A program made the translations under genes and the position numbers. Source: Halovenus carboxidivorans (GTDB lineage Archaea; Halobacteriota; Halobacteria; Halobacteriales; Haloarculaceae). Taken from it: a DNA stretch of 64,000 bases. Of this stretch, positions 1 to 64,000 are shown one piece after another (within the stretch, counting starts at the first letter, position 1; every line of letters starts with the position of its first letter). Where the stretch lies: positions 124,001 to 188,000 of the forward strand of contig NZ_WUUT01000005.1 of assembly GCF_009831575.1 (NCBI RefSeq). Direction: 5' to 3'. The notes below the pieces were generated by a model. The model was given only the letters and a program-made list of their open reading frames with translations. It did not search any database and was not told the origin of the DNA.

Positions 1-2
1 CG

Positions 3-350
3 ATCGCGAGCGGCGGATTGCTCCTCGGGGCGATCGGACTGGTCGTACAAGGGGGGCCGACCTGGCTCGTTCTCGGGACGGTCGTGGTGAGCCTCGCCGT
101 CTGGGATATCGGTAACTTCGGCGCGGAACTCGACCGAGAGATCGGACCCGGCGAGAGCCGGGCCGTCGAGATAGTGCACGCGAGCGCCACGCTTCTGGTC
201 GGTGCCGTCGCGCTGGCCGCCGCGTTCGCCCTGCTGTCGGTCGCTCCGGACTCGGTGAGCGCCTCGCCCCGCGCGACGCTCGCGGTCGCCTGCCTCGGCG
301 GCGGGTTCATCGCCCTCTCGCTCGCGCTCCGGGACTCCGTGCTCGGGTGA
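3..350 (+). CDS. C-terminal part of a membrane protein, DUF7519-like (5' end outside window)
   Basis: The reading frame is already open at base 3 and ends at TGA 348-350, so only the last ~115 residues are visible. It contains about three hydrophobic segments separated by an acidic loop (AELDREIGPGE). The pattern around QGGPTWLVLGT resembles the C-terminus of haloarchaeal DUF7519 membrane proteins, which usually close a MoxR ATPase/DUF58 gene cluster. That cluster would lie upstream of the window. The function is unknown and the family name is a recollection, not a search result. The gene ends two bases before the convergent helicase gene. Confidence 0.6.
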   Translation: MASGGLLLGAIGLVVQGGPTWLVLGTVVVSLAVWDIGNFGAELDREIGPGESRAVEIVHASATLLVGAVALAAAFALLSVAPDSVSASPRATLAVACLGGGFIALSLALRDSVLG

Positions 351-352
351 GC

Positions 353-2287
353 TCACTCCTCCGGCCCGGGTTCCTCGGCCGCGTCGTCCGCGGAATCGTC
401 GACTCTCTCCTCGAAGCCGCCGGATTCGACGGTCGTTTCGGTCACTCGGACGCCTTTCTCTGCGAGGTGGCGCATGCGGCGGCGGGCGAACTCCTCCTCG
501 CGGGTCCCCTGGGTGGCGAGCACGTACATCTGCGCGCGGCCGGTGGGCCGCATCGTTCGGCCGGCGCGCTGTGTTCCCTGTCGTCGGGAGCCGCCCAGCC
601 CGGAGGCCACGATAGCGAGCGCGGCGCTCGGGAGGTCGATCCCTTCGTCACCGACCCGCGAGACGATCAGCGTCGAGAGCGTCCCGTTGCGGAACTGCTC
701 GAAGTACTGTTCCCGACGGGCGTGGGGCATCTCGCCGCTGATAAACGGTACCCCGAGCGCGTCGGCGTAGGCCCGGCCCTGGTCGAGATACTCGACGAAC
801 ACGAGCGCCTGCTCGTCGGGATGGGCGCCCAGCAGCGCCTCGATCTCGCTCAGTTTCGCGGGGTTGGTCGCCGCGAGTTGGCGGCGTTCGTGGCCCTCCG
901 AACTGACGTACTGGTTGCGCGCCTCGCGGTCGCCCCAGGGAACGAACCGAATCTCGACTTCCGGTTCGGCAACGTAGCCGGCCTCGAACAGTCCGTCCCA
1001 GTCCGTGCCGATCGGCGGGCCGATCAGCGTGAAGATGTCGCTCTCGTTGTCGTCTTCGCGGACGGGCGAGGAGGAGAGGCCGAGACGATGTCTCGTCTGG
1101 AGGTCGGCGCTGCGACGGTAGACGGGCGCGGAGATGTGATGCACCTCGTCGTAGACGATCAGGCCCCACTCGCGGCTGTCGAACAACTGGCGGTGTCGGT
1201 CCATCCCCGCGGTTCGGTAGGTGGCGATCGTGACCGGGCGGATCTCCTTCTGGCCGCCGTGGTACTCACCGATCTGCTCCGGATCTAAGTCGGTGCGTGC
1301 GAGCAGTTCGTCGCGCCACTGACTCGCCAGTTCCCGACCCGGCACGAGGATGAGCGTCTCGCCTTCGATCTCACTCAGGATGCCGAGTGCGGCGACTGTT
1401 TTGCCGCTGCCCGGCGGGCCGACGAGGACGCCGGAGGCGGTCTCCAGGAAGTTCGAGACCCACTGCTTCTGGTAGGAGCGCAGTTCCAGTTCTAACTCGA
1501 CCGGGAGCGGTTCCCCTCGCTCCAGGTCGCGCTCGTCCCGAACCGGATAGCCGGCCTCGTAGAGAATCCGTTTGACCGCCGCGATCGACTCCTCGGCGAC
1601 CCAGCTCTCGGTCTCGGAGATCGGCGCCCGTAGCTGGTCGTCGTCGAGTTTCTGCCGGGCGACGTTACCCATGAGATCGGCTGTCTGAGCTTCGAGCACC
1701 GTGTAGCCGTCCTCGTGGGTCCGCAGACGGAACTTGTTCGCCCGCTCGTACTGTGAGCGAATCCACGACTCCAGCGGGTCGGACCGCTCGGGCAACACCG
1801 ACCGGACGGTGCCGAGCAGATCGTCGAGCGTCTCGTACGGTGCCTGCCAGATGTCCTCCTGACGGATCTCGTACTTGTAAGCCCCCGAGCCAGTCGTCTC
1901 GACGAGGTGGGCGAACTGCGAAAGTTGTGCGCGGGTGAACTGCTCGGGCTGGTCGACGACGATCTCCCGGCGGTCCGGGAAGAGGATGACCCGCTCGCGG
2001 TCGGTCATCCGCGCCCAGTCGACGGGATACCAGACGACGGGATCGTTCGCCACGTCCAGTCGCTCCGCCGTCTCCGAGTCCACGAGCGCGTCGAGTTCCG
2101 CGACCGCTTCCTCGTGGGTGCACTCCCGCAGCTGTGCGTAACGGGTCGCGGTGAGTACCGGCCGACCGAGCGACTCCAGAGCGTCGTAGAACAGATCCGC
2201 GTCCGGGCCGTCCGCATCGGTTCCGTCCGGGCCGTCGACACCCGGCCGCTCGCTCGTCGCGTCGTCAGAGTCCCCTGTGTCTGTCAC
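353..2287 (-). CDS. Rad25/XPB-like superfamily 2 DNA helicase
   Basis: A 644-residue SF2 helicase of the archaeal XPB/Rad25 type, expected to unwind or translocate on DNA in repair. Visible motifs are Q-like LRSYQ, Walker A GPPGSGKT near residue 290, the DEVH box (VYDEVHH) near 385, and motifs V-VI ending in QRAGRTMRP. The N-terminal ~230 residues precede the motor and probably hold a damage-recognition region. The C-terminal tail is acidic. The start is GTG at 2287; a weak TATA-like GTTTGTTTACC lies about 30 bases upstream on this strand, compatible with a short leader. It is convergent with the preceding membrane protein gene. Nuclease domains were not seen. Confidence 0.85.
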   Translation of the reverse strand: MTDTGDSDDATSERPGVDGPDGTDADGPDADLFYDALESLGRPVLTATRYAQLRECTHEEAVAELDALVDSETAERLDVANDPVVWYPVDWARMTDRERVILFPDRREIVVDQPEQFTRAQLSQFAHLVETTGSGAYKYEIRQEDIWQAPYETLDDLLGTVRSVLPERSDPLESWIRSQYERANKFRLRTHEDGYTVLEAQTADLMGNVARQKLDDDQLRAPISETESWVAEESIAAVKRILYEAGYPVRDERDLERGEPLPVELELELRSYQKQWVSNFLETASGVLVGPPGSGKTVAALGILSEIEGETLILVPGRELASQWRDELLARTDLDPEQIGEYHGGQKEIRPVTIATYRTAGMDRHRQLFDSREWGLIVYDEVHHISAPVYRRSADLQTRHRLGLSSSPVREDDNESDIFTLIGPPIGTDWDGLFEAGYVAEPEVEIRFVPWGDREARNQYVSSEGHERRQLAATNPAKLSEIEALLGAHPDEQALVFVEYLDQGRAYADALGVPFISGEMPHARREQYFEQFRNGTLSTLIVSRVGDEGIDLPSAALAIVASGLGGSRRQGTQRAGRTMRPTGRAQMYVLATQGTREEEFARRRMRHLAEKGVRVTETTVESGGFEERVDDSADDAAEEPGPEE

Positions 2288-2377
2288 TGACCAGTGCTAG
2301 TGCGGCGGTAAACAAACTGTTTGCGTCATCGGGTCTGGTGGCTGTCTCCAGTGAGGGTGCGCCCCGACTCACCCGGC

Positions 2378-3016
2378 TCACGCACAGAAGTTCTGCGTGA
2401 CGAGAACCTCGCCCTCGGGGGTGACGGCGATACCGACGCCGGTGCGTTCCCAGCGCGGATCGAGCATATTCTTCCGGTGACTCTGCGAGTTGAGCCACTG
2501 CTCTGCGAGGCCCGCGGCCAACTCCGCGATAGACGTGTGTCGCTCGCGCTCGCCGTCGGTCGTCTCGAAGGGTTTGTTCCACCAGGTCGCGGCGATGTTC
2601 TCCCCGACGACGGCACAGGAGGCGGGTCCGTTCTGTATCCGGTCGAACGCGGTGTCCCCTTCCGGCGAGACGTGGGCGTAGTAGCTCCGCTCGACCATAT
2701 CCTGGCTGTGGTTGCGGGCGACCGTCGCTATCTCCTCGTCGTACTCGACCGGCGGCCGACCGCGGTTGACCCGTTCGCGGTTGATCGCCGCTGCGACCGC
2801 TCGCTCCGCCGCGGTGATGTTGAGATCGGACGCCGCCGGCTGGTCAGTCGTGTTGGCTGCCGACTGATCGCCCCCCAGGGGGCTCGCGCCGCCGACGTAC
2901 AACAGCCCAACGAGCAGTACCACGCCGAGGACGGCCCCGACGACCACCGACCAGAGATCGCTGGCTGCCCGCTCCGTCGACGGCCGATCCGAGCCGCGGG
3001 GGCGGCGGTTGTCCAT
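2378..3016 (-). CDS. Membrane-anchored CAP (SCP/PR-1) domain protein
   Basis: After an N-terminal polar stretch there is one membrane segment (WSVVVGAVLGVVLLVGLLYVG), then a CAP domain. CAP signatures include AAINRERVNRGRPP, the His of RNHSQDM, the HVSPEG motif, GENIAATWW and SQSHRKNMLDPRW. The domain is expected outside the membrane and its role is unknown. The start at 3016 (MDNRR) is preferred because a TATGCAAAAC element lies about 40 bases upstream. An alternative ATG at 3055 (MQNPQ) is in frame. The longest frame (to 3214) would overlap the MFS transporter gene and is unlikely. It is on the same strand as that transporter. Confidence 0.82.
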   Translation of the reverse strand: MDNRRPRGSDRPSTERAASDLWSVVVGAVLGVVLLVGLLYVGGASPLGGDQSAANTTDQPAASDLNITAAERAVAAAINRERVNRGRPPVEYDEEIATVARNHSQDMVERSYYAHVSPEGDTAFDRIQNGPASCAVVGENIAATWWNKPFETTDGERERHTSIAELAAGLAEQWLNSQSHRKNMLDPRWERTGVGIAVTPEGEVLVTQNFCA

Positions 3017-3161
3017 GTACGACCAACGGGCTGAATCTGATTGAGGGTTTTGCATAGACGAGAACTTGCCCGTCTCAGTCGAGAACGAGACAGGTAGGAC
3101 GACGACGAACCCGGAGACCGTTCGAGCGAACAGCGGAGGGTCGTCGCCGCTTCGGGGTCGC

Positions 3162-4379
3162 TCAGCCGCCGGCGGAGTCGAGTCGGAAGCCAGCGACGAC
3201 GGCCGCGATGCCACTGACTGCTAACACGGCGAGGCCGGGAGTAAACGAACCGGTCGATTCCCGGAGAAAGCCGATCAGAAACGGCCCGGCGAAGCCACCG
3301 ATCTCACCGACGGCGAAGACGAGACCGACGGCGGTGCCGGTCAGTCGAGCGCCGATCCCGTCCAGCGCGGGCGGGATTGCACGGACCATCGGCGAGAGGC
3401 CACCGACGCCGAGTCCCGCCCCGACGATACCCGCGACAGCCACAAGCGAGCGCCCGCCGCCGATGATCGCCGCCACGCCCAGCCCGGCGACGGCGCTGGT
3501 CGCAACGATAGCCGCGCGCCGCGCGCCGAAGCGGTCCGCGAGACCGGGGATCGTCAACACTCCGAGGACGTTCGCTCCGACCAGCAGGGTCGTCGTCTGT
3601 CCGGCGCGCTCGGCCGAGAGCCCCCGCGATTCGAGAATCGCCGGCAGCCAGCCCTGGAGTCCGTGGATAATGAGCAGGTACGTGATCCCGAGAACGACGA
3701 CGAGCCGAAGCTCTCGGTGCAGGAGGACCGTCTTCAGATCTCGGAGTGCGGGATTGTCCCCGGAACCGTCGCCCTCACCCGAGGCGGTCCGTAGCCGTGA
3801 CAGCCGGACGACGGCGAGCCAGACGACGGCGTATCCGAGGATGAGGACACCACTCCAGAAGAAGAGCCGTCGCCAGCCGCCGAGTGCCGGACCGATCAGC
3901 GGCCGGCCCAGGCTGAACGCCGTCGCGGTTCCGGCCGACGCCCCGACCAGATAGATGGACGACGGGAGACCAGTCTCGTCGGGCGGGAAGAGCACCGAGA
4001 CGAGTTTCGGGAGTCCGAAGGTAACCAGCGTCGCACCGACGCCCAGGCCGATGGTCGTCGCGAGCAGTCCGAGGAATCCGGGTGCTGCGCTCCGGGCGAT
4101 CTGTGCGACGCCGATACATCCGAGTGCGACCCCGAGGCTGTGCCCCGGTCCGAACCGGTCGACGGCCAGTCCGGAAAACAGCGCCAGCGGGATGTACGTC
4201 AGCGGCACCGCACCGGCGAGGATGCCCGCTTCGGTGCTCGACAGGCCGACATCGTCGATAATCGTCGGGAGATACGCCGGCAGCGAGAACCAACTGAACA
4301 TCAGCGAGGTGTAGACGAGCGTTCCCAGCACCACGAGGGCGTACGACCGCCACGACACCGACTGGGTCATTGCCTGCAT
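3162..4379 (-). CDS. MFS transporter (CynX/NimT-like)
   Basis: A 405-residue major facilitator protein with about 12 hydrophobic helices and two halves separated by a polar loop near residues 200-215. Several GAxxGG-type helix packing runs and the loop motif DRFGPGH after helix 2 are typical of MFS. The substrate cannot be read from the sequence; cyanate/nitroimidazole-type or anion transporters are similar. The likely start is the ATG at 4379 or the second Met at 4370 (MTQSV). It is divergent from the SDR gene at 4468, sharing a short promoter region. Confidence 0.82.
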   Translation of the reverse strand: MQAMTQSVSWRSYALVVLGTLVYTSLMFSWFSLPAYLPTIIDDVGLSSTEAGILAGAVPLTYIPLALFSGLAVDRFGPGHSLGVALGCIGVAQIARSAAPGFLGLLATTIGLGVGATLVTFGLPKLVSVLFPPDETGLPSSIYLVGASAGTATAFSLGRPLIGPALGGWRRLFFWSGVLILGYAVVWLAVVRLSRLRTASGEGDGSGDNPALRDLKTVLLHRELRLVVVLGITYLLIIHGLQGWLPAILESRGLSAERAGQTTTLLVGANVLGVLTIPGLADRFGARRAAIVATSAVAGLGVAAIIGGGRSLVAVAGIVGAGLGVGGLSPMVRAIPPALDGIGARLTGTAVGLVFAVGEIGGFAGPFLIGFLRESTGSFTPGLAVLAVSGIAAVVAGFRLDSAGG

Positions 4380-4436
4380 CTGGACACGGCGGCGGGAAAG
4401 ATCCGTTCATTTCGCCCGGTCGAGCGATGCCCCGTA

Positions 4437-4444
4437 TTTTATAC
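4437..4444 (+). promoter_or_regulatory. TATA box of the SDR gene
   Basis: TTTTATAC is centred about 28 bases before the ATG at 4468, the spacing expected for a nearly leaderless haloarchaeal transcript. Confidence 0.6.
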
Positions 4445-4467
4445 CCCTGCCGGTCGGTGGATACAGC

Positions 4468-5226
4468 ATGCGGCTCGAAGACAAAACCGCGTTTATCACC
4501 GGCGGCGGCTCGGGGTTAGGCCGCGCGGCGGCGACGCGATTCGCAGCGGAGGGCGCAACAGTCGTGGCCGCCGATATCGACCACGAGAGCGCAGTGGAGA
4601 CGGTCGAACGGGTCGAGGCGTCAGGCGGCGAGGGAGTCGCCCACGAACTCGACGTGCGCGACCGGAAGGCGTTCAGTTCCGCGATCGACGCCACCGTCGA
4701 GGAGTACGGGCTGGACATCCTGCTCAACAACGCGGGTGTCAGCCACGAACGACTCCACGTCGAGGAGATCAGCGACGACCAGCGCGATCAACTGATCGAC
4801 GTCAACGTCAAAGGCGTCTGGAACGGCACCGTCTCGGCGATCCCACAGTTCAAAGAACAGGGCAGGGGCGCAATCGTCAACACCGCCTCGCTGGCGGGGG
4901 TCATCGGCGCGCCGATGCTGTCGGCGTACTCGCTGACGAAGGGGGCGGTCGTCAACTTCACCCGCGCGGTGGCCGCGGAGGTCGGCCCGCACGGGATCCG
5001 GGTCAACGCCGTCTGTCCCGGGATCACCGACACGTCGATGCCCCGGCGGAACCGCAGCCGGGAGGAGTGGGAGCAGATGAAAGCCGAGATGGCCGAGGAG
5101 TACCCCCTCAAGCGGCTCGGCGAACCCGAGGATATCGCCAACGCGATGCTCTTTCTGGCCTCGGACGAAGCCGACTGGATCACCGGCGAAGCGCTGGTCG
5201 TCGACGGCGGGTTCTCAAGTTGCTGA
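4468..5226 (+). CDS. Short-chain dehydrogenase/reductase (SDR)
   Basis: A 252-residue classical SDR, the usual family length. It shows the nucleotide-binding TGGGSGLG near residue 11, the acidic AADID that follows beta-2 and suggests NAD(H) preference, NNAG near 88, a catalytic Ser in TASLAG, the catalytic YSLTK (Y-x3-K), and a C-terminal ITGEALVVDGGF typical of glucose dehydrogenase/3-oxoacyl reductase-like members. The substrate is not determined. It is transcribed alone, from a TATA box at 4437-4444, and is divergent from the MFS transporter. Confidence 0.9.
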   Translation: MRLEDKTAFITGGGSGLGRAAATRFAAEGATVVAADIDHESAVETVERVEASGGEGVAHELDVRDRKAFSSAIDATVEEYGLDILLNNAGVSHERLHVEEISDDQRDQLIDVNVKGVWNGTVSAIPQFKEQGRGAIVNTASLAGVIGAPMLSAYSLTKGAVVNFTRAVAAEVGPHGIRVNAVCPGITDTSMPRRNRSREEWEQMKAEMAEEYPLKRLGEPEDIANAMLFLASDEADWITGEALVVDGGFSSC

Positions 5227-5255
5227 GTTTCTGGGCGTTAGAATCGCCGGTGGCG

Positions 5256-5264
5256 TTTTTATAC
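5256..5264 (+). promoter_or_regulatory. TATA box of the small LFA-repeat gene
   Basis: TTTTTATAC is centred about 25 bases before the ATG at 5285 and lies just after the SDR stop codon. It supports expression of the small downstream ORF. Confidence 0.5.
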
Positions 5265-5284
5265 CGGAGCCGGAACGGACGAGT

Positions 5285-5449
5285 ATGACCGAGATACCAG
5301 TCCGAAGCCTCGGCATCCTCGGCATCTTCGGAGTACTCGGCGTCCCGGCGAACGAACCCGGATTGTTCGCGCTGTTTGCGCTGTTTGCGCTGTTCGCGAG
5401 CGACCGGACGATAGAGCTTCCGGTGTCGGGCAGTACCGCCGGGCAGTAG
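5285..5449 (+). CDS. 54-residue small hydrophobic protein with LFA repeats
   Basis: The frame begins MTEIPVRSLGILGIFGVLG, passes PANEPG, then has a run of LFA triplets (GLFALFALFALFA) encoded by near-identical ctgtttgcg repeats, and ends in a polar tail. A clean TATA box sits 25 bases upstream. Small haloarchaeal proteins with LGxLG and LFALFA runs are familiar to me, but their function is unknown. It probably inserts into or lies on the membrane. It is convergent with the SHOCT gene, 15 bases away. It is distinguishable from a chance ORF mainly by the promoter and the family-like pattern. Confidence 0.6.
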   Translation: MTEIPVRSLGILGIFGVLGVPANEPGLFALFALFALFASDRTIELPVSGSTAGQ

Positions 5450-5464
5450 GCCCCCCGTGGCGAG

Positions 5465-5995
5465 TCAGGAGTACTCGTACTCCGCCGAGTCGGTATCTCT
5501 GTACCGTTCGAGGACGCGTTGGGGGTCGTCGCTCGTGAGCACGTCATCCAGGGCCTGATCGAGTTCGTGATCCCGGAGGTCACCCTCCGCGTAGAGGCGC
5601 TTCAGTTCGTCGATGGCCTCCTGTTCGGTCATCGAACCGGTCGAGTTGGAGTTGGTGTCGGCCCGCGCGAGCGCTTCGTCGAATTTCTGCTGGACGCTGT
5701 CCGAGAGGCTGGTCCGGACGTAGAGGAAGGCGCCGAACGCGAGCAGTAAGACGAGGAACATGAACACCGTCAGCGACACGAGAATCCAGAGCGGGCCGAC
5801 CGAGAGCAGGATAGCCCCGACCGTAACGGCGAACAGCAACATCGTGAGCAGGCCGGCGAAGCCGGCGACCAGACCGAAGACGATGACGAAGGGATCCTCG
5901 ATCAGATCACCCACCAGTTCCTCGGGGTCGCCGACTTCCTCGATCACGTCCTCGACGTCGACGACGGCTTCGACGAGATCATCGATATCGGCCAT
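5465..5995 (-). CDS. Two-helix membrane protein with C-terminal SHOCT-like domain
   Basis: A 176-residue protein with an acidic N-terminus (residues 1-30). Two adjacent hydrophobic blocks follow (about residues 33-63 and 65-92, with FGLVAGFAGLLTMLLFAVTVG and LWILVSLTVFMFLVLLLAFG). A coiled, charged linker leads to a C-terminal EAIDELKRLYAEGDLRDHEL segment that matches the short SHOCT module (oligomerisation/anchoring). The function is unknown. It starts at ATG 5995 and is divergent from the thioesterase gene. Confidence 0.78.
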   Translation of the reverse strand: MADIDDLVEAVVDVEDVIEEVGDPEELVGDLIEDPFVIVFGLVAGFAGLLTMLLFAVTVGAILLSVGPLWILVSLTVFMFLVLLLAFGAFLYVRTSLSDSVQQKFDEALARADTNSNSTGSMTEQEAIDELKRLYAEGDLRDHELDQALDDVLTSDDPQRVLERYRDTDSAEYEYS

Positions 5996-6097
5996 ACAGA
6001 TGAACGTATCAGGAGCCTGGACTTCGGTATTTCGGTCCGAGCGGTGGGGGACCAGCGACCCCCAGGGCTTACTACCGGTGCCGTCGAACGGGGCGCA

Positions 6098-6529
6098 ATG
6101 TCAGAGCACTACCGGAAACTCGAACGGATGTACCACGACCACGCCCCGATCAACGAGTTCTTCGACCCGGAGTTGAACGTCTCGGAGGGCGAGGCGACTA
6201 TCGACCTCCCCGTCTCGGAGAAACTGCACCACCCCGCGGGGGCCGTCCACGGAACGGCCTACTTCAAGGCGCTGGACGACGCCGCCTTCTTCGCGGCGAA
6301 CTCGCTGGTCGAGGACGTGTTCGTGCTGACGACACAGATGAACCTCTACCTGACGCGACCGATCACCGAGGGGACGATGCACGCTCGCGGCGAGGTAGTA
6401 CACGACAATCCGGGACAGTACATCGCCGGGTCCGTGATCGAAGACGACGACGGCAGTCAACTGGCGCGTGCGACGGCGACGTTCGTGCCCAGCGATATCG
6501 AACTCGGCCCCGAGATCGGCTACGAGTGA
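6098..6529 (+). CDS. PaaI-type hotdog-fold thioesterase
   Basis: A 143-residue hotdog-fold protein of the PaaI/YbdB type, which hydrolyses acyl- or phenylacetyl-CoA-like thioesters. It has LHHPAGAVHGTAYFKALDDAAFFAAN (the HGG-like HG turn and the catalytic acidic residue in helix 1) followed by the paired strands LTTQMNLYLTRP and ARGEVVHD. The start at 6098 (MSEHY) is chosen because a TATA-like CTTACTA lies about 25-30 bases upstream. The longer frame from 6044 adds residues unlike the family. Its neighbours do not reveal the substrate. Confidence 0.85.
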   Translation: MSEHYRKLERMYHDHAPINEFFDPELNVSEGEATIDLPVSEKLHHPAGAVHGTAYFKALDDAAFFAANSLVEDVFVLTTQMNLYLTRPITEGTMHARGEVVHDNPGQYIAGSVIEDDDGSQLARATATFVPSDIELGPEIGYE

Positions 6530-6574
6530 CTCCTCGACCCCGAGCGCGGTAGCAAAAAAGTGTCGCGGTAGTCG

Positions 6575-7864
6575 TCAGTCGTCAGTCGCCGCGGCAGTTC
6601 CGACCTGCGCGTCGCTTTCGGCCTGGAGTTTGCCGATCTGCCGACGCAGCACCAGCACCGTGAGCAGGCCGACGACGAGCGCGCCGTTCATGATGTACAG
6701 CGCCTGCGTGTAGCCCCCGGTCGTCTCCAGAATGAACGACGCGATCTGCGGGCCGGCGACCCCGGCCAGCGCCCACGCCGTCAGGGCGTAGCCGTGGATC
6801 GCGCTGACCTCCTTGGTGCCGAACAGATCGCTCAGGTACGCCGGCAGACACGCGAATCCACCGCCGTAACAGGTAATCACGAGGAAGATCGTTCCCGCCA
6901 GGATCCAGACCCCAGCCAACTGCGGCATCACCAAGAAGGCGACGATCTGAATTCCCATGAACGCTCCGTAGACGGTCGTTCGGCCGATGTAATCCGAAAG
7001 CGTCGACCAGAAGATCCGGCCGCCACCGTTGAAGATGCCGATGTAGCCGGTGATGAACGCGGCCGTCGTGGCGGTCGCACCGGCGATCTCCTGGAGCATC
7101 GGTGAGGCGAACGCCAGCAGCATGATCCCCGCGGAGACGTTGATGAAGATGATCAACCAGACCATCCAGAACCGCGGGGAGGTCCGCGCCTCGGCGGCGG
7201 TGAGGTTATCCAGTCCCGGCAGCGCGCTGCGGGCCTCTTCCTGCGCGTTCTCCGTCGACTCCATGCCCTCCGGAACCCAGTCCTCCGGCGGCTTGGCGAG
7301 ATAGCTCGCTCCCGCGACCATGAGCACGAAGTACAGCGCCCCGAGCCCGTAAAATGCCACAGGGATACTGAACGTCTGGATCAGGTAGTTCCCCAGCGGG
7401 CCGGTGAGCAACGCACCCGCACCGAATCCCATGACTGCGAGACCGGTTGCCATACCTCGGCGGTCCGGGAACCACTCGACGAGCGTTCCGATGGGTGAGA
7501 TGTACCCGAGTCCGATGCCCATTCCCCCGAGAACACCGAACGTAGCGAGAAACAGCGGCAGGCTCCCGAGTTGGACGCTCAGCCCCGAACCGAGCATCCC
7601 GGCGCCGTAGAGCACCGCCGCGGCGAGCCCCGAGAGGCGAGGCCCGTACTTCTCGACGTACTTCCCGAGGAAGGCCGCGGTGAAGCCCAGGACGAACACG
7701 GCGATAGAGAACGCCAGCGTGACGCTCGACGTACTCCATCCCTGCGCCTCGTTAAGCGGTACTTGGTAGATGCTGTACGCGTAAATCCCCCCGATGGATA
7801 GGTGGATTGCAACCGCACCGACTGCAATCAGCCACCGGTTTTTCTCAGCCGTTGAAGATGGCAT
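6575..7864 (-). CDS. OFA-family MFS transporter (oxalate/formate antiporter-like)
   Basis: A 429-residue MFS protein with about 12 helices. It begins RWLIAVGAVAIHLSIGGIYAYSIYQVPL, the hallmark first helix of OxlT-type transporters. It also carries GLGYISPIGTLVEWFPDRRGMATGLAVMGFG and GGGRIFWSTLSDYIGR. OFA members exchange small carboxylates. It lies directly downstream of the formate dehydrogenase gene on the same strand, with 212 bases between them, so formate or a related acid is a reasonable but unproven substrate. The start at 7864 (MPSSTAEKN) is preferred; the frame extends to 7912 but those residues are unlike the family. Confidence 0.85.
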   Translation of the reverse strand: MPSSTAEKNRWLIAVGAVAIHLSIGGIYAYSIYQVPLNEAQGWSTSSVTLAFSIAVFVLGFTAAFLGKYVEKYGPRLSGLAAAVLYGAGMLGSGLSVQLGSLPLFLATFGVLGGMGIGLGYISPIGTLVEWFPDRRGMATGLAVMGFGAGALLTGPLGNYLIQTFSIPVAFYGLGALYFVLMVAGASYLAKPPEDWVPEGMESTENAQEEARSALPGLDNLTAAEARTSPRFWMVWLIIFINVSAGIMLLAFASPMLQEIAGATATTAAFITGYIGIFNGGGRIFWSTLSDYIGRTTVYGAFMGIQIVAFLVMPQLAGVWILAGTIFLVITCYGGGFACLPAYLSDLFGTKEVSAIHGYALTAWALAGVAGPQIASFILETTGGYTQALYIMNGALVVGLLTVLVLRRQIGKLQAESDAQVGTAAATDD

Positions 7865-8076
7865 ACACGCCTTTGATGAAGGAACGTCAAAAAAGCCTGT
7901 GTTAAGTGTCAAACCGTACTATTAAGGTTTCTTTATATTACCATGGGAATGAGTGACAACAGCAGGGTACCGGTGTCCGGGCCGGGCGGGATCTACTGTT
8001 CTCGAAGAGCAACCCACGGGTTACGAGCGACGACTGTGGCGAAAATACGGTCCCGAATCAGTGCGGCGACGGATGC

Positions 8077-11000
8077 TCAGTCGTCCGCGACGCCGTCACG
8101 GGGCTCCGACGGCACGTCGGGTCGCAGCGTCGACGCGTCCGCGTCGGGACCGAGCGGTTCGATCTTGACGCTCGAAACCTTGTACTCCGGAATTCCCGCC
8201 TGCGGGTCGAAGGTCTCGCCGGTGAGTTTGTTGACGGCACCGGCCGCGAAGTGCATCGGGATGAACAGCGTCCCTTCACCGACGCGGTCGGTGACCTGTG
8301 CCTTGACGACAATGTCGCCCCGCCGTGACTCGACGCGGACGTACTCCCCGTCAGCGATGCCGAGGTTGTCGGCGGTCTCGGGGTGGACCTCCACGAAGCT
8401 CTCGCCGACGTGGCTCATTAGCCCTTCGACGCGGCGGGTGATCTGGCCGGTGTGCCAGTGGTACAGCACCCGACCGGAGGTCAGCGTGAGCGGGTACTCC
8501 TCGTCGGGGAGTTCCCCGGGATGGCCGCCGTCGGCCGGGACGAACCGCGCCTTCCCGTCCTCGAAGTTGAAGTTGCCCTCCTCGTAGTCGTAGAGGTACG
8601 GCGTCCCGGGGTGGTCCTCGTCCCAGCAGGGCCACTGGAGACCGTGTTCCTCGCCCTCCTCCAGGCGGTCGTAGGTCACGCCGCCGTAGATGGGGGCCAC
8701 CGAGTTGATCTCGTCCATGATCTCGCGGGGGTGGTCGTAGTCCCAGTCGTAGCCGAGGCGACGGGCCAGTTCCTGGGTGATCTCCCAGTCCTGACGGGCG
8801 TCTCCCGGCGGTCGGGAAGTCGGACGGACCCGCTGGATGCGGCGCTCGGTGTTCGTGAATGTGCCGTGTTTCTCCGGCGAGGTGGCCGCCGGCAGGACGA
8901 CATCCGCGTGCTGGGCCGTTTCGGTCATGAAGATGTCCTGCACGACGAGGAAGTCCAGATCCGCCAGGGCCTCCTCGGCGTGCTGGATGTCGGGTTCGGA
9001 CAGCGCCGGATTCTCGCCGACGACGTACATCCCGCGGAGGTTGCCGTTGTGGGCCTCTTCGAGCATCTCCGGGACCTTCAGGCCGGGCTCCTCGGGCGGG
9101 CGCTCGCCCCACTCGGCCTCGAACTTCTCGGCGACTTCCTCGTCGGAGGGGTCCTGGTAGCCGGGGAGGCTGCCGGGGAGCGTGCCCATGTCGCCGCCAC
9201 CGCCCTGGACGTTGTTCTGGCCGCGGAACGGCGAGAGACCCGCGCCGGGCTTGCCGACCTGGCCCAACACGAGCGCGAGATCGGCCATCGCCAGCAGGTT
9301 CTCCGTCCCGGTGCTCTGTTGGGTCATCCCCATCGCCCAGCCGAAGACGACCTTGTCGGCTTCGGCCAGCGTCTCCGCCGCCGACGCGATTTCCTCCGGT
9401 GGGACGCCGGCGAGTTCCTCGACTTTCTCGGGGGTGAACGCCTGGACCTTCTCTTTCAGTTCCTCGAAGTTCTTCGTGTTTCGCTCGATGAACGCCTCGT
9501 CGTGGAGGTCGTGCTCGATGATGTACCGGATGAGCCCGTTGAGCCAGGTCACGTCGTATCCCGGCTTCGTCCGGGTGTACTGATCGGCGTGCTCCGCGAT
9601 ACCGATCTTCCGGGGGTCGAAGACGACGAGATCGGCGCCGTCGCGGACGTTCTGTTTGATGCGGGTCGCCAGCACCGGGTGCGACTCGGTCGTGTTCGAC
9701 CCGGAGATGAGGTAGGCGTCGGCCTCCCCGATGTCCTCGTTGATGCGGTTGGACATCGCGCCGTACCCAAGCGTCTGCTGGAGCGCGGCGACCGTCGAGG
9801 CGTGGCAGAGCCGAGCGCAGTTGTCGATGTTTTTCGTCCCGAGCACCTGCCGGGCGAACTTCTGGACGAGGTAAGCCTCCTCGTTGCTTCCCTTCGAGGA
9901 GGCGAGACAGCCGACTGCGTCGATCCCGTGTTCGTCCTGGATCTCCCGCAGGTTCTCCGCGACGTGATCGAGCGCCTCCTCCCAGGAGGCCGGCCGCAGG
10001 TCCCCGTCCTCGTCGCGCACAAGCGGGTCCGTCAGTCGCTGTTTGCTGTTCGCGAACTCGTGGCCGAACTTCCCTTTGACACACGTCGAGAAGTTATTCG
10101 CCGGGGCGTCGTCGGGATCATCGACCGGCACGACTCCCAGCGAGTCGTCGTCTTTCCCCCACATCTCGAACCGACAGCCGACCGCACAGAACCCGCAGGT
10201 GGTCTCCTGTTTGTCGATTTTGCCGAGTCGGTAGTCGCTGACGGCGTCGGCGATGTCGAACAGTCGTCCCTCGGGAAGCGTGTTGGCCGCGATTGCCTCG
10301 GCGGTGTGTTCGCCGGCCAGGAAGGCCTTTCTGCCGTACTCCTTCGCGAGGTCACCGGCCAGGCGCTTGGCGTTCGACATGTACGACGAGATACCGCCTT
10401 CCGCTTCGATCGGGTCCGGTTCGGCTTCGATACCCGTGCCGGGGCCGGGCTCGCGGTTCGGCGAGTCGGTGTCGTCGAGGGTCTCGACCGGTTCGTGTTC
10501 GATGACCGTGCCGATGGAGTTGCGCTGGGTGAACCCGGGCAGCGGGAGCGTGGCGGCCCCGCCGATTCCCTTCTCGGTCAGCGATCCGGTCGGACAGACC
10601 GTCGCGCAGTGGCCACAGGAGACACACTCCGAGTCGGCCATCGTCTCGGCGTCCGACTGGAATCCGATGCGGGTGTCCTCGCCGTGGCCCTCCATCCGGA
10701 GGACGCCCTCGACCTGTACGTCGTTACAGCCTTCGACACAGCGGTTACAGAGGATGCACTTGTTGCGGTCGATCTGGATGAACGACGACGTGTCGTCGAG
10801 CGGTTCGTACTCCGAGCGGTCGTCGAAGACGCCGTACCGCGGGTGGTTGACGCCCTCGCTGATCGCGGCCGACTGGAGTTCACACCGGCCGTTGCCGTTG
10901 CAGGTGGTACAGCGGAGGTTGTGATTCGAGAGAACCAGGTCGAGATTGACGCTTCTGCTCTCCTCGGCGCTGTCGGTGTCTGTCCGGACGTTCAGTCCGT

Positions 11001-11394
11001 CTTCCGCCGGGAACGAACAGGACGGCACCAGGCCGTGTTCGTCCGTCTCGACCATACAGGTCCGACAGGTGCTTCGGGGACCGATTTCGTCGGCGCAGTC
11101 GCCCCCCCTGTCGTAGTGACAGAGCGCGGGCACGTCCGTCTCCTCTGCCACGCCGTCGACTCCGGGGTCGACGGAGACGATGTCGTCGTCGAGGCGTTCG
11201 AGCGCGTCGATGACGGTCGAACCCGGTGGGAGACTCACCTCGTGGCCGTCGACGGTGATCGTCGTTCCGTCGTCGCCGGCCGTACCTACCGGTGGATCGT
11301 TCGCGGTCCCGGTCTCGAACTCCGCCGTTACCGGTGTCGATGGTCTGGGGTCTGTAACGTCTGGAACGTGTGGGAGTGATTTCTCGGTACTCAT
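8077..11394 (-). CDS. Formate dehydrogenase catalytic subunit with NuoG-like N-terminus
   Basis: An 1105-residue molybdopterin oxidoreductase, long because an electron-transfer module is fused in front. Residues 45-130 form a 2Fe-2S ferredoxin domain (Cys 92, 100, 110, 113 and 126). Residues 158-171 carry the His-Cys3 [4Fe-4S] motif. Residues 213-223 and 257-267 are two CxxCxxCxxxC clusters. The catalytic part starts at 400 with CGFCAVGC. The metal ligand is probably the Cys in NCARLCHAS near 530, so this is a Cys and not a selenocysteine enzyme. It oxidises formate to CO2 or runs in reverse, with bis-MGD Mo or W. Its stop-side neighbour is an OFA transporter. It overlaps the preceding NuoF-like gene by 4 bases (operon). 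Confidence 0.9.
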   Translation of the reverse strand: MSTEKSLPHVPDVTDPRPSTPVTAEFETGTANDPPVGTAGDDGTTITVDGHEVSLPPGSTVIDALERLDDDIVSVDPGVDGVAEETDVPALCHYDRGGDCADEIGPRSTCRTCMVETDEHGLVPSCSFPAEDGLNVRTDTDSAEESRSVNLDLVLSNHNLRCTTCNGNGRCELQSAAISEGVNHPRYGVFDDRSEYEPLDDTSSFIQIDRNKCILCNRCVEGCNDVQVEGVLRMEGHGEDTRIGFQSDAETMADSECVSCGHCATVCPTGSLTEKGIGGAATLPLPGFTQRNSIGTVIEHEPVETLDDTDSPNREPGPGTGIEAEPDPIEAEGGISSYMSNAKRLAGDLAKEYGRKAFLAGEHTAEAIAANTLPEGRLFDIADAVSDYRLGKIDKQETTCGFCAVGCRFEMWGKDDDSLGVVPVDDPDDAPANNFSTCVKGKFGHEFANSKQRLTDPLVRDEDGDLRPASWEEALDHVAENLREIQDEHGIDAVGCLASSKGSNEEAYLVQKFARQVLGTKNIDNCARLCHASTVAALQQTLGYGAMSNRINEDIGEADAYLISGSNTTESHPVLATRIKQNVRDGADLVVFDPRKIGIAEHADQYTRTKPGYDVTWLNGLIRYIIEHDLHDEAFIERNTKNFEELKEKVQAFTPEKVEELAGVPPEEIASAAETLAEADKVVFGWAMGMTQQSTGTENLLAMADLALVLGQVGKPGAGLSPFRGQNNVQGGGGDMGTLPGSLPGYQDPSDEEVAEKFEAEWGERPPEEPGLKVPEMLEEAHNGNLRGMYVVGENPALSEPDIQHAEEALADLDFLVVQDIFMTETAQHADVVLPAATSPEKHGTFTNTERRIQRVRPTSRPPGDARQDWEITQELARRLGYDWDYDHPREIMDEINSVAPIYGGVTYDRLEEGEEHGLQWPCWDEDHPGTPYLYDYEEGNFNFEDGKARFVPADGGHPGELPDEEYPLTLTSGRVLYHWHTGQITRRVEGLMSHVGESFVEVHPETADNLGIADGEYVRVESRRGDIVVKAQVTDRVGEGTLFIPMHFAAGAVNKLTGETFDPQAGIPEYKVSSVKIEPLGPDADASTLRPDVPSEPRDGVADD

Positions 11395-12959
11395 AGATTA
11401 TCTGAGCAGGTGCCGTGTCGGCAGGTTCCGTTCGCGTGTTCGGTGAACTGTTCGCCGAATCTGTCGAGCGCGGTCGTGACCGGTCGCGGGGCCGTCGCAC
11501 CGATCTGGCAGTTGGCAGTGGTTCGCATGACCCTGGCGAGTTCGGTGATCTTCTCGGCGTCGAACGTCCCGCCGTAGATGTCGCGGAGCAGTTCGGTCAG
11601 TTGTTGGGTTCCCTCGCGGCCGGGAACGCATCGTCCGCTGTTCTCCTCGGCCGCAAACTGAACGCGTTCGCCGGCCTCAGATACCGGACACCGACTCTCG
11701 CCGAGAATCTCGACGCCGCCCGTCAGTCCGAGACCCGCCTCGGTCAGGGCCTCTGCCGTGGGGTCGTAATCGAGCGTATCGGTCAACCCTCCGAAGATTC
11801 CGCCGACGCAGACCATCCCGACGCCGTCGGTCGGGGCGACGGCCTCACGCACCGCCGACAGCGAATCGTCGGCCGATAGCTCGACGACCGCGGGGTGGTC
11901 TACGTCGCCGGTCACGCTGAACAACCGTGTCGGCGCTCGCTCTCCGTCGGTCGGCTCTCCGTCGTCCGAACCCGGCGGCGATAGGTCGGGAAGTTCCCGC
12001 TGGAGCGCCGCCCGGGCCTGGAGCACGGTTCTGACGGAGTGGACGGCGGTCGGGCGGCCGTACAGCCCGTAGCTGGCGGGCGACGGGGGCTGGCGGCGTG
12101 GCTCGATTCGGTCGTTTCCCTCCAACACCTCCAGGGCGGCAGTCGGATCACCGGCCCGGTACTCCGGCGGCCCGACGGCGATTTTGGGCGTGATCGGGAG
12201 CGATTCGGCCAGTGCGTCTGCCGCCTCTTCGAGACGGGGCCGAACGGGAGCGTCCGCGTCGAGCAGGACGAGCACGTCAGTCGCGCCGACGAGCACGCCA
12301 GCCGTCACGGCCGCGTCGAGAACGGCGACGGTCGCACCGGCGAGCAGCGTCTCGTCGCTCCGGTGGCGCGGGTCGGTATCGTGTGCGTTCACCACGACGA
12401 CTGGCTCGCCGTCCGTCTCGCGAATCGTGTCCCACGCCTCGGTGACGGGTGTCTCCGCCACCGCGTCACCGCGGCCGCGTCCGAGAATCGGGGTCTCCAG
12501 CCGCGTCTCGGCGGTCACGCGCTCCGAGACCAGCGTCCAGTCTGCCGGAGCGACCGGGTTCGCCCAGCCGCACTTCGCGAGGAGTCGGCGGTCGCCGACA
12601 GCGAGCGGTCCCTCGTCCGGAACCGGGAGCGTCCCGTCGTCTTCGTGTTCGACCACCGCGAACGGCTCGAAATCGGTCGACTCGCCGGCTTCGGCCGCAC
12701 GGACGAGGTCGGTCGCCTGTGAGGCGTCCACGGCGGCGTACATCCGAGTCTCGCCGTCTGTGCTGACCAGTGCCAGCGGTTCGTAGGCGGTGATCCCCGT
12801 CGGGCCAGTCGCTCTGACCGCCACGTCGTCTGCGACCTCCTCGGCCGCGCTGAGTACGTCCGTCGCGTCCCCCCGATCCGGCCCCGAAGAGAATCTGATG
12901 AGCGTCTCCGCAGTCGATTCGCTCGACGGCTTGTCGTGCATACTTGGAAATCCTGTCAT
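11391..12959 (-). CDS. NuoF-like subunit with degenerate cofactor motifs
   Basis: A 522-residue protein, aligned by eye to NuoF/diaphorase. ILGRGRGDAV sits at the FMN-binding GRGGAGFPTG position, NAHDTDP at NADEGDP, RAGDPTAALEVLEG at GEETALLESLEG, and QPPSPASYGLYGRPTAV matches well. An SLBB-like region spans about 345-415. The C-terminal cluster motif reads NSGRCVPGREG, so only Cys444 of three remains, although the later Cys484 is kept. It may therefore be structural or bind a different cofactor. It begins the formate dehydrogenase operon. ATG 12959 is supported by a TTATATA box 25 bases upstream; ATG 12941 is possible. Confidence 0.8.
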   Translation of the reverse strand: MTGFPSMHDKPSSESTAETLIRFSSGPDRGDATDVLSAAEEVADDVAVRATGPTGITAYEPLALVSTDGETRMYAAVDASQATDLVRAAEAGESTDFEPFAVVEHEDDGTLPVPDEGPLAVGDRRLLAKCGWANPVAPADWTLVSERVTAETRLETPILGRGRGDAVAETPVTEAWDTIRETDGEPVVVVNAHDTDPRHRSDETLLAGATVAVLDAAVTAGVLVGATDVLVLLDADAPVRPRLEEAADALAESLPITPKIAVGPPEYRAGDPTAALEVLEGNDRIEPRRQPPSPASYGLYGRPTAVHSVRTVLQARAALQRELPDLSPPGSDDGEPTDGERAPTRLFSVTGDVDHPAVVELSADDSLSAVREAVAPTDGVGMVCVGGIFGGLTDTLDYDPTAEALTEAGLGLTGGVEILGESRCPVSEAGERVQFAAEENSGRCVPGREGTQQLTELLRDIYGGTFDAEKITELARVMRTTANCQIGATAPRPVTTALDRFGEQFTEHANGTCRHGTCSDNL

Positions 12960-12980
12960 ATATCCCCCCGACTGTGGCTG

Positions 12981-12987
12981 TTATATA
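12981..12987 (-). promoter_or_regulatory. TATA box of the formate dehydrogenase operon
   Basis: TATATAA on the minus strand is centred about 25 bases before the ATG at 12959, indicating a leaderless mRNA. Confidence 0.6.
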
Positions 12988-13106
12988 CCATACACCGTGA
13001 TTACGAGGTTTCGTTTTTGTATCTTCCTGAAGAGCGTTGACACGTGTTGGCACGGTCTCGGCCCGCGAAGCCAAGGCGTTTAGTCGCTGCCGGGCGAGTG
13101 TACGGT

Positions 13107-13379
13107 ATGGCTAACCCACGGTTTCGAGAGGTGCGTTCCGAAGCGGCATCGGCTATCGAGACAGGTGAGTTGTACTCGCTCTATACGGGGCTAGTTCACG
13201 AGGACGGCCGTCACGAGTACTACTTCGGTAACGATACGGAGTCGGCCGAAGAACTCAGAGAGAACGCCGCGGTTCATCTGGGAATGATGCTCCGCGTGCT
13301 CGCGGACCGCTCCGAGAGCGACCTCGACGAACTCGCGGACCTCGCCGTCGAGCGCGCAGAGGAGATGGATCTGCGGTAG
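13107..13379 (+). CDS. Small conserved-looking haloarchaeal protein, unknown function
   Basis: A 90-residue acidic soluble protein: MANPRFREVRSEAASAIETG, then YSLYTGLVHEDGRHEYYFGND, then a helical C-terminus with LADLAVERAEEMDLR. No domain is recognised. Start 13107 is chosen over the longer frame from 13044, whose extra residues are Arg-rich and look non-coding. A GTTTAGTC element lies about 28 bases upstream. It is divergent from the formate dehydrogenase operon and 183 bases ahead of the AOR-family gene; no functional link to either can be shown. Confidence 0.65.
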   Translation: MANPRFREVRSEAASAIETGELYSLYTGLVHEDGRHEYYFGNDTESAEELRENAAVHLGMMLRVLADRSESDLDELADLAVERAEEMDLR

Positions 13380-13562
13380 CCGAGCGGCCGTATCTGTCTC
13401 CGCGTCGAATGATCCAACACCAGCCACGAGCCCGACCAGTCCGATGATACAACCGCAAGAGCACTGCTTCAGCGTCCGGCGGTACCGTGACACCCGACTC
13501 CACTCAGTTGCCATCGCGACGATGAGAGAGCCAGGAGGGGGACCTCCGGGTCTCAGGGGGGT

Positions 13563-15344
13563 GTGAAGATGCTCGAAACACTGCCCGAAATCGTCAGGGT
13601 CGACCTCTCGGAGCGGTCGGTGAGTCGGGAGCCGGTTCCGGAGTCGTGGCGACGGCGGTTCGTCGGCGGCAAAGGACTCGCAGCGCGGTATCTGTACGAC
13701 GAACTCGACGCCGGCGTCGACCCGCTCGGTCCCGAGAACGCGATTCTGTTGTTCAGGGGACCGCTGACGGGGTTGTTACCCGGGGAGAACCGGTACGTCG
13801 TCGTCACGAAGTCGCCGCTGACCGGTACCTTCCTCGACTCCTACGCCGGCGGGGCGTTCCCCGGGCGGTTCGCCGGTGCGCTCGGTGACGCCGCGGGGAT
13901 TCTCGTGACGGGGCAGGCAGACGAACCGGTCGAGATCGTCGTCGCAGACGGTTCTGTCGGGATCGAATCGACGGATCTCTGGGGGGCCGAAACCGACGCT
14001 ACCGCGGAGGCACGACCCGACGCGGCAGTCGCCTGTATCGGCCCGGCGGGCGAGTCACAGGTCTCATACGCGACGCTCGCATCTGACGGCGGCGAGCACC
14101 ACGCCGGCCGTGGCGGTGCCGGTGCGGTGATGGGCGCGAAACGGTGCAAGGCGGTCGTCGTCCGCGGTGAGTCACCGAGCGGGCTGTCCGCGCTCAGAGA
14201 GCGATACGCCGAGCAGTTCGAGGCCTCGGGAACCGGACAGTGGCTCTCCGCTGGCGGGACCGTCGAGACGGTCGATTTCACCGACGAAGTGGGAATCCTC
14301 CCGACCCGCGGCTGGCAGGAGTCACGGTTCGAGGACGCCGTCGACATCGGCGTCGAAGCGATCCGCGAGCTGGCGACCGAGCGCGAACACCCCGACCGTG
14401 ACCAGCAGGGCGATTTCCGCGTCGAGACAGACGCGGGTGAGACGGTCACCCGGGGAGCCGCCTCGCTGTCGCTCGGGGCCGGGCTGGGAATCGGTGACGC
14501 GGAAGCGGTCGCGGAGCTCGGCGGGCTCTGTGATCGACTCGGACTCGATCTCGTCAGTACTGGGAGTGCCATCGCGTGGGCAATCCGCGCCAGCCAGGCC
14601 GGGCTGCTCGACGAGGAGTACGAGTTCGGAGACGTGGACACGGCCCGCTCGCTCGTCCGAGCGATCGCCACCCGCGACGGCGACACGGGGGACCGTCTCG
14701 CCGACGGCGTCGCGGCGGCGGTGGCGGCAACCGGCGGCGACGAGTTCGTCCCGACTGTCAAGTCGATGGAGCTCCCCTCCTACGATCCGCGGGGGGCAGA
14801 GAGCATGGCCCTCGCCTACGCCACGAGTGACCGTGGCGGCTGTCACAGGCGTGCCCGGCCGGTCGAGCGTGCCGTCTTCGAGGAGTGGAGCGTCGAGCGG
14901 ATCGTCGACACCGTCATTACCGAGCAAAACGAGCGTGCCGTCCTCTGGAGTCTGATCGTCGACGACTTCGTCGGGGACGTGTTCGAAGATCTCGGTGAGG
15001 AGTGGCTCGACGTCGTCGGACTCGAGACGGCCGGTTCGCTGGCGACAGTGGGTGAACGGATCTGGACGCTGACCAGGCTGTTCAACGTCCGCGAGGGGTT
15101 CGACAGGGCCGACGACGAACTCCCGGCGGCGCTCCAGCGACCCGTCGCCTCCGGGCCGAACGAGGGATCGGTGGTCGATTCCGGTCGGTTCGAGCGAATG
15201 CTCGACGAGTACTACGCGGCCCGCGGGTGGAGCGAAAACGGCATTCCGACCGCGCAGACCGTGGCCCGACTCGATCTCACGGATGCACTCGACGGGGAGA
15301 CGCCCGTCGCGGGGTCGGCGTCAGGGTCGGAGGAGTCGTCCTGA
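13563..15344 (+). CDS. AOR-family (aldehyde:ferredoxin oxidoreductase) protein lacking iron-sulfur cysteines
   Basis: A 593-residue member of the tungstopterin AOR family. Family segments are RGPLTGLLPGENRYVVVTKSP (63-84), HAGRGGAGAVMGAKRCKAVV, GLDLVSTGSAIAWA (327-340), and LPSYDPRGAESMALAYATSDRGGCH (404-428). Known enzymes bind [4Fe-4S] by CxxCxxxC near residue 280 plus a Cys in a DxxGLC motif. Here the first region reads TEREHPDRDQQGD and the second WSLIVDD, so all four ligands and part of the second pterin motif are absent. The only Cys are at 158, 195, 323 and 427. The start is GTG 13563 or ATG 13569. It could be an inactive, pterin-only or regulatory homologue. Confidence 0.85.
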   Translation: MKMLETLPEIVRVDLSERSVSREPVPESWRRRFVGGKGLAARYLYDELDAGVDPLGPENAILLFRGPLTGLLPGENRYVVVTKSPLTGTFLDSYAGGAFPGRFAGALGDAAGILVTGQADEPVEIVVADGSVGIESTDLWGAETDATAEARPDAAVACIGPAGESQVSYATLASDGGEHHAGRGGAGAVMGAKRCKAVVVRGESPSGLSALRERYAEQFEASGTGQWLSAGGTVETVDFTDEVGILPTRGWQESRFEDAVDIGVEAIRELATEREHPDRDQQGDFRVETDAGETVTRGAASLSLGAGLGIGDAEAVAELGGLCDRLGLDLVSTGSAIAWAIRASQAGLLDEEYEFGDVDTARSLVRAIATRDGDTGDRLADGVAAAVAATGGDEFVPTVKSMELPSYDPRGAESMALAYATSDRGGCHRRARPVERAVFEEWSVERIVDTVITEQNERAVLWSLIVDDFVGDVFEDLGEEWLDVVGLETAGSLATVGERIWTLTRLFNVREGFDRADDELPAALQRPVASGPNEGSVVDSGRFERMLDEYYAARGWSENGIPTAQTVARLDLTDALDGETPVAGSASGSEESS

Positions 15345-15439
15345 TCGAAACCGACGAGACTCGGTCGGGCGGATTCGGGCGCGCGCGGCGACTGGTCGGT
15401 ACCCCGTCACCCGCTGGGCTCGGAGACGAGACGTCCACC

Positions 15440-15919
15440 TCAGGGGTCGACGTTCTCTCGGAACCCCGGGGCCAGGCCGTCCTGTTCGATGCCGGAGCGG
15501 TCCCGGATCTCGAACTCGTAGACCTCGACCCCGCCGGACGTCGCGGCGGTCTGCAGCGTGTTCGGCTGCCACGCGTCGGCGAGCAGGTGCCGAATTTCGG
15601 ACCACTGGTCCTCGTCGACGCGGTCGAGCCGACCGGTGAGGAGGACGCTCTGCCACCGAAACTGCGAACTGGCCTCGTAGACGAGAAACCGGGCCAGATC
15701 CGCCTGCGCCGTCAGTTCGCCCTTCCGACTCGACTCGCCGAGAACGTAGGTGAAGTACAGGTTATCCCCACCGTCGAAGGCGTAGGACAGCGGCAACAGA
15801 TACGGTGCCTGTTCGTCCGGAAGCCCCAGGACGCCCGTCGACTGTGCAGAGAGGCAGTCGTCCACCGACTCCTCGTCCATCCACTGCATGCCGTACGCTT
15901 CCAACTCGGAAACGGTCAT
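15440..15919 (-). CDS. Pyridoxamine 5'-phosphate oxidase-family (flavin-binding split barrel) protein
   Basis: A 159-residue protein with the split-barrel pattern GVLGLPDEQAPYLLPLSYAFDGGDNLYFTYV, then AQADLARFLVYEASSQFRWQSVLLTGRLDRV. Such haloarchaeal proteins usually bind FMN or F420 and reduce or oxidise unknown small molecules. Start 15919 (MTVSELEAYGM) is preferred; the frame runs to 15961 but the extra residues are not family-like. A TTTCTAAC element lies about 30 bases upstream. It is convergent with the AOR-family gene and divergent from yqeC, so shared function is not implied. Confidence 0.8.
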   Translation of the reverse strand: MTVSELEAYGMQWMDEESVDDCLSAQSTGVLGLPDEQAPYLLPLSYAFDGGDNLYFTYVLGESSRKGELTAQADLARFLVYEASSQFRWQSVLLTGRLDRVDEDQWSEIRHLLADAWQPNTLQTAATSGGVEVYEFEIRDRSGIEQDGLAPGFRENVDP

Positions 15920-16049
15920 AGGTCCACTCAGTGCTGTTAGAAATGTGAACCCTCCGGGCATTCTAACTCAGGTGCCAACGCCCCGACCGAGGGACCTCGG
16001 TGGTCACCGACGGGAGTCGGGGCAGAGTCGGTACGTCGCCTCGTAACGC

Positions 16050-16058
16050 CTTTATCAC
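16050..16058 (+). promoter_or_regulatory. TATA box of yqeC
   Basis: CTTTATCAC is centred about 25 bases before the ATG at 16078, consistent with a leaderless transcript. Confidence 0.5.
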
Positions 16059-16077
16059 GTCCCACGTAGCCTGAAGT

Positions 16078-16818
16078 ATGGACCTTCTCGACGCGGTAGA
16101 CGCCAGATCGGGGGTCGTCTGCGTCGTCGGCGCCGGCGGGAAGAAGACGATGCTGTACACGCTGGCCGGTCGGGCCGCCGACGAGGGGCTTCGGAGCGTC
16201 GTCACGGCGACGGTCCGGATCCCCATCTTCGACGAACAGGTGAGCGGGGTCGTCGCGACCGACGATCCGGTCGAAGCGTTGCGTGACGCCGACAGCTATC
16301 CGGTCGGGGCCGTTGCGGGGCGGGACGGAGAGACCAGATACCGGGGGTACGATACCGCCGTGGTCGACGACCTCGGGCGGGCAGGTGTCGCGGACGTGGT
16401 GCTGGCCAAAGCCGACGGCGCCAGGACGCGGGAGTTCAAAGCCCCCGGCGACCAGGAGCCACAGATTCCGGAGACGACGGAGACCGTGCTCCCCATCGCG
16501 AGCGTCCACGCGGTCGGCGAACCGCTCGGCGAGGATGTCGTGCACCGTCCCGAACGGGTCGCCTCGATCACCGGACTCAGCCCGGGCGAGGAGATCACCA
16601 CCTCAGATGTGGGAGCCGTGCTCGCCAGCCCCGCGGGAGGACTCAAACACGTTCCCGACGGCGCGACCACGGTTCCCGTCCTCAACAAGGTCGACGACGA
16701 CGGGCTGGCCGAGGTTGGTCGTGAGATTGCGAGGGACGTTCTCGACCGTGCGGACGTGCCACGAGTCGTCCTCACGAGCCTGCTGGCGGACGACCCGGTC
16801 GTCGACGTGATCGAGTAG
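16078..16818 (+). CDS. yqeC: YqeC-like selenium/molybdenum cofactor accessory protein
   Basis: A 246-residue P-loop protein. The nucleotide-binding loop is VVGAGGKKTMLYTLA at residues 15-30. It also has VVTATVRIPIF, VLAKADGARTREFKAPGDQEPQIP and a C-terminal VPVLNKVDDDGLAE (NKxD-like). This pattern is that of YqeC, an accessory factor linked in bacteria to selenium-dependent molybdenum hydroxylases. It is convergent with mobA and close to the formate dehydrogenase and AOR genes, which supports a Mo/W enzyme maturation role. The selenium link is not supported by anything else in this window. Confidence 0.8.
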   Translation: MDLLDAVDARSGVVCVVGAGGKKTMLYTLAGRAADEGLRSVVTATVRIPIFDEQVSGVVATDDPVEALRDADSYPVGAVAGRDGETRYRGYDTAVVDDLGRAGVADVVLAKADGARTREFKAPGDQEPQIPETTETVLPIASVHAVGEPLGEDVVHRPERVASITGLSPGEEITTSDVGAVLASPAGGLKHVPDGATTVPVLNKVDDDGLAEVGREIARDVLDRADVPRVVLTSLLADDPVVDVIE

Positions 16819-16830
16819 CCCCACCGAGAA

Positions 16831-17445
16831 TCAGGACTCGAACTGCTTTGCGGCCCGCTCGAACTCCTCGCGCGTGTTGATGTTCTCGAAGCTCTCCGTG
16901 GAGCCAACCGCTTCGATCTCCTCGCTCCCGACGACGACGTGTTCGATATCCTCGAGCGGTGCAACGATCCGTGGATCCCCCTGCGCGAGCGCCCGCTCAC
17001 AGGCCGCCCGCATCGCGTCTGCGCGGTAGACCGCCTGGGTGGTCTGAAACCAGCCGTCGTCGAGCCGCGGGACAGCGCCGTCGTGTCCTTCGGCCCGGTC
17101 GAATAGCATCGAGATGACACCGGACTGGACGAAGGGCATGTCGCAGGCGACGACGGCGGCGTACTCTCCTTCGACATCGGCGAGCCCGTTGCGGATGCCG
17201 GCGACGGGGCCGCGGTCCTCCTCCTCGTCGAGCGCGTACCTGACCGGGAGGGGATACCCCGCGAGTGCGTCTCGGATGCTCGCTCGCTGGTCCTCGCGGC
17301 AGTTGACAACCAGTTCGTCGACGACCGGCCGCAGACGGTCGGCGACGCGGCGGAGCATCGGCGTGCCGGCCAGTTCTGCGGTGGCCTTGTCGCTCTCGCC
17401 GAACCGCGTCGAGTGTCCGCCCGCGACGATGACGCCGCTTCGCAT
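16831..17445 (-). CDS. mobA: Molybdenum cofactor guanylyltransferase
   Basis: A 204-residue nucleotidyltransferase that attaches GMP to molybdopterin to give MGD, which the nearby formate dehydrogenase needs. Motifs are the start VIVAGGHSTRFGESDKATAEL (LAGGxSxRxGxDK-like), the EDRGPVAGIRNGL loop, the metal-binding ACDMPF, and FENINTREEF near the end. Start 17445 (MRSGVIVAGG) puts the glycine-rich loop at the N-terminus as usual; the frame to 17481 adds nothing family-like. It is convergent with yqeC, 12 bases between stops. Confidence 0.87.
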   Translation of the reverse strand: MRSGVIVAGGHSTRFGESDKATAELAGTPMLRRVADRLRPVVDELVVNCREDQRASIRDALAGYPLPVRYALDEEEDRGPVAGIRNGLADVEGEYAAVVACDMPFVQSGVISMLFDRAEGHDGAVPRLDDGWFQTTQAVYRADAMRAACERALAQGDPRIVAPLEDIEHVVVGSEEIEAVGSTESFENINTREEFERAAKQFES

Positions 17446-17517
17446 ACCCGGCCGTTCGAGGCCGGCACGAATGAATCTCACGTCGCGCCGTTCCGAAGAG
17501 CGGTGCTCGCCGTCCGG

Positions 17518-17646
17518 TCAGGGCTCTCGATTGGACTCGTCTTCATCAGGGCCGGCCTGCTCGTCTTCGTCGCTCTGAGAGATCCCGCCGATACAGTCGG
17601 CGACGACCTCACCGCCTTTGAGGATCGCGAGCAGAAGTTCTTCCAC
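17518..17646 (-). CDS. Possible 42-residue acidic protein
   Basis: From GTG 17646 the frame reads VEELLLAILKGGEVVADC, IGGISQ, then a strongly acidic tail (SDEDEQAGPDEDES). The composition resembles real halophilic proteins, but there is no convincing promoter, and the opposite strand is also open here. Upstream in-frame residues to 17724 look non-coding. Treat as a candidate only. Confidence 0.3.
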   Translation of the reverse strand: MEELLLAILKGGEVVADCIGGISQSDEDEQAGPDEDESNREP

Positions 17647-17812
17647 ACGCTGTTGTCCCGGAGCGAAGGGGGTAGCAGTTTCTCGGCAGTTCTGGCTTCG
17701 AAACGGTGTGGGGACCAACCCCACGGGTAGGCAGGGCGAAAGTGCCGAGAGATCCCCCAGCAGGCCATGTGAACGCCACCCAGCCCGCGAACGAAACGGG
17801 GGCTTTTTAACT

Positions 17813-17821
17813 CAGCGTACG
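17813..17821 (+). promoter_or_regulatory. Promoter (TATA box) of the L3-SecY ribosomal operon
   Basis: CTTTTTAAC lies about 51 bases before the ATG at 17868, giving a leader of roughly 25 bases. It is the best TATA-like element upstream of the whole operon. Confidence 0.5.
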
Positions 17822-17867
17822 AGAGTAATCGCTACAGTCTAGTGGCGCGACGTGGAAGCGTTACGGC

Positions 17868-18719
17868 ATGACCGTCAGCGTACTCGTGCCGTCGTCGCTC
17901 GCCCGGGAAGCCGAGGACAAACGCGAGGCGACTCGCAAGATCGGTTACGTGGCCCGCGCGGCCACGGTCTTCCGGGTGGACCGGTTGTCGGTCTACCCGG
18001 ACCCCGAGGGCGAACGGAAATACGACGACGGGTTCGTCGAAACCGTACTCAGATACGCCGCAACGCCCCCGGACCTCCGAAAGGAGCTCTGGGATACGCG
18101 GGACGAACTGGCGTACGCGGGCGTCCTGCCGCCGCTCCGCTCGCGTTCACAGACCGGCTCCGGATCGGACGATTCGGGGTCGTTAAGACAGGGAATCGTG
18201 ACGAAGGCCGTATCAGATGGGCGCGTCCGGGTCAATTGCGGACTGCAACACCCGATCTCTCTCCTCGTCCCAGACGGGATGGATCTCACGGAGGGAGAGC
18301 GCGTCACCATCGACGTCTCTTCGCGAGAGCCGGTCCGGGCAAAGATCGTCGGTAAGCCATCTGGCTACACCGTCGATACCCCGGACCTCGACGCGGCAGT
18401 ATCGCGGTCGGACGCCGGGCTCACCATTGCCGCCTCGCGGCACGGTGAGATACTCCGTCCCGACCGGCTGAACGAGCTCGCAGCCGAGTCCGCAGGCGCG
18501 GACGCGGGCGAGCACGAGTTCACAGTCGCCTTTGGCGCACCCGAACGCGGGTTGCCCGCGATCCTCGGGCTGTCGCCGGAGGAGATTCGCGAAGACGGCT
18601 CCAAAGAGACTGGAGGGTTCGACCTCTGGCTGAATACGGTTCCGAACCAGGGCAGTCAGGTCGTCCGCACCGAAGAAGCGGTGTTCGCGACACTTGCCTG
18701 CCTGAACCTCATGGAGTAA
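17868..18719 (+). CDS. Putative SPOUT-class RNA methyltransferase (COG2106-like)
   Basis: A 283-residue protein. It begins VSVLVPSSLAREAEDKREAT, KIGYVARAATVFRVDRLSVY and later LHPISLL-like and SRHGEILRPD segments, ending ETGGFDLWLNTVPNQGSQVVRTEEAVFATLACLNL. This is the SPOUT knot pattern of the C9orf114/COG2106 family of putative rRNA methyltransferases, with a beta-barrel insert near residues 105-155. It is the first gene of the ribosomal operon, two bases before L3. A homologue in this place is known from other haloarchaea. The target nucleotide is not known from the sequence. Confidence 0.82.
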   Translation: MTVSVLVPSSLAREAEDKREATRKIGYVARAATVFRVDRLSVYPDPEGERKYDDGFVETVLRYAATPPDLRKELWDTRDELAYAGVLPPLRSRSQTGSGSDDSGSLRQGIVTKAVSDGRVRVNCGLQHPISLLVPDGMDLTEGERVTIDVSSREPVRAKIVGKPSGYTVDTPDLDAAVSRSDAGLTIAASRHGEILRPDRLNELAAESAGADAGEHEFTVAFGAPERGLPAILGLSPEEIREDGSKETGGFDLWLNTVPNQGSQVVRTEEAVFATLACLNLME

Positions 18720-18721
18720 CC

Positions 18722-19726
18722 ATGCCACAACCAGAACGACCACGAAAAGGCTCGATGGGCTTCAGCCCGCGCAAGCGAGCGTCCAGCGAGACGCCTCGCT
18801 TCAACAGTTGGCCGGACGACGACGGTCAGCCTGCGCTCCAGGGTTTCGCCGGCTACAAAGCCGGAATGACCCACGTCGTGATGATCAACGACGAACCCGA
18901 CTCCCCGCGACAGGGGATGGAGGAGACAGTACCGGTGACCGTCGTCGAGACGCCACCGATGCGGGTTGTCGCGCTCCGGGCCTACGAAGACACACCGTAC
19001 GGCAAGCGACCGCTGACGGAGGTCTGGGCGGACGAGTTCCACCCCGACCTCGACCGGGCACTCGACGTGCCCGAGGACGGCGGCGCTTCGGAGGAACAGA
19101 TTCAGGAGGCACTCGACGAGGGTCGGCTCGCGGACGTGCGTGCGATCACGCACACCGTCCCGGCCGACGTCGACGGCGTGCCCAAGAAGAAACCCGACGT
19201 GATGGAGAACCGCGTCGGCGGCGGCTCGCTCGAAGACCGCGTCGAGTTCGGTCTCGACCTGCTCGGCGACGAGGAGTACTCGGTCAACGACGTGTTCCGC
19301 GCCGGCGAGTACGCCGACGTGGCGGCCGTCACGAAAGGGAAAGGGACGCAGGGTCCCGTCAAACGCTGGGGCGTCCAGAAGCGGAAGGGCAAACACGCCC
19401 GGCAGGGCTGGCGACGACGGATCGGCAACCTCGGTCCGTGGAACCCGAGCCGCGTCCGCTCGACGGTCCCCCAGCAGGGACAGACCGGCTACCACCAGCG
19501 CACCGAACTCAACAAGCGCCTGATCGATCTCGGCGAGGAGGATCCGACCGTCGAGGGCGGATTCATCGACTACGGCGAGGTCGACAACGAGTACGCGCTC
19601 GTCAAGGGCTCGGTGCCCGGTCCGGACAAGCGACTCGTCCGCCTGCGCCCCGCAGTGCGTCCGAACGACCAGCCGCGTCTCGACCCCGAGGTGCGGTACG
19701 TCTCGACAGCATCGAACCAGGGATAA
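18722..19726 (+). CDS. rpl3: Large-subunit ribosomal protein L3 (uL3)
   Basis: A 334-residue archaeal-length L3 that binds 23S rRNA near the peptidyl-transferase centre and exit of the factor-binding site. The N-terminus is RPRKGSMGFSPRKRASSETP. Family segments are GYKAGMTHVV, KGKGTQGPVKRWGVQ and the central loop GQTGYHQRTELNKRL with its conserved Gln/His. It is acidic outside the loop, as usual for halophiles. It starts two bases after the methyltransferase stop and is followed three bases later by L4. Confidence 0.97.
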   Translation: MPQPERPRKGSMGFSPRKRASSETPRFNSWPDDDGQPALQGFAGYKAGMTHVVMINDEPDSPRQGMEETVPVTVVETPPMRVVALRAYEDTPYGKRPLTEVWADEFHPDLDRALDVPEDGGASEEQIQEALDEGRLADVRAITHTVPADVDGVPKKKPDVMENRVGGGSLEDRVEFGLDLLGDEEYSVNDVFRAGEYADVAAVTKGKGTQGPVKRWGVQKRKGKHARQGWRRRIGNLGPWNPSRVRSTVPQQGQTGYHQRTELNKRLIDLGEEDPTVEGGFIDYGEVDNEYALVKGSVPGPDKRLVRLRPAVRPNDQPRLDPEVRYVSTASNQG

Positions 19727-19729
19727 ACT

Positions 19730-20473
19730 ATGCAGGTACCAGTACGCACAATCGAGGGCGACACGGACGGGGAGATTGATCTCCCGGACGTGTTCGACAG
19801 CGAGTACCGGCCGGATCTCATCAAGAGGGCCGTACTCGCCGCACAGGCGAATCGAAAGCAGGACTACGGGGCCGACGAGTACGCCGGCATGCGGACGCCG
19901 GCGGAGTCGTTCGGGTCCGGTCGCGGTCAGGCACACGTTCCGCGTGAGGGCGGGCGCGGTCGGCGCGTCCCACAGACCGTGGGCGGTCGACCCGCACACC
20001 CGCCGAAGGCCGAGAAGGACCGGTCGCTCGACATCAACGACAAGGAGCGACAGAAGGCGGTCCGCTCGGCGATCGCCGCCACCGCCGACCCCGAGGTCGT
20101 CGCAGAGCGCGGCCACGAGTTCGACGAGGACGTCGAACTGCCCGTGGTCGTCTCCGACGAGTTCGAGGAGGTCTACAAGACACAGGAAGCGGCCGCCATG
20201 CTCGACGCACTCGGCCTCCACGCCGACATCGAGCGGGCCGACGAGACGAAGATCAAGGCCGGACAGGGCTCGGCGCGTGGCCGCAAGTACACGCGACCGA
20301 AATCGATCCTCTTCGTGACCAGCGAGGAACCGTCTCGCGCCGCGCGCAACCTCGCCGGCGCGGACGTAACCACCGCAGCAGAGCTGAACGCGGAGGATCT
20401 CGCGCCGGGAACCCATCCCGGCCGACTCACCGTCTGGACCGAAAGCGCAGTCGAGGAGGTGGCCGACCGATGA
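19730..20473 (+). CDS. rpl4: Large-subunit ribosomal protein L4 (uL4)
   Basis: A 247-residue L4, which lines part of the nascent-chain tunnel. The long internal loop is clear: RKQDYGADEYAGMRTPAE, SFGSGRGQAHVPRE, GRRVPQTVGGRPAHPPKAEKD, followed by the globular domain ending APGTHPGRLTVWTESAVEEV. It begins three bases after L3 and its last codons overlap the L23 start by 4 bases (ATGA), so translation is probably coupled. Confidence 0.97.
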   Translation: MQVPVRTIEGDTDGEIDLPDVFDSEYRPDLIKRAVLAAQANRKQDYGADEYAGMRTPAESFGSGRGQAHVPREGGRGRRVPQTVGGRPAHPPKAEKDRSLDINDKERQKAVRSAIAATADPEVVAERGHEFDEDVELPVVVSDEFEEVYKTQEAAAMLDALGLHADIERADETKIKAGQGSARGRKYTRPKSILFVTSEEPSRAARNLAGADVTTAAELNAEDLAPGTHPGRLTVWTESAVEEVADR

Positions 20474-20724
20474 CAGACGCAATCAAACACCCACACGTGA
20501 CCGAGAAGACCGTCGACAAGATGGACTTCGACAACAAGATGGTCTTCATCTGTCACACCGACGCGGAGAAAGGTCAGATCAAGACGGAGGTCGAAGAGCA
20601 GTTCGACCTCACCGTCACGGATGTCAACACGATGGTCACGCCAAACGGCGAGAAGAAGGCTGAACTGACACTCTCGGACGAGCACGACGCGCAGGAAGTC
20701 GCAAGCCGAATCGGGGTGTTCTAA
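20470..20724 (+). CDS. rpl23: Large-subunit ribosomal protein L23 (uL23)
   Basis: An 84-residue archaeal-length L23, found at the tunnel exit where SRP and the translocon dock. The sequence KHPHVTEKTVDKMDFDNKMVF and VTDVNTMVTPNGEKKAELTL is diagnostic. The ATG overlaps the L4 stop as ATGA. L2 follows two bases after its stop. Confidence 0.96.
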   Translation: MTDAIKHPHVTEKTVDKMDFDNKMVFICHTDAEKGQIKTEVEEQFDLTVTDVNTMVTPNGEKKAELTLSDEHDAQEVASRIGVF

Positions 20725-20726
20725 CG

Positions 20727-21449
20727 ATGGGACGACGCATTCGCGGACAACGACGCGGACGCGGCGGCTCGACGTTCCGAGCCCCGTCGCATCGGTACAA
20801 AGCCGACATGGACCACCGGAAACTGGAGGACAAGGATACCGTCACCGGCGAAGTGCTCGACATCGAGCACGACCCCGCACGGAGCGCCCCGGTGGCCGAC
20901 GTGCAGTTCGACGACGGCGACCGGCGACTCGTGCTCGCGCCCGAGGGCGTCGCTGTCGGCGACGAGATCCAGATCGGTGTCTCGGCGGCAATCGAGCCCG
21001 GGAACACCATGCCGCTGGCGGAGATCCCGGAAGGTGTCCCGGTCTGTAACGTCGAGGCCAAGCCGGGCGACGGCGGCAAGTTCGCCCGCGCGTCGGGTGT
21101 CAACGCGACGCTTCTGACCCACGACCGCAACGTCGCGGTCGTCCAGCTACCGAGCGACGAGATGAAACGGCTCGATCCGCAGTGCCGGGCGACGATCGGC
21201 GTCGTCGCGGGCGGCGGTCGAACGGAGAAACCCGTCCTCAAGGCGGGCAAGAAGTACCACAAAGTCAAATCCCGCGGGACCGTCTGGCCCCGGGTGCGTG
21301 GCGTCGCGATGAACGCCGTCGACCACCCGTTCGGTGGCGGTGGCCGCCAGCACCCCGGCAAGCCGAAATCCATCTCGCGGAACGCCCCGCCGGGGCGGAA
21401 GGTCGGGGACATCTCCTCGAAACGCACCGGACGAGGTGGAAACGAATGA
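20727..21449 (+). CDS. rpl2: Large-subunit ribosomal protein L2 (uL2)
   Basis: A 240-residue L2 needed for subunit joining and peptidyl transfer. It begins [16 protein letters not shown] and ends with the conserved rRNA-binding segment [20 protein letters not shown], which includes the universally conserved His of the HPFGGG motif. It overlaps the S19 start by 4 bases. Confidence 0.97.
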
Positions 21450-21868
21450 GTTCGGACTACCAGATCGGCCACGAAGGCGAGTTCACCTACCGTGGTCACA
21501 CGCTCGACGAGCTGCAGGAACTGAGTCTCGAGGAAGTCGCGGAACTGCTGCCCGCACGCCAGCGGCGAAGTATCAAACGCGGCCTGTCCTACGAGAAAGA
21601 GCAGCTGCTCGAAGAGGCCCGCGAAGCCGACGAGGAGGAGACGGCAAACAATCCGATCCGCACGCATCTGCGAGATATGCCGATCCTCCCGGAGATGGTC
21701 GGACTGACCTTCGCGGTGCACAACGGTCAGTCCTTCGAGCGTGTCGAGATCGAGCCGGAGATGCTCGGCCACTACCTGGGCGAGTTCCAGCTCACCCGAA
21801 CGTCGGTCGAACACGGACAGGCCGGCATCGGAGCGACACGCTCCTCGAAGTTCGTACCCCTCAAGTAA
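21446..21868 (+). CDS. rps19: Small-subunit ribosomal protein S19 (uS19)
   Basis: A 140-residue archaeal S19, which sits in the 30S head. The C-terminus carries [24 protein letters not shown] and [29 protein letters not shown]. Archaeal S19 has an extra N-terminal helix-rich extension, seen here as [21 protein letters not shown]. The start ATG 21446 overlaps the L2 stop as ATGA. The same frame is open further upstream inside L2, but that part is a shadow. Confidence 0.96.
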
Positions 21869-21871
21869 ATC

Positions 21872-22339
21872 ATGGGAATTAGCTACTCAGTCGAGGCCGA
21901 CCCGGAGACGACGGCGAAAGCGATGCTCCGGGAGCGGCACATAAGCCACAAGCACAGCAAAGCCATCGCCCGTGAGATCAAGGGGATGACCGCAAGCGAC
22001 GCAGTCGAGTATCTCGAGGCTGTCATCGAGGGCACCCAGTCGGTGCCGTTCCGACAGCACAACTCCGGTGTCGGTCACCGGAGCGATGTCGACGGCTGGG
22101 ACGCCGGTCGGTTCCCCGAGAAGGCCAGCGAGGCCTTCCTCGATCTGCTGGAAAACGCGATCGGTAACGCGGAGTACCAGGGATTCGAGGGCGAGGAGAT
22201 GGAGATCATGCACGTCGCCGCCCACAAGGTCGGCGAGGCACAGGGTCGCAAACCCCGGGCGATGGGGCGAGCGAGTCCGTGGAACACGCCGGAAGTAGAC
22301 GTGGAACTGGTCCTCGAAGAGACGGAGGGTGATGAGTAA
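21872..22339 (+). CDS. rpl22: Large-subunit ribosomal protein L22 (uL22)
   Basis: A 155-residue archaeal L22 whose beta-hairpin reaches the exit tunnel. Diagnostic parts are AKAMLRERHISHKHSKAIAR, the internal FRQHNSGVGHRSDVDGWDAG insert and the hairpin KVGEAQGRKPRAMGRASPWN. It starts three bases after S19, and its stop overlaps the S3 start as TAATG. Confidence 0.96.
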   Translation: MGISYSVEADPETTAKAMLRERHISHKHSKAIAREIKGMTASDAVEYLEAVIEGTQSVPFRQHNSGVGHRSDVDGWDAGRFPEKASEAFLDLLENAIGNAEYQGFEGEEMEIMHVAAHKVGEAQGRKPRAMGRASPWNTPEVDVELVLEETEGDE

Positions 22340-23238
22340 TGGCTGACGAACTCCAGTTCATCGAGAACGGGCTGCAGCGCACCCAGATCGACGAGTTCTT
22401 CCAGGAAGAGCTCGGTCGCGCCGGCTACGGCGGGATGGAGATCGCGAAGACGCCGATGGGCACACAGATCGTGCTCAAAGCCGAGAAGCCGGGAATGGTC
22501 ATCGGCAAAGGCGGGAAGAACATCCGCAAGATCACTACCACGCTCGAAGAGGACTTCGGGCTGGAGGACCCCCAGGTCGACGTCCAGGAGGTCGAAGAGC
22601 CGGACCTGAACGCCCGGATCGTCGCGGACCGCCTGGCGAACGCACTCGAACGCGGCTGGTACTTCCGGAAGGCCGGTCACACGACGATCGACCGGATCAT
22701 GGAAGCCGGCGCGCTCGGTGCGGAGATCGTCCTGAGCGGAAAGGTCACGGGCGCACGCTCGCGCGTCGAGAAGTTCAACCGTGGCTACATCAAACACAAC
22801 GGCGAACCCGCCGAGGAGATCGTCGATCACGGCATCGGCACGGCGGTCGTCCAGCTCGGCACCATCGGGGTACAGGTGAAGATCATCCCGCCGGGTGCGG
22901 AGCTTCCCGACGACTTCGAGGTCTACGAGGACCAGCAAGTCGAGGACTACATCGTCGACGACGGCGAGGGCGTCGAGGAACTGCTCGCCGGCGAGCCCGA
23001 AGAGGCCGAGGAGGGCGAGGAGCCCGAGATCGGCGCGCCGCCGGAAGACGACGAGACGGACGAAGAAGTGGTCGAAGAGGCCGAGGAGTTCGAGGACCCC
23101 GACCTGCCCGAGGAGGCAGGGGTCGAGGAGGAACTCGAGGACCTCGAAGCCGACGTCGAGGAGGAACTCGACGAGGAGACCGAAGCCGAGGCCGAACAGC
23201 TCATGGACGAGATGGACGAGGAGGGTGATGACGAATGA
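22339..23238 (+). CDS. rps3: Small-subunit ribosomal protein S3 (uS3) with acidic tail
   Basis: A 299-residue S3, part of the mRNA entry pore. The KH domain has [20 protein letters not shown]. The second domain shows [17 protein letters not shown]-like and [19 protein letters not shown] segments. From about residue 213 on there is a long Glu/Asp-rich tail with almost no hydrophobic residues, longer than in bacterial S3. Acidic tails are common in haloarchaeal S3. It overlaps L29 by 4 bases. Confidence 0.96.
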
Positions 23239-23465
23239 CCATCCTGCATCCAGCCGAGATCCGTGACATGACACCGACCGAACGGCAGGCGGAGCTGGAA
23301 GATCTGGAGACGGAGCTTCTGAACGCCGTGTCCGCGAAAGCCGCCGGCGCGCAGCCGGAGAACCCGGGTCGGATCAAAGAGCTACGGCGAACCATCGCCC
23401 GGATCAAGACGATCCAGACCGAAGAGGGCGATTTCGAGGGCGAGCAGACGCCCGCGACCGAATAA
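23235..23465 (+). CDS. rpl29: Large-subunit ribosomal protein L29 (uL29)
   Basis: A 76-residue L29 made of two long helices near the exit tunnel. The pattern is [20 protein letters not shown], then [18 protein letters not shown], followed by a short acidic tail. The ATG overlaps the S3 stop as ATGA. Rpp29 starts one base after its stop codon. Confidence 0.94.
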
Positions 23466-23466
23466 C

Positions 23467-23754
23467 ATGAACGTACGCCCGACAACACTCCCGCGACACG
23501 AACTCGTCGGCCTCCCCGTCGAGGTCCGGACAGCGTCGAATCCGGCCTTCGAGGGGATCAGCGGCGAGTGCGTGATGGAGACGACACAGACGCTGGGCAT
23601 CGAGTCCGAGGGTCGTGTCCGGCAGGTACCCAAGGAGGCGGCGGAGTTCGCGTGGACGTTGCCGTCGGGCGAGGTCGTTGCGACGGCGGGCAGCCGACTC
23701 GTCGCACGGCCAGCACGGCGCACAGAACATCGAGGTGACTCGAAATGGCGATAG
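23467..23754 (+). CDS. rnp1: RNase P protein component 1 (Rpp29/Pop4)
   Basis: A 95-residue Rpp29 homologue, one of the proteins that assist RNase P RNA in tRNA 5' maturation. The Sm-like core is visible as HELVGLPVEVRTASNPAFEGISG, CVMETTQTLGIES and KEAAEFAWTLPSGEVVATAGSRL. It sits between L29 and S17 as in other archaea, and its last 10 bases overlap the start of S17. Confidence 0.9.
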   Translation: MNVRPTTLPRHELVGLPVEVRTASNPAFEGISGECVMETTQTLGIESEGRVRQVPKEAAEFAWTLPSGEVVATAGSRLVARPARRTEHRGDSKWR

Positions 23755-24089
23755 GATTAGACGTAGACACACCACCAGAACCAGAGAATCCAGAGGAGTA
23801 CGAGTACGAGACATGTCCGTTCTTCGGTGACCTCCCCGTTCGGGGCCAGGTCCTCGAAGGCGAGGTCGTTTCGACGGACATGGAGAAGACGGTCGTCGTC
23901 GAACGGGAGTACGACGTGCAGGTTCCCAAGTACGACCGCCTGATGAAGCGGCGCTCGCGGATTCCGGCCCACGTGCCGGAGATCCTGCGGCCCGTTTCGG
24001 AGGGTGCGACCGTCAGAATCGCAGAGACCCGACCGCTCTCGAAGACGAAATCACACGTCGTCGTCGAAGTCGACGGAGGTGACGACTGA
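23745..24089 (+). CDS. rps17: Small-subunit ribosomal protein S17 (uS17)
   Basis: A 114-residue archaeal S17. It has the archaeal N-terminal [12 protein letters not shown] motif, then [37 protein letters not shown] and the C-terminal strand [16 protein letters not shown]. The gene begins inside the end of rnp1 and ends as TGATG with L14. Confidence 0.95.
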
Positions 24090-24487
24090 TGGAGGCCCTG
24101 AAAGCGGACGTCACCCAGGGCCTGGAGAAGGGCTCGCTGATCAACTGCGCCGACAACACGGGCGCACGCGAGCTCAAGGTCATCAGCACCCACGGCTACT
24201 CCGGCACGCTGAACCGACATCCCAAGGCCGGGATCGGTGACAAGATCACCGTCTCGGTGACGAAAGGGACGCCGGAGATGCGCCGGCAGGTGCTCGAAGC
24301 GGTCGTCATCCGCCAGCGGAAGCCGATCCGCCGACCGGACGGCACCCGCGTGCAGTTCGAGGACAACGCCGCCGTCATCATCGACGACAACGAGGAGCCG
24401 CGCGGAACCGAGATCAAGGGGCCAATCGCCCGTGAGGTCGCAGAGCGATTCGGGTCGATTGCCTCGACAGCGACAATGATCGTATAG
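24089..24487 (+). CDS. rpl14: Large-subunit ribosomal protein L14 (uL14)
   Basis: A 132-residue L14 at the subunit interface. Signature segments are [57 protein letters not shown] and the C-terminal [18 protein letters not shown]. The start overlaps S17 as TGATG. L24 begins two bases after its stop. Confidence 0.97.
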
Positions 24488-24489
24488 AT

Positions 24490-24855
24490 ATGAGCGAACA
24501 ACCACACAAACAGCGAACGGCAACGCGACGCGCTCCGTTGCACGAACGTCACGAGCAGGTCAAGGCGACGCTGTCCGAGGACCTCCGCGAGGAGTACGAC
24601 ACTCGGTCGGTCCGCGTCAACGCCGGGGACACCGTCGAGGTGCTCCGCGGCGACGACGCCGGCGAGCGGGGCGAGGTCGTCGATGTCGACCTCAAGGACG
24701 CCGCCGTCCACGTCGAGGACGTGACCCTCGAGACGGCCGACGGCGAGGAGGTCCCGCGACCGCTCGACGCGAGCAATCTGCGGGTCGTCGACCTCGACCT
24801 CTCGGACGAGCTGCGACAGGAGCGTCTCGAAGCTACGGAGGAGGATAACGAATGA
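24490..24855 (+). CDS. rpl24: Large-subunit ribosomal protein L24 (uL24)
   Basis: A 121-residue archaeal L24, an early-assembly protein. It has [20 protein letters not shown] and the KOW motif [21 protein letters not shown], followed by an acidic C-terminus. It overlaps S4e by 4 bases (ATGA). Confidence 0.95.
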
Positions 24856-25619
24856 CGAAACACCAGAAACGGCTGTCAGTCCCGAAAAGTTGGCCCGTTG
24901 AGCGAAAGGAGGAGACCTTCACGGTCAAGGCCGACGCAGGGCCACACGGCGAGTCAGGGGTTCCCCTGCTCATCATCCTTCGGGACGTGCTCGGCTACGC
25001 CGACAGCCGCAAGGAAGCGCGATACGCACTGAACGAAGGCAACGTCGAGATCAACGGGAAAGCGATCAGCGACGAGGAGCGGCCGGTCGGCATGTTCGAC
25101 ATCGTCGCCTTCGAGGAGCGCGAGGAGTACTACCGCGTGTTCCCCGACGAGGGCGGCCGGCTCTCGCTGACCCCGATCGACGAACAGTCGGCACAGAGCA
25201 AGCTCGGCAAGATCGTCAACAAGACGAACGTGCCGGGCGGGGACGTACAGCTGACCCTTCACGACGGGCACACCCTGCTCGTCGAGGAGGACAGCGAGTA
25301 CAGCGTCGACGACTCGATCGTCATCGCCAACGATGACGACGAGATTGTCGCCCACTTCGAGTACGAGGAGGGCGCGCTCGTGACGGCCGTCGACGGCGCA
25401 CACGCGGGTCAGATCGGCCAGATCGACGAGATCCAGGTCACGCCGGGTAGCTCGCAGAACAACGTCCTCGTCGATCAGGACGCCGCTCCGGTCGACGCCG
25501 ACGGCGGCTTCGAGACCATCGAGGAGTACATCGTCGTGATCGACGAGAACTTCGTAAGCGAGTCGGATTCCGACTCGGAAGCGAGCGGTGACAACCGCGA
25601 GCAGGGTGATGACGCATGA
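24852..25619 (+). CDS. rps4e: Small-subunit ribosomal protein S4e (eS4)
   Basis: A 255-residue eS4, found in archaea and eukaryotes only. It starts [20 protein letters not shown], contains the S4-type RNA-binding stretch [19 protein letters not shown], a KOW-like [14 protein letters not shown] and the typical [16 protein letters not shown] end. The last ~20 residues are an acidic tail. It overlaps L24 and L5 by 4 bases each. Confidence 0.96.
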
Positions 25620-26149
25620 GTTCAGAGAACGAGTCCAGCGGTGAGTTCCACACGATGCGCGAACCGCGCGTCGAGAAGGTCGTCGTCCACATGGGCGTCG
25701 GTCAGGGCGGTGAACCCCTCGCACAGGCCGAGGAGATCCTCGAAGAGATCACCGGCCAGCAGTCCGTGCGAACCACCGCGAAAGCGACCGAACCCGAGTT
25801 CAACATCCGCGAGGGCGACCCCATCGGTGCGAAGGTCACGCTCCGGGACGAACTCGCGGAGGAGTTCCTCGAGAAGTCCCTGGAGTTGGTCGACCTGGAC
25901 CGCGCCCAGTTCGACGACACCGGGAACTTCAGCTACGGTGTCGAGGAACACACCGACTTCCCGAGCCAGGAGTACGACCCGACGATCGGAATCTACGGGC
26001 TGGACGTGACGGTCAATCTGGTCCGGCCGGGCTACCGCGTCGCCAAACGCGACAAGGGCTCCCGGCAGATTCCGTCGGCACACCGGCTCAGCATCGACGA
26101 CGCGATCACGTACGTCGAACGAACGTTCGACGTGGAGGTCAACGAATGA
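25616..26149 (+). CDS. rpl5: Large-subunit ribosomal protein L5 (uL5)
   Basis: A 177-residue L5, which contacts 5S rRNA and the P-site tRNA. Family parts are [51 protein letters not shown] and [20 protein letters not shown]. It starts within the S4e stop (ATGA). The TGA stop at 26147-26149 overlaps an ATG that opens a 6-codon mini-ORF leading into S14. Confidence 0.96.
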
Positions 26150-26166
26150 CGGAGGACAAGCAATGA
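26146..26166 (+). other. Six-codon mini-ORF (MTEDKQ) bridging L5 and S14
   Basis: ATG 26146 overlaps the L5 stop as ATGA, and the TGA at 26164-26166 overlaps the S14 start (26163) as ATGA. It is in a third frame, different from both neighbours. It may pass terminating ribosomes from L5 to S14. It could also be accidental. Confidence 0.4.
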
Positions 26167-26345
26167 GCGAGAGCGAACAGGAGGCACAGTCGACCGGCGA
26201 GCAGGCCGCGAAACGCACAGGGCAACTGCGGGAGTGCCAGCGCTGTGGCCGCAAACAGGGGCTGGTCGGCAAGTACGACATCTGGCTGTGTCGGCAGTGC
26301 TTCCGTGAAGTATCCCGAAGTATGGGCTTCAAGAAGTACTCATGA
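26163..26345 (+). CDS. rps14: Small-subunit ribosomal protein S14 (uS14), zinc-type
   Basis: A 60-residue archaeal S14 of the 30S head. It binds one zinc through CQRCG and CRQC (C-x2-C...C-x2-C), and ends [13 protein letters not shown], the conserved archaeal C-terminus. An N-terminal acidic extension ([13 protein letters not shown]) precedes the core. It is 13 bases downstream of the L5 stop, bridged by a mini-ORF, and overlaps S8 by 4 bases. Confidence 0.95.
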
Positions 26346-26734
26346 CAGGAAACGACCCCCTGGCCAACGCGCTGTCAGCGATCGACAACGGCGGCAGCGT
26401 CGGCCATCTCACGCAGGAAGTATCGCCCGCCTCGAACGAGATCGGTAGCGTGCTGGAAGTGCTGTACGACCGCGGGTACATCGACGGCTTCCAGCGCATC
26501 GACGACGGGAAAGGCGGAACGTTCGAGGTCGAACTGAAAGGAGCAATCAACGAGTGTGGCCCCATCAAGCCCCGCTACTCGGCAGGTGCCGACGAGTTCG
26601 AGAAGTGGGAGAAGCGGTTTCTCCCCGCCCGTGACTACGGGACGCTCATCGTCACCACCTCGAACGGCATCATGAGCCACTACGAGGCCCGAGAGCAGGG
26701 GATCGGTGGTCAGGTCATCGCATACGTATACTGA
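26342..26734 (+). CDS. rps8: Small-subunit ribosomal protein S8 (uS8)
   Basis: A 130-residue S8, a primary 16S rRNA binder in the platform. Signature segments are [63 protein letters not shown] and the C-terminal [19 protein letters not shown]. It overlaps S14 as ATGA. L6 follows after three bases. Confidence 0.96.
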
Positions 26735-26737
26735 ACA

Positions 26738-27274
26738 ATGCCAGAAACTACACTACAGATTCCAGACGAGGTCGACGCCGAGATGGACCATCTCGAGTTG
26801 ACCGTCGAGGGACCGAACGGCAGCGTCACCCGACGCCTCTGGTACCCGGATGTCGATGTCAGCGTCGATGACGGCGAGGTCGTCATCAGCAGCGATGCCG
26901 ACGACGCCAAGACGATGTCGACGCTTGGCACCTTCGAGAGTCACGTCCGGAACATGTTCCACGGCGTGACCGAGGGCTGGGAGTACGAGATGGAGATCTT
27001 CTACTCCCACTTCCCGATGGACGTTGCCGTCGAGGACGGCTCGGTCGTCATCGAGAACTTCCTCGGCGAGAAGGCCCCGCGAGAGGCCCCGATCCACGGG
27101 GACACGGAGGTCGAGATCGACGGCGAGATCGTCACCCTCTCCGGGCCGGACATCGAGGCAGTCGGGCAGACAGCGGCCGATATCGAGCAGCTAACGCGTG
27201 TGACGGACAAGGACGTGCGCGTCTTCCAGGACGGCGTCTACATCACACAGAAACCGAACAGAGGTGACGCCTGA
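26738..27274 (+). CDS. rpl6: Large-subunit ribosomal protein L6 (uL6)
   Basis: A 178-residue archaeal L6, near the sarcin-ricin loop. It has two repeats of the L6 fold: [20 protein letters not shown] in the first, and [20 protein letters not shown] with [20 protein letters not shown] in the second. It ends as TGATG with L32e. Confidence 0.96.
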
Positions 27275-28218
27275 TGGCAGAAGAACTGACCGAACTCGGC
27301 GGAATCGACGAGGAGAAGGCCGAGGCGCTCCGTGAGGCGGGCTACGAGTCCCCCGAGCACGTCGCCGCGGCCAGCCAGGAGCAACTGCAGAACGTCGAGG
27401 GCATCTCGACGGCGCTCGCGGCACGGCTGAAAGCCGAGACCGACGAGGTCGAAGTCAGCGCCGGTGTCGAGGCCGACATCGAGGAACTCGAACCGGACGA
27501 GGACGAGGAGGAAGCCGAGTCGGACGAGGACGAGCCCGAAATCGAGGAGCTGACCGACATCAGCGGCGTCGGTGACTCGAAGGCGGCCTCTCTCGAAGAC
27601 GCCGGCTACGACACCGTCGACAAGGTCCGTGGCGCGAGCCAGGACGAACTCGCGGACGTCGACGGGATCGGGATGGCACTCGCCGCCCGAATCAAAGCCG
27701 ACGTCGGCGACCTCGACGTGAGCGAGGAGGTCGAGGCGGAAGTCGAAGACGAGGAAGCAGAGGAAGAGGAAGACGTCGAGACGGAACTGCGGCCTCGCGG
27801 ACTCGTCGACAAAACGCCTGACCTGGACGAGAACGAGCAGCGACTGCTCGCCCAGCGCTCGCGCGTCGGGAAGCCGAAGTTCAACCGGCAGGACCACCAC
27901 AAGAAGAAACGCGTGCCCACCTCGTGGCGCAGTCCGAAAGGAACGCTGTCGAAACAGCGCCGCGGTATCAAGGGCAAAGGCGACACCGTCGAAGCCGGGT
28001 TCCGGTCGCCGAAAGCGGTTCGGGGCCGTCACCCCTCCGGCTTCGAGGAGGTCCGCGTGCACAACGTGGACGATCTGGAGGGTGTCGACGGGGACACCGA
28101 AGCGGTTCGAATCGCCTCGACGGTCGGCGCGCGCAAGCGCGAGCGGATCGAAGAGGTCGCAGAAGACGAGGGCATCCGCGTCCTCAACCCAACCTACGTG
28201 GAGGTCGAAGTAGAATGA
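27274..28218 (+). CDS. rpl32e: Large-subunit ribosomal protein L32e (eL32) with duplicated N-terminal helix-hairpin module
   Basis: The C-terminal ~135 residues are L32e: [57 protein letters not shown]. In front are two similar ~55-residue modules: [20 protein letters not shown]...[14 protein letters not shown] (about 4-58) and [20 protein letters not shown]...[14 protein letters not shown] (about 91-146). Each looks like a Rad51-N/helix-hairpin-helix unit, and they are joined by Glu/Asp-rich linkers. At 314 residues it is longer than haloarchaeal L32e proteins I know of (about 240), which carry one such unit. It overlaps L19e by 4 bases. Confidence 0.93.
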
Positions 28219-28667
28219 CTGATCTCAGCGCACAGAAGCGACTCGCATCGGACGTGCTCGATGTCGGGGAGAACAAGGTCTGGCTGGACCCCAGCCGGCA
28301 GGGTGACATCGCGGAGGCGATCACCCGAGAAGACATCCGCGAGTTGGTCGACGAAGGAGCCATCCGCGCGGAGGCTCCGGACGGCAACTCCCGCGGACAG
28401 GCCCGCGAGCGCCAGCAGAAACGCTCGTACGGCCACCAGAAAGGTCCCGGCTCCCGGAAGGGCAAAGCCGGCGCCCGACAGAACGAGAAGGAGAACTGGC
28501 AGTCGAAGATTCGCGCACAGCGCAAGCGACTGCGCGAACTCCGCGACGAGGGCGAAATCGACCGCTCGACCTACCGCGATCTGTACGACAAGGCGGGCGG
28601 CGGCGAGTTCGACAGCGTCGCGGACCTAGAGCGGTATCTCGAAAACGAACTCAGAGGTGAGATCTAA
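28215..28667 (+). CDS. rpl19e: Large-subunit ribosomal protein L19e (eL19)
   Basis: A 150-residue archaeal eL19, a long helical protein that takes part in an inter-subunit bridge. It begins [40 protein letters not shown], and holds the basic linker [20 protein letters not shown] before a long C-terminal helix. The start at 28215 is fixed by the ATGA overlap with L32e; the frame is open further upstream, which is a shadow. Confidence 0.95.
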
Positions 28668-29227
28668 TGGCAACAGGACCACGATACACCGTGCCGATGC
28701 GGCGACGCCGCGAGGCACGCACAGATTACCATCAGCGGTTGCGCCTGCTGAAATCCGGCAAGCCACGACTGGTCGCTCGAAAGAGCAACAAACACGTCAG
28801 GGCGCAGCTGGTGACGACAGGACCACAGGGAGACAACACGCTCGCGAGCGCACACTCGCAGGATCTCGCGGAGTACGGCTGGGAGGCACCGACGGGCAAC
28901 ATGCCCGCCGCGTACCTCACCGGTCTGCTCGCCGGCCTGCGTGCAGTCGAGGCGGGTGTCGAGGAGGCAGTGCTCGACATCGGTCTGAACTCCCCGACAC
29001 CGGGGAGCAAAGTCTTCGCAGTCCAGGAAGGCGCCATCGACGCCGGCCTGGAGATCCCCCACAACGACGACGTGCTGGCCGAGTGGCCGCGCACGCGCGG
29101 CGAGCACATCGCCGAGTACGCCGAACAGCAGGACGGCCTCTACAGCGGGGAGTTCGACGCGACGGAGCTTCCGGAGCATTTCGACGAACTGCGAGAAACA
29201 CTGCTCGAAGATGAGGTTGAACTATGA
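28667..29227 (+). CDS. rpl18: Large-subunit ribosomal protein L18 (uL18)
   Basis: A 186-residue archaeal L18, which binds 5S rRNA. Features are [60 protein letters not shown] and [13 protein letters not shown]-like text near 125 ([12 protein letters not shown]). It starts as TAATG with L19e and overlaps S5 as ATGA. Confidence 0.96.
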
Positions 29228-29868
29228 GTGCTGAAGACGGATGGGTCCCACAGACCCGACTTGGCAAGAAGGTGGCAGAAGGCGAGATCGAGACGATGGA
29301 GGAAGCGCTGAACTCGGGGCTGCCACTGAAGGAGGCAGAGCTCGTCGACCAGCTCGTTCCCGATCTGGAAGACGAAGTACTGGACATCAACATGGTCCAG
29401 CGGATGACCGACTCCGGGCGACGAGTCAAGTTCCGCTGTGTCGTCGTCGTCGGCAACCGTGACGGACTCATCGGCTACGCCGAGGGCCGTGACGATCAGG
29501 TCGGCGGAGCGATCCAGAAGGCCATCGACATCGGCAAACTGAACCTGGTCAAGATCCCCCTGGGAAGCGGCTCCTGGGAGGACGAACCGGGCGGCGACCA
29601 CTCGCTGATCCGGAACGCGACGGGCAAGGCCGGCAGCGTCGAAGTCGAGATCCAGCCGGCACCGAAAGGGCTCGGCCTGGCCGCGGCGGAGACACCGCGG
29701 AAAGTGCTCGAACTCGCCGGTGTCGAGGACGCCTGGACGAAAAGCCACGGGAACACCCGGACGACGGTGAACCTGGCGAAAGCGACGTACAACGCCCTGG
29801 AGAACGCCGCAGAGGCCCGTGTTCCCCAGCGCGTCCGAGAGCAGCAGCGCGAGGTGGTCGAGGAATGA
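29224..29868 (+). CDS. rps5: Small-subunit ribosomal protein S5 (uS5)
   Basis: A 214-residue archaeal S5, at the mRNA entry and important for decoding accuracy. Features are the double-stranded RNA-binding-like [40 protein letters not shown] and the C-terminal [40 protein letters not shown]. It overlaps L18 and L30 by 4 bases each. Confidence 0.96.
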
Positions 29869-30329
29869 AAGCGGTCGTCCAGCTACGCGGCGAAGTGAAC
29901 ATCAACCAGGACACCCGCGACACCCTCGAAATGCTCAACCTCGGCCGCGTCAACCACGCGACGCTGGTTCCCGAGGAGCCGAGCTACGAAGGGATGATCG
30001 CGAAGGTCAACGACTACGTCGCCCACGGCGAGCCGAGCCAGGAGACCGTCGAGACGCTGCTCGAAAACCGCGCCGAACCCGCCGATGGCGAGGGCGACAT
30101 CGACGACGCGTGGGTCGACGAACAGACCGGGTACGGAAGCATCTCGGAACTGGCCGAGGCGCTGCTCGCCGAGGAGACGACGCTGCAGGAGGCGGGACTC
30201 TCGCCGACGTTGCGGCTGCATCCGCCTCGCGGCGGTCACGACGGCGTCAAACAGCCCGTCAGCACCGGCGGGCAGATCGGTCCCCACGAGACAGAGGAGT
30301 TCGATTCACTACTGGAGGCGATGCGATAA
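29865..30329 (+). CDS. rpl30: Large-subunit ribosomal protein L30 (uL30)
   Basis: A 154-residue archaeal L30, much longer than the bacterial form. It starts [40 protein letters not shown], and ends [40 protein letters not shown]. Its stop overlaps the L15 start as TAATG. Confidence 0.95.
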
Positions 30330-30805
30330 TGACATCCAAGAAACGACGACAGCGCGGCTCCCGGACCCACGGCGGCGGTTCCCAGAAGAACCGCCGCGGT
30401 GCCGGTCACCGTGGTGGCCGCGGCGCGGCAGGACGTGACAAACACGAGAAACACAACCACCCACCCCTGGGCGAGGAGGGCTCGGGCTTCACCCGGCCGG
30501 AGAAGGCCCAGGACACGGTCGTCACCGTCGACGTGCGAGAACTCGACGAGGACGCACCGCTGCTCGCCGCAGAGGGTCTCGCGGAGGAGACCGACGGCGG
30601 CTACGAGATCGACGCCCGCGACATCGTCGAGGACGCAGACACCGCCGACCGAGTCAAGGTGCTCGGTGCGGGGCAGGTGCGAAACGAACTGACCGTCATC
30701 GCGGACGACTTCTCCGACGGTGCGGTCGAGAAAATCGAGGCCGCGGGTGGTGAGACCGAAGCACTAAACCCGGTCGAAACCGAGGAATCGACAGACGAGG
30801 AATAA
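30329..30805 (+). CDS. rpl15: Large-subunit ribosomal protein L15 (uL15)
   Basis: A 158-residue archaeal L15. The basic, Gly-rich N-terminus (KKRRQRGSRTHGGGSQKNRR, GAGHRGGRGAAGRDKHEKH) threads into 23S rRNA and the C-terminal domain has RVKVLGAGQVRNELTVIADD. It starts at the TAATG overlap with L30; the longer open frame upstream is a shadow. SecY follows one base after its stop. Confidence 0.95.
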   Translation: MTSKKRRQRGSRTHGGGSQKNRRGAGHRGGRGAAGRDKHEKHNHPPLGEEGSGFTRPEKAQDTVVTVDVRELDEDAPLLAAEGLAEETDGGYEIDARDIVEDADTADRVKVLGAGQVRNELTVIADDFSDGAVEKIEAAGGETEALNPVETEESTDEE

Positions 30806-30806
30806 C

Positions 30807-32294
30807 ATGAGCTGGAAGGATACCGCCGAACCGGTACTCACGCGGATGCCCGCAGTCCGTCGCCCGGAAGGGCACGTGCCGTTCCGCCGAAAGCTCGGCT
30901 GGACGGCTGGGGTTCTCGTGTTGTACTTTTTCCTGACGAACGTGTCGCTGTTCGGGCTGGGGACATCGACCGACGCCTTCGGGCGCTTCCGGTCGATTCT
31001 GGCAGGGTCGCAGGGATCGCTGATGCACGTCGGCATCGGTCCGATCGTGACGGCGAGCATCGTCCTGCAACTGCTCGGCGGTGCCGACCTGCTGGGACTC
31101 GATACCCAGAACAACCCGCGCGATCAGGTGCTCTACCAGGGCCTCCAGAAGCTACTGGTGGTTATCATGACGGCGCTGACCGCGCTACCGATGGTCTACG
31201 CGGGCTTCCTGCGTCCGGCACCGGCGGTCGCGCAGTCGCTGGGCGTCAGCCCGAGCACGCTGCAGTTCCTGATCTTCGTGCAGGTGTTCATCGGCGGTAT
31301 CCTCATCCTGTTCATGGACGAAATCGTGAGCAAGTGGGGCGTCGGCTCAGGTATCGGGCTGTTCATCATCGCTGGCGTGAGCCAGCGAATGGTCGGTGGG
31401 CTGCTCGGATTCAACGAGTTGCTCGGCCGCGGAAACGACGGGATCATCGCGACCTGGGTGCGTGTCATCTTCGGCGAGCGTGAGCTTTCGGGCAGTCTGC
31501 TCACGCCAGCGGGCATACAGGACGTGTTGCTCGGTCCCGGCGGGCAGTTCCAGGTCGGGCTGTTGGCCGTGTTCACCACCTTCGCGATCTTCGGGATCGT
31601 CGTCTACGCGGAGAGCGTCCGCGTCGAGATTCCGCTGTCGAACACGCGAGTCAAAGGTGCCCGCGGCCGGTACCCGGTGAAGCTCATCTACGCGAGCGTC
31701 CTGCCGATGATTCTCGTTCGGGCGGTCCAGATGAACATCCAGTTCATCGGCCGCATCCTGAACGACCAGTGGGCAGGGATGCCCGCGTGGCTGGGCGTCT
31801 ACGGCGAACAGGGACAGGCCCAGGAAGGGCTGTTCTACTTCCTCTCGCCGATCCAGTCGCCAACGGACTGGATGTGGTTCGCCGGCTTCGGCGGGGGTAA
31901 CGAGGTCTGGGAGATCCTCCTGCGCGTCGGCGTCGACCTGACGGTCATGATCGTCGGTGGCGCGGTGTTCGCCATCTTCTGGGTGAAGACCACCGACATG
32001 GGCCCCGAGGCGACCGCCAAGCAGATCCACGGCTCCGGCATGCAGATTCCCGGCTTCCGGCAGAACACCCGGAGTATCGAGCGGGTGCTCGAACAGTACA
32101 TCCCGCAGGTGACCGTCATCGGCGGCGCACTGGTCGGGTTCCTCGCCGTGATGGCGAACATGCTCGGCACCATCGGTGGCGTGACTGGAACCGGACTGCT
32201 ACTGACGGTCTCCATCACCTACAAGCTCTACGAGGAGATCGCAGAGGAGCAGTTGATGGAGATGCACCCGATGATGCGCAAGATGTTCGGGTAA
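30807..32294 (+). CDS. secY: Preprotein translocase subunit SecY
   Basis: A 495-residue SecY, the channel of the Sec translocon, with about ten membrane helices. Visible markers are the plug-region sequence SQGSLMHVGIGPIVTASIVL, the loop SKWGVGSGIGLFIIAGVS, the cytoplasmic motif VKGARGRYPVKLIYASVLPM in the long loop that binds ribosome/SRP receptor, and the last helix before EEIAEEQLMEMHPMMRK. It is the last gene of the ribosomal operon. The adenylate kinase gene often found after secY in archaea is absent here; the next gene is on the opposite strand. Confidence 0.96.
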   Translation: MSWKDTAEPVLTRMPAVRRPEGHVPFRRKLGWTAGVLVLYFFLTNVSLFGLGTSTDAFGRFRSILAGSQGSLMHVGIGPIVTASIVLQLLGGADLLGLDTQNNPRDQVLYQGLQKLLVVIMTALTALPMVYAGFLRPAPAVAQSLGVSPSTLQFLIFVQVFIGGILILFMDEIVSKWGVGSGIGLFIIAGVSQRMVGGLLGFNELLGRGNDGIIATWVRVIFGERELSGSLLTPAGIQDVLLGPGGQFQVGLLAVFTTFAIFGIVVYAESVRVEIPLSNTRVKGARGRYPVKLIYASVLPMILVRAVQMNIQFIGRILNDQWAGMPAWLGVYGEQGQAQEGLFYFLSPIQSPTDWMWFAGFGGGNEVWEILLRVGVDLTVMIVGGAVFAIFWVKTTDMGPEATAKQIHGSGMQIPGFRQNTRSIERVLEQYIPQVTVIGGALVGFLAVMANMLGTIGGVTGTGLLLTVSITYKLYEEIAEEQLMEMHPMMRKMFG

Positions 32295-32312
32295 TCCGGA
32301 CCGTCTCACTGC

Positions 32313-32317
32313 TTTTT
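32313..32317 (+). terminator. Possible T-rich terminator after secY
   Basis: A run of five T (ctgcTTTTTcac) lies about 20 bases after the secY stop, ahead of the convergent TPP-enzyme gene. Haloarchaeal termination uses short T-runs. No hairpin of note was seen. Confidence 0.3.
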
Positions 32318-32346
32318 CACGCGGACGTAGAACGTCTCGGTTCTCT

Positions 32347-34059
32347 TCAGTCGTGGACTAGCACGTCGAGTACGTCAGTGCCGTCGTTGTCGAGTGCCTC
32401 TGCGAAGGTCGATCCGATCTCGTCGGGCGTCTCGACCAGGTGGCCGGTCGCGCCGTGGCTCTCGGCGTTCGTGACCAGATCAACCGGCGGCTCGAAATCC
32501 ATGCCGACGAACTCGTAGTCGTCCTCGTCGCCGCCCATGATGTCGAGCGTGTTGTCCTTGAGAATCCGGTAGTTGCGGTTGTCCGGAATCACGACCGTCA
32601 GGTCCACGTCGTGGCGGACCGCCGAGTAGATCGACTGCGGGTAGTACAGATACGAGCCGTCGCCGATGAACCCGACGACATCTCGCGGATCGTCGCGCAT
32701 CTGTTCCGCGATTGCCGCTCCGATCGACGCCGGGAGCCCGTAGCCCAGTCCCCCGCCCTTGTTCGAGATGTACTGGTCCGGTTGCAGGGTCCAGCGGGTC
32801 AGCATCGCGTACTTCGAGGTGACGCCCTCGTCGACGATGTACGCGTCGCCCGCGACATCTTCCATCGCGTCGACGAGTTGGGCCTTCGAGGCACGGGGAT
32901 CGTCGGTCGCAGAGCCCTCGCCCATCCCCTCCATCTTCGCGGCGACGAACTCCCGGCGAGCGGCGACGGATTCCAGGCGGCTCTCCCGGAGGGACTCGGG
33001 GAGATCGTTCGCGAGGATGTCGGTGAGTTCGGACATGACCCGGCCCGGATCACCGATGACCGCGGCGTCGGCTGGCTGGTTTTTCCCGATCTGCCAGGCG
33101 TCGTCGCTGATGTCGATGCAGGTGGTCTCCGGCGGGATGAGTTCGGTGTCGTGGCGAGTCAGCGTCGTGTTCGTCGAACAGCCCACCTGGACGAGCACGT
33201 CGGCGCTCATCAGCGTTCGCGCGAGGGTCTCGTCCGGAGCGATGTACGAGACCCACTGGTCGTGGTCAGTCGGGAAGTTCACCTCGCAGGAGAGAATCTC
33301 GCCGTGGACGCGTGCGCCGACAGTCTCCGCGAGTGAGACCGCGGCCTCGACGCCGTCTCGCCCCGAGCGGGCGACGCCGTCGCCGAGCACCATCGCCACG
33401 TCTTCGCCCTCCGAGAGGAAGTCAGCGGCGCGAGCGATCTGTCCCGGATCGCCGCGCCCGCCGTCGGGAATCGTCCCGAGCCGTTCGGGTTCGGCCGTCG
33501 TCTCCGCCAGCATCTGGTCCAGCGGAAGCGCGAGAAAGACCGGCCCGGTCGGTGGTGTCAGCGCCGTCCGGACCGCCCGGCGGAGCATCGTCGGTAGCGC
33601 CTCGACCGAGCGAACCTCGTCGGACCACTTCGTGAACTGGTCGGTCATCTCGACGAGGTCGCCGTGGAGAATCGGTTCCTCGTGGCGGAAATCTGTGCTG
33701 TGGATCCCGGCCGTGATGAGCACTGGTGCTCCCGCAACAGACGCGGCGTAGATGTTTCCGAGGCCGTGTGCCAGACCGGCGGAGAGGTGGAGATTGGCCA
33801 CGCCCAGCGGGAGCACGTCGCGCTCGCCGACCTGATCCGCGGTATTGTGGGCGTGGTATCGGCGCGTGCTCGCGTACCCCCCGGCCATCCCCGTCGCAAT
33901 GTCCTCGTGCAGGCCGAGAATATACTCGATATCCGTATCCTCTGTCGCGTGGACAATCGGGAGTTCCGTTGTCCCCGGATTCCCGAAGATGTGTTTGACG
34001 CCGTACTGCTGTAGCGTCTCCACGAACAACTCCGCGCCTGTCCGTTTGGAATCTGCCAT
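32347..34059 (-). CDS. Thiamine pyrophosphate-dependent decarboxylase (benzoylformate decarboxylase-like)
   Basis: A 570-residue ThDP enzyme of the acetolactate synthase/benzoylformate decarboxylase fold. The N-terminal domain has VKHIFGNPGTTELPIVHATE and the cofactor-activating Glu in GLHEDIATGMAGGYA. The central domain binds no recognisable FAD motif. The C-terminal domain has GDGSYLYYPQSIYSAVRHD followed by VVIPDNRNYRI (GDG...DN, the metal/TPP site). It probably decarboxylates a 2-oxo acid such as benzoylformate, but acetolactate-type or oxalyl-CoA-type chemistry is possible. It precedes, on the same strand, no close partner; the SCP2 and alcohol dehydrogenase genes lie upstream on the same strand. 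Confidence 0.83.
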   Translation of the reverse strand: MADSKRTGAELFVETLQQYGVKHIFGNPGTTELPIVHATEDTDIEYILGLHEDIATGMAGGYASTRRYHAHNTADQVGERDVLPLGVANLHLSAGLAHGLGNIYAASVAGAPVLITAGIHSTDFRHEEPILHGDLVEMTDQFTKWSDEVRSVEALPTMLRRAVRTALTPPTGPVFLALPLDQMLAETTAEPERLGTIPDGGRGDPGQIARAADFLSEGEDVAMVLGDGVARSGRDGVEAAVSLAETVGARVHGEILSCEVNFPTDHDQWVSYIAPDETLARTLMSADVLVQVGCSTNTTLTRHDTELIPPETTCIDISDDAWQIGKNQPADAAVIGDPGRVMSELTDILANDLPESLRESRLESVAARREFVAAKMEGMGEGSATDDPRASKAQLVDAMEDVAGDAYIVDEGVTSKYAMLTRWTLQPDQYISNKGGGLGYGLPASIGAAIAEQMRDDPRDVVGFIGDGSYLYYPQSIYSAVRHDVDLTVVIPDNRNYRILKDNTLDIMGGDEDDYEFVGMDFEPPVDLVTNAESHGATGHLVETPDEIGSTFAEALDNDGTDVLDVLVHD

Positions 34060-34227
34060 ACCCTCTCATTCTGGCGGTCGAAGTAAAATTCTACCGCCTG
34101 TCCGCGGCGATAGCTCCCGATTGGTAACCAGGTTCGGTCGTGTAATTTACACTACTCACCGAGATTCCGCTTCTGATTTACGACAATAGCCGGGTTCGTG
34201 CTCGGTCGAGACCGAGACGGACGGAGC

Positions 34228-34659
34228 TCAGTACTCGAACTCGGTGTCGATTTCGCTGGCCGTCTCCGTCATGACGATCGCCGCCTGGCTGAACTGCATG
34301 ACCTTCTGCATATCGCCGTCGAGGTCGAAGGTGCCGTCCATCATCCCCTCGACGGGGTTGATCTCGCCGGCCGTGAGCCGTTTCCACTGCTCGTAGCCGC
34401 CCCGGAAGGCGAAGCCGTAATCCTCGCTCTCCGGGCCCTCGGTCACGTACGCGTCGAGGCAGGCGCCGTCCTGCAGTTCGAGATACATGTAGACGGGCTC
34501 GCCGTCGTAGCTCCCGTCTGGCTGGATCTCGAAGAGGAAGTCGCCGTTGAATCCGACACCCCATCCCTCGCCGGCGTGTGAGTACTGATCCGACTCGTTC
34601 AGTTTTCGCTCGTATTCGGCCACCCACTCCTCGGCCTCACTGGGAAGTTTGTACGTCAT
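34228..34659 (-). CDS. SCP2 sterol-carrier-domain protein
   Basis: A 143-residue single-domain SCP2 protein with GFNGDFLFEIQPDG, PVYMYLELQDGACLDAYV, a central GGYEQWKRLTAGEINPVEGM, and MDGTFDLDGDMQKVMQFSQAA, the usual pocket-forming helix region. SCP2 domains bind acyl or sterol-like lipids. The start at 34659 (MTYKLPSE) is chosen; the frame reaches 34671. It lies between the TPP enzyme and the alcohol dehydrogenase on the same strand, which could mark a small catabolic group. The substrate is unknown. Confidence 0.8.
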   Translation of the reverse strand: MTYKLPSEAEEWVAEYERKLNESDQYSHAGEGWGVGFNGDFLFEIQPDGSYDGEPVYMYLELQDGACLDAYVTEGPESEDYGFAFRGGYEQWKRLTAGEINPVEGMMDGTFDLDGDMQKVMQFSQAAIVMTETASEIDTEFEY

Positions 34660-34700
34660 AGTTGCACCCAATCCGTACCCCTACTACCGGGACCTAGAAG

Positions 34701-35768
34701 TTAAAACTCCGTACAGACCGGAATACCCATCGTGTCGAAGTCGCCGAGTCGCTCCATCACGTCCGGCACGTCGCCCAGTCCGCAGGTCTCCGAGACGATC
34801 TTGCCGGGTTCGATCTTGCCGCTGTCCATCATCCGGAAGATTTCGTCGTACTCGTGTGGCGGCATACCGTAGGTGCCGTGGAAGTCCCGTTCGTCCCAGA
34901 CGATGTTGTCGACCGGCAGCGAGACCTCTCCCTCCTCCTCGGAGGTCGTCAGGCCGGCCTGGAGATGCTGGCCGCCCTTGGCGAGGCAGTCGACGGAGTT
35001 TTGGATCGTCTCGGCGATGCCCAGGGCTTCGACGGAGACCTGGACGCCGCGGCTCCCCTCGGTGAGTTGTTTGACCGCCTGCGGAACGTCCTCGACCTCC
35101 CGGGAGTTGATCGACGCGACCGCACCGAGTTCCTCGGCCATCTCCAGTTTCTCGTCGATGATGTCGACCGCGATGACGTTCCCGCCGAGCGCGTTGGCGG
35201 TGTGGACTGCGGACATGCCGACGCCGCCACAGCCGTGGACGGCGACCCAGTCCCCGGGTTCGATATCGACACGCTTGCTCACGCCGTGGAAGGCGGTCGC
35301 GAACCGACAGCCCAGCCCGGCGATCTCGTGAGCGGGGATGTCGTCGGGCACTTCGACGAGATTCTGGTCGGCGTTGCGCACGGAGTACTCCTCGGCGAAC
35401 GCACCCTTCTGGAAGTCGACGAATCCCATCGGGACCGACGACTCACAGATGTTCGCCTTTCCGGCGCGACAGTACGGACAGGTGCCGTCGCTGAGGTTGA
35501 ACGGGTTGGTAACCCGGTCGCCCTCGGAGAAGCGCGTGACGTTTTCACCGACTTCGACGACGCGCCCCACCGGCTCGTGACCGAAGATCAGTCCCGGCTG
35601 GGGGACGAGCCCGATCCAGTCCCAGTCCCCCTGCCAGGCGTGCCAGTCACTCCGGCAGATTCCACAGGCCTCCGTTTCGACCACGACCTCCTCGGGTCCG
35701 CAGTCCGGGCGGTCGACCTGCTCTAGCTGCAGCGGTTCTCCGACGCCTTGGAATACTACTGCATCCAT
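34701..35768 (-). CDS. Zinc-dependent medium-chain alcohol dehydrogenase
   Basis: A 355-residue MDR protein. The catalytic zinc ligands are in CGICRSDWHAW and FGHEPVGRV. The structural zinc loop reads DGTCPYCRAGKANIC, so three Cys are kept while the first position is Asp. The Rossmann glycine motif is HGCGGVGMSAV. NAD is suggested by an Asp after beta-2 (VIAVDIID). Start 35768 (MDAVVFQG) is family-like, with a GTATTTACG TATA-like element about 33 bases upstream on this strand. The substrate is not defined. Confidence 0.87.
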   Translation of the reverse strand: MDAVVFQGVGEPLQLEQVDRPDCGPEEVVVETEACGICRSDWHAWQGDWDWIGLVPQPGLIFGHEPVGRVVEVGENVTRFSEGDRVTNPFNLSDGTCPYCRAGKANICESSVPMGFVDFQKGAFAEEYSVRNADQNLVEVPDDIPAHEIAGLGCRFATAFHGVSKRVDIEPGDWVAVHGCGGVGMSAVHTANALGGNVIAVDIIDEKLEMAEELGAVASINSREVEDVPQAVKQLTEGSRGVQVSVEALGIAETIQNSVDCLAKGGQHLQAGLTTSEEEGEVSLPVDNIVWDERDFHGTYGMPPHEYDEIFRMMDSGKIEPGKIVSETCGLGDVPDVMERLGDFDTMGIPVCTEF

Positions 35769-36122
35769 ACCTACCCCCTTGCTCTCCACACGTAAATACT
35801 TATCTCATAATTCTGTCAGGAATTCCGGGGTTCAGCGGCTATCGGCCGGGTCGGACCGACGGAATGGGCGGATTTCAACGTCGGCCGGACGACTGGAGTT
35901 CACCTCCTGTGGTTGATCTGTGAGCGCTCCGGCACCACGGGTCAGCCCGTCGGGCCGGCGTAGCAGGTGTCAGCCGCGACGCGTGTTACCCGTCTATCTT
36001 CCGTCGGGGTTCCTAACGGTTGGGACGGGTCTGTGTGGGTTTTTATTAGCTCCCCTCCTGGTCAGTGTGAGACGCGTGTCGATGCAGACCGATTTATACG
36101 TATCCAGCCCCAACAGACGGGT
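35769..36122. other. 354-base intergenic region
   Basis: It lies between divergently oriented ADH and msrB genes. It contains the ADH promoter element near 35795-35805, a TTTTTATTAG element near 36040-36050, and the msrB TATA box at 36093-36100. A GC-rich block between 35830 and 36030 has no convincing ORF on either strand. Nothing else was identified. Confidence 0.5.
36093..36100 (+). promoter_or_regulatory. TATA box of msrB
   Basis: TTTATACG is centred about 27 bases before the ATG at 36123, indicating leaderless or near-leaderless transcription. Confidence 0.6.
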
Positions 36123-36527
36123 ATGAGCCAACAGGAAGAACTCCCGCAGTCGGAGGAGGAATGGCGCGAGATTCTCACGGACGAGGAGTACGAAATTCTC
36201 AGGGAAAACGGAACAGAACCGCGGTTCAGCGGCGAGCTACTGGATGTCAAGGAGGAAGGCACCTTCCACTGTAGCGGCTGTGGCGCGGAACTGTTCCACT
36301 CCGAGCAGAAGTACGACTCCGGGTCGGGCTGGCCGAGCTTCTACGACGCCTACAAGGAGGGCAACATCGAGACAGATGTCGACACGAGTCACGGGATGCG
36401 CCGGACGGAGGCCGTCTGTGCGAACTGTGGCGGCCACCTCGGCCACATCTTCGACGACGGGCCGGAGCCGACCGGCAAGCGGTACTGCATCAACTCCGTC
36501 TCGCTGGAGTTCGAGCCCGACGAATAG
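36123..36527 (+). CDS. msrB: Peptide-methionine (R)-S-oxide reductase
   Basis: A 134-residue MsrB that repairs methionine-R-sulfoxide. It shows the zinc pairs CSGCG (about 49-52) and CANCGGHLGH, the central YDSGSGWPSF and the catalytic Cys in RYCINSVSLEF near the end. The start ATG 36123 matches the promoter 27 bases before. No msrA is present in the window. Confidence 0.93.
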   Translation: MSQQEELPQSEEEWREILTDEEYEILRENGTEPRFSGELLDVKEEGTFHCSGCGAELFHSEQKYDSGSGWPSFYDAYKEGNIETDVDTSHGMRRTEAVCANCGGHLGHIFDDGPEPTGKRYCINSVSLEFEPDE

Positions 36528-36590
36528 CTGGGTTTTGCGGCCGTAGTGACTCCTCTCTCGGAGCAGGTCAGAACAGAGAATGGCTGGTGG

Positions 36591-36893
36591 TTAGCTCGAA
36601 CTCTGCGTCTCGTCGTCGAGTTCGAAGTCTTCGTCGGGTTCCTCGTTGTCGAGGTCGACCGTCGAGCTGTCGGTGTCCACGTCTGCCTCGGGGTCCATCT
36701 GCTCTTCCATCTGTTCGAGCTCCTGTTCGACCTGCTGGCGGCCTTTCTGGAACTCTCCCATCGCCTGCCCGGTCGAGCGAGCGAGTTTCGGGATCTTGTT
36801 TGCACCGAACAGTAGGACTGCGATCAGGAGAATGACGAACATCTCCATGCCGCCGGGGATCGGCCCGAAGAGGGGCACGAGTGTCGTAGCCAT
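36591..36893 (-). CDS. tatA: TatA-family twin-arginine translocase component
   Basis: A 100-residue TatA/E-like protein. A short N-terminus (VPLFGPIPGGMEM) precedes one membrane helix, FVILLIAVLLFGANKIPKLA, with the FG hinge, then an amphipathic helix (RSTGQAMGEFQKGRQQ) and an acidic tail. It forms part of the Tat pore, which haloarchaea use for most exported proteins. No tatC is adjacent. It is convergent with msrB. Confidence 0.88.
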   Translation of the reverse strand: MATTLVPLFGPIPGGMEMFVILLIAVLLFGANKIPKLARSTGQAMGEFQKGRQQVEQELEQMEEQMDPEADVDTDSSTVDLDNEEPDEDFELDDETQSSS

Positions 36894-37025
36894 TTCTACC
36901 TGTGTCTTACCGAGTGCCGATTATAGTCTTTTTGCTCGCTACAAGGATCTGAAGGAGTATCCACCGCCTACCTGGCCACCACTCGCAATCCAAACCATGA
37001 TGAAACCCCCAGCCGAACACCTGGT

Positions 37026-37505
37026 ATGGTCTCAGAAGGTGACAAGGCACCGACGTTCACGGCACCGATCGCAAACGGCGAGGTCGAAACGTTCGACCTC
37101 GAAACGGCACTGGAGGACGGTCCGGTCGTCCTCGCTTTCTTCCCCGGCGCGTTCACCAGCGTCTGCAGCCACGAGATGAACACGTTCCAGGACCGACTCG
37201 CGGAGTTTACAGACACCGGCGCGACGCTGTACGGCGTCAGCGTCGACTCCCCCTTCACGCTCAACGAGTTCCGGGAGAAACTCGGCTTGGAGTTCGATCT
37301 GATCAGCGACGCGAACCGCGAACTGATCGAGGAGTACGACATCGTGACCAGTTTCGACCAGTACGGGATCGACGAACTCGCACAGCGAGCGGTCTTCGTC
37401 ATCGACGAGTCCGGGACGATCACGTACGCGTGGGTCGGTGACAACCCCGGAATCGAGCCCGATTACGACGAGGTTGAAGAGGCGGCAGCGGCCGCTGCGA
37501 ACTGA
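37026..37505 (+). CDS. 1-Cys peroxiredoxin
   Basis: A 159-residue peroxiredoxin with a single cysteine, Cys47, in PGAFTSVCSHEM (PxxxTxxC). A conserved Arg lies in the AQRAVFVIDESG strand. With no second cysteine it should use an external thiol to resolve. The protein reduces peroxides. The C-terminus is a run of Ala. It has no adjacent thioredoxin or reductase. Confidence 0.9.
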   Translation: MVSEGDKAPTFTAPIANGEVETFDLETALEDGPVVLAFFPGAFTSVCSHEMNTFQDRLAEFTDTGATLYGVSVDSPFTLNEFREKLGLEFDLISDANRELIEEYDIVTSFDQYGIDELAQRAVFVIDESGTITYAWVGDNPGIEPDYDEVEEAAAAAAN

Positions 37506-37519
37506 TCGGACCCGCGGTC

Positions 37520-37529
37520 TTTTTTAATC
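37520..37529 (+). promoter_or_regulatory. TATA-like promoter of the HD-domain gene
   Basis: TTTTTTAATC is centred about 25 bases before ATG 37549. The same T-run may also end transcription of the peroxiredoxin gene upstream. Confidence 0.45.
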
Positions 37530-37548
37530 GGCTGTCGTAGGTACGGCC

Positions 37549-38454
37549 ATGGTCGAGGATTCCGGTGCGGACGAGAGCCGTGACTCCGTGGAAGACACCG
37601 ACGCCGAGGAACTGCGCCGCGGCATCCGTCGAGCGAGCGAGGACGACGGGACCGAAGGGGGCGTGGAACTCCGTCGGTACGACCCGGGCAGAGAACACTC
37701 CTTTCCGGACGAGCGAGTCAACGCGGTCCTGGAGTTCATCAGAACTGACGAAGAGATCGGAGTGTATCTCGAAGCACAGAACGTCAACCCAGTCACCCGC
37801 AAGCAGTACAACGACCACGGACCGAAACACGTCGAAATCGTCCGCAACCGGGCGCTCTGCCTGTACGAACTGCTCAAACGCGGCGGGGTGGAGTTCAACG
37901 GCGCCCGTGAACAGGGGTTAGAGGAGGCCGACGAACCGGTGATTATCGCGCTGGCGGCGACGCTTCACGACATCGGCCACGTCGTCCACAGAGACGACCA
38001 CCCCTACTACTCGATTCCCCTCGCCGCGGATATGCTCGACCGAATCCTCGGCGAGTTCTACGACCTGGAGGAGCGCGTCCGGATGAAAGGCGAGATTCTC
38101 CACGCCATCATCTGCCACCACACCGAGGAGGATCCGCTCACGCTCGAAGCCGGGGTCGTTCGCGTCTCGGACGCCCTAGATATGGAGCGGGGTCGATCCC
38201 GCCAACCCTACGAACAGGGCGGGCGCGGGATCAACACTGTTTCCAGCCAGGCAATCGAGCGCGTGATGCTCCGGGACGTGTCCGGCCCGACGGTGCTCGT
38301 CGAAATCGCCATGACCAACGCCGCGGGCGTCTTCCAGGTGGACAACCTGCTCAAGGCCAAGGTCGAAAACTCCGGACTGGAGGAGTACCTGCGGATCGTG
38401 GCGATCAACTCACACCACGACGACAAACAGATCGTCGAGCGGATCGAACTGTAG
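37549..38454 (+). CDS. HD-superfamily metal-dependent phosphohydrolase
   Basis: A 301-residue protein. After an acidic N-terminus, the HD core has the metal His in RKQYNDHGPKHVEIV, the HD doublet in LHDIGHVVHRDDHPYYS, a following HHTEED His pair, and an Asp in VSDALDMERGRSRQPY. It likely hydrolyses a nucleotide or a phosphorylated signal molecule; the substrate is not visible. It ends exactly where the convergent E1-alpha gene ends. Confidence 0.82.
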   Translation: MVEDSGADESRDSVEDTDAEELRRGIRRASEDDGTEGGVELRRYDPGREHSFPDERVNAVLEFIRTDEEIGVYLEAQNVNPVTRKQYNDHGPKHVEIVRNRALCLYELLKRGGVEFNGAREQGLEEADEPVIIALAATLHDIGHVVHRDDHPYYSIPLAADMLDRILGEFYDLEERVRMKGEILHAIICHHTEEDPLTLEAGVVRVSDALDMERGRSRQPYEQGGRGINTVSSQAIERVMLRDVSGPTVLVEIAMTNAAGVFQVDNLLKAKVENSGLEEYLRIVAINSHHDDKQIVERIEL

Positions 38455-39588
38455 CTACTCGTCTCTCGTGAGCGCGTCGTCGCCGTGGCGCTCACGGAGA
38501 TCAGCCAGATACTCTTTCTGTTCCTGTACGCGCGGCGTCGGCGTCTCGTAGGGCCGCTCGAACATCGCCATCGGGTCGGGGTCGGCCTGTTCCGCCTCGT
38601 CGATCATCGCGGCGACTTCGTCCTCGACCGTAGAGTGAATCTCGTCGACAGACTCGTCGTCGAGCAGACCGCGGTCTCTGAGGAAACTCTCGTACCGCTC
38701 GATGGGATCGAACGCCCGCCAGCGCTCGACTTCCGCCTGCTCGCGGTAGGCGTCGGGGTCGTCGACTGTCGTGTGGGCGCCGAGTCGGTACATGACGGCT
38801 TCGATGAGAGAGGGGCGTCCGGCGCGACCGACCCCCTCCGGTGGCTCGGCATCGGGATCCCGGGCCTTCTCGACGGCCGCCTCGGTCACCGCGTACACCG
38901 CGAGTGGGTCCATCCCGTCGACGCGCATCCCCTCGAAGCCGTAGGCCTCGGCCTTCTGTGCGATGGTCGCGCTCGCAGTCTGGTTCTCCCGCCCGACCGA
39001 GATGGCGTACTGGTTGTTGTTACAGAAGAAAATCGCCGGGACGTTGTACACGCCCGCGAAGTTCAGCCCCTCGTGGAAGTCACCCTCGGAGGTCGCTCCG
39101 TCCCCGAAGTGACACATGACGACGTTGTCGTCGCCGTTCAGTTTCGAGGCCCAGGCCATCCCCGTCGCGTGAGGGAGTTGACTCCCGATAGAGATGTTCA
39201 TCGGGAAGATATACTCGTCGGCCAGGTGGCCGTTGCCCTCCTCGTAGCCCATCCAGTAGAGCAGGTACTTGTAGGACATCCCTCGGACCCCGACGGCCCC
39301 GTGTTCGCGGTACTGGTAGGAAATCCAGTCGTCGTCCGCCAGGGCGTGCGTCGAGGCGACCTGCGCGGCCTCCTGGCCGGCCAGCGGCGGATACGTCCCG
39401 ATCCGGCCCTGTCTGTGCAGCGTGACCGCCCGCTCGTCGAGATGGCGAGCGAAGACCATCTGTTCGTACATCTCGACGAGTGCCTCCTCCGACAGATCCG
39501 GCACGGTCGCACCGTCGAGGACGGACCCGTTCTCGTCGAGCACCTGCACGAGATCCGGCTCCCCCGGCAGACTCCCAGTCGTTGTCAT
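38455..39588 (-). CDS. 2-oxo acid (pyruvate) dehydrogenase E1 alpha subunit
   Basis: A 377-residue E1 alpha. The thiamine motif runs from GDGATSEGDFHEGLNFAGV to FFCNNN. Other family parts are LYRxG-like HRQGRIGTYPPLAGQEAA, WISYQYREHGAVG, and the phosphoryl-loop-like YRLGAHTTVDDPDAYR. It decarboxylates a 2-oxo acid (pyruvate or branched chain). E1 alpha normally pairs with beta; no beta, E2 or E3 gene is in the window. Start 39588 (MTTTGSLPGE) is preferred. It is convergent with the HD gene. Confidence 0.87.
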   Translation of the reverse strand: MTTTGSLPGEPDLVQVLDENGSVLDGATVPDLSEEALVEMYEQMVFARHLDERAVTLHRQGRIGTYPPLAGQEAAQVASTHALADDDWISYQYREHGAVGVRGMSYKYLLYWMGYEEGNGHLADEYIFPMNISIGSQLPHATGMAWASKLNGDDNVVMCHFGDGATSEGDFHEGLNFAGVYNVPAIFFCNNNQYAISVGRENQTASATIAQKAEAYGFEGMRVDGMDPLAVYAVTEAAVEKARDPDAEPPEGVGRAGRPSLIEAVMYRLGAHTTVDDPDAYREQAEVERWRAFDPIERYESFLRDRGLLDDESVDEIHSTVEDEVAAMIDEAEQADPDPMAMFERPYETPTPRVQEQKEYLADLRERHGDDALTRDE

Positions 39589-39705
39589 ACAGTGGCGGTC
39601 GCCGCCCAGTCGCAAAATTGTTTCTGTCGGTCGGCCGACCGTTCCGGGGACTCCGCGCGGCTCCCGGGGTAAAGTACATGCAGGGGGCTGTAGTTAGAGG
39701 GTGGT

Positions 39706-39927
39706 ATGGGAGACAACCGAGTCGGTGACGGGGTCGACGAAGATGTCGCGACCGCGTTCGGGACGTTCGCGCTCACTGACACAAGCCTCCACGAGGCGGC
39801 GCGGGCGAACGGCGTCACGCGGTGGGAACTCGAAGACGCGATCGAAGAGGCGGGACTCAGCGAGACGTTCGACATCGAACGGGAGGGCGACGTCCGGGAG
39901 ACGATAGACGAACTGCTGGACGATTGA
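39706..39927 (+). CDS. Small acidic protein, unknown function
   Basis: A 73-residue, very acidic protein: DEDVATAFGTFALTDTSLHE, AARANGVTRWELEDAIEEAG, then LSETFDIEREGDVRETIDEL. The middle helices resemble a winged-helix recognition unit, but no family could be assigned. Its ATG is divergent from the E1 alpha gene; a GTAGTTAG element lies 15-25 bases upstream. Confidence rests on composition and length. Confidence 0.55.
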   Translation: MGDNRVGDGVDEDVATAFGTFALTDTSLHEAARANGVTRWELEDAIEEAGLSETFDIEREGDVRETIDELLDD

Positions 39928-40104
39928 ATGCTCCGACTGGTGGGAAAACCGCTGCCACACCGGACCGAGTGCGGGTACACTCGGATACGTGACCGGCGAT
40001 CCGTCGTGCGGTAACCACCATTGAACACCTCGGAGTGACACGGCAGACGCCGTTGACTCGACACGAGCGGTGGGTGCTCGAACCGATGTCAGCGTCTCCG
40101 AGCG

Positions 40105-41253
40105 CTATTCCCGGAAGGTGAGCCAGTCACGGACCTCGCGGACCAGACTCAACACGCTGTCAGGCTCGGAGCCGACGGAGGTGATGTGGCCCATCTTCCG
40201 GAGGTTGTAGACCTCTCGTTTCCCGTACCAGTGCAGCGAGACGGTATCGGTTCGGAGCACGTCCTCGACGCCGGAGAGTTCTGCGTCCTGCCGAGTGTCG
40301 ACATCACCGAGGATGTTCGCCAGCGCCGTCGGTTCCCGGCGGTCGGTCGCTCCCAGCGGGAGACCGGTGACGGCCCGGAGATGTTGCTCGAACTGGGAGG
40401 TGTGACAGCCTTCGATCGTCCAGTGTCCGGAGTTGTGTGGCCGCGGGGCGATTTCGTTCAACAGAATCTCGCCGTCGGCCCGCTCGAACAGTTCGATCCC
40501 GTAGACCCCTCGCCCGGCCATCACGTCGAGAATCTCGGTCGCCACCTCGCGGGCGCGTTCGCGGGTCTGTCCGTCCGTCCGGGCGGGAGAGACCGTCTCT
40601 CGAAGGATCTCCTCGCGGTGGATCGTCTCCGTGACGGGGAACGTGTCGGTTTCGCCGTCGCCTTTGCAGCCGATCACCGCGAGTTCGCGGTCGTAGTCGA
40701 CGAACTCCTCGACCATCGCCGGTCCCTGGATCGCCTCGAAGGCGGTTTCGACATCCTCCGGGCTCTCCACGAGGACGTTCCCGCGACCGTCGTATCCGCC
40801 CTCGCGGGCCTTGAGCATCGCCGGATAGCCCAGGTCGTCCAGCGCCTCCCGGAGTTCGGCGGCCGAGTCGACGGCCTCGTAGGCGGGAACGGGAATCCCG
40901 GCCTCGCTGAGCCGCTCTTTCTGGACGAGTTTGTCCTGGATCATCCGCAGCGTCTCGGGGCGGGGGTGGACCGGCGTTCCGGTCTCCTCCTCGACGGCTT
41001 CGAGCACGTCCGGGTCGGCGAGTTCGATCTCGAAGGTGAGGTAGTCCGCCCGCTCACCGAGTTCGTAGATCGTCTCCTCGTCGTCGAAGGCGCCGACGAC
41101 CTGATCGCGGGCGACCAGCGACGCCGGACACTCCGGTGTCGGGTCGGAGACCAGCAGTTCGATCCCGAGCGGCGAACCGGCCTCACCCAGCATGCGACCG
41201 AGTTGGCCGCCACCGACGACACCCACAGTCACGCCTGGCGAACGCAGTTTCAT
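40105..41253 (-). CDS. purK: N5-carboxyaminoimidazole ribonucleotide synthase
   Basis: A 382-residue ATP-grasp enzyme for purine synthesis (AIR + bicarbonate + ATP to N5-CAIR). Features are TVGVVGGGQLGRMLGEAGSP at the N-terminus, MLKAREGGYDGRGNVLVES in the ATP-binding loop, VEEFVDYDRELAVIG and the active-site NEIAPRPHNSGHWTIEGC. Start 41253 (MKLRSPGVTVG) is correct by family; the frame to 41472 is Arg-rich and non-coding. No purE is in the window. Confidence 0.93.
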   Translation of the reverse strand: MKLRSPGVTVGVVGGGQLGRMLGEAGSPLGIELLVSDPTPECPASLVARDQVVGAFDDEETIYELGERADYLTFEIELADPDVLEAVEEETGTPVHPRPETLRMIQDKLVQKERLSEAGIPVPAYEAVDSAAELREALDDLGYPAMLKAREGGYDGRGNVLVESPEDVETAFEAIQGPAMVEEFVDYDRELAVIGCKGDGETDTFPVTETIHREEILRETVSPARTDGQTRERAREVATEILDVMAGRGVYGIELFERADGEILLNEIAPRPHNSGHWTIEGCHTSQFEQHLRAVTGLPLGATDRREPTALANILGDVDTRQDAELSGVEDVLRTDTVSLHWYGKREVYNLRKMGHITSVGSEPDSVLSLVREVRDWLTFRE

Positions 41254-41331
41254 ACACTCTGGTTCCCCACCGACCCGCAAAAGCGTTGTTTTCCGCCGCC
41301 CTCCCGGTCCCGAATGTAGCCAGCCAGTGGC

Positions 41332-41339
41332 TTTTTGAC
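41332..41339 (+). promoter_or_regulatory. TATA-like box of the DUF5779 gene
   Basis: TTTTTGAC is centred about 25 bases before the ATG at 41361. Confidence 0.4.
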
Positions 41340-41360
41340 ACCAGCACAGTAGTATCGGGT

Positions 41361-41663
41361 ATGGGAGATTTCGACGGTCTCGACCTGCAATCTGTCGAGG
41401 ACCAGCTCGGAGACGAAGAGGGGGTCGACGGCGGCGGACGCATCGTACTCGGCGTGCTCGACGGGACGACACCGAGCGAGGAGTGGGTCGATCTCGTCGA
41501 CGACGGCGCTGTGCTCGTCCTCGATGTCGACGGTGACCTGAACGAACTCGGCTCCGGATTCGCCCGCGAGGTGAGCCAGGGGGGCGGCAATCTCGTCCAC
41601 TTCAGGGGGTTTCTGGTCGTCACGCCGCCGGGAGTCACGATCGACACGGACCGGCTCGAATGA
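41361..41663 (+). CDS. DUF5779-like haloarchaeal protein
   Basis: A 100-residue soluble protein. It has DFDGLDLQSVEDQLGDE, then GRIVLGVLDGTTPSEEWVDL, AVLVLDVDGDLNELGSGFAR and VHFRGFLVVTPPGVTIDTD. This fits the haloarchaea-specific family DUF5779 as I remember it. Its function is unknown. The start is ATG 41361; residues before it in the longer frame are spurious. It overlaps the VOC protein gene by 4 bases (ATGA), so the two are co-transcribed. Confidence 0.75.
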   Translation: MGDFDGLDLQSVEDQLGDEEGVDGGGRIVLGVLDGTTPSEEWVDLVDDGAVLVLDVDGDLNELGSGFAREVSQGGGNLVHFRGFLVVTPPGVTIDTDRLE

Positions 41664-42016
41664 CGGGTATCGTCTTCTTCCGGACCGACCAGCGCCGACG
41701 GATCGTCGAGTTCTACACCGAACGGCTCGGCTTCGAGGAGTGGCTCGAACAGGACGGTGGCTGTACGATTCTGCAACGGGACAATCTGCTCGTCGGGTTC
41801 TGTGACGACGACCGCCCGGAGACCGAGGGAGTCGTGACCGTCGTCGTCGAGGACCGCGCGGCCGTCGAGGAGTTGTACGGCAGTCTCGAACCGCGGGCAC
41901 GCGGGCCGCCAGAGACCAACGCCGACTTCGATATCTACCAGTTCTTCGCGGACGATCCAGACGGGCGTGCCGTCGAGGTGCAGACGTTTCTCCACGAAAC
42001 CCCGCCAGTCTCCTGA
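41660..42016 (+). CDS. VOC (glyoxalase/bleomycin-resistance) superfamily protein
   Basis: A 118-residue single VOC domain: VFFRTDQRRRIVEFYTERLG, then the strand GGCTILQRDNLLVGFCDDD and the C-terminal FFADDPDGRAVEVQTF with its metal-ligand-type Glu. VOC proteins bind metals and act as isomerases, dioxygenases or binders. The actual role is unknown. It overlaps the DUF5779 gene by 4 bases. Confidence 0.85.
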   Translation: MTGIVFFRTDQRRRIVEFYTERLGFEEWLEQDGGCTILQRDNLLVGFCDDDRPETEGVVTVVVEDRAAVEELYGSLEPRARGPPETNADFDIYQFFADDPDGRAVEVQTFLHETPPVS

Positions 42017-42168
42017 ACGACCGTTCGCGCCGAGAGGGCCGGATAAGTTGACGGTAACTATCCGCATCCCTCCCCGAGAGAACGTATGATCTCGAACCAG
42101 CGGGCGGACTGCCGACGACCGAGAACGAACGAGCACGCGACTGGACGGCCCCGAGCGGGAGGTCGGTG

Positions 42169-42540
42169 ATGATCGACTGGCGCGCCGTTACGGTCGGCTT
42201 TCTCACAATTATGGGCCTCGGCGCGGTCGGGCTGATCATTCCGGGACTGGGACAGCTACTCGCGGCGGTGATCGGCGGCGCGGTCGCGGGCTATCTCGCC
42301 GGCGGCGGCCTGTTCCGAGGCTCCTGGCACGGCCTGCTCGCCGGCAGCCTCGGCGGCTTCTTCATCGCGGTGTTAGTCTGGATCGTGATCTCTATCGTCG
42401 GGCTCAGCCTCGGTCCGGTCGCGGGCGCTATCGGGGCCGCGCTCGGATTCGGGACGTTCGCGATCATCGTGTTGGTCTCGCTGATCGCCGCCATCGAGAG
42501 CGCGCTCGGCGGCGCTGTCGGCGGAGCGCTCGCCGGTTAG
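42169..42540 (+). CDS. DUF5518-like membrane protein
   Basis: A 123-residue protein that is almost entirely hydrophobic, with about four membrane segments and Gly/Ala-rich turns such as AAVIGGAVAGYLAGGGLF and ALGGAVGGALAG. It resembles the haloarchaeal DUF5518 proteins. The start could be GTG 42166 or ATG 42169. A 27-codon ORF from 42086 ends as TGATG on this start, but is Arg-rich and probably not real. Confidence 0.75.
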   Translation: MIDWRAVTVGFLTIMGLGAVGLIIPGLGQLLAAVIGGAVAGYLAGGGLFRGSWHGLLAGSLGGFFIAVLVWIVISIVGLSLGPVAGAIGAALGFGTFAIIVLVSLIAAIESALGGAVGGALAG

Positions 42541-42579
42541 AAAAGCGAGTTCGTCGCGCGTCGAGCGCCGGCGAACGGT

Positions 42580-43761
42580 TCACTCGACGCGTTCGACGAT
42601 CGTCGCGATCCCCTGTCCGAAGCCGATGCACATCGCACAGAGGCCGTACTGGCCATCACACGCGTCGAGCTGGTAGGGGAGTTTGCCGAGAAGCGCCGCG
42701 CCGGTCGCGCCCAGCGGGTGGCCGTGAGCGATCGCGCCGCCCCAGACGTTCGTCTTCTCCCAACTCGCGCCCGTCTCTTCGAGCCACGCGGTGATGACGG
42801 AGGCGAAAGCCTCGTTGATCTCGAAACGGTCGATGTCGTCGACGGTCATATCGTTCTCCTCGAGCAGTTCCTTCGTGGCCGGGATCGGACCAGTGAGCAT
42901 CGTCAGAGGATCGACGCCGACGACCTTCGAGTCGACGATCCGGGCTTTCGGTTCCCAGCCGTGTTCCTCGCAGGCCTCGCCGGAGGCGACCAGCGTCGCC
43001 GCGGCACCGTCGACGATGCCGGAGGAGTTGCCGGGGTGGATGACGCCGTCGCCCTCCTGACGGAAGACCAGCGGGAGCTCCGATAGCGTCTCCATGTCCG
43101 TCTCCGGGCGGGGGTGCTCGTCGGTGTCGACGGTGACTTTTTCCCCGTCGAGTTCGGTTTCGACGGGGACGACCTGTTCGTCGTACGCACCGCTCTCGGC
43201 GGCTTCGGCCCAGCGTGTCTGCGAGTCGAGCGCAATCTCGTCGACCTCCTCGCGGGAGAACCCCCACTGCTCGGCGATGCGTTCGGCTCCCTCGCCTTGC
43301 GTAGTCAGTTCGTCGAAGTACTGGAAGTAGGTATCAGTCAGGGCCTGACCGTCGAGATCCGGGTTCTGTGAGGGGTTGTCGCTGCCCATCGGCACCCGCG
43401 TCATGTGCTCGACGCCGCCCGCGACGACGACATCCTGCATCCCCCCGCGGATCTGGCCGGCGGCGAAGTTGATCGCCTGCTGGCCGGAGCCGCACATCCG
43501 GTTGAGTTGAACGCCGGGTACGTCGTCGTCCCAGCCGGCGACCATGGGTGCGATACGGCCGATGTTCAGTCCCTGCTCGTCGAGCGGCGAGACACAGCCG
43601 TAGACGACGTCCTCGATATCCTCGCTGCCGTCGAAGCCGTTGCGCTCCTCTAGCGCCAGCAACGGCTCGGCCGCCAGATCCTGCGGATGGGTGTCGCTGA
43701 AAACCCCGTCCTCCTTCCCGAACGGCGTTCTGACCGCGTCGACTATGTATGCCTCTGGCAT
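42580..43761 (-). CDS. Acetyl-CoA C-acyltransferase (thiolase)
   Basis: A 393-residue thiolase. The nucleophile is Cys90 in NRMCGSGQQAINFA; the catalytic His is in AIAHGHPLGATG, and the second Cys in CAMCIGFGQGI. It cleaves or condenses acyl-CoAs in beta-oxidation or acetoacetyl-CoA synthesis. Start 43761 (MPEAYIVDAVRTPFGK) is family-like; the frame extends to 43818. No adjacent hydroxyacyl-CoA dehydrogenase is present. Confidence 0.92.
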   Translation of the reverse strand: MPEAYIVDAVRTPFGKEDGVFSDTHPQDLAAEPLLALEERNGFDGSEDIEDVVYGCVSPLDEQGLNIGRIAPMVAGWDDDVPGVQLNRMCGSGQQAINFAAGQIRGGMQDVVVAGGVEHMTRVPMGSDNPSQNPDLDGQALTDTYFQYFDELTTQGEGAERIAEQWGFSREEVDEIALDSQTRWAEAAESGAYDEQVVPVETELDGEKVTVDTDEHPRPETDMETLSELPLVFRQEGDGVIHPGNSSGIVDGAAATLVASGEACEEHGWEPKARIVDSKVVGVDPLTMLTGPIPATKELLEENDMTVDDIDRFEINEAFASVITAWLEETGASWEKTNVWGGAIAHGHPLGATGAALLGKLPYQLDACDGQYGLCAMCIGFGQGIATIVERVE

Positions 43762-43848
43762 ACCAGTATCATTTGCTGGCATCCTGTTTAGTCCTTGTCC
43801 TGAGTCCGCTCTCGGCAATCACGGGACAGAGCGGGACGAAAAGCGGAG

Positions 43849-44277
43849 TTACTGCTCGTCCGCGGACGGTTCCGTCTCGATGTCCGAGCCGTCGTGTGCG
43901 GTCGCCTGGTCGGCTTTTGGAATCCGAACGTGGAGGGTCCCGTCCTCTTTGAGCGTCGCGGTCGCGCCGGCGGGGTCGACGGCCGCCCCGTCCGGAAGCG
44001 TCGTCCGTCCGTCGAGCGCGAGACCGCGACCGGGGTAGGTCATCTCGTACTCCTCGCGGGGCGAGCGGAATCGGTCGAGGCGGACGAAGATCGTGTCGTC
44101 CTCGAATCGGACTTGAATATCGCTGCTGTGGGCGCCCGGGGCGTCGAAAATCGCCAGGAAGGCGTCGTCGCTCTCGAGCAGGTCGACCGGGAGGCCGCGC
44201 TTCTCCTGGGTGCGGGCCATGACCCGGCCGAGCGTGCCGAAGACGGCAGACCCCACCGACTCGCCCACCCCACGCAT
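43849..44277 (-). CDS. Hsp20/alpha-crystallin-like small heat-shock protein
   Basis: A 142-residue protein. After an N-terminal helix, the alpha-crystallin fold shows LLESDDAFLAIFDAPGAHSS, DIQVRFEDDTIFVRLDRF and the end GTLHVRIPKAD in place of the usual GVL and IXI motifs. It likely acts as an ATP-independent holdase. The start ATG 44277 overlaps the stop of the 52-residue Cys-rich gene (TAATG), so the two genes are co-transcribed. Confidence 0.85.
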   Translation of the reverse strand: MRGVGESVGSAVFGTLGRVMARTQEKRGLPVDLLESDDAFLAIFDAPGAHSSDIQVRFEDDTIFVRLDRFRSPREEYEMTYPGRGLALDGRTTLPDGAAVDPAGATATLKEDGTLHVRIPKADQATAHDGSDIETEPSADEQ

Positions 44278-44435
44278 TACAGTTCCACCTCCGAGAGACA
44301 GTCTGTCTGCTGGCAGTACGGGCAGACGAAATCGCTCACACCGACGCTGTCGGGCATGTCGTAGGTGTAGTGCAACTCGAACATGTCCATCTCGCATTCG
44401 TCATCCGTGCAAACGACTTCCAGTGTCTTTGGCAT
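44277..44435 (-). CDS. 52-residue zinc-ribbon-like protein (DUF7559-like)
   Basis: Too short for standard ORF lists but clear: MPKTLEVVCTDDECEMDM, FELHYTYDMPDSVGVSDF, VCPYCQQTDCLSEVEL. Cys pairs lie in CTDDEC and CPYC with a further Cys behind, which suggests a small zinc ribbon. The pattern matches what I recall as haloarchaeal DUF7559. It is immediately upstream of Hsp20 with TAATG overlap. Confidence 0.75.
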   Translation of the reverse strand: MPKTLEVVCTDDECEMDMFELHYTYDMPDSVGVSDFVCPYCQQTDCLSEVEL

Positions 44436-44511
44436 ATCTGCCTGTTAGGGCGGGCGCGTAATCAATGCCGTGGCTACAGACCGGGAAACGGCGGCCGCAA
44501 CCGGGCGTGCA

Positions 44512-44520
44512 AATTTAAAT
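44512..44520 (+). promoter_or_regulatory. TATA box of the PRC-barrel/nob1 operon
   Basis: AATTTAAAT is centred about 29 bases before the ATG at 44545. Confidence 0.6.
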
Positions 44521-44544
44521 GCGGGGGCTGCAATACAGTTAGAT

Positions 44545-44787
44545 ATGCCAGAGATACTCGCTGAGAACCTCTCCGGGAAAGCCGTCATGGGCACGGATGG
44601 GGCCGAACTCGGCATGTTGTACAACATCACGATGGACCTCGACTCGGGTCGACTCGCCAATCTGGTCATCGATCCCGACGAGAGTTACGCCGCCACCGAG
44701 GAGTTCGAGACCGACCCCCAGGGTCGGCTCCTCGTTCCCGTCAACCGCGTACAAGCGGTCAAAGACCACATGATCATCCAGCGGTAA
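44545..44787 (+). CDS. PRC-barrel domain protein
   Basis: An 80-residue PRC-barrel: GKAVMGTDGAELGMLYNITM, DLDSGRLANLVIDPDE, GRLLVPVNRVQAVKDHMII. PRC-barrel proteins are often RNA- or membrane-associated and one family is involved in rRNA processing (RimM-like). Its placement, three bases before nob1, suggests a ribosome-maturation role. Start 44545 (MPEILAEN) agrees with the promoter. Confidence 0.85.
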   Translation: MPEILAENLSGKAVMGTDGAELGMLYNITMDLDSGRLANLVIDPDESYAATEEFETDPQGRLLVPVNRVQAVKDHMIIQR

Positions 44788-44790
44788 GGA

Positions 44791-45249
44791 ATGTATATTC
44801 TCGATTCATCAGCGTTCATCAACGAGTATCACACCGACGAGCAGATCGCCTCGATTCCGCTCGTCCGAGAGGAACTCGAAGACGAGAGCGCCTACCGGTT
44901 CGACGCCCTCGAAGGCTCCGGGATGCACATGCACATTCCAGACGCCGAGACCGTCGAACAGATCGAACGGGCCGCTCGGGAGACCGGCGATTACGACGAA
45001 CTCTCGCGGACGGACATTCGGCTGGTCGCCGCGACCTTCGAGCTAGACGGGACGCTCGTGACCGACGACTACGCGATGCAAAACGTCGCCGAAAAGCTCA
45101 ACGTCGCCGTCGAGGTCATCGCCCGCGACGGGATCGACGAACAGCGCGACTGGAACTACCAGTGCCAGGGCTGTGGCCGGGAGTTCGACGACGACCACGA
45201 CAGATGTCCCGTCTGTGGGAGTGAGCTCTCCCGAAAGAATCCGGCCTGA
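44791..45249 (+). CDS. nob1: rRNA maturation endonuclease NOB1
   Basis: A 152-residue NOB1 that cleaves pre-16S rRNA at its 3' end. It is a PIN domain with acidic residues Asp5 (YILDSSAFI), Asp75 (SRTDIRLVA) and Asp92/93 (VTDDYAMQN), followed by a zinc ribbon with CQGCG and CPVCG (Cys125, 128, 139, 142). It is co-transcribed with a PRC-barrel gene. Confidence 0.92.
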   Translation: MYILDSSAFINEYHTDEQIASIPLVREELEDESAYRFDALEGSGMHMHIPDAETVEQIERAARETGDYDELSRTDIRLVAATFELDGTLVTDDYAMQNVAEKLNVAVEVIARDGIDEQRDWNYQCQGCGREFDDDHDRCPVCGSELSRKNPA

Positions 45250-45329
45250 TCCGGGGAGACCGTTCGTATCCGGCGCGCGGTGGGATCTCTGGGTGGCTCG
45301 GCCCCGACTCAGAACGCCGCTACGTCGAC

Positions 45330-45479
45330 TCAGACTGGCTCGCCCTCCTCCAGCTCCGCCAGCCCGATGTCCACGAGCTGTTCGAGCACCTCCTTCTCGT
45401 GGAGGTCGTTTTCGCGGGCCAGTCGGCGCACTTCTCTGGCGCGGTCATCTGACAGCACGACACTGAAGGAAGCGGACAT
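45330..45479 (-). CDS. 49-residue small protein, unknown function
   Basis: The frame reads MSASFSVVLSDDRAREVRRL, ARENDLHEKEVLEQLVDIGL, AELEEGEPV: a short strand followed by two helices, like a ribbon-helix-helix fold. A TTTTAATAC element about 33 bases upstream supports transcription. It is downstream of the CPBP gene on the same strand. The function is not known; a regulator or antitoxin-like role is only a guess. Confidence 0.6.
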   Translation of the reverse strand: MSASFSVVLSDDRAREVRRLARENDLHEKEVLEQLVDIGLAELEEGEPV

Positions 45480-45532
45480 GCCTATGCCAACATCTCCCAC
45501 TGTATTAAAACGGCGTCAGACGCGCGTCAGCG

Positions 45533-46315
45533 TCAGAGCACACCCGTCGCTTCGAGGTAGAGGGTAGCGTAGACCAGACAGTTCCAGACCGCGTGGACGA
45601 CGATAGGGACCAGAAGATTCTCCGTGTACTCGTAGAGGATACCGAGGATGACGCCGGAGCCGAGCGCGATGACGATATACGCGCCGGCGCTGCCCTGGGC
45701 GACCAGCGCGGAGTAGTGGACGAGCCCGAAGATGGCCGCGGCACCGACGATGCCCGGGAGAACGCCGAAGGCCCGCCGGAGCAGCCCCTGAACGAGACCT
45801 CTGAAGAGCAGTTCCTCCGCGGGGGCGTTCAACAGCAACACGACGGGGATATAGTAGAGGAACAGCTCGGGGTTCTCGCGGCCGCTTTCCACCGCCGCGT
45901 TCTGCGCCGGCTCGAAACCGAGTGCGGAGAGCAACAGTTCCGCGGCGTTCATGAAGACGATAAGGACGACCGCACCGACGACAATCGTGGCGAGATCACG
46001 GGTCGAGGGACGCCGAAACCCGACCAGTGCCCACTCCTCGCGCCAGGCGAGATATCCGAGCGGAACGACGAGCAGCCCGATAAAGTTCGTCGCCGTGTCG
46101 ACGACCGCGGCGGCCGGTGAACCGGGCTCGACTCCGACGGCCTCGAGCGCACCGCCCCCGATGCTGACGAACAGTGCCGCGACGACGAACGCGCCGAGAA
46201 CGAGCAGAATCGAGTGGAGGACACCGATGCGACGCTGTTCGAGGTCACCGAACTCGAACAGCGGCCGTCCGTCGGGCATCCGTGCAGAGCCGAGGCCGCC
46301 GGAGTCGTCTGCCAT
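45533..46315 (-). CDS. CPBP-family intramembrane metalloprotease
   Basis: A 260-residue membrane protein with about eight helices. The CPBP (Rce1/Abi) motifs are EELLFRGLVQG (motif 1, Glu-Glu), FGLVHYS (motif 2 His) and HAVWNC (motif 3 His). It likely cleaves prenylated or other membrane peptides, or acts as a chaperone-like factor. Start 46315 (MADDSGGLG) is by family fit; the longer frame to 46639 is Arg-rich antisense of the neighbouring gene. Confidence 0.88.
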   Translation of the reverse strand: MADDSGGLGSARMPDGRPLFEFGDLEQRRIGVLHSILLVLGAFVVAALFVSIGGGALEAVGVEPGSPAAAVVDTATNFIGLLVVPLGYLAWREEWALVGFRRPSTRDLATIVVGAVVLIVFMNAAELLLSALGFEPAQNAAVESGRENPELFLYYIPVVLLLNAPAEELLFRGLVQGLLRRAFGVLPGIVGAAAIFGLVHYSALVAQGSAGAYIVIALGSGVILGILYEYTENLLVPIVVHAVWNCLVYATLYLEATGVL

Positions 46316-46355
46316 TGTCCCCAATACGGGGCCTGTGGTTGATATCCGCTGTGAT

Positions 46356-47651
46356 TCAGTCGATTTCGAGCCGTTCCTTGGAGGCGACTGCCTCGGCCTC
46401 CTCGAAGTCGCCGCCGCCGAGCAGTCCCCGCGCGGCGCGTTTCCCCCACTCCACGGCCGGCTGTGTGAACGTCTCGACATCGTAGAGTTCGCCCGCGAGA
46501 ATGCAAGCCGCCTCCATCTCGTACAGCAACGCGCCCACACTCTCGGCGTCGAGGCCGTCGAGTTCGATCCGGACGTTCGGGCACTCCGCGGCGGCCAGAC
46601 TCGCCTCCGTGGCCTCGAACTCCGCGTCCAGTAACTCACCCAGGTCCGTCCCGCCGAGGTACGCGAGATCCGGAATCCCGGTCTCGGGAATCGGACAGTC
46701 CGGCTGGCCGGTCACGCGGACGAGCGTGAGGAGCTTGTCCTTCGGGCCGGCCCGGTAGAGTTGGAGCTGTGAGTGCTGATCTGTCGCGCCGAGGGCCCGA
46801 ACCGGCGTCTGCCCGGTGCCGTCTTTGCCAAGGCTCTCGGCCCACAGTTGTGCGAACCACTCCGCGAAGGCTTCCAGCCCCTCGGCGTACGGCATCATCA
46901 CGTTCGTCGAGAAGCCGCGCTGGTCGAGCGCGTACGCAGTCGCGCCGTAGGCGTAGGCCGGACACTCGAACAGCGACGGGCCGAGACTGTCGGCGGCCGC
47001 GCGCCCGCCGGCTAGCAGTCCCTCGATATCGTGGCCGCGGATCGCCGCCGGAACCAGTCCGACCGCAGAGAGCGCGGAGAACCGGCCGGGGACGCCAGCG
47101 GGCACGTCGAGGGAGGGAAGCCCGTGACCGTCTGCGAGATCGCGAAGCGGCCCGTCTTCGCCGGTCGTGACGACCGTCCGCTCCGTCCAGTCGACGCCCG
47201 CCTCGTCCATCGCGTCGCGGACGATCAGGAAGTTGGCGAGCGTCTCGGCAGTCGTTCCCGACCGGGAGACGACGTTCACGGCGGTGCGGTCGAGATCCAG
47301 ATCGGAGAGTGTCCCGCGAACGTGGGCGGGATCGACGTTGTCCAGAACGAGGTGATCGACGTCGCTGGGGCCGAGAGCTTCGGAAATCGTCGCCGCGCCG
47401 AGCGCGCTCCCACCGATGCCGACGGTGAGAACCGCCTCGCTGTCCGCGACCGGTTCGACGGCGGTTTCGATCTCGTCGGGATCGGTCGCGGTCGGGAGAT
47501 TGAGTGAGGCGTAGCCGAACTCGTCTTCGGCGCGGCCGCGTTCGATGCGCTCGTGCGCCCGTTCGACCGCCTCGTCGAGGTCGTCGAGGTCCTCCTCTGT
47601 GAGCCCCTCGGCGAGGACGGTATCGAGCGCGTTTCCGATATCGATCTGCAT
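46356..47651 (-). CDS. pgi: Glucose-6-phosphate isomerase
   Basis: A 431-residue PGI of the bacterial/haloarchaeal type. Signatures are VGIGGSALGAATISEAL, VVSRSGTTAETLANFLIV, a catalytic region GHDIEGLLAGG, and the C-terminal QPAVEWGKRAARGLL. It interconverts glucose-6-P and fructose-6-P. Start 47651 (MQIDIGNAL). It is divergent from the DUF5812 gene. Confidence 0.93.
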   Translation of the reverse strand: MQIDIGNALDTVLAEGLTEEDLDDLDEAVERAHERIERGRAEDEFGYASLNLPTATDPDEIETAVEPVADSEAVLTVGIGGSALGAATISEALGPSDVDHLVLDNVDPAHVRGTLSDLDLDRTAVNVVSRSGTTAETLANFLIVRDAMDEAGVDWTERTVVTTGEDGPLRDLADGHGLPSLDVPAGVPGRFSALSAVGLVPAAIRGHDIEGLLAGGRAAADSLGPSLFECPAYAYGATAYALDQRGFSTNVMMPYAEGLEAFAEWFAQLWAESLGKDGTGQTPVRALGATDQHSQLQLYRAGPKDKLLTLVRVTGQPDCPIPETGIPDLAYLGGTDLGELLDAEFEATEASLAAAECPNVRIELDGLDAESVGALLYEMEAACILAGELYDVETFTQPAVEWGKRAARGLLGGGDFEEAEAVASKERLEID

Positions 47652-47744
47652 ACTGGCTCTCTCGTCAGGGACTCCTAAAGCCTTCACGACTCCCGCGTCC
47701 GGAGAGTCGAAACGGCAAAGAGTACGAACCGCCTACCCCCGGGT

Positions 47745-48407
47745 ATGTCTGAGGAGGACGGCAACAGCGACGAACTCTCGGAGGCCGAAAAGCGGCGCGA
47801 GGAGGATCCGATCGCGGGGATGTACGACGATCCGGACAGCGACCCGAGCCCGGTCAGACCCGGCGAAGCGTACGACGACGAGGACGATGACGGAGGAACC
47901 GGACTCACCGGGCCGATGGCCGAGCAGCCCGAAGAGCCCGAGACGAAATCGGGGACGTACTACGTCAAATACGCCGAAGACGAGGCCGTCACGCTGCACG
48001 ACGTGAACACCGCGGAGATCTGTACGCTCATCGAGAACCCGGGCGTGGAGACACACGATATCGTCGAAGCGACACTCGTCGCACAACCCCCGATGGAAGT
48101 CTCCTACTTCGTCAAGGAACTGACCGACCACTACACGATTGACGTCGAGCGGAGCCCAGAGCCGCCGACGACACAGGTCATGGAAATCTCCGAGGAGATG
48201 GGTCGAGACGAGGTAATCGCCATCGACCGGGAAGGCGAAGGAGAGATCCACATCCTCAAGATCGACCCCGACCTGGTCGAACAGACCGCCGACTCCCTCG
48301 ACGACGAGGAAAACCCCTACAAAAACGCCGCACGCTACGGCGTCAACCGCGTCGAGGTCAGGACCGACGAGGAGTCCGGCGTCATCAGTATCCGATATCT
48401 CCCCTGA
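47745..48407 (+). CDS. DUF5812-like haloarchaeal protein
   Basis: A 220-residue protein. The first ~65 residues are low-complexity and acidic. The rest has SGTYYVKYAEDEAVTLHDVN, then IENPGVETHDIVEATLVAQP, PMEVSYFVKEL, and the end YGVNRVEVRTDEESGVISIR. This pattern is that of haloarchaeal DUF5812, as I recall it. The function is unknown. It sits between pgi and an amidase, 42 bases before the latter. Confidence 0.75.
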   Translation: MSEEDGNSDELSEAEKRREEDPIAGMYDDPDSDPSPVRPGEAYDDEDDDGGTGLTGPMAEQPEEPETKSGTYYVKYAEDEAVTLHDVNTAEICTLIENPGVETHDIVEATLVAQPPMEVSYFVKELTDHYTIDVERSPEPPTTQVMEISEEMGRDEVIAIDREGEGEIHILKIDPDLVEQTADSLDDEENPYKNAARYGVNRVEVRTDEESGVISIRYLP

Positions 48408-48449
48408 GTCCGGGGAAAGGGTTATATTTCTCTCGTCGCAGTCCGAACT

Positions 48450-49895
48450 ATGGCAGACGATCGCATAGCGGAGGCACTGGATGCGGCCGCAGAAACGTAC
48501 GGATTGACGCTATCCGGGGCGGAACGGGACGCGTACAGGACGGAGATCACGAACACTGAGGCGTTGCTCGACAGTCTCGAACCGACCGAGTTCGAGGGAG
48601 CCCCGGCAGGGGAGGTGCGTGAGGGCGACGACGAGTACAACGCCTTCCTGTATCGGTGTGAGCTCTCGGCGGCGGCTACCGGCCCCCTCGAAGGGATGAC
48701 ACTCGCGGTCAAGGACAACATCGCCGTCGCGGGCGTACCGATGACCTGCGGCTCGGCGGCAATCGAGTTCGAGCCCTCGTACCACGCGACCGTCACCGAG
48801 CGGCTGGTCGACGCCGGTGCGGAGCTAATCGGAACGACGAACATGGACGAGTTCGCCTACTTTACGACGAGTGAGACCTGCGCTCACGGCCCGGTGACGA
48901 ACCCGAAGGCGGAGGGCGTCCCCGGCGGCTCTTCGAGCGGGAGCGGAGCGGCAGTCGCGGCCGGTCTCGTCGACGCGGCGCTGGGCACCGACACCGGCGG
49001 ATCGGTTCGGATCCCGGCGTCGTACTGCGGGGTCGTCGGGTTCAAACCGACCTTCCGGACGGTCCCGCGGTTCGGGTTCGCCGACCTGGCGAGTTCGTTG
49101 GACCACATCGGACCGCTTGCTCCGGACGTGGAAACCGCGGCGACGGTCCTGTCAGCGATCAACGGGCCGGACGGCCGCGACCCGTCGACCGACGGGATGG
49201 AGACGCCGGAGCCGACCGACGGCCTGGACGCCGGCCCGGACGGGCTACGAGTCGGACTCGTCGAAGAGGCACAGAGCCGTGCGGACGAGGCGGTGGCGGA
49301 GGCAATCGAAGCGGCGGCCGACGAGTTGGAAGCCGCGGGGGTGACCGTCGAGAGGGTGTCCCTACCCGGCTTCGACACACAGCCGCTTGTCAACGCCGCG
49401 GTTACGGCCGCGGAGTTCACGACACTCGCCGCCCAGGCCGGGCAGGACATCGGCGTCGGAACCGGCTACAGCGAGCAGTGGCGGACGGCGGTGGCCGAGA
49501 TGGACACGGAGAAACTGGGCGAGAACGTCAGAGCACGGCTCGTCGTCGGGCGGGCGCTGACGGCCAGCGACGACAGCGCCGGCTACGTCGCCGCACAGAA
49601 CACCCGACGGCAGTTCCGGACTGTCGTCGAGGATCGGCTAGACGAGTACGACGCGCTGGTCCTCTCGACGACACCGACGACGGCTCCGGAGTACGGCTCG
49701 GTGGAGACCGACGCGGACCTCCTCGAGACGATTGCGCATACGAGCCCGTTCAATCTCACGGGCCATCCCGCGCTGTCCGTGCCCTGGTCCGGGGCGGAGG
49801 GGCCGAGCGATCCAGTCGGGTGTCAGATCGTCACCGAGTGGTTCGACGAGGCGACTGCGGTCGCCGTCGGGGAGGCGCTCGAATCCCGGCGCTGA
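48450..49895 (+). CDS. Amidase-signature family enzyme
   Basis: A 481-residue amidase. The Ser-cisSer-Lys triad is read in LAVKDNIAV (Lys), GGSSSGSGAAVAAG (cis-Ser) and GTDTGGSVRIPAS (nucleophile Ser). The N-terminal helix is DDRIAEALDAAAETYGL. It hydrolyses an amide; GatA is unlikely because no gatB/C is near and GatA-specific regions are not apparent. A TATATT-like element precedes the start. Confidence 0.87.
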   Translation: MADDRIAEALDAAAETYGLTLSGAERDAYRTEITNTEALLDSLEPTEFEGAPAGEVREGDDEYNAFLYRCELSAAATGPLEGMTLAVKDNIAVAGVPMTCGSAAIEFEPSYHATVTERLVDAGAELIGTTNMDEFAYFTTSETCAHGPVTNPKAEGVPGGSSSGSGAAVAAGLVDAALGTDTGGSVRIPASYCGVVGFKPTFRTVPRFGFADLASSLDHIGPLAPDVETAATVLSAINGPDGRDPSTDGMETPEPTDGLDAGPDGLRVGLVEEAQSRADEAVAEAIEAAADELEAAGVTVERVSLPGFDTQPLVNAAVTAAEFTTLAAQAGQDIGVGTGYSEQWRTAVAEMDTEKLGENVRARLVVGRALTASDDSAGYVAAQNTRRQFRTVVEDRLDEYDALVLSTTPTTAPEYGSVETDADLLETIAHTSPFNLTGHPALSVPWSGAEGPSDPVGCQIVTEWFDEATAVAVGEALESRR

Positions 49896-49931
49896 CCGCC
49901 GCCGGATATTGGCAGGACGACGGAACAGTTG

Positions 49932-49940
49932 TATAAAAAG
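49932..49940 (+). promoter_or_regulatory. TATA box of secFD
   Basis: TATAAAAAG is 32-40 bases before the ATG at 49972, giving a leader of roughly ten bases. Confidence 0.6.
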
Positions 49941-49971
49941 GCTTATTCAACACCATCTCGGAAGCAATCCT

Positions 49972-50853
49972 ATGGGACGTATCGACGTTGAACGAGCCCC
50001 ATACGAGGAGTATACGGACCGCCAGTTGGCGGCCATCCCACTCGTAATCCTCGGCATTTCTCTCGCGATCATTGCCGGCGCGTACGTGATGACCGGATCA
50101 CCGGTCGCGCTGGGATTCGAGTTTACCGGGGGTACAGAAATTCAATTCGTCGCAGAGGACACCTCGACTGACGAGATCGAACAGGTGCTCTCGGAGCACG
50201 ACATCGAGAACGTCCGGTCGGTCGGCCTGGAGGACAACAGATACGCCGTCCAGACTCAGGCCACGGGCGAGGAGGCCGAGGCTATCGAGCAGACGCTCAA
50301 CGAGGAGTATGGGAACGGCGAGGATGTCATCCAGCGTGTCGAACAGCGATCCGCGTCGTTCGGCGGCGACACGCAGGGACAGGCACTGCTCGGGTTGGTC
50401 GTTGCCTTCGCGGGGATGAGTATCCTCGTCGCCCTGATGTTCCGGACCTTCGTCCCGAGTATCGCGGTCGTTCTCTCGGCGTTTTCGGACATCATGATCC
50501 CGCTCGCGCTGATGAATCTCCTGGGGATCGAACTCACGCTGGGGGCGGTCGCCGCGTTGCTGATGATTATCGGTTACAGCGTCGACTCCGACATCCTGCT
50601 GAACAACCACGTGCTGCGTCGGCGGGGTGGGTTCTACGACAACGCCTACGCGGCGATGCGGACTGGCGTGTCGATGACGCTGACCTCCATCGCCGCGATG
50701 GTGACGATGGCAATCGTCGCCCGGGTGTTCGGGATCCCGCTACTCGGGGATATCGCGCTCATCCTCATCTTCGGGCTCGCGGCTGATCTGCTCAACACAT
50801 ATCTGCTCAACATGAGTCTGCTCCGGTGGTACACGGGCGGTGATAGCGCATGA
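49972..50853 (+). CDS. secF: Protein-export membrane protein SecF
   Basis: A 293-residue SecF with six predicted membrane helices. It has the beta-domain start LGFEFTGGTEIQFV, then helices with ILVALMFRTFVPSIAVVLSA, FSDIMIPLALMNLLGIELTL, and the motif YSVDSDILLNNHVLRRR. It works with SecD in a proton- or ion-driven step of export. SecD overlaps it by 4 bases. The order secF-secD is the one usual for haloarchaea. Confidence 0.93.
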   Translation: MGRIDVERAPYEEYTDRQLAAIPLVILGISLAIIAGAYVMTGSPVALGFEFTGGTEIQFVAEDTSTDEIEQVLSEHDIENVRSVGLEDNRYAVQTQATGEEAEAIEQTLNEEYGNGEDVIQRVEQRSASFGGDTQGQALLGLVVAFAGMSILVALMFRTFVPSIAVVLSAFSDIMIPLALMNLLGIELTLGAVAALLMIIGYSVDSDILLNNHVLRRRGGFYDNAYAAMRTGVSMTLTSIAAMVTMAIVARVFGIPLLGDIALILIFGLAADLLNTYLLNMSLLRWYTGGDSA

Positions 50854-52463
50854 TCGACGTACGAGACAACTGGCGAGTGCTGATGCTGGTCGTCCTCTGT
50901 GCGCTTGCGGCCGTGGCGCTGTTTGGTCCGCTCGGACCGGGCGCCGGCGGTAACGGGGCCACGGATAACCAGACACAGGCATTCGGCGATCCGACGAACC
51001 TGCAGTACGGACTCGATTTGGCCGGCGGCACCCGTGTCCGGGGCCAACTCGTCGGCCAGACGGCCGAGGAGGTACAGTTCGACACCAACAGGGAAAGCGA
51101 GATCACGTCGACTATCGTGAGTGAACTCCAGGGCGAGTACAACGTCGAGCCAGTCGATGTGCAGACGCGGCCGAATTCGAACGCGATCGAGTTGTACAAG
51201 AGCCCGGACCAGGTCCCGCAATCAGCGTTCGTCGCCGCGCTGAACGCCGCCGGCCTCGACGTGAGCGAGGACGACATCAGCGTCGGCGTCACCGATACCT
51301 CCCGGGAGCAAGCCGTTCGGGTGCTCGAAACGCGGATCGACGAGACCGGCCTCGGCGGATCCAGTGTCACGACGACACAGACCCCGAGCGGCGAGCACTT
51401 CATCGTCGTCGAGGTCCCGGGAGCCGACCGAGAACGGGTCGAGGAACTCATCGGGAGCCCCGGTCGGGTGCAGGTGATGCTCGGCTATCCGAACGCCACG
51501 GAGAACGCGACCGAACCGAACATGGAGGTGCTGCTCGAAGAGGGCGACTTCCAGCGGATCCCGGGAGCGACGCCCGCGAGCGCCTCCGATACGATCAATC
51601 TCCCGCACGTCAGAATCCAACTGACCGACGAGGCCGCACAGCGGTTCCAGGAGCGGATGGTCGAAACCGGCTTCACACAGAACGGCGTCCGCGGGCCACA
51701 GCAGTGCCGGTGGGAGGAGGGCGAAGAGCCCGATCCGAACCAGTACTGTCTGTACACAGTCGTCGATGGCAACATCACCAGCGCCGCGGGACTGAACCCG
51801 GATCTGGCGAACACGCTCGAATCCGGGAACTTCGACGGGGGATACGTCATCACGACGAACTCCATGGAAGAGGCCCGCCAGCTGGAGGTCGACCTCAGAG
51901 CGGGCGCACTGCCGAGTGAGCTCCGGATCGAGTCGACCAGCTACATCTCCCCGAGCACGGCACAGATCTTCAAACCGCTGGCTCTGCTCACGGCCTTCCT
52001 CGCGTGGCTGGCGGTGAGTCTGGTGGTCTACGTCTGGTATCGAGACGTTCGCGTCGCGGTTCCGATGCTGGTCACGGCGGCGAGTGAGGTGTTCCTGCTG
52101 CTCGGCTTTGCCGCCGCAATCGGGATGGCGTTAGATCTCTCTCACATCGCCGGCCTCATCGCAGTCATCGGGACCGGGCTGGACGACCTGATAATCATGG
52201 CCGACGAGATCCTACAGCGGCGCGACGAGGTGAAGACTGGACGCGTGTTCCAGAGCCGGTTCCGGAAGGCCTTCTGGATCATCGGGATGGCCGCCGGAAC
52301 GACGATCATCGCGATGAGCCCGCTCGCGGTGTTGAGCCTCGGTGACCTCCGCGGCTTCGCAATCGTCACCATCGTGGGCGTGCTGATCGGCGTGCTCGTC
52401 ACCAGACCGGCCTACGGTGACGTGCTCCGAAAGCTCATGCTCGACGACGTGAAACGAAAATAA
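50850..52463 (+). CDS. secD: Protein-export membrane protein SecD
   Basis: A 537-residue SecD. It has helix 1 near residues 8-26, then the P1 domain with LQYGLDLAGGTRVRGQL (DLxGGxR), EQAVRVLETRIDETGLGGS and VEVPGADRERVEELIG, then five C-terminal helices with AIGMALDLSHIAGLIAVIGTG and DDLIIMADEILQRR. The large extracytoplasmic region is acidic. The start overlaps secF as ATGA. Confidence 0.94.
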   Translation: MIDVRDNWRVLMLVVLCALAAVALFGPLGPGAGGNGATDNQTQAFGDPTNLQYGLDLAGGTRVRGQLVGQTAEEVQFDTNRESEITSTIVSELQGEYNVEPVDVQTRPNSNAIELYKSPDQVPQSAFVAALNAAGLDVSEDDISVGVTDTSREQAVRVLETRIDETGLGGSSVTTTQTPSGEHFIVVEVPGADRERVEELIGSPGRVQVMLGYPNATENATEPNMEVLLEEGDFQRIPGATPASASDTINLPHVRIQLTDEAAQRFQERMVETGFTQNGVRGPQQCRWEEGEEPDPNQYCLYTVVDGNITSAAGLNPDLANTLESGNFDGGYVITTNSMEEARQLEVDLRAGALPSELRIESTSYISPSTAQIFKPLALLTAFLAWLAVSLVVYVWYRDVRVAVPMLVTAASEVFLLLGFAAAIGMALDLSHIAGLIAVIGTGLDDLIIMADEILQRRDEVKTGRVFQSRFRKAFWIIGMAAGTTIIAMSPLAVLSLGDLRGFAIVTIVGVLIGVLVTRPAYGDVLRKLMLDDVKRK

Positions 52464-52561
52464 CCGACGAAGCGTTCACTCGGTCGGAGTGTGCGTGCAC
52501 GTCTCCACGGATCACTGCCCGGGACCGAAGTTCACTTCGGCGCTAAACAACAGGAAGCGAT

Positions 52562-53110
52562 ATGTGGTTTTGGGGCCACCTCGCCGTCGCGTATCTGCTG
52601 TACTCGGCGGTGGTACGACGACAGCACCGGCGGCCCTCAGCCGGCGGTCCGGTTCTCGCGCTCGCCGTTGGCTCACAACTTCCGGATCTGATCGACAAGC
52701 CGCTCAGCTGGGGGCTCGGTGTGGTCCCCGGCAGTCGAGCGCTCGCACACTCGGCGCTGTTCCTGCCGATTCTGATCCCCGTCGCCCTCGGCATCACCGC
52801 TCGATACGACTGCAGTGAGGTAGGCGTCGCGTTCTCTGTCGGCCACGTCGTACACCTACTCTCCGACCTGCCGCCGCAGTTTTTCGCCGGCGAGTTCACC
52901 GCGGCGGCGTATCTCGTCTGGCCGCTGTTCGACCAGCCCGAGCCCCGACAGGTCGGGAGTATCCTCGACGGAGTTCTCGGGTACTCGGTCGGCCCCTACG
53001 AGTGGTTCCAACTCGGGCTGTTCTGTCTGGCCGCGTTCGTCTGGTATCGCGACGGCTGTCCCGGAATCGGGAGTCTCTCTCGCCGCCGCTTGAAAGAGCG
53101 AGGGCAGTAG
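52562..53110 (+). CDS. Membrane-bound metal-dependent hydrolase-like protein (DUF457/YdjM)
   Basis: A 182-residue membrane protein with about four helices. Metal-ligand-like residues are His6 in WFWGHLAVAYLLY, Asp in SQLPDLIDKPLSW, His in ALAHSALFLP and GHVVHLLSDLPP. The combination of histidine and aspartate on short helices fits DUF457/YdjM hydrolases. The substrate is unknown. Confidence 0.8.
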   Translation: MWFWGHLAVAYLLYSAVVRRQHRRPSAGGPVLALAVGSQLPDLIDKPLSWGLGVVPGSRALAHSALFLPILIPVALGITARYDCSEVGVAFSVGHVVHLLSDLPPQFFAGEFTAAAYLVWPLFDQPEPRQVGSILDGVLGYSVGPYEWFQLGLFCLAAFVWYRDGCPGIGSLSRRRLKERGQ

Positions 53111-53113
53111 GCG

Positions 53114-54079
53114 CTAATCGCCGTTGAGATGGGTGTGTGCGCCGACAACCGCGCCCGAGAGGTTCAGCGAGTCGACGCGAGACTCCTTGTCGACGATAGA
53201 GCGGCGCAGTTCGCTGTTCGTGATCGTCGCGTCCGGGAAGACGATCGAGTTCGACAGCGTCGTATCGGTGACCTCGGCGTCGGCCATGATCTGGACGTTG
53301 CCCTGGAGTTCGACATCCTCCGTCTCGGCGTCGCGGTGCACGACGTTCTCGCCGTCGAGTTGCCAGGCGATAGCGTCGAGATAGCTCTCCGGCGTGCCGA
53401 TATCGAACCACGCCTCGTCGAAGGTGAAGGCGTTGACCGTGCGTCTGTCCTGGAGCCACTGGATGAACCAGCCGGGTTCGTCGGGATTGTTCTCGCCGTC
53501 GAGATACGTCGAGAACAGAGATAACGTCTCGCTCGGGAAGGCATAGCAGGCAATCGAGACGAGCGTGCTCTTCGGTTCGTCGGGTTTCTCCTGGAAGTCG
53601 ACGACCTCGTTGCCGTCGAGTTCGACGAGGCCGTAGGAGGAAGCGCGTTCGTACGATCCGACATCGTACGCGGCCAGCGTCGGGGCTCCGTTGGCCTCGA
53701 ACTCGTCGATGAACGAACCCATCTCGAAACAGATGAGATTGTCTCCGGCGACGACGAGCGTATCGTCCGAGAGATTCTCGCGGTCGACGAGTTCGCCGAG
53801 TGCCCCCACGACGCCGAACTTTTCGGATTCGGCGGTCGTCTCCTCGACGGATACCTGCGGTTTCTCGTAGGGGCTGCCGGCGAGATAGGACTCGAACTCT
53901 CCGGCGAACTTCTCGTTAGTCGAGACGTAGACATCGTCGATTCGGTCGTCCGCCTCTAACTCCTCGAAGACGGTGCCGATGACCGTCTGTTCGCCGATCG
54001 GTAACAGCATCTTCGGGCGGTTTTTGGTGATTGGCCACAGCCTCGTTGCGTATCCGCCTGCGAGGACAATCGCGTCCAT
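53114..54079 (-). CDS. Sugar-phosphate nucleotidyltransferase (GlmU/RfbA-like)
   Basis: A 321-residue protein. The nucleotide-binding loop is MDAIVLAGGYATRLWPITKN and KMLLPIGEQTVIG. The Asp for Mg is in VVAGDNLICFEMGSF. From about residue 240 on, short repeats (VELQGNVQIMADAEV, TDTTLSNSIVFPD) indicate a left-handed beta-helix C-terminus. It transfers NMP to a sugar-1-phosphate, probably for glycan or glycolipid synthesis. Start 54079 by the N-terminal motif. Confidence 0.87.
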   Translation of the reverse strand: MDAIVLAGGYATRLWPITKNRPKMLLPIGEQTVIGTVFEELEADDRIDDVYVSTNEKFAGEFESYLAGSPYEKPQVSVEETTAESEKFGVVGALGELVDRENLSDDTLVVAGDNLICFEMGSFIDEFEANGAPTLAAYDVGSYERASSYGLVELDGNEVVDFQEKPDEPKSTLVSIACYAFPSETLSLFSTYLDGENNPDEPGWFIQWLQDRRTVNAFTFDEAWFDIGTPESYLDAIAWQLDGENVVHRDAETEDVELQGNVQIMADAEVTDTTLSNSIVFPDATITNSELRRSIVDKESRVDSLNLSGAVVGAHTHLNGD

Positions 54080-54199
54080 CACTAGATACTTCTCGTATCT
54101 GTGTAATAATATCTCGGATGGAAGCGGGGCCGGCCGGGAGTAGAAGCGATGAGGTCCGCCGCGGGCAACCATTATGGAGGTACAGTCCCTGTCAGTGGT

Positions 54200-55528
54200 A
54201 TGCGCGATGCCGTGCACACGCCCGCAGGCCCGCCAGTGATCGGAAACGTCTCGCGATTTGTCGACGACCCGTTGCGGGTCCTCACGGGAGTACAGGAGGC
54301 CTACGGCGGCCAGTATCCCATGGTCAGACTCGATCCGGCGGTGGGTCAGCGGTTCACGGTCGTCCTCGACCCGACGCTCGTTCACGAGATTCTCGCCGAC
54401 AGGGACCGGTTCCGACGGCCGGCCGTCGGACCGGAGGCACAGCGCCGTCAGGGGTTGGTTTCGAGCGACGGGATGCTCTGGGAACAGCAACGCTCGGTAC
54501 TACAACCCGAGTTCGTCGGCGGAAAGCTCTCGACGTACGCCGACATCGCAAGCGAGACTGTCGAGGAGATGCTCGCCGCGTGGCCCGAGCGCGGGACGCT
54601 CGACCTCCACGAGGAGCTATCGGTGCTCACCATGCGGGTAATCACCCAGTCGCTGTTCAGTCAGGACACCGACCGAGAGCGCGCGAGCGCCGTCCACGAC
54701 GCGATGGGGACGTTCTCCGAGGAGTTCGAGCCGAGCCTCACCGACGTTGTCCTCCCCGAGCGCCTCCAGACTGGTCCCTCCGAGGAGTTCGAGGCCGCCG
54801 ACGAGGTGATCGAAGGCGTCGCACGGGAGTTCGTCGACTGGCACCAGCGCCAAGAAGACCCGCCGGAGGACATGATCACTGCGCTGATCGAGGCGAAAGC
54901 GGACCCGTCGATCGAACTCTCGGAGAACGAACTCATCGACGAGGCTGTCCTGTTCATGACCGGCGGGCAGGAGACGACGGCGCTGACGATCACCTACGCT
55001 TTCCACTGGCTCTCGAAGCACCCGGAGATCCGCGAACGAGTTGCCGAGGAGGCGCAGTCGGTGCTCGGCGGCGACCCGCCGGGCTGGGGTGACCTCTCGG
55101 AACTGACCTACACCGAGCGTGTCGTCCGGGAGACGTTGCGGCTGACGCCGGCGGTCTGGAGCCTCTCGCGGGAAGTCCGCTCGGGTACCGAACTCGCCGG
55201 CACCGCTTTGGAGGACGGTGAACTGCTCTTCATGTCGCCGTACGCGCACCACCGCGACAGCCGCGTCTGGAACGACCCACGGACGTTCCGGCCGGATCGG
55301 TGGGACGGGGAAGTGTCCCGGGGTATCGACTCGTATTTCCCGTTCGGGAGCGGCCCGCGGGTCTGTATCGGAAAACAGATCGCGCTGACGGAAGCGCAGT
55401 TCACGCTCGCACACGTCCTGCAGGAGTTCGATGTCGTCGTCGAACGCGAGCAGTTGGATCTGCAACCGAGTGTAACCCTCCGGCCGTCTGGTCCCGTCGA
55501 GGCGACGGTAACCGCTCGCGGGGAGTAG
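54200..55528 (+). CDS. Cytochrome P450
   Basis: A 442-residue soluble P450. The I-helix is TGGQETTALTITYAFHWLS, the K-helix ExxR is in VRETLRLTPAVW, and the heme loop is FGSGPRVCIGKQIALTEAQF with the Cys near residue 389. It performs mono-oxygenation with an unknown substrate. No redox partner is adjacent. Start 54200 (MRDAVHTPAGPPVIGN) fits the family; the frame is open to 54149. Confidence 0.9.
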   Translation: MRDAVHTPAGPPVIGNVSRFVDDPLRVLTGVQEAYGGQYPMVRLDPAVGQRFTVVLDPTLVHEILADRDRFRRPAVGPEAQRRQGLVSSDGMLWEQQRSVLQPEFVGGKLSTYADIASETVEEMLAAWPERGTLDLHEELSVLTMRVITQSLFSQDTDRERASAVHDAMGTFSEEFEPSLTDVVLPERLQTGPSEEFEAADEVIEGVAREFVDWHQRQEDPPEDMITALIEAKADPSIELSENELIDEAVLFMTGGQETTALTITYAFHWLSKHPEIRERVAEEAQSVLGGDPPGWGDLSELTYTERVVRETLRLTPAVWSLSREVRSGTELAGTALEDGELLFMSPYAHHRDSRVWNDPRTFRPDRWDGEVSRGIDSYFPFGSGPRVCIGKQIALTEAQFTLAHVLQEFDVVVEREQLDLQPSVTLRPSGPVEATVTARGE

Positions 55529-55553
55529 CTGAACCACTCACGAGTGTGGTAAT

Positions 55554-55590
55554 GTCGTCGGGTCGGATTCGAACCGCGGTCACTCCGCGA
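55554..55590 (-). repeat. tRNA-like 3' fragment; candidate attachment site
   Basis: On the minus strand the sequence CGGTTCGAATCCG forms a T-arm-like unit with the TTCGAAT loop. The flanking stem only pairs partly and no complete tRNA body was found upstream. It lies 94 bases before the tyrosine recombinase start. Integrases of this class often target tRNA 3' ends, so this could be the core of an att site. No second copy was found in this window. Confidence 0.4.
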
Positions 55591-55683
55591 AAATGCTTCA
55601 TGGGTTGGGGCGGATATACCGCGAGATACGCGTTGACTCTTCGACGTCGATTCTGCGCGCGCGAGACCTCTTACTGGCGACCC

Positions 55684-56691
55684 ATGTCAACCATGACCAT
55701 AGACAGAGACGACTTGGAACCGCTAGAACCGAGCACAGCGCAGCAACTATTTCTCGATCACAAGGAAGCCGGATGCTCCGAATCGACCGTTCGGAACTAC
55801 AAGTACCGGACGAACCACTTCATACGGTGGTGTCAACAGGAAGGGATCGACAACCTCAACGAACTCTCGGGCCGCGATATCCAGCAGTACCGACTGTGGC
55901 GGAAAGACGACGGTACACTGAACAAACTCACACTCCGGATGCAGATGAGTTCTCTTCGGGTGTTCCTGAAATGGGCGGGGACCATTGAGGCGGTCCCGGA
56001 AAGCCTCTACGACAAGGTGATGATACCGCGGGTCAGTCCGGAAGAGCGCCAACGCGACGAAACGCTCGATGCGGATACAGCGCAAGAGATCCTCGACTAC
56101 CTCACGAAATACGAGTACGGCTCAATCGAACACGTCGTACTCGCCCTGCTCTGGGAAACTGGGATGCGCAGCGGAGCCGCACACTCACTGGATGTCGAGG
56201 ACGTCAACTTCGATCAGGGACGCATACGTCTAGTCCACCGCCCCGACGAGGGGACGACACTGAAAAACGGTAAAGCAGGAGACCGGCTGGTAGCCATGAC
56301 ACCCGCACTCAGCGACTTGCTCGAAGACTACATCGAGGACCAGCGTCGCGCAGTGGAGGACGGCCACAGTCGGAAGCCGCTCCTCACGACTGCTCGCGGC
56401 CGGATGCATCGGAACACCATACGGCGAGTGATCTACCGCGTGACATCTCCGTGCTATCGGGGTGATCCCTGCCCGGACTGTGAAGAAAAGCCGAACGCGA
56501 AGTGCCCCGAGGCGGTCAGTCCACACGCGGTCAGACGGGGCAGCATCACGCACTTCCTCTCGGAGGACGTCCCGGTTGAGGTTGTCAGCGACCGGATGAA
56601 CGTCAGCCGGAAAGTGCTCGACCAGCACTACGACAAGCGGTCCGAGGAAGTGAAGCTAGAACAGCGACGCGGCTACTTGGACCACATCTAA
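55684..56691 (+). CDS. Tyrosine recombinase/integrase
   Basis: A 335-residue integrase. The N-terminal SAM-like domain (20-110) has SESTVRNYKYRTNHFIRW. Catalytic residues are Arg162 (TGMRSGAAH), a Lys in KNGKAGDR, His281 and Arg284 (SPHAVRRGS), and Tyr316 (LDQHYDKRS). Four Cys between 257 and 274 (CYRGDPCPDCEEKP...KC) form a zinc-like insert common in haloarchaeal integrases. Start 55684 (MSTMTIDRDD); the longer frame overlaps P450. It opens the accessory island. Confidence 0.92.
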   Translation: MSTMTIDRDDLEPLEPSTAQQLFLDHKEAGCSESTVRNYKYRTNHFIRWCQQEGIDNLNELSGRDIQQYRLWRKDDGTLNKLTLRMQMSSLRVFLKWAGTIEAVPESLYDKVMIPRVSPEERQRDETLDADTAQEILDYLTKYEYGSIEHVVLALLWETGMRSGAAHSLDVEDVNFDQGRIRLVHRPDEGTTLKNGKAGDRLVAMTPALSDLLEDYIEDQRRAVEDGHSRKPLLTTARGRMHRNTIRRVIYRVTSPCYRGDPCPDCEEKPNAKCPEAVSPHAVRRGSITHFLSEDVPVEVVSDRMNVSRKVLDQHYDKRSEEVKLEQRRGYLDHI

Positions 56692-56718
56692 CGGTCCAGA
56701 ATCCGCGTCCCACGAATC

Positions 56719-56727
56719 TATTTAATC
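56719..56727 (+). promoter_or_regulatory. TATA box of the glycosylase gene
   Basis: TATTTAATC is centred about 27 bases before GTG 56750 and supports a leaderless GTG start. Confidence 0.55.
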
Positions 56728-56749
56728 GATAACGCGACCAAAGCGGTTC

Positions 56750-57394
56750 GTGTTAGACCCTCAGCGAACCTTCGTCGAACCGGTACTCGCTTGGCACGAG
56801 GAGAACGGCCGACACTCCCTGCCCTGGCGAGAGGCGGACCGGACGCCCTTCGAGGTACTCGTCGCGGAGATTCTGCTTCAACGGACGACTGCCGCGGCCG
56901 TCGCCGGCGCATACGTCCCGTTCATCGCTCGATACCCCACACCGGAAGCCGTCGTCGCCGCCGCGACAGACGACATCGAGCAGCGAATCGCCCGCCTCGG
57001 ACTAGTGAAGCGCGCCGAGTTTATCGAGCGGTGTTCACAGCAGTTACTCGCCCGATATTCGGGTGAGGTTCCCCGACGGCCCGCCGGGCTGGTCGAGTTA
57101 TACGGTATCGGTGGTTACACCGCGAGATCGGTCCTGATACACGCGTTCGGTGCCGGAATCGCGGCAGTAGACACGAACGTGCGACGACTGCTCTCGCGGT
57201 TCTTCGACTTGCCGCCCGAATCCGGGGTAATTACCGATCTCGCGGACGCGCTTTCGCCGTCAACCCGGGCCAGCGAGTTTCAACACGCGATGTTGGATTT
57301 CGCGTCAGAGGTATGCACAGCTCGCTCCCCACAGTGTGTCTCGTGCCCGCTGAGCGAGACCTGTGACAGCCCTGAGAGCGCCACGGTGGACTAG
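56750..57394 (+). CDS. HhH-GPD DNA glycosylase, MIG/MutY-like (candidate T:G mismatch glycosylase)
   Basis: A 214-residue HhH-GPD glycosylase. The pattern PFEVLVAEILLQRTTAAAVA resembles archaeal MIG (T:G glycosylase) and MutY. The hairpin is ELYGIGGYTARSVLI with Tyr123 where EndoIII has Lys, and Asp141 in AAVDTNVRR as catalytic acid. The [4Fe-4S] cluster is C-x6-C-x2-C-x5-C at Cys189, 196, 199 and 205. MIG enzymes protect genomes from m5C deamination beside restriction-modification systems. Full-length MutY would have a C-terminal Nudix domain, which is absent here. The GTG start is set by the promoter. Confidence 0.85.
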   Translation: MLDPQRTFVEPVLAWHEENGRHSLPWREADRTPFEVLVAEILLQRTTAAAVAGAYVPFIARYPTPEAVVAAATDDIEQRIARLGLVKRAEFIERCSQQLLARYSGEVPRRPAGLVELYGIGGYTARSVLIHAFGAGIAAVDTNVRRLLSRFFDLPPESGVITDLADALSPSTRASEFQHAMLDFASEVCTARSPQCVSCPLSETCDSPESATVD

Positions 57395-57467
57395 CGAGTC
57401 ACGCGACCTCGCGCTCTAGTGGGTACTCAATAGTATTTTGAGAGGGCTCTCACATTTTCTTGGCACA

Positions 57468-58262
57468 ATGGGCTCCGACGATGAGCTCGATCAACTGAAG
57501 TTCAGAAACGGCCGTCTGGTTGAGGATGAAGACACAACTGCTCCGGAATCGTTGGAACCGGAATCCATCACTCCAAACGAGGAGTCGGGATACGCGCTCG
57601 AAATCAAGCCGGGCGCGCTGGAGGTTAACGAACCGCTCGTTGACGTTTTCGAGGAGTACGGCGAAGTACTGTCCTTCGGGTCGCGTTCGAAAGCGGAGGC
57701 GTTCGCAGATCAACTCTCGACTGAGAGCGGATCGCTCCGCGTTCAAGCGGCAGCACCGAACGACCCGAGCGATGTCAATGGGTATCTGCTCGCCGACTAC
57801 GACCGCTCCGTCAGGGAACCGGCGTCCACCGACGGAAAGACGTGGACGTTCGACGTCGGCGCGAATCTGTACGGCGCTCTCGGGGAAGCGGTCGTGAAGT
57901 CGGGTTCGAAGCCCCCTGCGCTGGAGTATTTCGTCAAGCGAGACCTGAATGTAGATCCTGACGACTTAGAAATCGGGCTTCGAATCGACGTGACTTCGGG
58001 GAAACCCGTCTCGACTGACAAGGGCGGTGGTAGCTGGACGCCGGACTGCTGTGTCGTCGCCCGAGACGGATGGAACGGTGAGGTGTTAGAGCGGTACTGG
58101 TGCGAAATCAAGACCGGCGATGCGTCCTTCGAACGGTCGCAGACCGACGCGATGAGGAAGCTCGCAACCGAAGAACGCGTGTTGAAAATCCGCGTTCTGA
58201 TCGACGACATACCAGATCAGTACTCGGTTCGCATCCACGAGGTCAGACCTCACCACGAATGA
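57468..58262 (+). CDS. PD-(D/E)XK-like nuclease candidate (possible restriction endonuclease)
   Basis: A 264-residue protein of no recognised family. The C-terminal half has WTPDCCVVARDG followed 12-15 residues later by YWCEIKTGDAS, i.e. an Asp...Glu-x-Lys pair on adjacent strands, then a helix and strand (RVLKIRVLIDDIPDQYSVRI). This is the core of a PD-(D/E)XK nuclease. The N-terminal half is acidic with a GYALEIKPGALEVNEP strand. It is next to the MIG-like glycosylase, consistent with a restriction role, but no methyltransferase is in the window. The start is ATG 57468. Confidence 0.65.
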   Translation: MGSDDELDQLKFRNGRLVEDEDTTAPESLEPESITPNEESGYALEIKPGALEVNEPLVDVFEEYGEVLSFGSRSKAEAFADQLSTESGSLRVQAAAPNDPSDVNGYLLADYDRSVREPASTDGKTWTFDVGANLYGALGEAVVKSGSKPPALEYFVKRDLNVDPDDLEIGLRIDVTSGKPVSTDKGGGSWTPDCCVVARDGWNGEVLERYWCEIKTGDASFERSQTDAMRKLATEERVLKIRVLIDDIPDQYSVRIHEVRPHHE

Positions 58263-58392
58263 CGCTGTAGACTCTCTTCTCAGTAGCGCGTTTCATAGGA
58301 TTATCGCCACACCCACTGATTGTTGACGAGTTACATGACTCGCTCCTCATTAGTTCACAGCACCGCTCTGACCTTCGGATCCGTCTAGACAG

Positions 58393-58863
58393 CTACGGAG
58401 GGTTACTCTGCGAGTTCAGCGGCTTCGGATCGCTGTCCTTCACGGCAGCGAGCCAACACGAGATTACTGCCAGTGTCACTCGCTCCGGGGGGTGCCCGGG
58501 GCCTATACACGAGGGAACGTGTTGTGAGGGGTCGCTCGGTGGGTGGAAGTGTCTGACCGGGTCGTCGGTACTCGCGTTGTCGGCTTCGCGTCCGAATCTG
58601 AATTCCAGCCCGTCTTCCCGGTAGTGGTACTTGTAGTCCCCGTTCCGCCACCACTGGATATCGAAATATCCGCCTTTTCGCTGGATTCCCGGACTGATCG
58701 TCAACCGGGCTTCCCGAGGTGTAATCATCGCCTCTTCGTATGGCCCGTTCCTGGAGTTCTTGAAACGAACCTCTTGGACGCAGTCTCCTAAGCGGTCCTG
58801 GAACACGGTCACGGCAGCAATAATCGCGTCCTCGTCAATCGGACTCCCACCTCCCATCGCCAT
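58393..58863 (-). CDS. Toxin candidate, DUF6516-like
   Basis: A 156-residue protein with YFDIQWWRNGDYKYHYRED, GLEFRFGREADNAS, and VRHFHPPSDPSQHVP. This aromatic and HxH-type pattern resembles the DUF6516 toxin family by eye. It lies 17 bases downstream of a winged-helix (DUF7342-like) gene on the same strand, the usual order for such pairs. The start is ATG 58863 or 58857. Biochemical activity is not known. Confidence 0.6.
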   Translation of the reverse strand: MAMGGGSPIDEDAIIAAVTVFQDRLGDCVQEVRFKNSRNGPYEEAMITPREARLTISPGIQRKGGYFDIQWWRNGDYKYHYREDGLEFRFGREADNASTDDPVRHFHPPSDPSQHVPSCIGPGHPPERVTLAVISCWLAAVKDSDPKPLNSQSNPP

Positions 58864-58880
58864 GCGTACTTGGATGTAAC

Positions 58881-59519
58881 TCAGGTAGAGGTTAGTTCTT
58901 TGTCTTTATCGCTCTCGTCATCGAACAGAATCTCCTCGGATCGCTGAAGTTTGGCATACTGCAATGCAGTTCGAATGTACTCCCTGTCCACTACTGCTGT
59001 TCTCCAATGAGAGATATCTTCCCACGTGTCATCGGTGAGTGATCCGTCAGAGAGGATCAGCTCCTCCGGGGTGTTTTCCCCGTATTTCTCCCGGTACGTC
59101 TCGATCTCCCGTTCCAGCCGTTGTAGTGTGGTTTCGAGAGCGGATTGAGACTTCCCTGCGAGTTCTCGGATCCGCCTTATCCGATACCAATCGGGGTCTC
59201 GCTGGTACGTGCGCCCGTTATCCGTAGACTCTGCGAGTACCGTTCCCTCTTCCGCGAGCTCGTTCAATTCGCTCCTCGCGGTCGGCTCAGAGACGTCGGC
59301 GAGTTCGGCTACCTCTGCGGCGGATAGCGGACTGGTCGCTCGGACGACGACGTCTTTCACCCGTTGTCGGGCTGTCTTCGATTCGGACCACTCCGCCTTT
59401 GCGAACTCGTTGATGTCTTCGTACTCGGCTGGATCCTCCTCAAAGGGGTCGATCTCGGACGGGTCCGGCTCTTCGTCCGGTAATTCAGCCGCATCGGGAA
59501 ACGGGGTTGGATCAGTCAT
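58881..59519 (-). CDS. Winged-helix DNA-binding protein, DUF7342-like (antitoxin/regulator candidate)
   Basis: A 212-residue protein. The helix-turn-helix is TARQRVKDVVVRATSPLSAA, EVAELADVSEPTARSELNEL with the wing ESTDNGRTYQRDPDWYRIRR. A coiled region follows (QSALETTLQRLEREIETYRE). It matches haloarchaeal DUF7342 as I know it. Start 59519 (MTDPTPFPD); the longer frame crosses the operator. It is probably autoregulated through the palindrome at 59537-59556. The downstream gene is the toxin candidate. Confidence 0.75.
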   Translation of the reverse strand: MTDPTPFPDAAELPDEEPDPSEIDPFEEDPAEYEDINEFAKAEWSESKTARQRVKDVVVRATSPLSAAEVAELADVSEPTARSELNELAEEGTVLAESTDNGRTYQRDPDWYRIRRIRELAGKSQSALETTLQRLEREIETYREKYGENTPEELILSDGSLTDDTWEDISHWRTAVVDREYIRTALQYAKLQRSEEILFDDESDKDKELTST

Positions 59520-59536
59520 TGTCTGTGTTATGCGCT

Positions 59537-59556
59537 CGGAAAACAAATATTTTCCG
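59537..59556 (-). promoter_or_regulatory. Palindromic operator candidate at the DUF7342-like promoter
   Basis: CGGAAAA-n6-TTTTCCG is a perfect 7-base inverted repeat. It lies between the TATA box and the start at 59519, over the probable transcription start, so a repressor bound here would block initiation. Confidence 0.5.
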
Positions 59557-59562
59557 GGGAAA

Positions 59563-59570
59563 CATATATT
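59563..59570 (-). promoter_or_regulatory. TATA box of the DUF7342-like gene
   Basis: AATATATG on the minus strand is about 44-51 bases before the ATG at 59519, just upstream of the palindrome. Confidence 0.5.
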
Positions 59571-59889
59571 GGCGCTTTCCGATAAGGGCCTTCCATAACC
59601 GCGCAAGCACAGGTGTCTTCTGAGGTTATCTCGGGTTTGAGTCGAATATCCTGTAACTCACCCATGCTGTCGATCATCAGTGGGGGAGCACGAAACACCC
59701 ATCATAACCTAAACCAAGAGAATTCCACTCCTGCATAGAGGGGAGATATCATACGGTATATCCTATAAACAGAAGATTCCACGCTATGAATGATGATCCA
59801 CTGCTGGAATTAGTCACCCCTTGGAATCTGCCGTGTTCTAAGCTGATACCCGGAGCGGTAACCCCCCTCTGATACGGTTAAGAGATGGA

Positions 59890-60105
59890 TCAAGCGATTC
59901 CAGCGGGGAGGAGCCCGAGGCTGGCCAGATTGAACGCGATTAGACTGACGAATATCGCGTAGGCTGCTGCTCCCTTGGCCATTCGCTCCTTACTCGGACG
60001 TAATGACGTCCCAGGTTCGGTCGTCAGGCTATCAAGCTCGTCTTGGGTTCGGTTCACCACCAGTTGGACGACCGTGAGATCATCGACAGGGAGCAGCCTC
60101 GGCAC
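59890..60105 (-). CDS. 71-residue small membrane protein, unknown
   Basis: The N-terminal half is polar (VQLVVNRTQDELDSLTTEPG, TSLRPSKERMAKG) and the C-terminus is one hydrophobic helix (AAAYAIFVSLIAFNLASLG). No family is recognised. It is divergent from the gene at 60117 with only 11 bases between starts, so at least one start may be misplaced. Confidence 0.45.
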   Translation of the reverse strand: MPRLLPVDDLTVVQLVVNRTQDELDSLTTEPGTSLRPSKERMAKGAAAYAIFVSLIAFNLASLGLLPAGIA

Positions 60106-60116
60106 CGCTCTGGTAC

Positions 60117-60650
60117 GTGACCGAAGACCCGGCGGTGCTGTACCGACTCCGTACTGCTGGCATTGAGCGCTGGGGACATCTCAAGTCGTTATTGGAGGTT
60201 GGTGCCGTTGATGGCCTCCTGTCAGAGACGTCTCGAGAGCAGGTTCACCGGCATGGCGCGGCATTGGAAGCGTTCGTCGAAGCGTATACGGTCGGACGCG
60301 GGAAGGCAGTTGACCGTGACGTGTTAGAAGCCAGCGGCGCCGTCAGCGACAAATTTATCGAGGAAGTCAGCGCCCTAGCGGATCGTGTCGATGGCGATCC
60401 AGAGGAACTGCTTGACGGACTGCCAGATATCAATTACTTCCGTGACGACAATATCGACGAACTCCGGGACTACCTCCGCGACGAGGGCTACCTTGATCCG
60501 CGCCCGAAGCGGCCTGACGAACAAATCCGGTCAGCAGTGGTTGATACCTACTGTCAGCACGGACTGGAACCAACTACCGCGGCAACGGCCGCAGACAGGC
60601 TTCTAACTCGAGTTTCAGCGGAGTCTGAGCCGAGTGAGACATCGGCCTGA
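60117..60650 (+). CDS. Hypothetical protein, 177 residues
   Basis: An acidic, helix-rich protein: VLYRLRTAGIERWGHLKSLL, EVGAVDGLLSETSREQVHRH, ALADRVDGDPEELLDGLPDI, RDYLRDEGYLDPRPKRPDEQ. There are no membrane segments or recognised motifs. The start is GTG 60117, uncertain because the divergent small ORF begins 11 bases away. It lies in the accessory island; the function is unknown. Confidence 0.55.
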   Translation: MTEDPAVLYRLRTAGIERWGHLKSLLEVGAVDGLLSETSREQVHRHGAALEAFVEAYTVGRGKAVDRDVLEASGAVSDKFIEEVSALADRVDGDPEELLDGLPDINYFRDDNIDELRDYLRDEGYLDPRPKRPDEQIRSAVVDTYCQHGLEPTTAATAADRLLTRVSAESEPSETSA

Positions 60651-60714
60651 GAGCCCCCCGGTCGAAAAACCTTTGCAGTAATCTTGAACATCAAGATAGC
60701 GAGGTGAATAGAGA

Positions 60715-61536
60715 TCAGGCGATGTCGGTGGCTGTCCGACGGTAAGTGTCGTCGAGGCGGGGACCTCCGAGTGCTGTGTAGAGGTCAATGAGGTCTGCGA
60801 CGTCGCTGTGGCAGTAGTCGTTGAGGAGTTGTGTGAGTTCGCGGTGGACACTGGTGTGTTCGATACCGGCTTCGACGTTTTGCACGTATTTGTCGCCGAG
60901 GATCTGCCCGATGTGCTTGCCTTGGACAGCTTTCCCGTCGATCCCAGAGAGATAGGTGTCGGGGAAGTCGTAGTCGTCGTACCAGACGCTGTCGTTCTCG
61001 ATGCCGACGAGGTCGTAGGCTTTCCAGTCAGGAAGGATGTGCTGGTCGTCCCAGAGTTCGGCCTCGTACTCGTCGGCAGCCGCGAGCGCGACATCAACGT
61101 GGTTCTCGAACAAAACCTCTGTGCGTACCAGGAAGTCTCGGTCAGCACTATCGTCGATGTCGTGGGCCCAGTTCAGCAAGTGCGTGCCGTCGAACCAGGT
61201 GCCATTGTACGTGAGGAGACGATCGACGCTGCGGCCGTCACACCACTCGAAGAGGCGCTCATAGATATCAATCGTGTATTGGTCATCCCAGTCGCCGCGC
61301 CGGAACAACACCTCGGTTTCTGGTGCGTTGTCCAGGTCGTCAGCGTGCGCGAGGCTGACAGCGAAGAATTCGAAGTACTGGGTGTCGTTCGAGTTCTCCG
61401 GCGGTTCTTCGAACGGACTCGCTGTTTCAATGTCAAGGACAAGTGTCCCCATTTTAATGTAATCCGCGTTGGGCAGTATCATGTTTGTTGTGGACGCCGC
61501 CTCGGAATCCGATATTTCAGGAATGAACAATTCCAT
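60715..61536 (-). CDS. DEDDy-type 3'-5' exonuclease-like protein (RNase H fold)
   Basis: A 273-residue protein. The Exo motifs are TLVLDIETAS (Asp35, Glu37), TYNGTWFDGTHLLNW (Asp116) and YCHSDVADLIDLY (Tyr241, Asp245), the DEDDy layout. It likely degrades DNA or RNA 3' ends. An N-terminal extension of ~28 residues may not be real; MGTLVLDIET at 61452 is the alternative start. It is divergent from the McrB-like gene, sharing a TTTAA-containing promoter region. Confidence 0.7.
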   Translation of the reverse strand: MELFIPEISDSEAASTTNMILPNADYIKMGTLVLDIETASPFEEPPENSNDTQYFEFFAVSLAHADDLDNAPETEVLFRRGDWDDQYTIDIYERLFEWCDGRSVDRLLTYNGTWFDGTHLLNWAHDIDDSADRDFLVRTEVLFENHVDVALAAADEYEAELWDDQHILPDWKAYDLVGIENDSVWYDDYDFPDTYLSGIDGKAVQGKHIGQILGDKYVQNVEAGIEHTSVHRELTQLLNDYCHSDVADLIDLYTALGGPRLDDTYRRTATDIA

Positions 61537-61591
61537 CGAGATCCCATGTGAACAAAGACTGATCCGGTGCTGGTAGCATGTTCGTGGGGTA

Positions 61592-61600
61592 CGTTTAAGA
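61592..61600 (+). promoter_or_regulatory. TATA box of the EVE/McrB-like gene
   Basis: CGTTTAAGA is centred about 29 bases before ATG 61625. Being nearly palindromic, it may also serve the divergent exonuclease gene. Confidence 0.5.
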
Positions 61601-61624
61601 GAGTCGATGAGACAGTATTGGTGA

Positions 61625-62980
61625 ATGAGTAGATCGGTATCTGAGATTGAGTTTGATGGAATCGAGGATGTTGTTAATCGGTTTGTTGAGGTGTGGGATG
61701 CTGGTGGGTATGAGGAAGATGCGACCTCACCTGTTGGGTGGGAAACGTGGAAATGGGATTATCAGCGGCATTTGGAGGCAGAATTCTTAGCGAACACCGA
61801 AGTGACGAAGTTATCGCCGAGTGATGTTCCGGTGCTGCTTGAAGTACTTGATGAGCAGGTGAGTATCGGGACGACAATCCCGGCGTACATGTTAGGCGGC
61901 GGTCAGAATGGCGGTGTAGCATGGCATGAATTCAAAGAGATTTCTGAAGCGGATGTCGAAGCAACCGCGGATACGCTTTCGTTTTTCTTTGATCCGACTG
62001 AAGATCTCGTAGAGCGGTTAGACCGGTTTCGGGAGTTTTACGCGGATGTCGAGGCCGGTAGTGCACCTGGATCGCTGCTCGGGCTCGGTGCGTGTCTACT
62101 GATGTTTGTCCATCCGGGCCAGTATGTTCATTACAAGTGGACGCAGATGCGGGATTTCTTCGGTGAGTTCGCGGACTACAAGGTGAACCAGGGGTTCGAT
62201 GCGCGTCAGTATCAGGAATTAAATATTGCTTGCCAGGAACTCTTAGAGCGGTTGCAGGGCCGTGTTGACAACCCTTCGATGCTTCACGTCCAGACGATGA
62301 TTTGGAGTTGGGATGATCTCCTCAACACGGGTGAAGACCCGGATTCGTCAGTAAACGTCGCTGCAGATACTGAGTACTACTGGGTGAATCAAAGTAATCC
62401 GAGCGAACGGGACGAAGAGTATCTTCGATCCTCGGACACGTACTTTACTCGGGATTTAACAAAACTCGAACCAGGTGATGTCCTCCTCCATTACTGGGAT
62501 GGCGGTGTACGAGCACACTCTGTTGTTCAAACGGAGGCATACGAGGTATCAGGGGCGGATCTCGAAGGAGCGGAGAATGACGAAACGTACTGGCGTGTGG
62601 ACGTGGATCTCACGTACTTCGACACAGTACGGGAAATCGAAACAATCGCGCCAGTATTGCGGCGGGACGATATCAGGCAAGAGAAGGAAAAGTACGCAGT
62701 GAATGCGACTGGCGTTCAGTCGTGGTATTTGTGTAACCTGACCGCAGCTGGAGCGGATTACTTACTCAATACGTATCCCGATGAGCCGGAGGCCAGCGAG
62801 ACGGGGGAGACACAGTACTTTTGGGTGAATGCTGAAGCGACTGACTGGCACCACGAAGGCGGTGAAGTGTTCTACCGAGTAACGAACTCAGACGGGGAAC
62901 CGCGTCGAAATATAGACGCGTACCGAGAGGCTCGTCGAGGCGATGAAGCACTCGTCTATCAAGTGTCTCCGGTGAAATAA
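61625..62980 (+). CDS. EVE-domain N-terminal part of a McrB-type restriction protein, cut by in-frame stop
   Basis: A 451-residue frame. Residues 1-240 are a helical region with WETWKWDYQRHLEAEFLA and LGLGACLLMFVHPGQYVHYK, typical of the N-terminal part of McrB-like ATPases. Residues 250-385 form an EVE-like module (YYWVNQSNPSERDEEYL, LEPGDVLLHYWDG). Residues 398-451 begin a second (YFWVNAEATDWHHEGGEVF, RRGDEALVYQVSPVK) and the frame stops at TAA 62978-62980 in mid-domain. EVE domains bind modified bases. The continuation is in the same frame (62981 on). Codon use is AT-rich compared with the core. Confidence 0.8.
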   Translation: MSRSVSEIEFDGIEDVVNRFVEVWDAGGYEEDATSPVGWETWKWDYQRHLEAEFLANTEVTKLSPSDVPVLLEVLDEQVSIGTTIPAYMLGGGQNGGVAWHEFKEISEADVEATADTLSFFFDPTEDLVERLDRFREFYADVEAGSAPGSLLGLGACLLMFVHPGQYVHYKWTQMRDFFGEFADYKVNQGFDARQYQELNIACQELLERLQGRVDNPSMLHVQTMIWSWDDLLNTGEDPDSSVNVAADTEYYWVNQSNPSERDEEYLRSSDTYFTRDLTKLEPGDVLLHYWDGGVRAHSVVQTEAYEVSGADLEGAENDETYWRVDVDLTYFDTVREIETIAPVLRRDDIRQEKEKYAVNATGVQSWYLCNLTAAGADYLLNTYPDEPEASETGETQYFWVNAEATDWHHEGGEVFYRVTNSDGEPRRNIDAYREARRGDEALVYQVSPVK

Positions 62981-64000
62981 GTCGTTGGCCGGGCGATAGT
63001 GACGCAAGAGATTCATGAGGAAGCGGAACCGGATAATGCTAAGGAGCAAGTGAAGGGTATTACACTTCGCTGGGAGGAGTCTTTAGATGGACCTCAGTGG
63101 AGTGATATACAGGCCGATGATGCTCTGGAGACAAGTCAGCTCGTTAAGTCTGACAACAGCTTCGTCATCACGGAACTCACACAAACAGAGTTCGACAGGA
63201 TTGTAGAGTTAAGCCAGATCGAGCGGTTCGACGATTTCGCTGAGAAGCTTGCGGTTCCTTCGGAAGAAATTACGGTTCCCAGAGGCAATCTATATTTCCC
63301 TGAAACAGAGTGGAAAAGAATTCGAAATAGAGTCGAACAGGCGTTGACGAGCGGGAATCACGTGTTGCTGTTCGGTCCGCCTGGGACAGGGAAAACAAAA
63401 TTGGCGCGGCAAGTGTGTGAAGCGACGGTGGGTGAGGATACGTCGGAGCTCGTGACAGCGTCGGCTGATTGGTCGACGTTCGACACGGTCGGCGGGTATC
63501 AAACGACCACGCAGAATACGCTGGAATTCGAGCCGGGAGTTGTGTTAGACCGGTTTCAGGCAGATGGCGACGGGACACCCGCGAATGAGTGGCTGGTCAT
63601 CGACGAACTCAACCGGGCAGATATCGACAAAGCGTTCGGGTCGTTATTCTCGGCATTGACGGGAGAAAGCGTCACATTACCGTTTGATGACGCCGACGGG
63701 GATCCGATCGAGATCCTCGACGCATGCCGCAGCCACGAGGAGATCGGTCAGAACCGGTTTTTCATCCCTGAGGACTGGCGGATGTTAGCGACGATGAACA
63801 CGCTCGACAAGACGTCGCTGTACGAGATGAGCTACGCGTTTATGCGACGCTGGGCGTTCGTCCCTGTCGGAGTTCCTGATCTTCCTGAGCGTGAGGATGG
63901 TGATGATTCTGCACTCGAATCACTCGTTGCAGACTATGTCGCAGTCTGGGCGGCAAACGGTGGAGTTCCGGAAGCAGACCAGCACTACGAGACGATCGGG
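62981..64000 (+). CDS. McrB-like AAA+ motor part (same frame after the TAA; 3' end outside window)
   Basis: No stop codon occurs in this frame from 62981 to 64000. It first completes the second EVE-like domain (VVGRAIVTQEIHEEAEPD), then gives the AAA+ domain: Walker A LLFGPPGTGKTKLARQ (about 63374-63397), Walker B EWLVIDELNRADIDKAFGSL (about 63592-63615) and McrB signature LATMNTLDKTSLYEMSYAFM, RRWAF. No good start exists before the AAA part: GTG 62999 is the nearest and would cut an EVE strand. It may be a disabled or readthrough-dependent product. A McrC partner would lie outside the window. Confidence 0.75.

Follow-up and report, generated by a model that had tools for sequence, protein, structure and literature searches.

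What can a protein of the AOR family still do once it has lost its [4Fe-4S] cluster? The question is raised by an ORF in a 64,000-nt stretch of the Halovenus carboxidivorans genome (hereafter the window), whose product, here named AOR*, had been characterized in a preliminary description as lacking every cluster ligand and having lost the second pterin motif, and had been proposed to be a non-redox paralogue, a pterin carrier or a subunit of another enzyme. According to a recent review, the W-bispterin of every tungstoenzyme is accompanied by one or more Fe4S4 clusters close by (PMC12096430), and a 2026 survey of 92 WOR clades reported very little variation in the residues holding both cofactors (PMC13328260); a conserved and widespread clade without any cluster ligand breaks this pairing rule. 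Members of the AOR* clade nevertheless carry an ordinary aldehyde ferredoxin oxidoreductase annotation, and plasmid-borne copies in public records appear as "aldehyde ferredoxin oxidoreductase C-terminal domain-containing protein". Neither a cluster-less WOR clade nor an AOR* gene in haloarchaea was found in the literature searched, subscription papers being mostly outside its scope.

The AOR* frame starts with GTG, is open from end to end and matches the AFOR_N and AFOR_C domains along their entire length (E 1e-60 and 7e-88, respectively); no signal peptide precedes the AOR domain, with which the protein begins. The family blocks LTGLLPGENRY, HAGRGGAGAVMG, GLDLVSTG, YDPRG and SDRGGCH are all present, as initially described. 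An AlphaFold2 model, confident across nearly the full length (pLDDT 94.5, pTM 0.94), was superposed on Pyrococcus furiosus FOR (1b25, Z 50.2), P. furiosus AOR (1aor, Z 49.3) and Acetomicrobium WOR1 (9mqx), with Z of 49-50 over 565-576 residues and an rmsd of about 2 A for the three structures. The predicted fold is thus that of a complete AOR, shared with these enzymes over about 570 residues at 32-33% identity, and the solved structures closest to AOR* by sequence are likewise AOR-family enzymes. By fold, domain content and phylogeny AOR* is a member of the AOR/WOR (WorL) family. Contigs C1 and C2 of the same genome (G000) carry two further AOR genes, both of which keep the Cys motif. The coordinates of AOR*, its altered or retained sites and the neighbouring genes are collected in Table 1.

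Table 1. Genes around AOR* and sites within it; equivalent residues are given in Pyrococcus numbering after the equals sign.
Feature	Coordinates	Strand	Evidence
MFS monocarboxylate transporter, adjoins FdhA	6575..7912	-	NF049980 399.9 bits, cut-off 320
FdhA: NuoG-like N-terminus and formate dehydrogenase alpha, CH motif (DNCARLCHAST)	8077..11394	-	TIGR01591 835 bits, cut-off 666
NuoF-like diaphorase subunit (FdhB), overlaps FdhA	11391..12959	-	PF01512 and PF10589
Small protein, 111 aa, no family match, directly upstream of AOR*, same strand	13044..13379	+	Present at 7/52 related loci
AOR*, cluster-less AOR-family protein, 593 aa	13563..15344	+	ORF; AFOR_N and AFOR_C; AlphaFold2; structure comparison
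T233 (= T243), second-shell residue retained	14259..14261	+	49/49
Residues 274-284 (REHPDRDQQGD), CxxCxxxC site	14382..14414	+	Alignment to 1AOR and relatives; ligand Cys in 0/49 clade members
Residues 297-299 (RGA), site of E311-Y312-E313 of the proposed proton relay	14451..14459	+	R 48/49, G 49/49, A/G/S 49/49
Y407 (= Y427), second-shell residue retained	14781..14783	+	Y 46/49, F 3/49
Residues 423-430 (DRGGCHRR), retained H428 (= H448), clade-specific R429	14829..14852	+	H 49/49, R429 49/49
Residues 462-468 (WSLIVDD), DxxGLC site: W462 = D489, D467 = C494 (fourth ligand)	14946..14966	+	Alignment
YqeC, molybdoenzyme accessory protein	16078..16818	+	TIGR03172 180.8 bits, cut-off 73
MobA-like nucleotidyltransferase	16831..17481	-	PF12804 E 5e-35; TIGR02665 105.8 bits, below cut-off 151.9

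The loss of the cluster was verified by an alignment of AOR* with 1AOR and further canonical AORs. All four [4Fe-4S] ligands are absent: C288, C291 and C295 are deleted or replaced within a shorter, Asp-rich loop without Cys, and C494 has become Asp467. The same holds for the whole clade, as 0/4 ligand Cys were found in 49/49 sequences, with D467 and W462 each in 49/49, while position 494 is Cys in 32/32 sister, Dehalococcoidia and other AORs. A frameshift or misassembly was rejected, because the 49 independent sequences carry the identical replacement. The relocation of the ligands to another part of the protein was rejected as well: AOR* has four Cys only (158, 195, 323 and 427), mutually distant in sequence, so that the missing ligands are, judging from these distances, probably not supplied from elsewhere; the clade-invariant ones are C158, C323 and C427, two of which also occur in cluster-bearing AORs. 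One of the cluster ligands in this family may be an Asp instead of a Cys, as in P. furiosus WOR5/ASOR (6x1o; 3 Cys + 1 Asp; PMC12096430), but that enzyme keeps three Cys and its cluster, whereas AOR* keeps none. Class I WORs are defined by a single WorL with a [4Fe-4S] cluster and the use of ferredoxin (PMC13328260), and AOR* falls outside this definition as its ligands are absent. Haloferax volcanii WOR83 (9q1t) and the halophile clade 83 WORs share family and organism class with AOR*, but are ordinary Class I WORs, with a cluster by definition (PMC13328260), and match it more weakly. Ordinary electron transfer to ferredoxin by AOR* is implausible with the ligands absent, in agreement with the preliminary description.

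The 49 AOR* sequences that we read come from more than 30 genera and form one Halobacteriales clade, monophyletic with SH-aLRT 100 and nested inside the AOR/WOR family (SH-aLRT 99-100). Its sister is a small clade of cluster-bearing haloarchaeal AORs (L099, L101, L102 and L108; 41-46% identity to AOR*) with CYxCPVACG-type motifs, and the next branch consists of Dehalococcoidia AORs, all with clusters. The sister clade shares with AOR* the HHAGRGG motif, which is older and common to both, and an aromatic residue at position 489, but differs in keeping C-x2-C-x3-C, C494 and E-Y-E, and in having no FdhA nearby at the four loci examined (0/4). Plasmid-borne sequences from Natrialba magadii and Natronorubrum aibiense (41-42% identity) are probable sister-clade members. 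A phylum-wide search returned no AOR*-level match outside Halobacteriales, and the nearest match there (G574) and five other sequences that were read all have the Cys motif. The relatives returned by a contig scan all lie outside haloarchaea and keep the Cys motif wherever the motif region is readable. Pairwise dN/dS between close AOR* pairs was mostly 0.08-0.24, a sign of purifying selection and therefore of a gene that is maintained and not decaying.

A second loss, overlooked in the preliminary description, accompanies that of the cluster. The second-shell residues Glu313, His448, Tyr427 and Thr243 are implicated in AOR catalysis, and a proton relay Glu313-His448, extended by Tyr312, has been proposed (PMC12096430). 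In AOR*, E311-Y312-E313 is replaced by R297-G298-A299, whereas the sister clade keeps E-Y-E in 4/4; the loss of E313 and Y312 maps to the same branch as that of the cluster and extends across the whole AOR* clade. The full second-shell set of aldehyde-oxidizing members (T243, E313, Y427, H448) is consequently incomplete, with A, G or S in place of E313 in 49/49. In comparison with 1aor, 1b25 and 9mqx, AOR* has no cluster ligand, has E313, Y312 and D489 replaced and is tied to FDH and YqeC genes, but it keeps T243, Y427 and H448 together with the cofactor-site residues R76, G95 and D343, so that most residues of the putative W/Mo-bispterin site are conserved. Besides the cluster ligands and E311-Y312-E313, the positions fixed in AOR* and differing in the sister include N260 and S273, each replaced by Gly, I449, replaced by Arg, and a few others. 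Electron exit and proton relay were thus lost together on one branch, with most of the cofactor cradle kept.

The loss of the second pterin motif was rejected as a new event. W462 does stand at the position of D489, as had been noticed, but the change predates the loss of the cluster, since cluster-bearing relatives, both in the sister clade and in Dehalococcoidia, already carry F, Y or W there.

The genomic context points to formate dehydrogenase (FDH). In the window, a cluster of about 9.4 kb comprises FdhA, the NuoF-like subunit, the 111-aa protein, AOR*, a PNPOx-like protein, YqeC and the MobA-like protein. Across 52 AOR* loci, with FdhA counted within about 9.5 kb, the neighbours were FdhA (31 loci), YqeC (25), an HdrA/FlpD-like protein (18), MobA (17), a TorD-like chaperone (13), DUF7124 (11), DUF7405 (10), a dimethylglycine-dehydrogenase-like protein (8), a formaldehyde-dehydrogenase-like protein (6) and BCCT (5); TupC matches, partly generic ABC ATPases, were excluded as evidence. 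The neighbouring FdhA proteins are of three kinds: fused to NuoG (about 1105 aa), stand-alone (703-757 aa; one example scored 737 bits with TIGR01591) and of the Tat-signal type (about 1070-1120 aa; 430-450 bits, below the TIGR01591 cut-off). The CH motif of Cys-FDHs was present in all the examples read. Common to the three architectures is the formate-active Mo/W site, whereas their electron acceptors differ.

To the linkage corresponds a co-occurrence across genomes. AOR* is present in 205/392 Halobacteriales genomes, a count in which the status of most genomes was assigned by score and not by motif reading, and from which five genomes with the sister only (G071, G226, G306, G365 and G382) were excluded. 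YqeC was found in 203 of the 205 AOR* genomes, the two exceptions being 77% and 85% complete, and in 52/187 genomes without AOR*. FdhA at E<1e-100 was found in 191/205 versus 82/187, respectively. The remaining 14 AOR* genomes hold more divergent FdhA homologues, often close to AOR*, which were recovered by a TIGR01591 re-search; the resulting 205/205 is biased, because most genomes without AOR* did not go through this second search, and the strict figures are the fair ones. Within the 24 mixed genera YqeC occurs in 129/130 genomes with AOR* and 38/72 without it (CMH p 2e-13), and the within-genus association of FdhA with AOR*, by the strict count, gave a CMH p of 0.007. In the genus of the window, the three AOR* genomes all have FdhA and YqeC, while of the three without AOR* none has YqeC and two have no FdhA. 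AOR* hence shows towards FDH both the linkage (31/52 loci) and the co-occurrence (191/205, strict) expected of an FDH maturation factor, and we consider the AOR*-FDH link well supported.

YqeC, described as a marker or accessory of selenium-dependent molybdenum hydroxylases (PMC2276186), is here tied to formate dehydrogenase in haloarchaea. It is present in 255/392 Halobacteriales genomes, often beside FDH, with or without AOR*; as it adjoins FdhA also in genomes without AOR*, it is tied to FDH independently.

The maturation of these FDHs is itself a question. In Methylorubrum, W-FDH maturation involves MoeA1-MobB, guanylylation by MobA, and sulfuration and delivery by FdhD (PMC13197769). FdhD (PF02634) was found in 0/60 haloarchaeal genomes, with and without AOR*, most of which carry FdhA-like genes, while the control search was positive in eight reference genomes, among them those of E. 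coli and Methanocaldococcus. It therefore appears that FDH maturation in haloarchaea proceeds in the absence of FdhD, by a route other than the textbook one. AOR* has no PF02634 match and no homology to FdhD, the FDH sulfurtransferase and delivery factor; the role proposed for it would be analogous, namely to make the cofactor competent in FdhA.

The simplest account of these data is a role in FDH maturation, because the cofactor cradle is under selection, the electron exit and the proton relay are lost, and FDHs of varied architecture are linked to the gene together with YqeC and MobA. We tentatively favor, at somewhat less than even chances, the view of AOR* as a retired AOR holding or delivering Mo/W-bispterin for the maturation of FDH. 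AOR* would be a descendant of a tungsten aldehyde oxidoreductase turned FDH accessory, and could hold Mo/W-bispterin without aldehyde turnover, because fold and most site residues are kept while [4Fe-4S] and E313/Y312 are lost. It might act with YqeC and MobA as a scaffold, donor or insertion aid, readying or delivering the pterin cofactor to FdhA where FdhD is absent. The mechanism is one that we infer, and with it pterin binding, physical interaction, the direction of cofactor transfer and the identity of the metal. The broader proposition, a tungsten oxidoreductase repurposed as bispterin carrier or insertion factor within an FdhD-free maturation route (AOR*, YqeC and MobA) in haloarchaea, is more doubtful. 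Among the roles initially listed, both the non-redox paralogue and the pterin carrier would fit the losses, and the carrier for FDH now leads by virtue of the association of the gene with FDH, YqeC and MobA. The tie gives AOR* a testable function and raises the issue of FDH maturation in FdhD-free haloarchaea.

This reading has its weak points. About 80 genomes carry an FdhA-like gene without AOR*, which is therefore not required for every haloarchaeal FDH, and some FDH-bearing genomes also have no YqeC. AOR enzymes contain nucleotide-free bis-MPT and FDHs contain bis-MGD, so that a transfer from AOR* to FDH would need MobA in between. At some loci AOR* stands with dimethylglycine dehydrogenase, ETF or formaldehyde dehydrogenase instead of FdhA, making a different role in C1 metabolism possible. 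The retention of T243, Y427 and H448, which are catalytic in AORs, is more than a pure carrier needs.

These last two points bring in the main rival, that AOR* is still an enzyme, using Mo/W-bispterin in a redox-neutral C1 reaction (a hydration, hydrolysis or isomerization around formaldehyde, formate or a C1 adduct) for which no electron exit is necessary. Acetylene hydratase provides the precedent, showing that tungstopterin enzymes can be non-redox. The clade-specific invariant residues R297, G298, R429 and D467 suggest a site rebuilt and not emptied, and at several loci the neighbours make up a C1 chain (BCCT transporter, dimethylglycine dehydrogenase/ETF, GSH-independent formaldehyde dehydrogenase-like protein, FDH). 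Yet a candidate missing step is not evident, and the link to YqeC and MobA suggests cofactor biosynthesis over a substrate; we regard such an enzyme as unlikely, if still worth serious weight.

Lower in probability is a structural or regulatory pseudo-enzyme without cofactor, in a heteromer with FDH or a canonical AOR paralogue. Gene duplicates often become pseudo-subunits, and the genome does hold the two other AOR paralogues; but canonical AORs adjoin AOR* only at occasional loci (e.g., L076, L077 and L080), no partner is constant across the varying FDH architectures, and the cofactor-site residues other than E313, Y312 and D489 are conserved as in active AORs, which together make this proposal improbable. 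The fixed subunit of another enzyme suggested at the outset is weakened likewise, because the neighbouring FDHs are of three architectures, one of them Tat-exported, and AOR* is signal-less.

A redox enzyme that passes its electrons to a flavin, a thiol or the cluster of a docking partner, or transfers them directly, appears quite improbable. Proteins rich in Fe-S are common in the neighbourhood (HdrA/FlpD-like, NuoF-like, Fe-S beta subunit) and partner subunits vary widely in the WOR family (PMC13328260), but the electron-transfer neighbours of AOR* change from locus to locus, the relay residues E313 and Y312 were lost on the very branch of the cluster loss, and the FDH type with a Tat signal is for that reason not a permanent cytosolic partner. 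A decaying pseudogene or sequencing artefact, which the loss of catalytic and ligand residues might have suggested, is already refuted and deserves practically no credence in view of the open frame, the same replacements in 49/49, the low dN/dS and the confident, complete fold.

Other genes recur around AOR*. The HdrA/FlpD-like Fe-S protein (~710 aa; PF02662 plus ferredoxin domains) is found beside FdhA and AOR* at L060, L061, L083, L084, L090, L091 and other loci, in hosts that are not methanogens. The MFS transporter of the window passed the L-lactate equivalog cut-off, and oxalate/formate antiporter models matched it below cut-off. At several loci a small protein of no family (about 76-156 aa as called) lies between FdhB and AOR* or beside FdhB. 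Finally, families of no assigned function recur in FDH/AOR* clusters, exemplified by L084:10802-11575 (DUF7124), L072:5840-7171 (DUF7405), L060:7667-8047 and L091:8080-8349, and are candidates for the same process.
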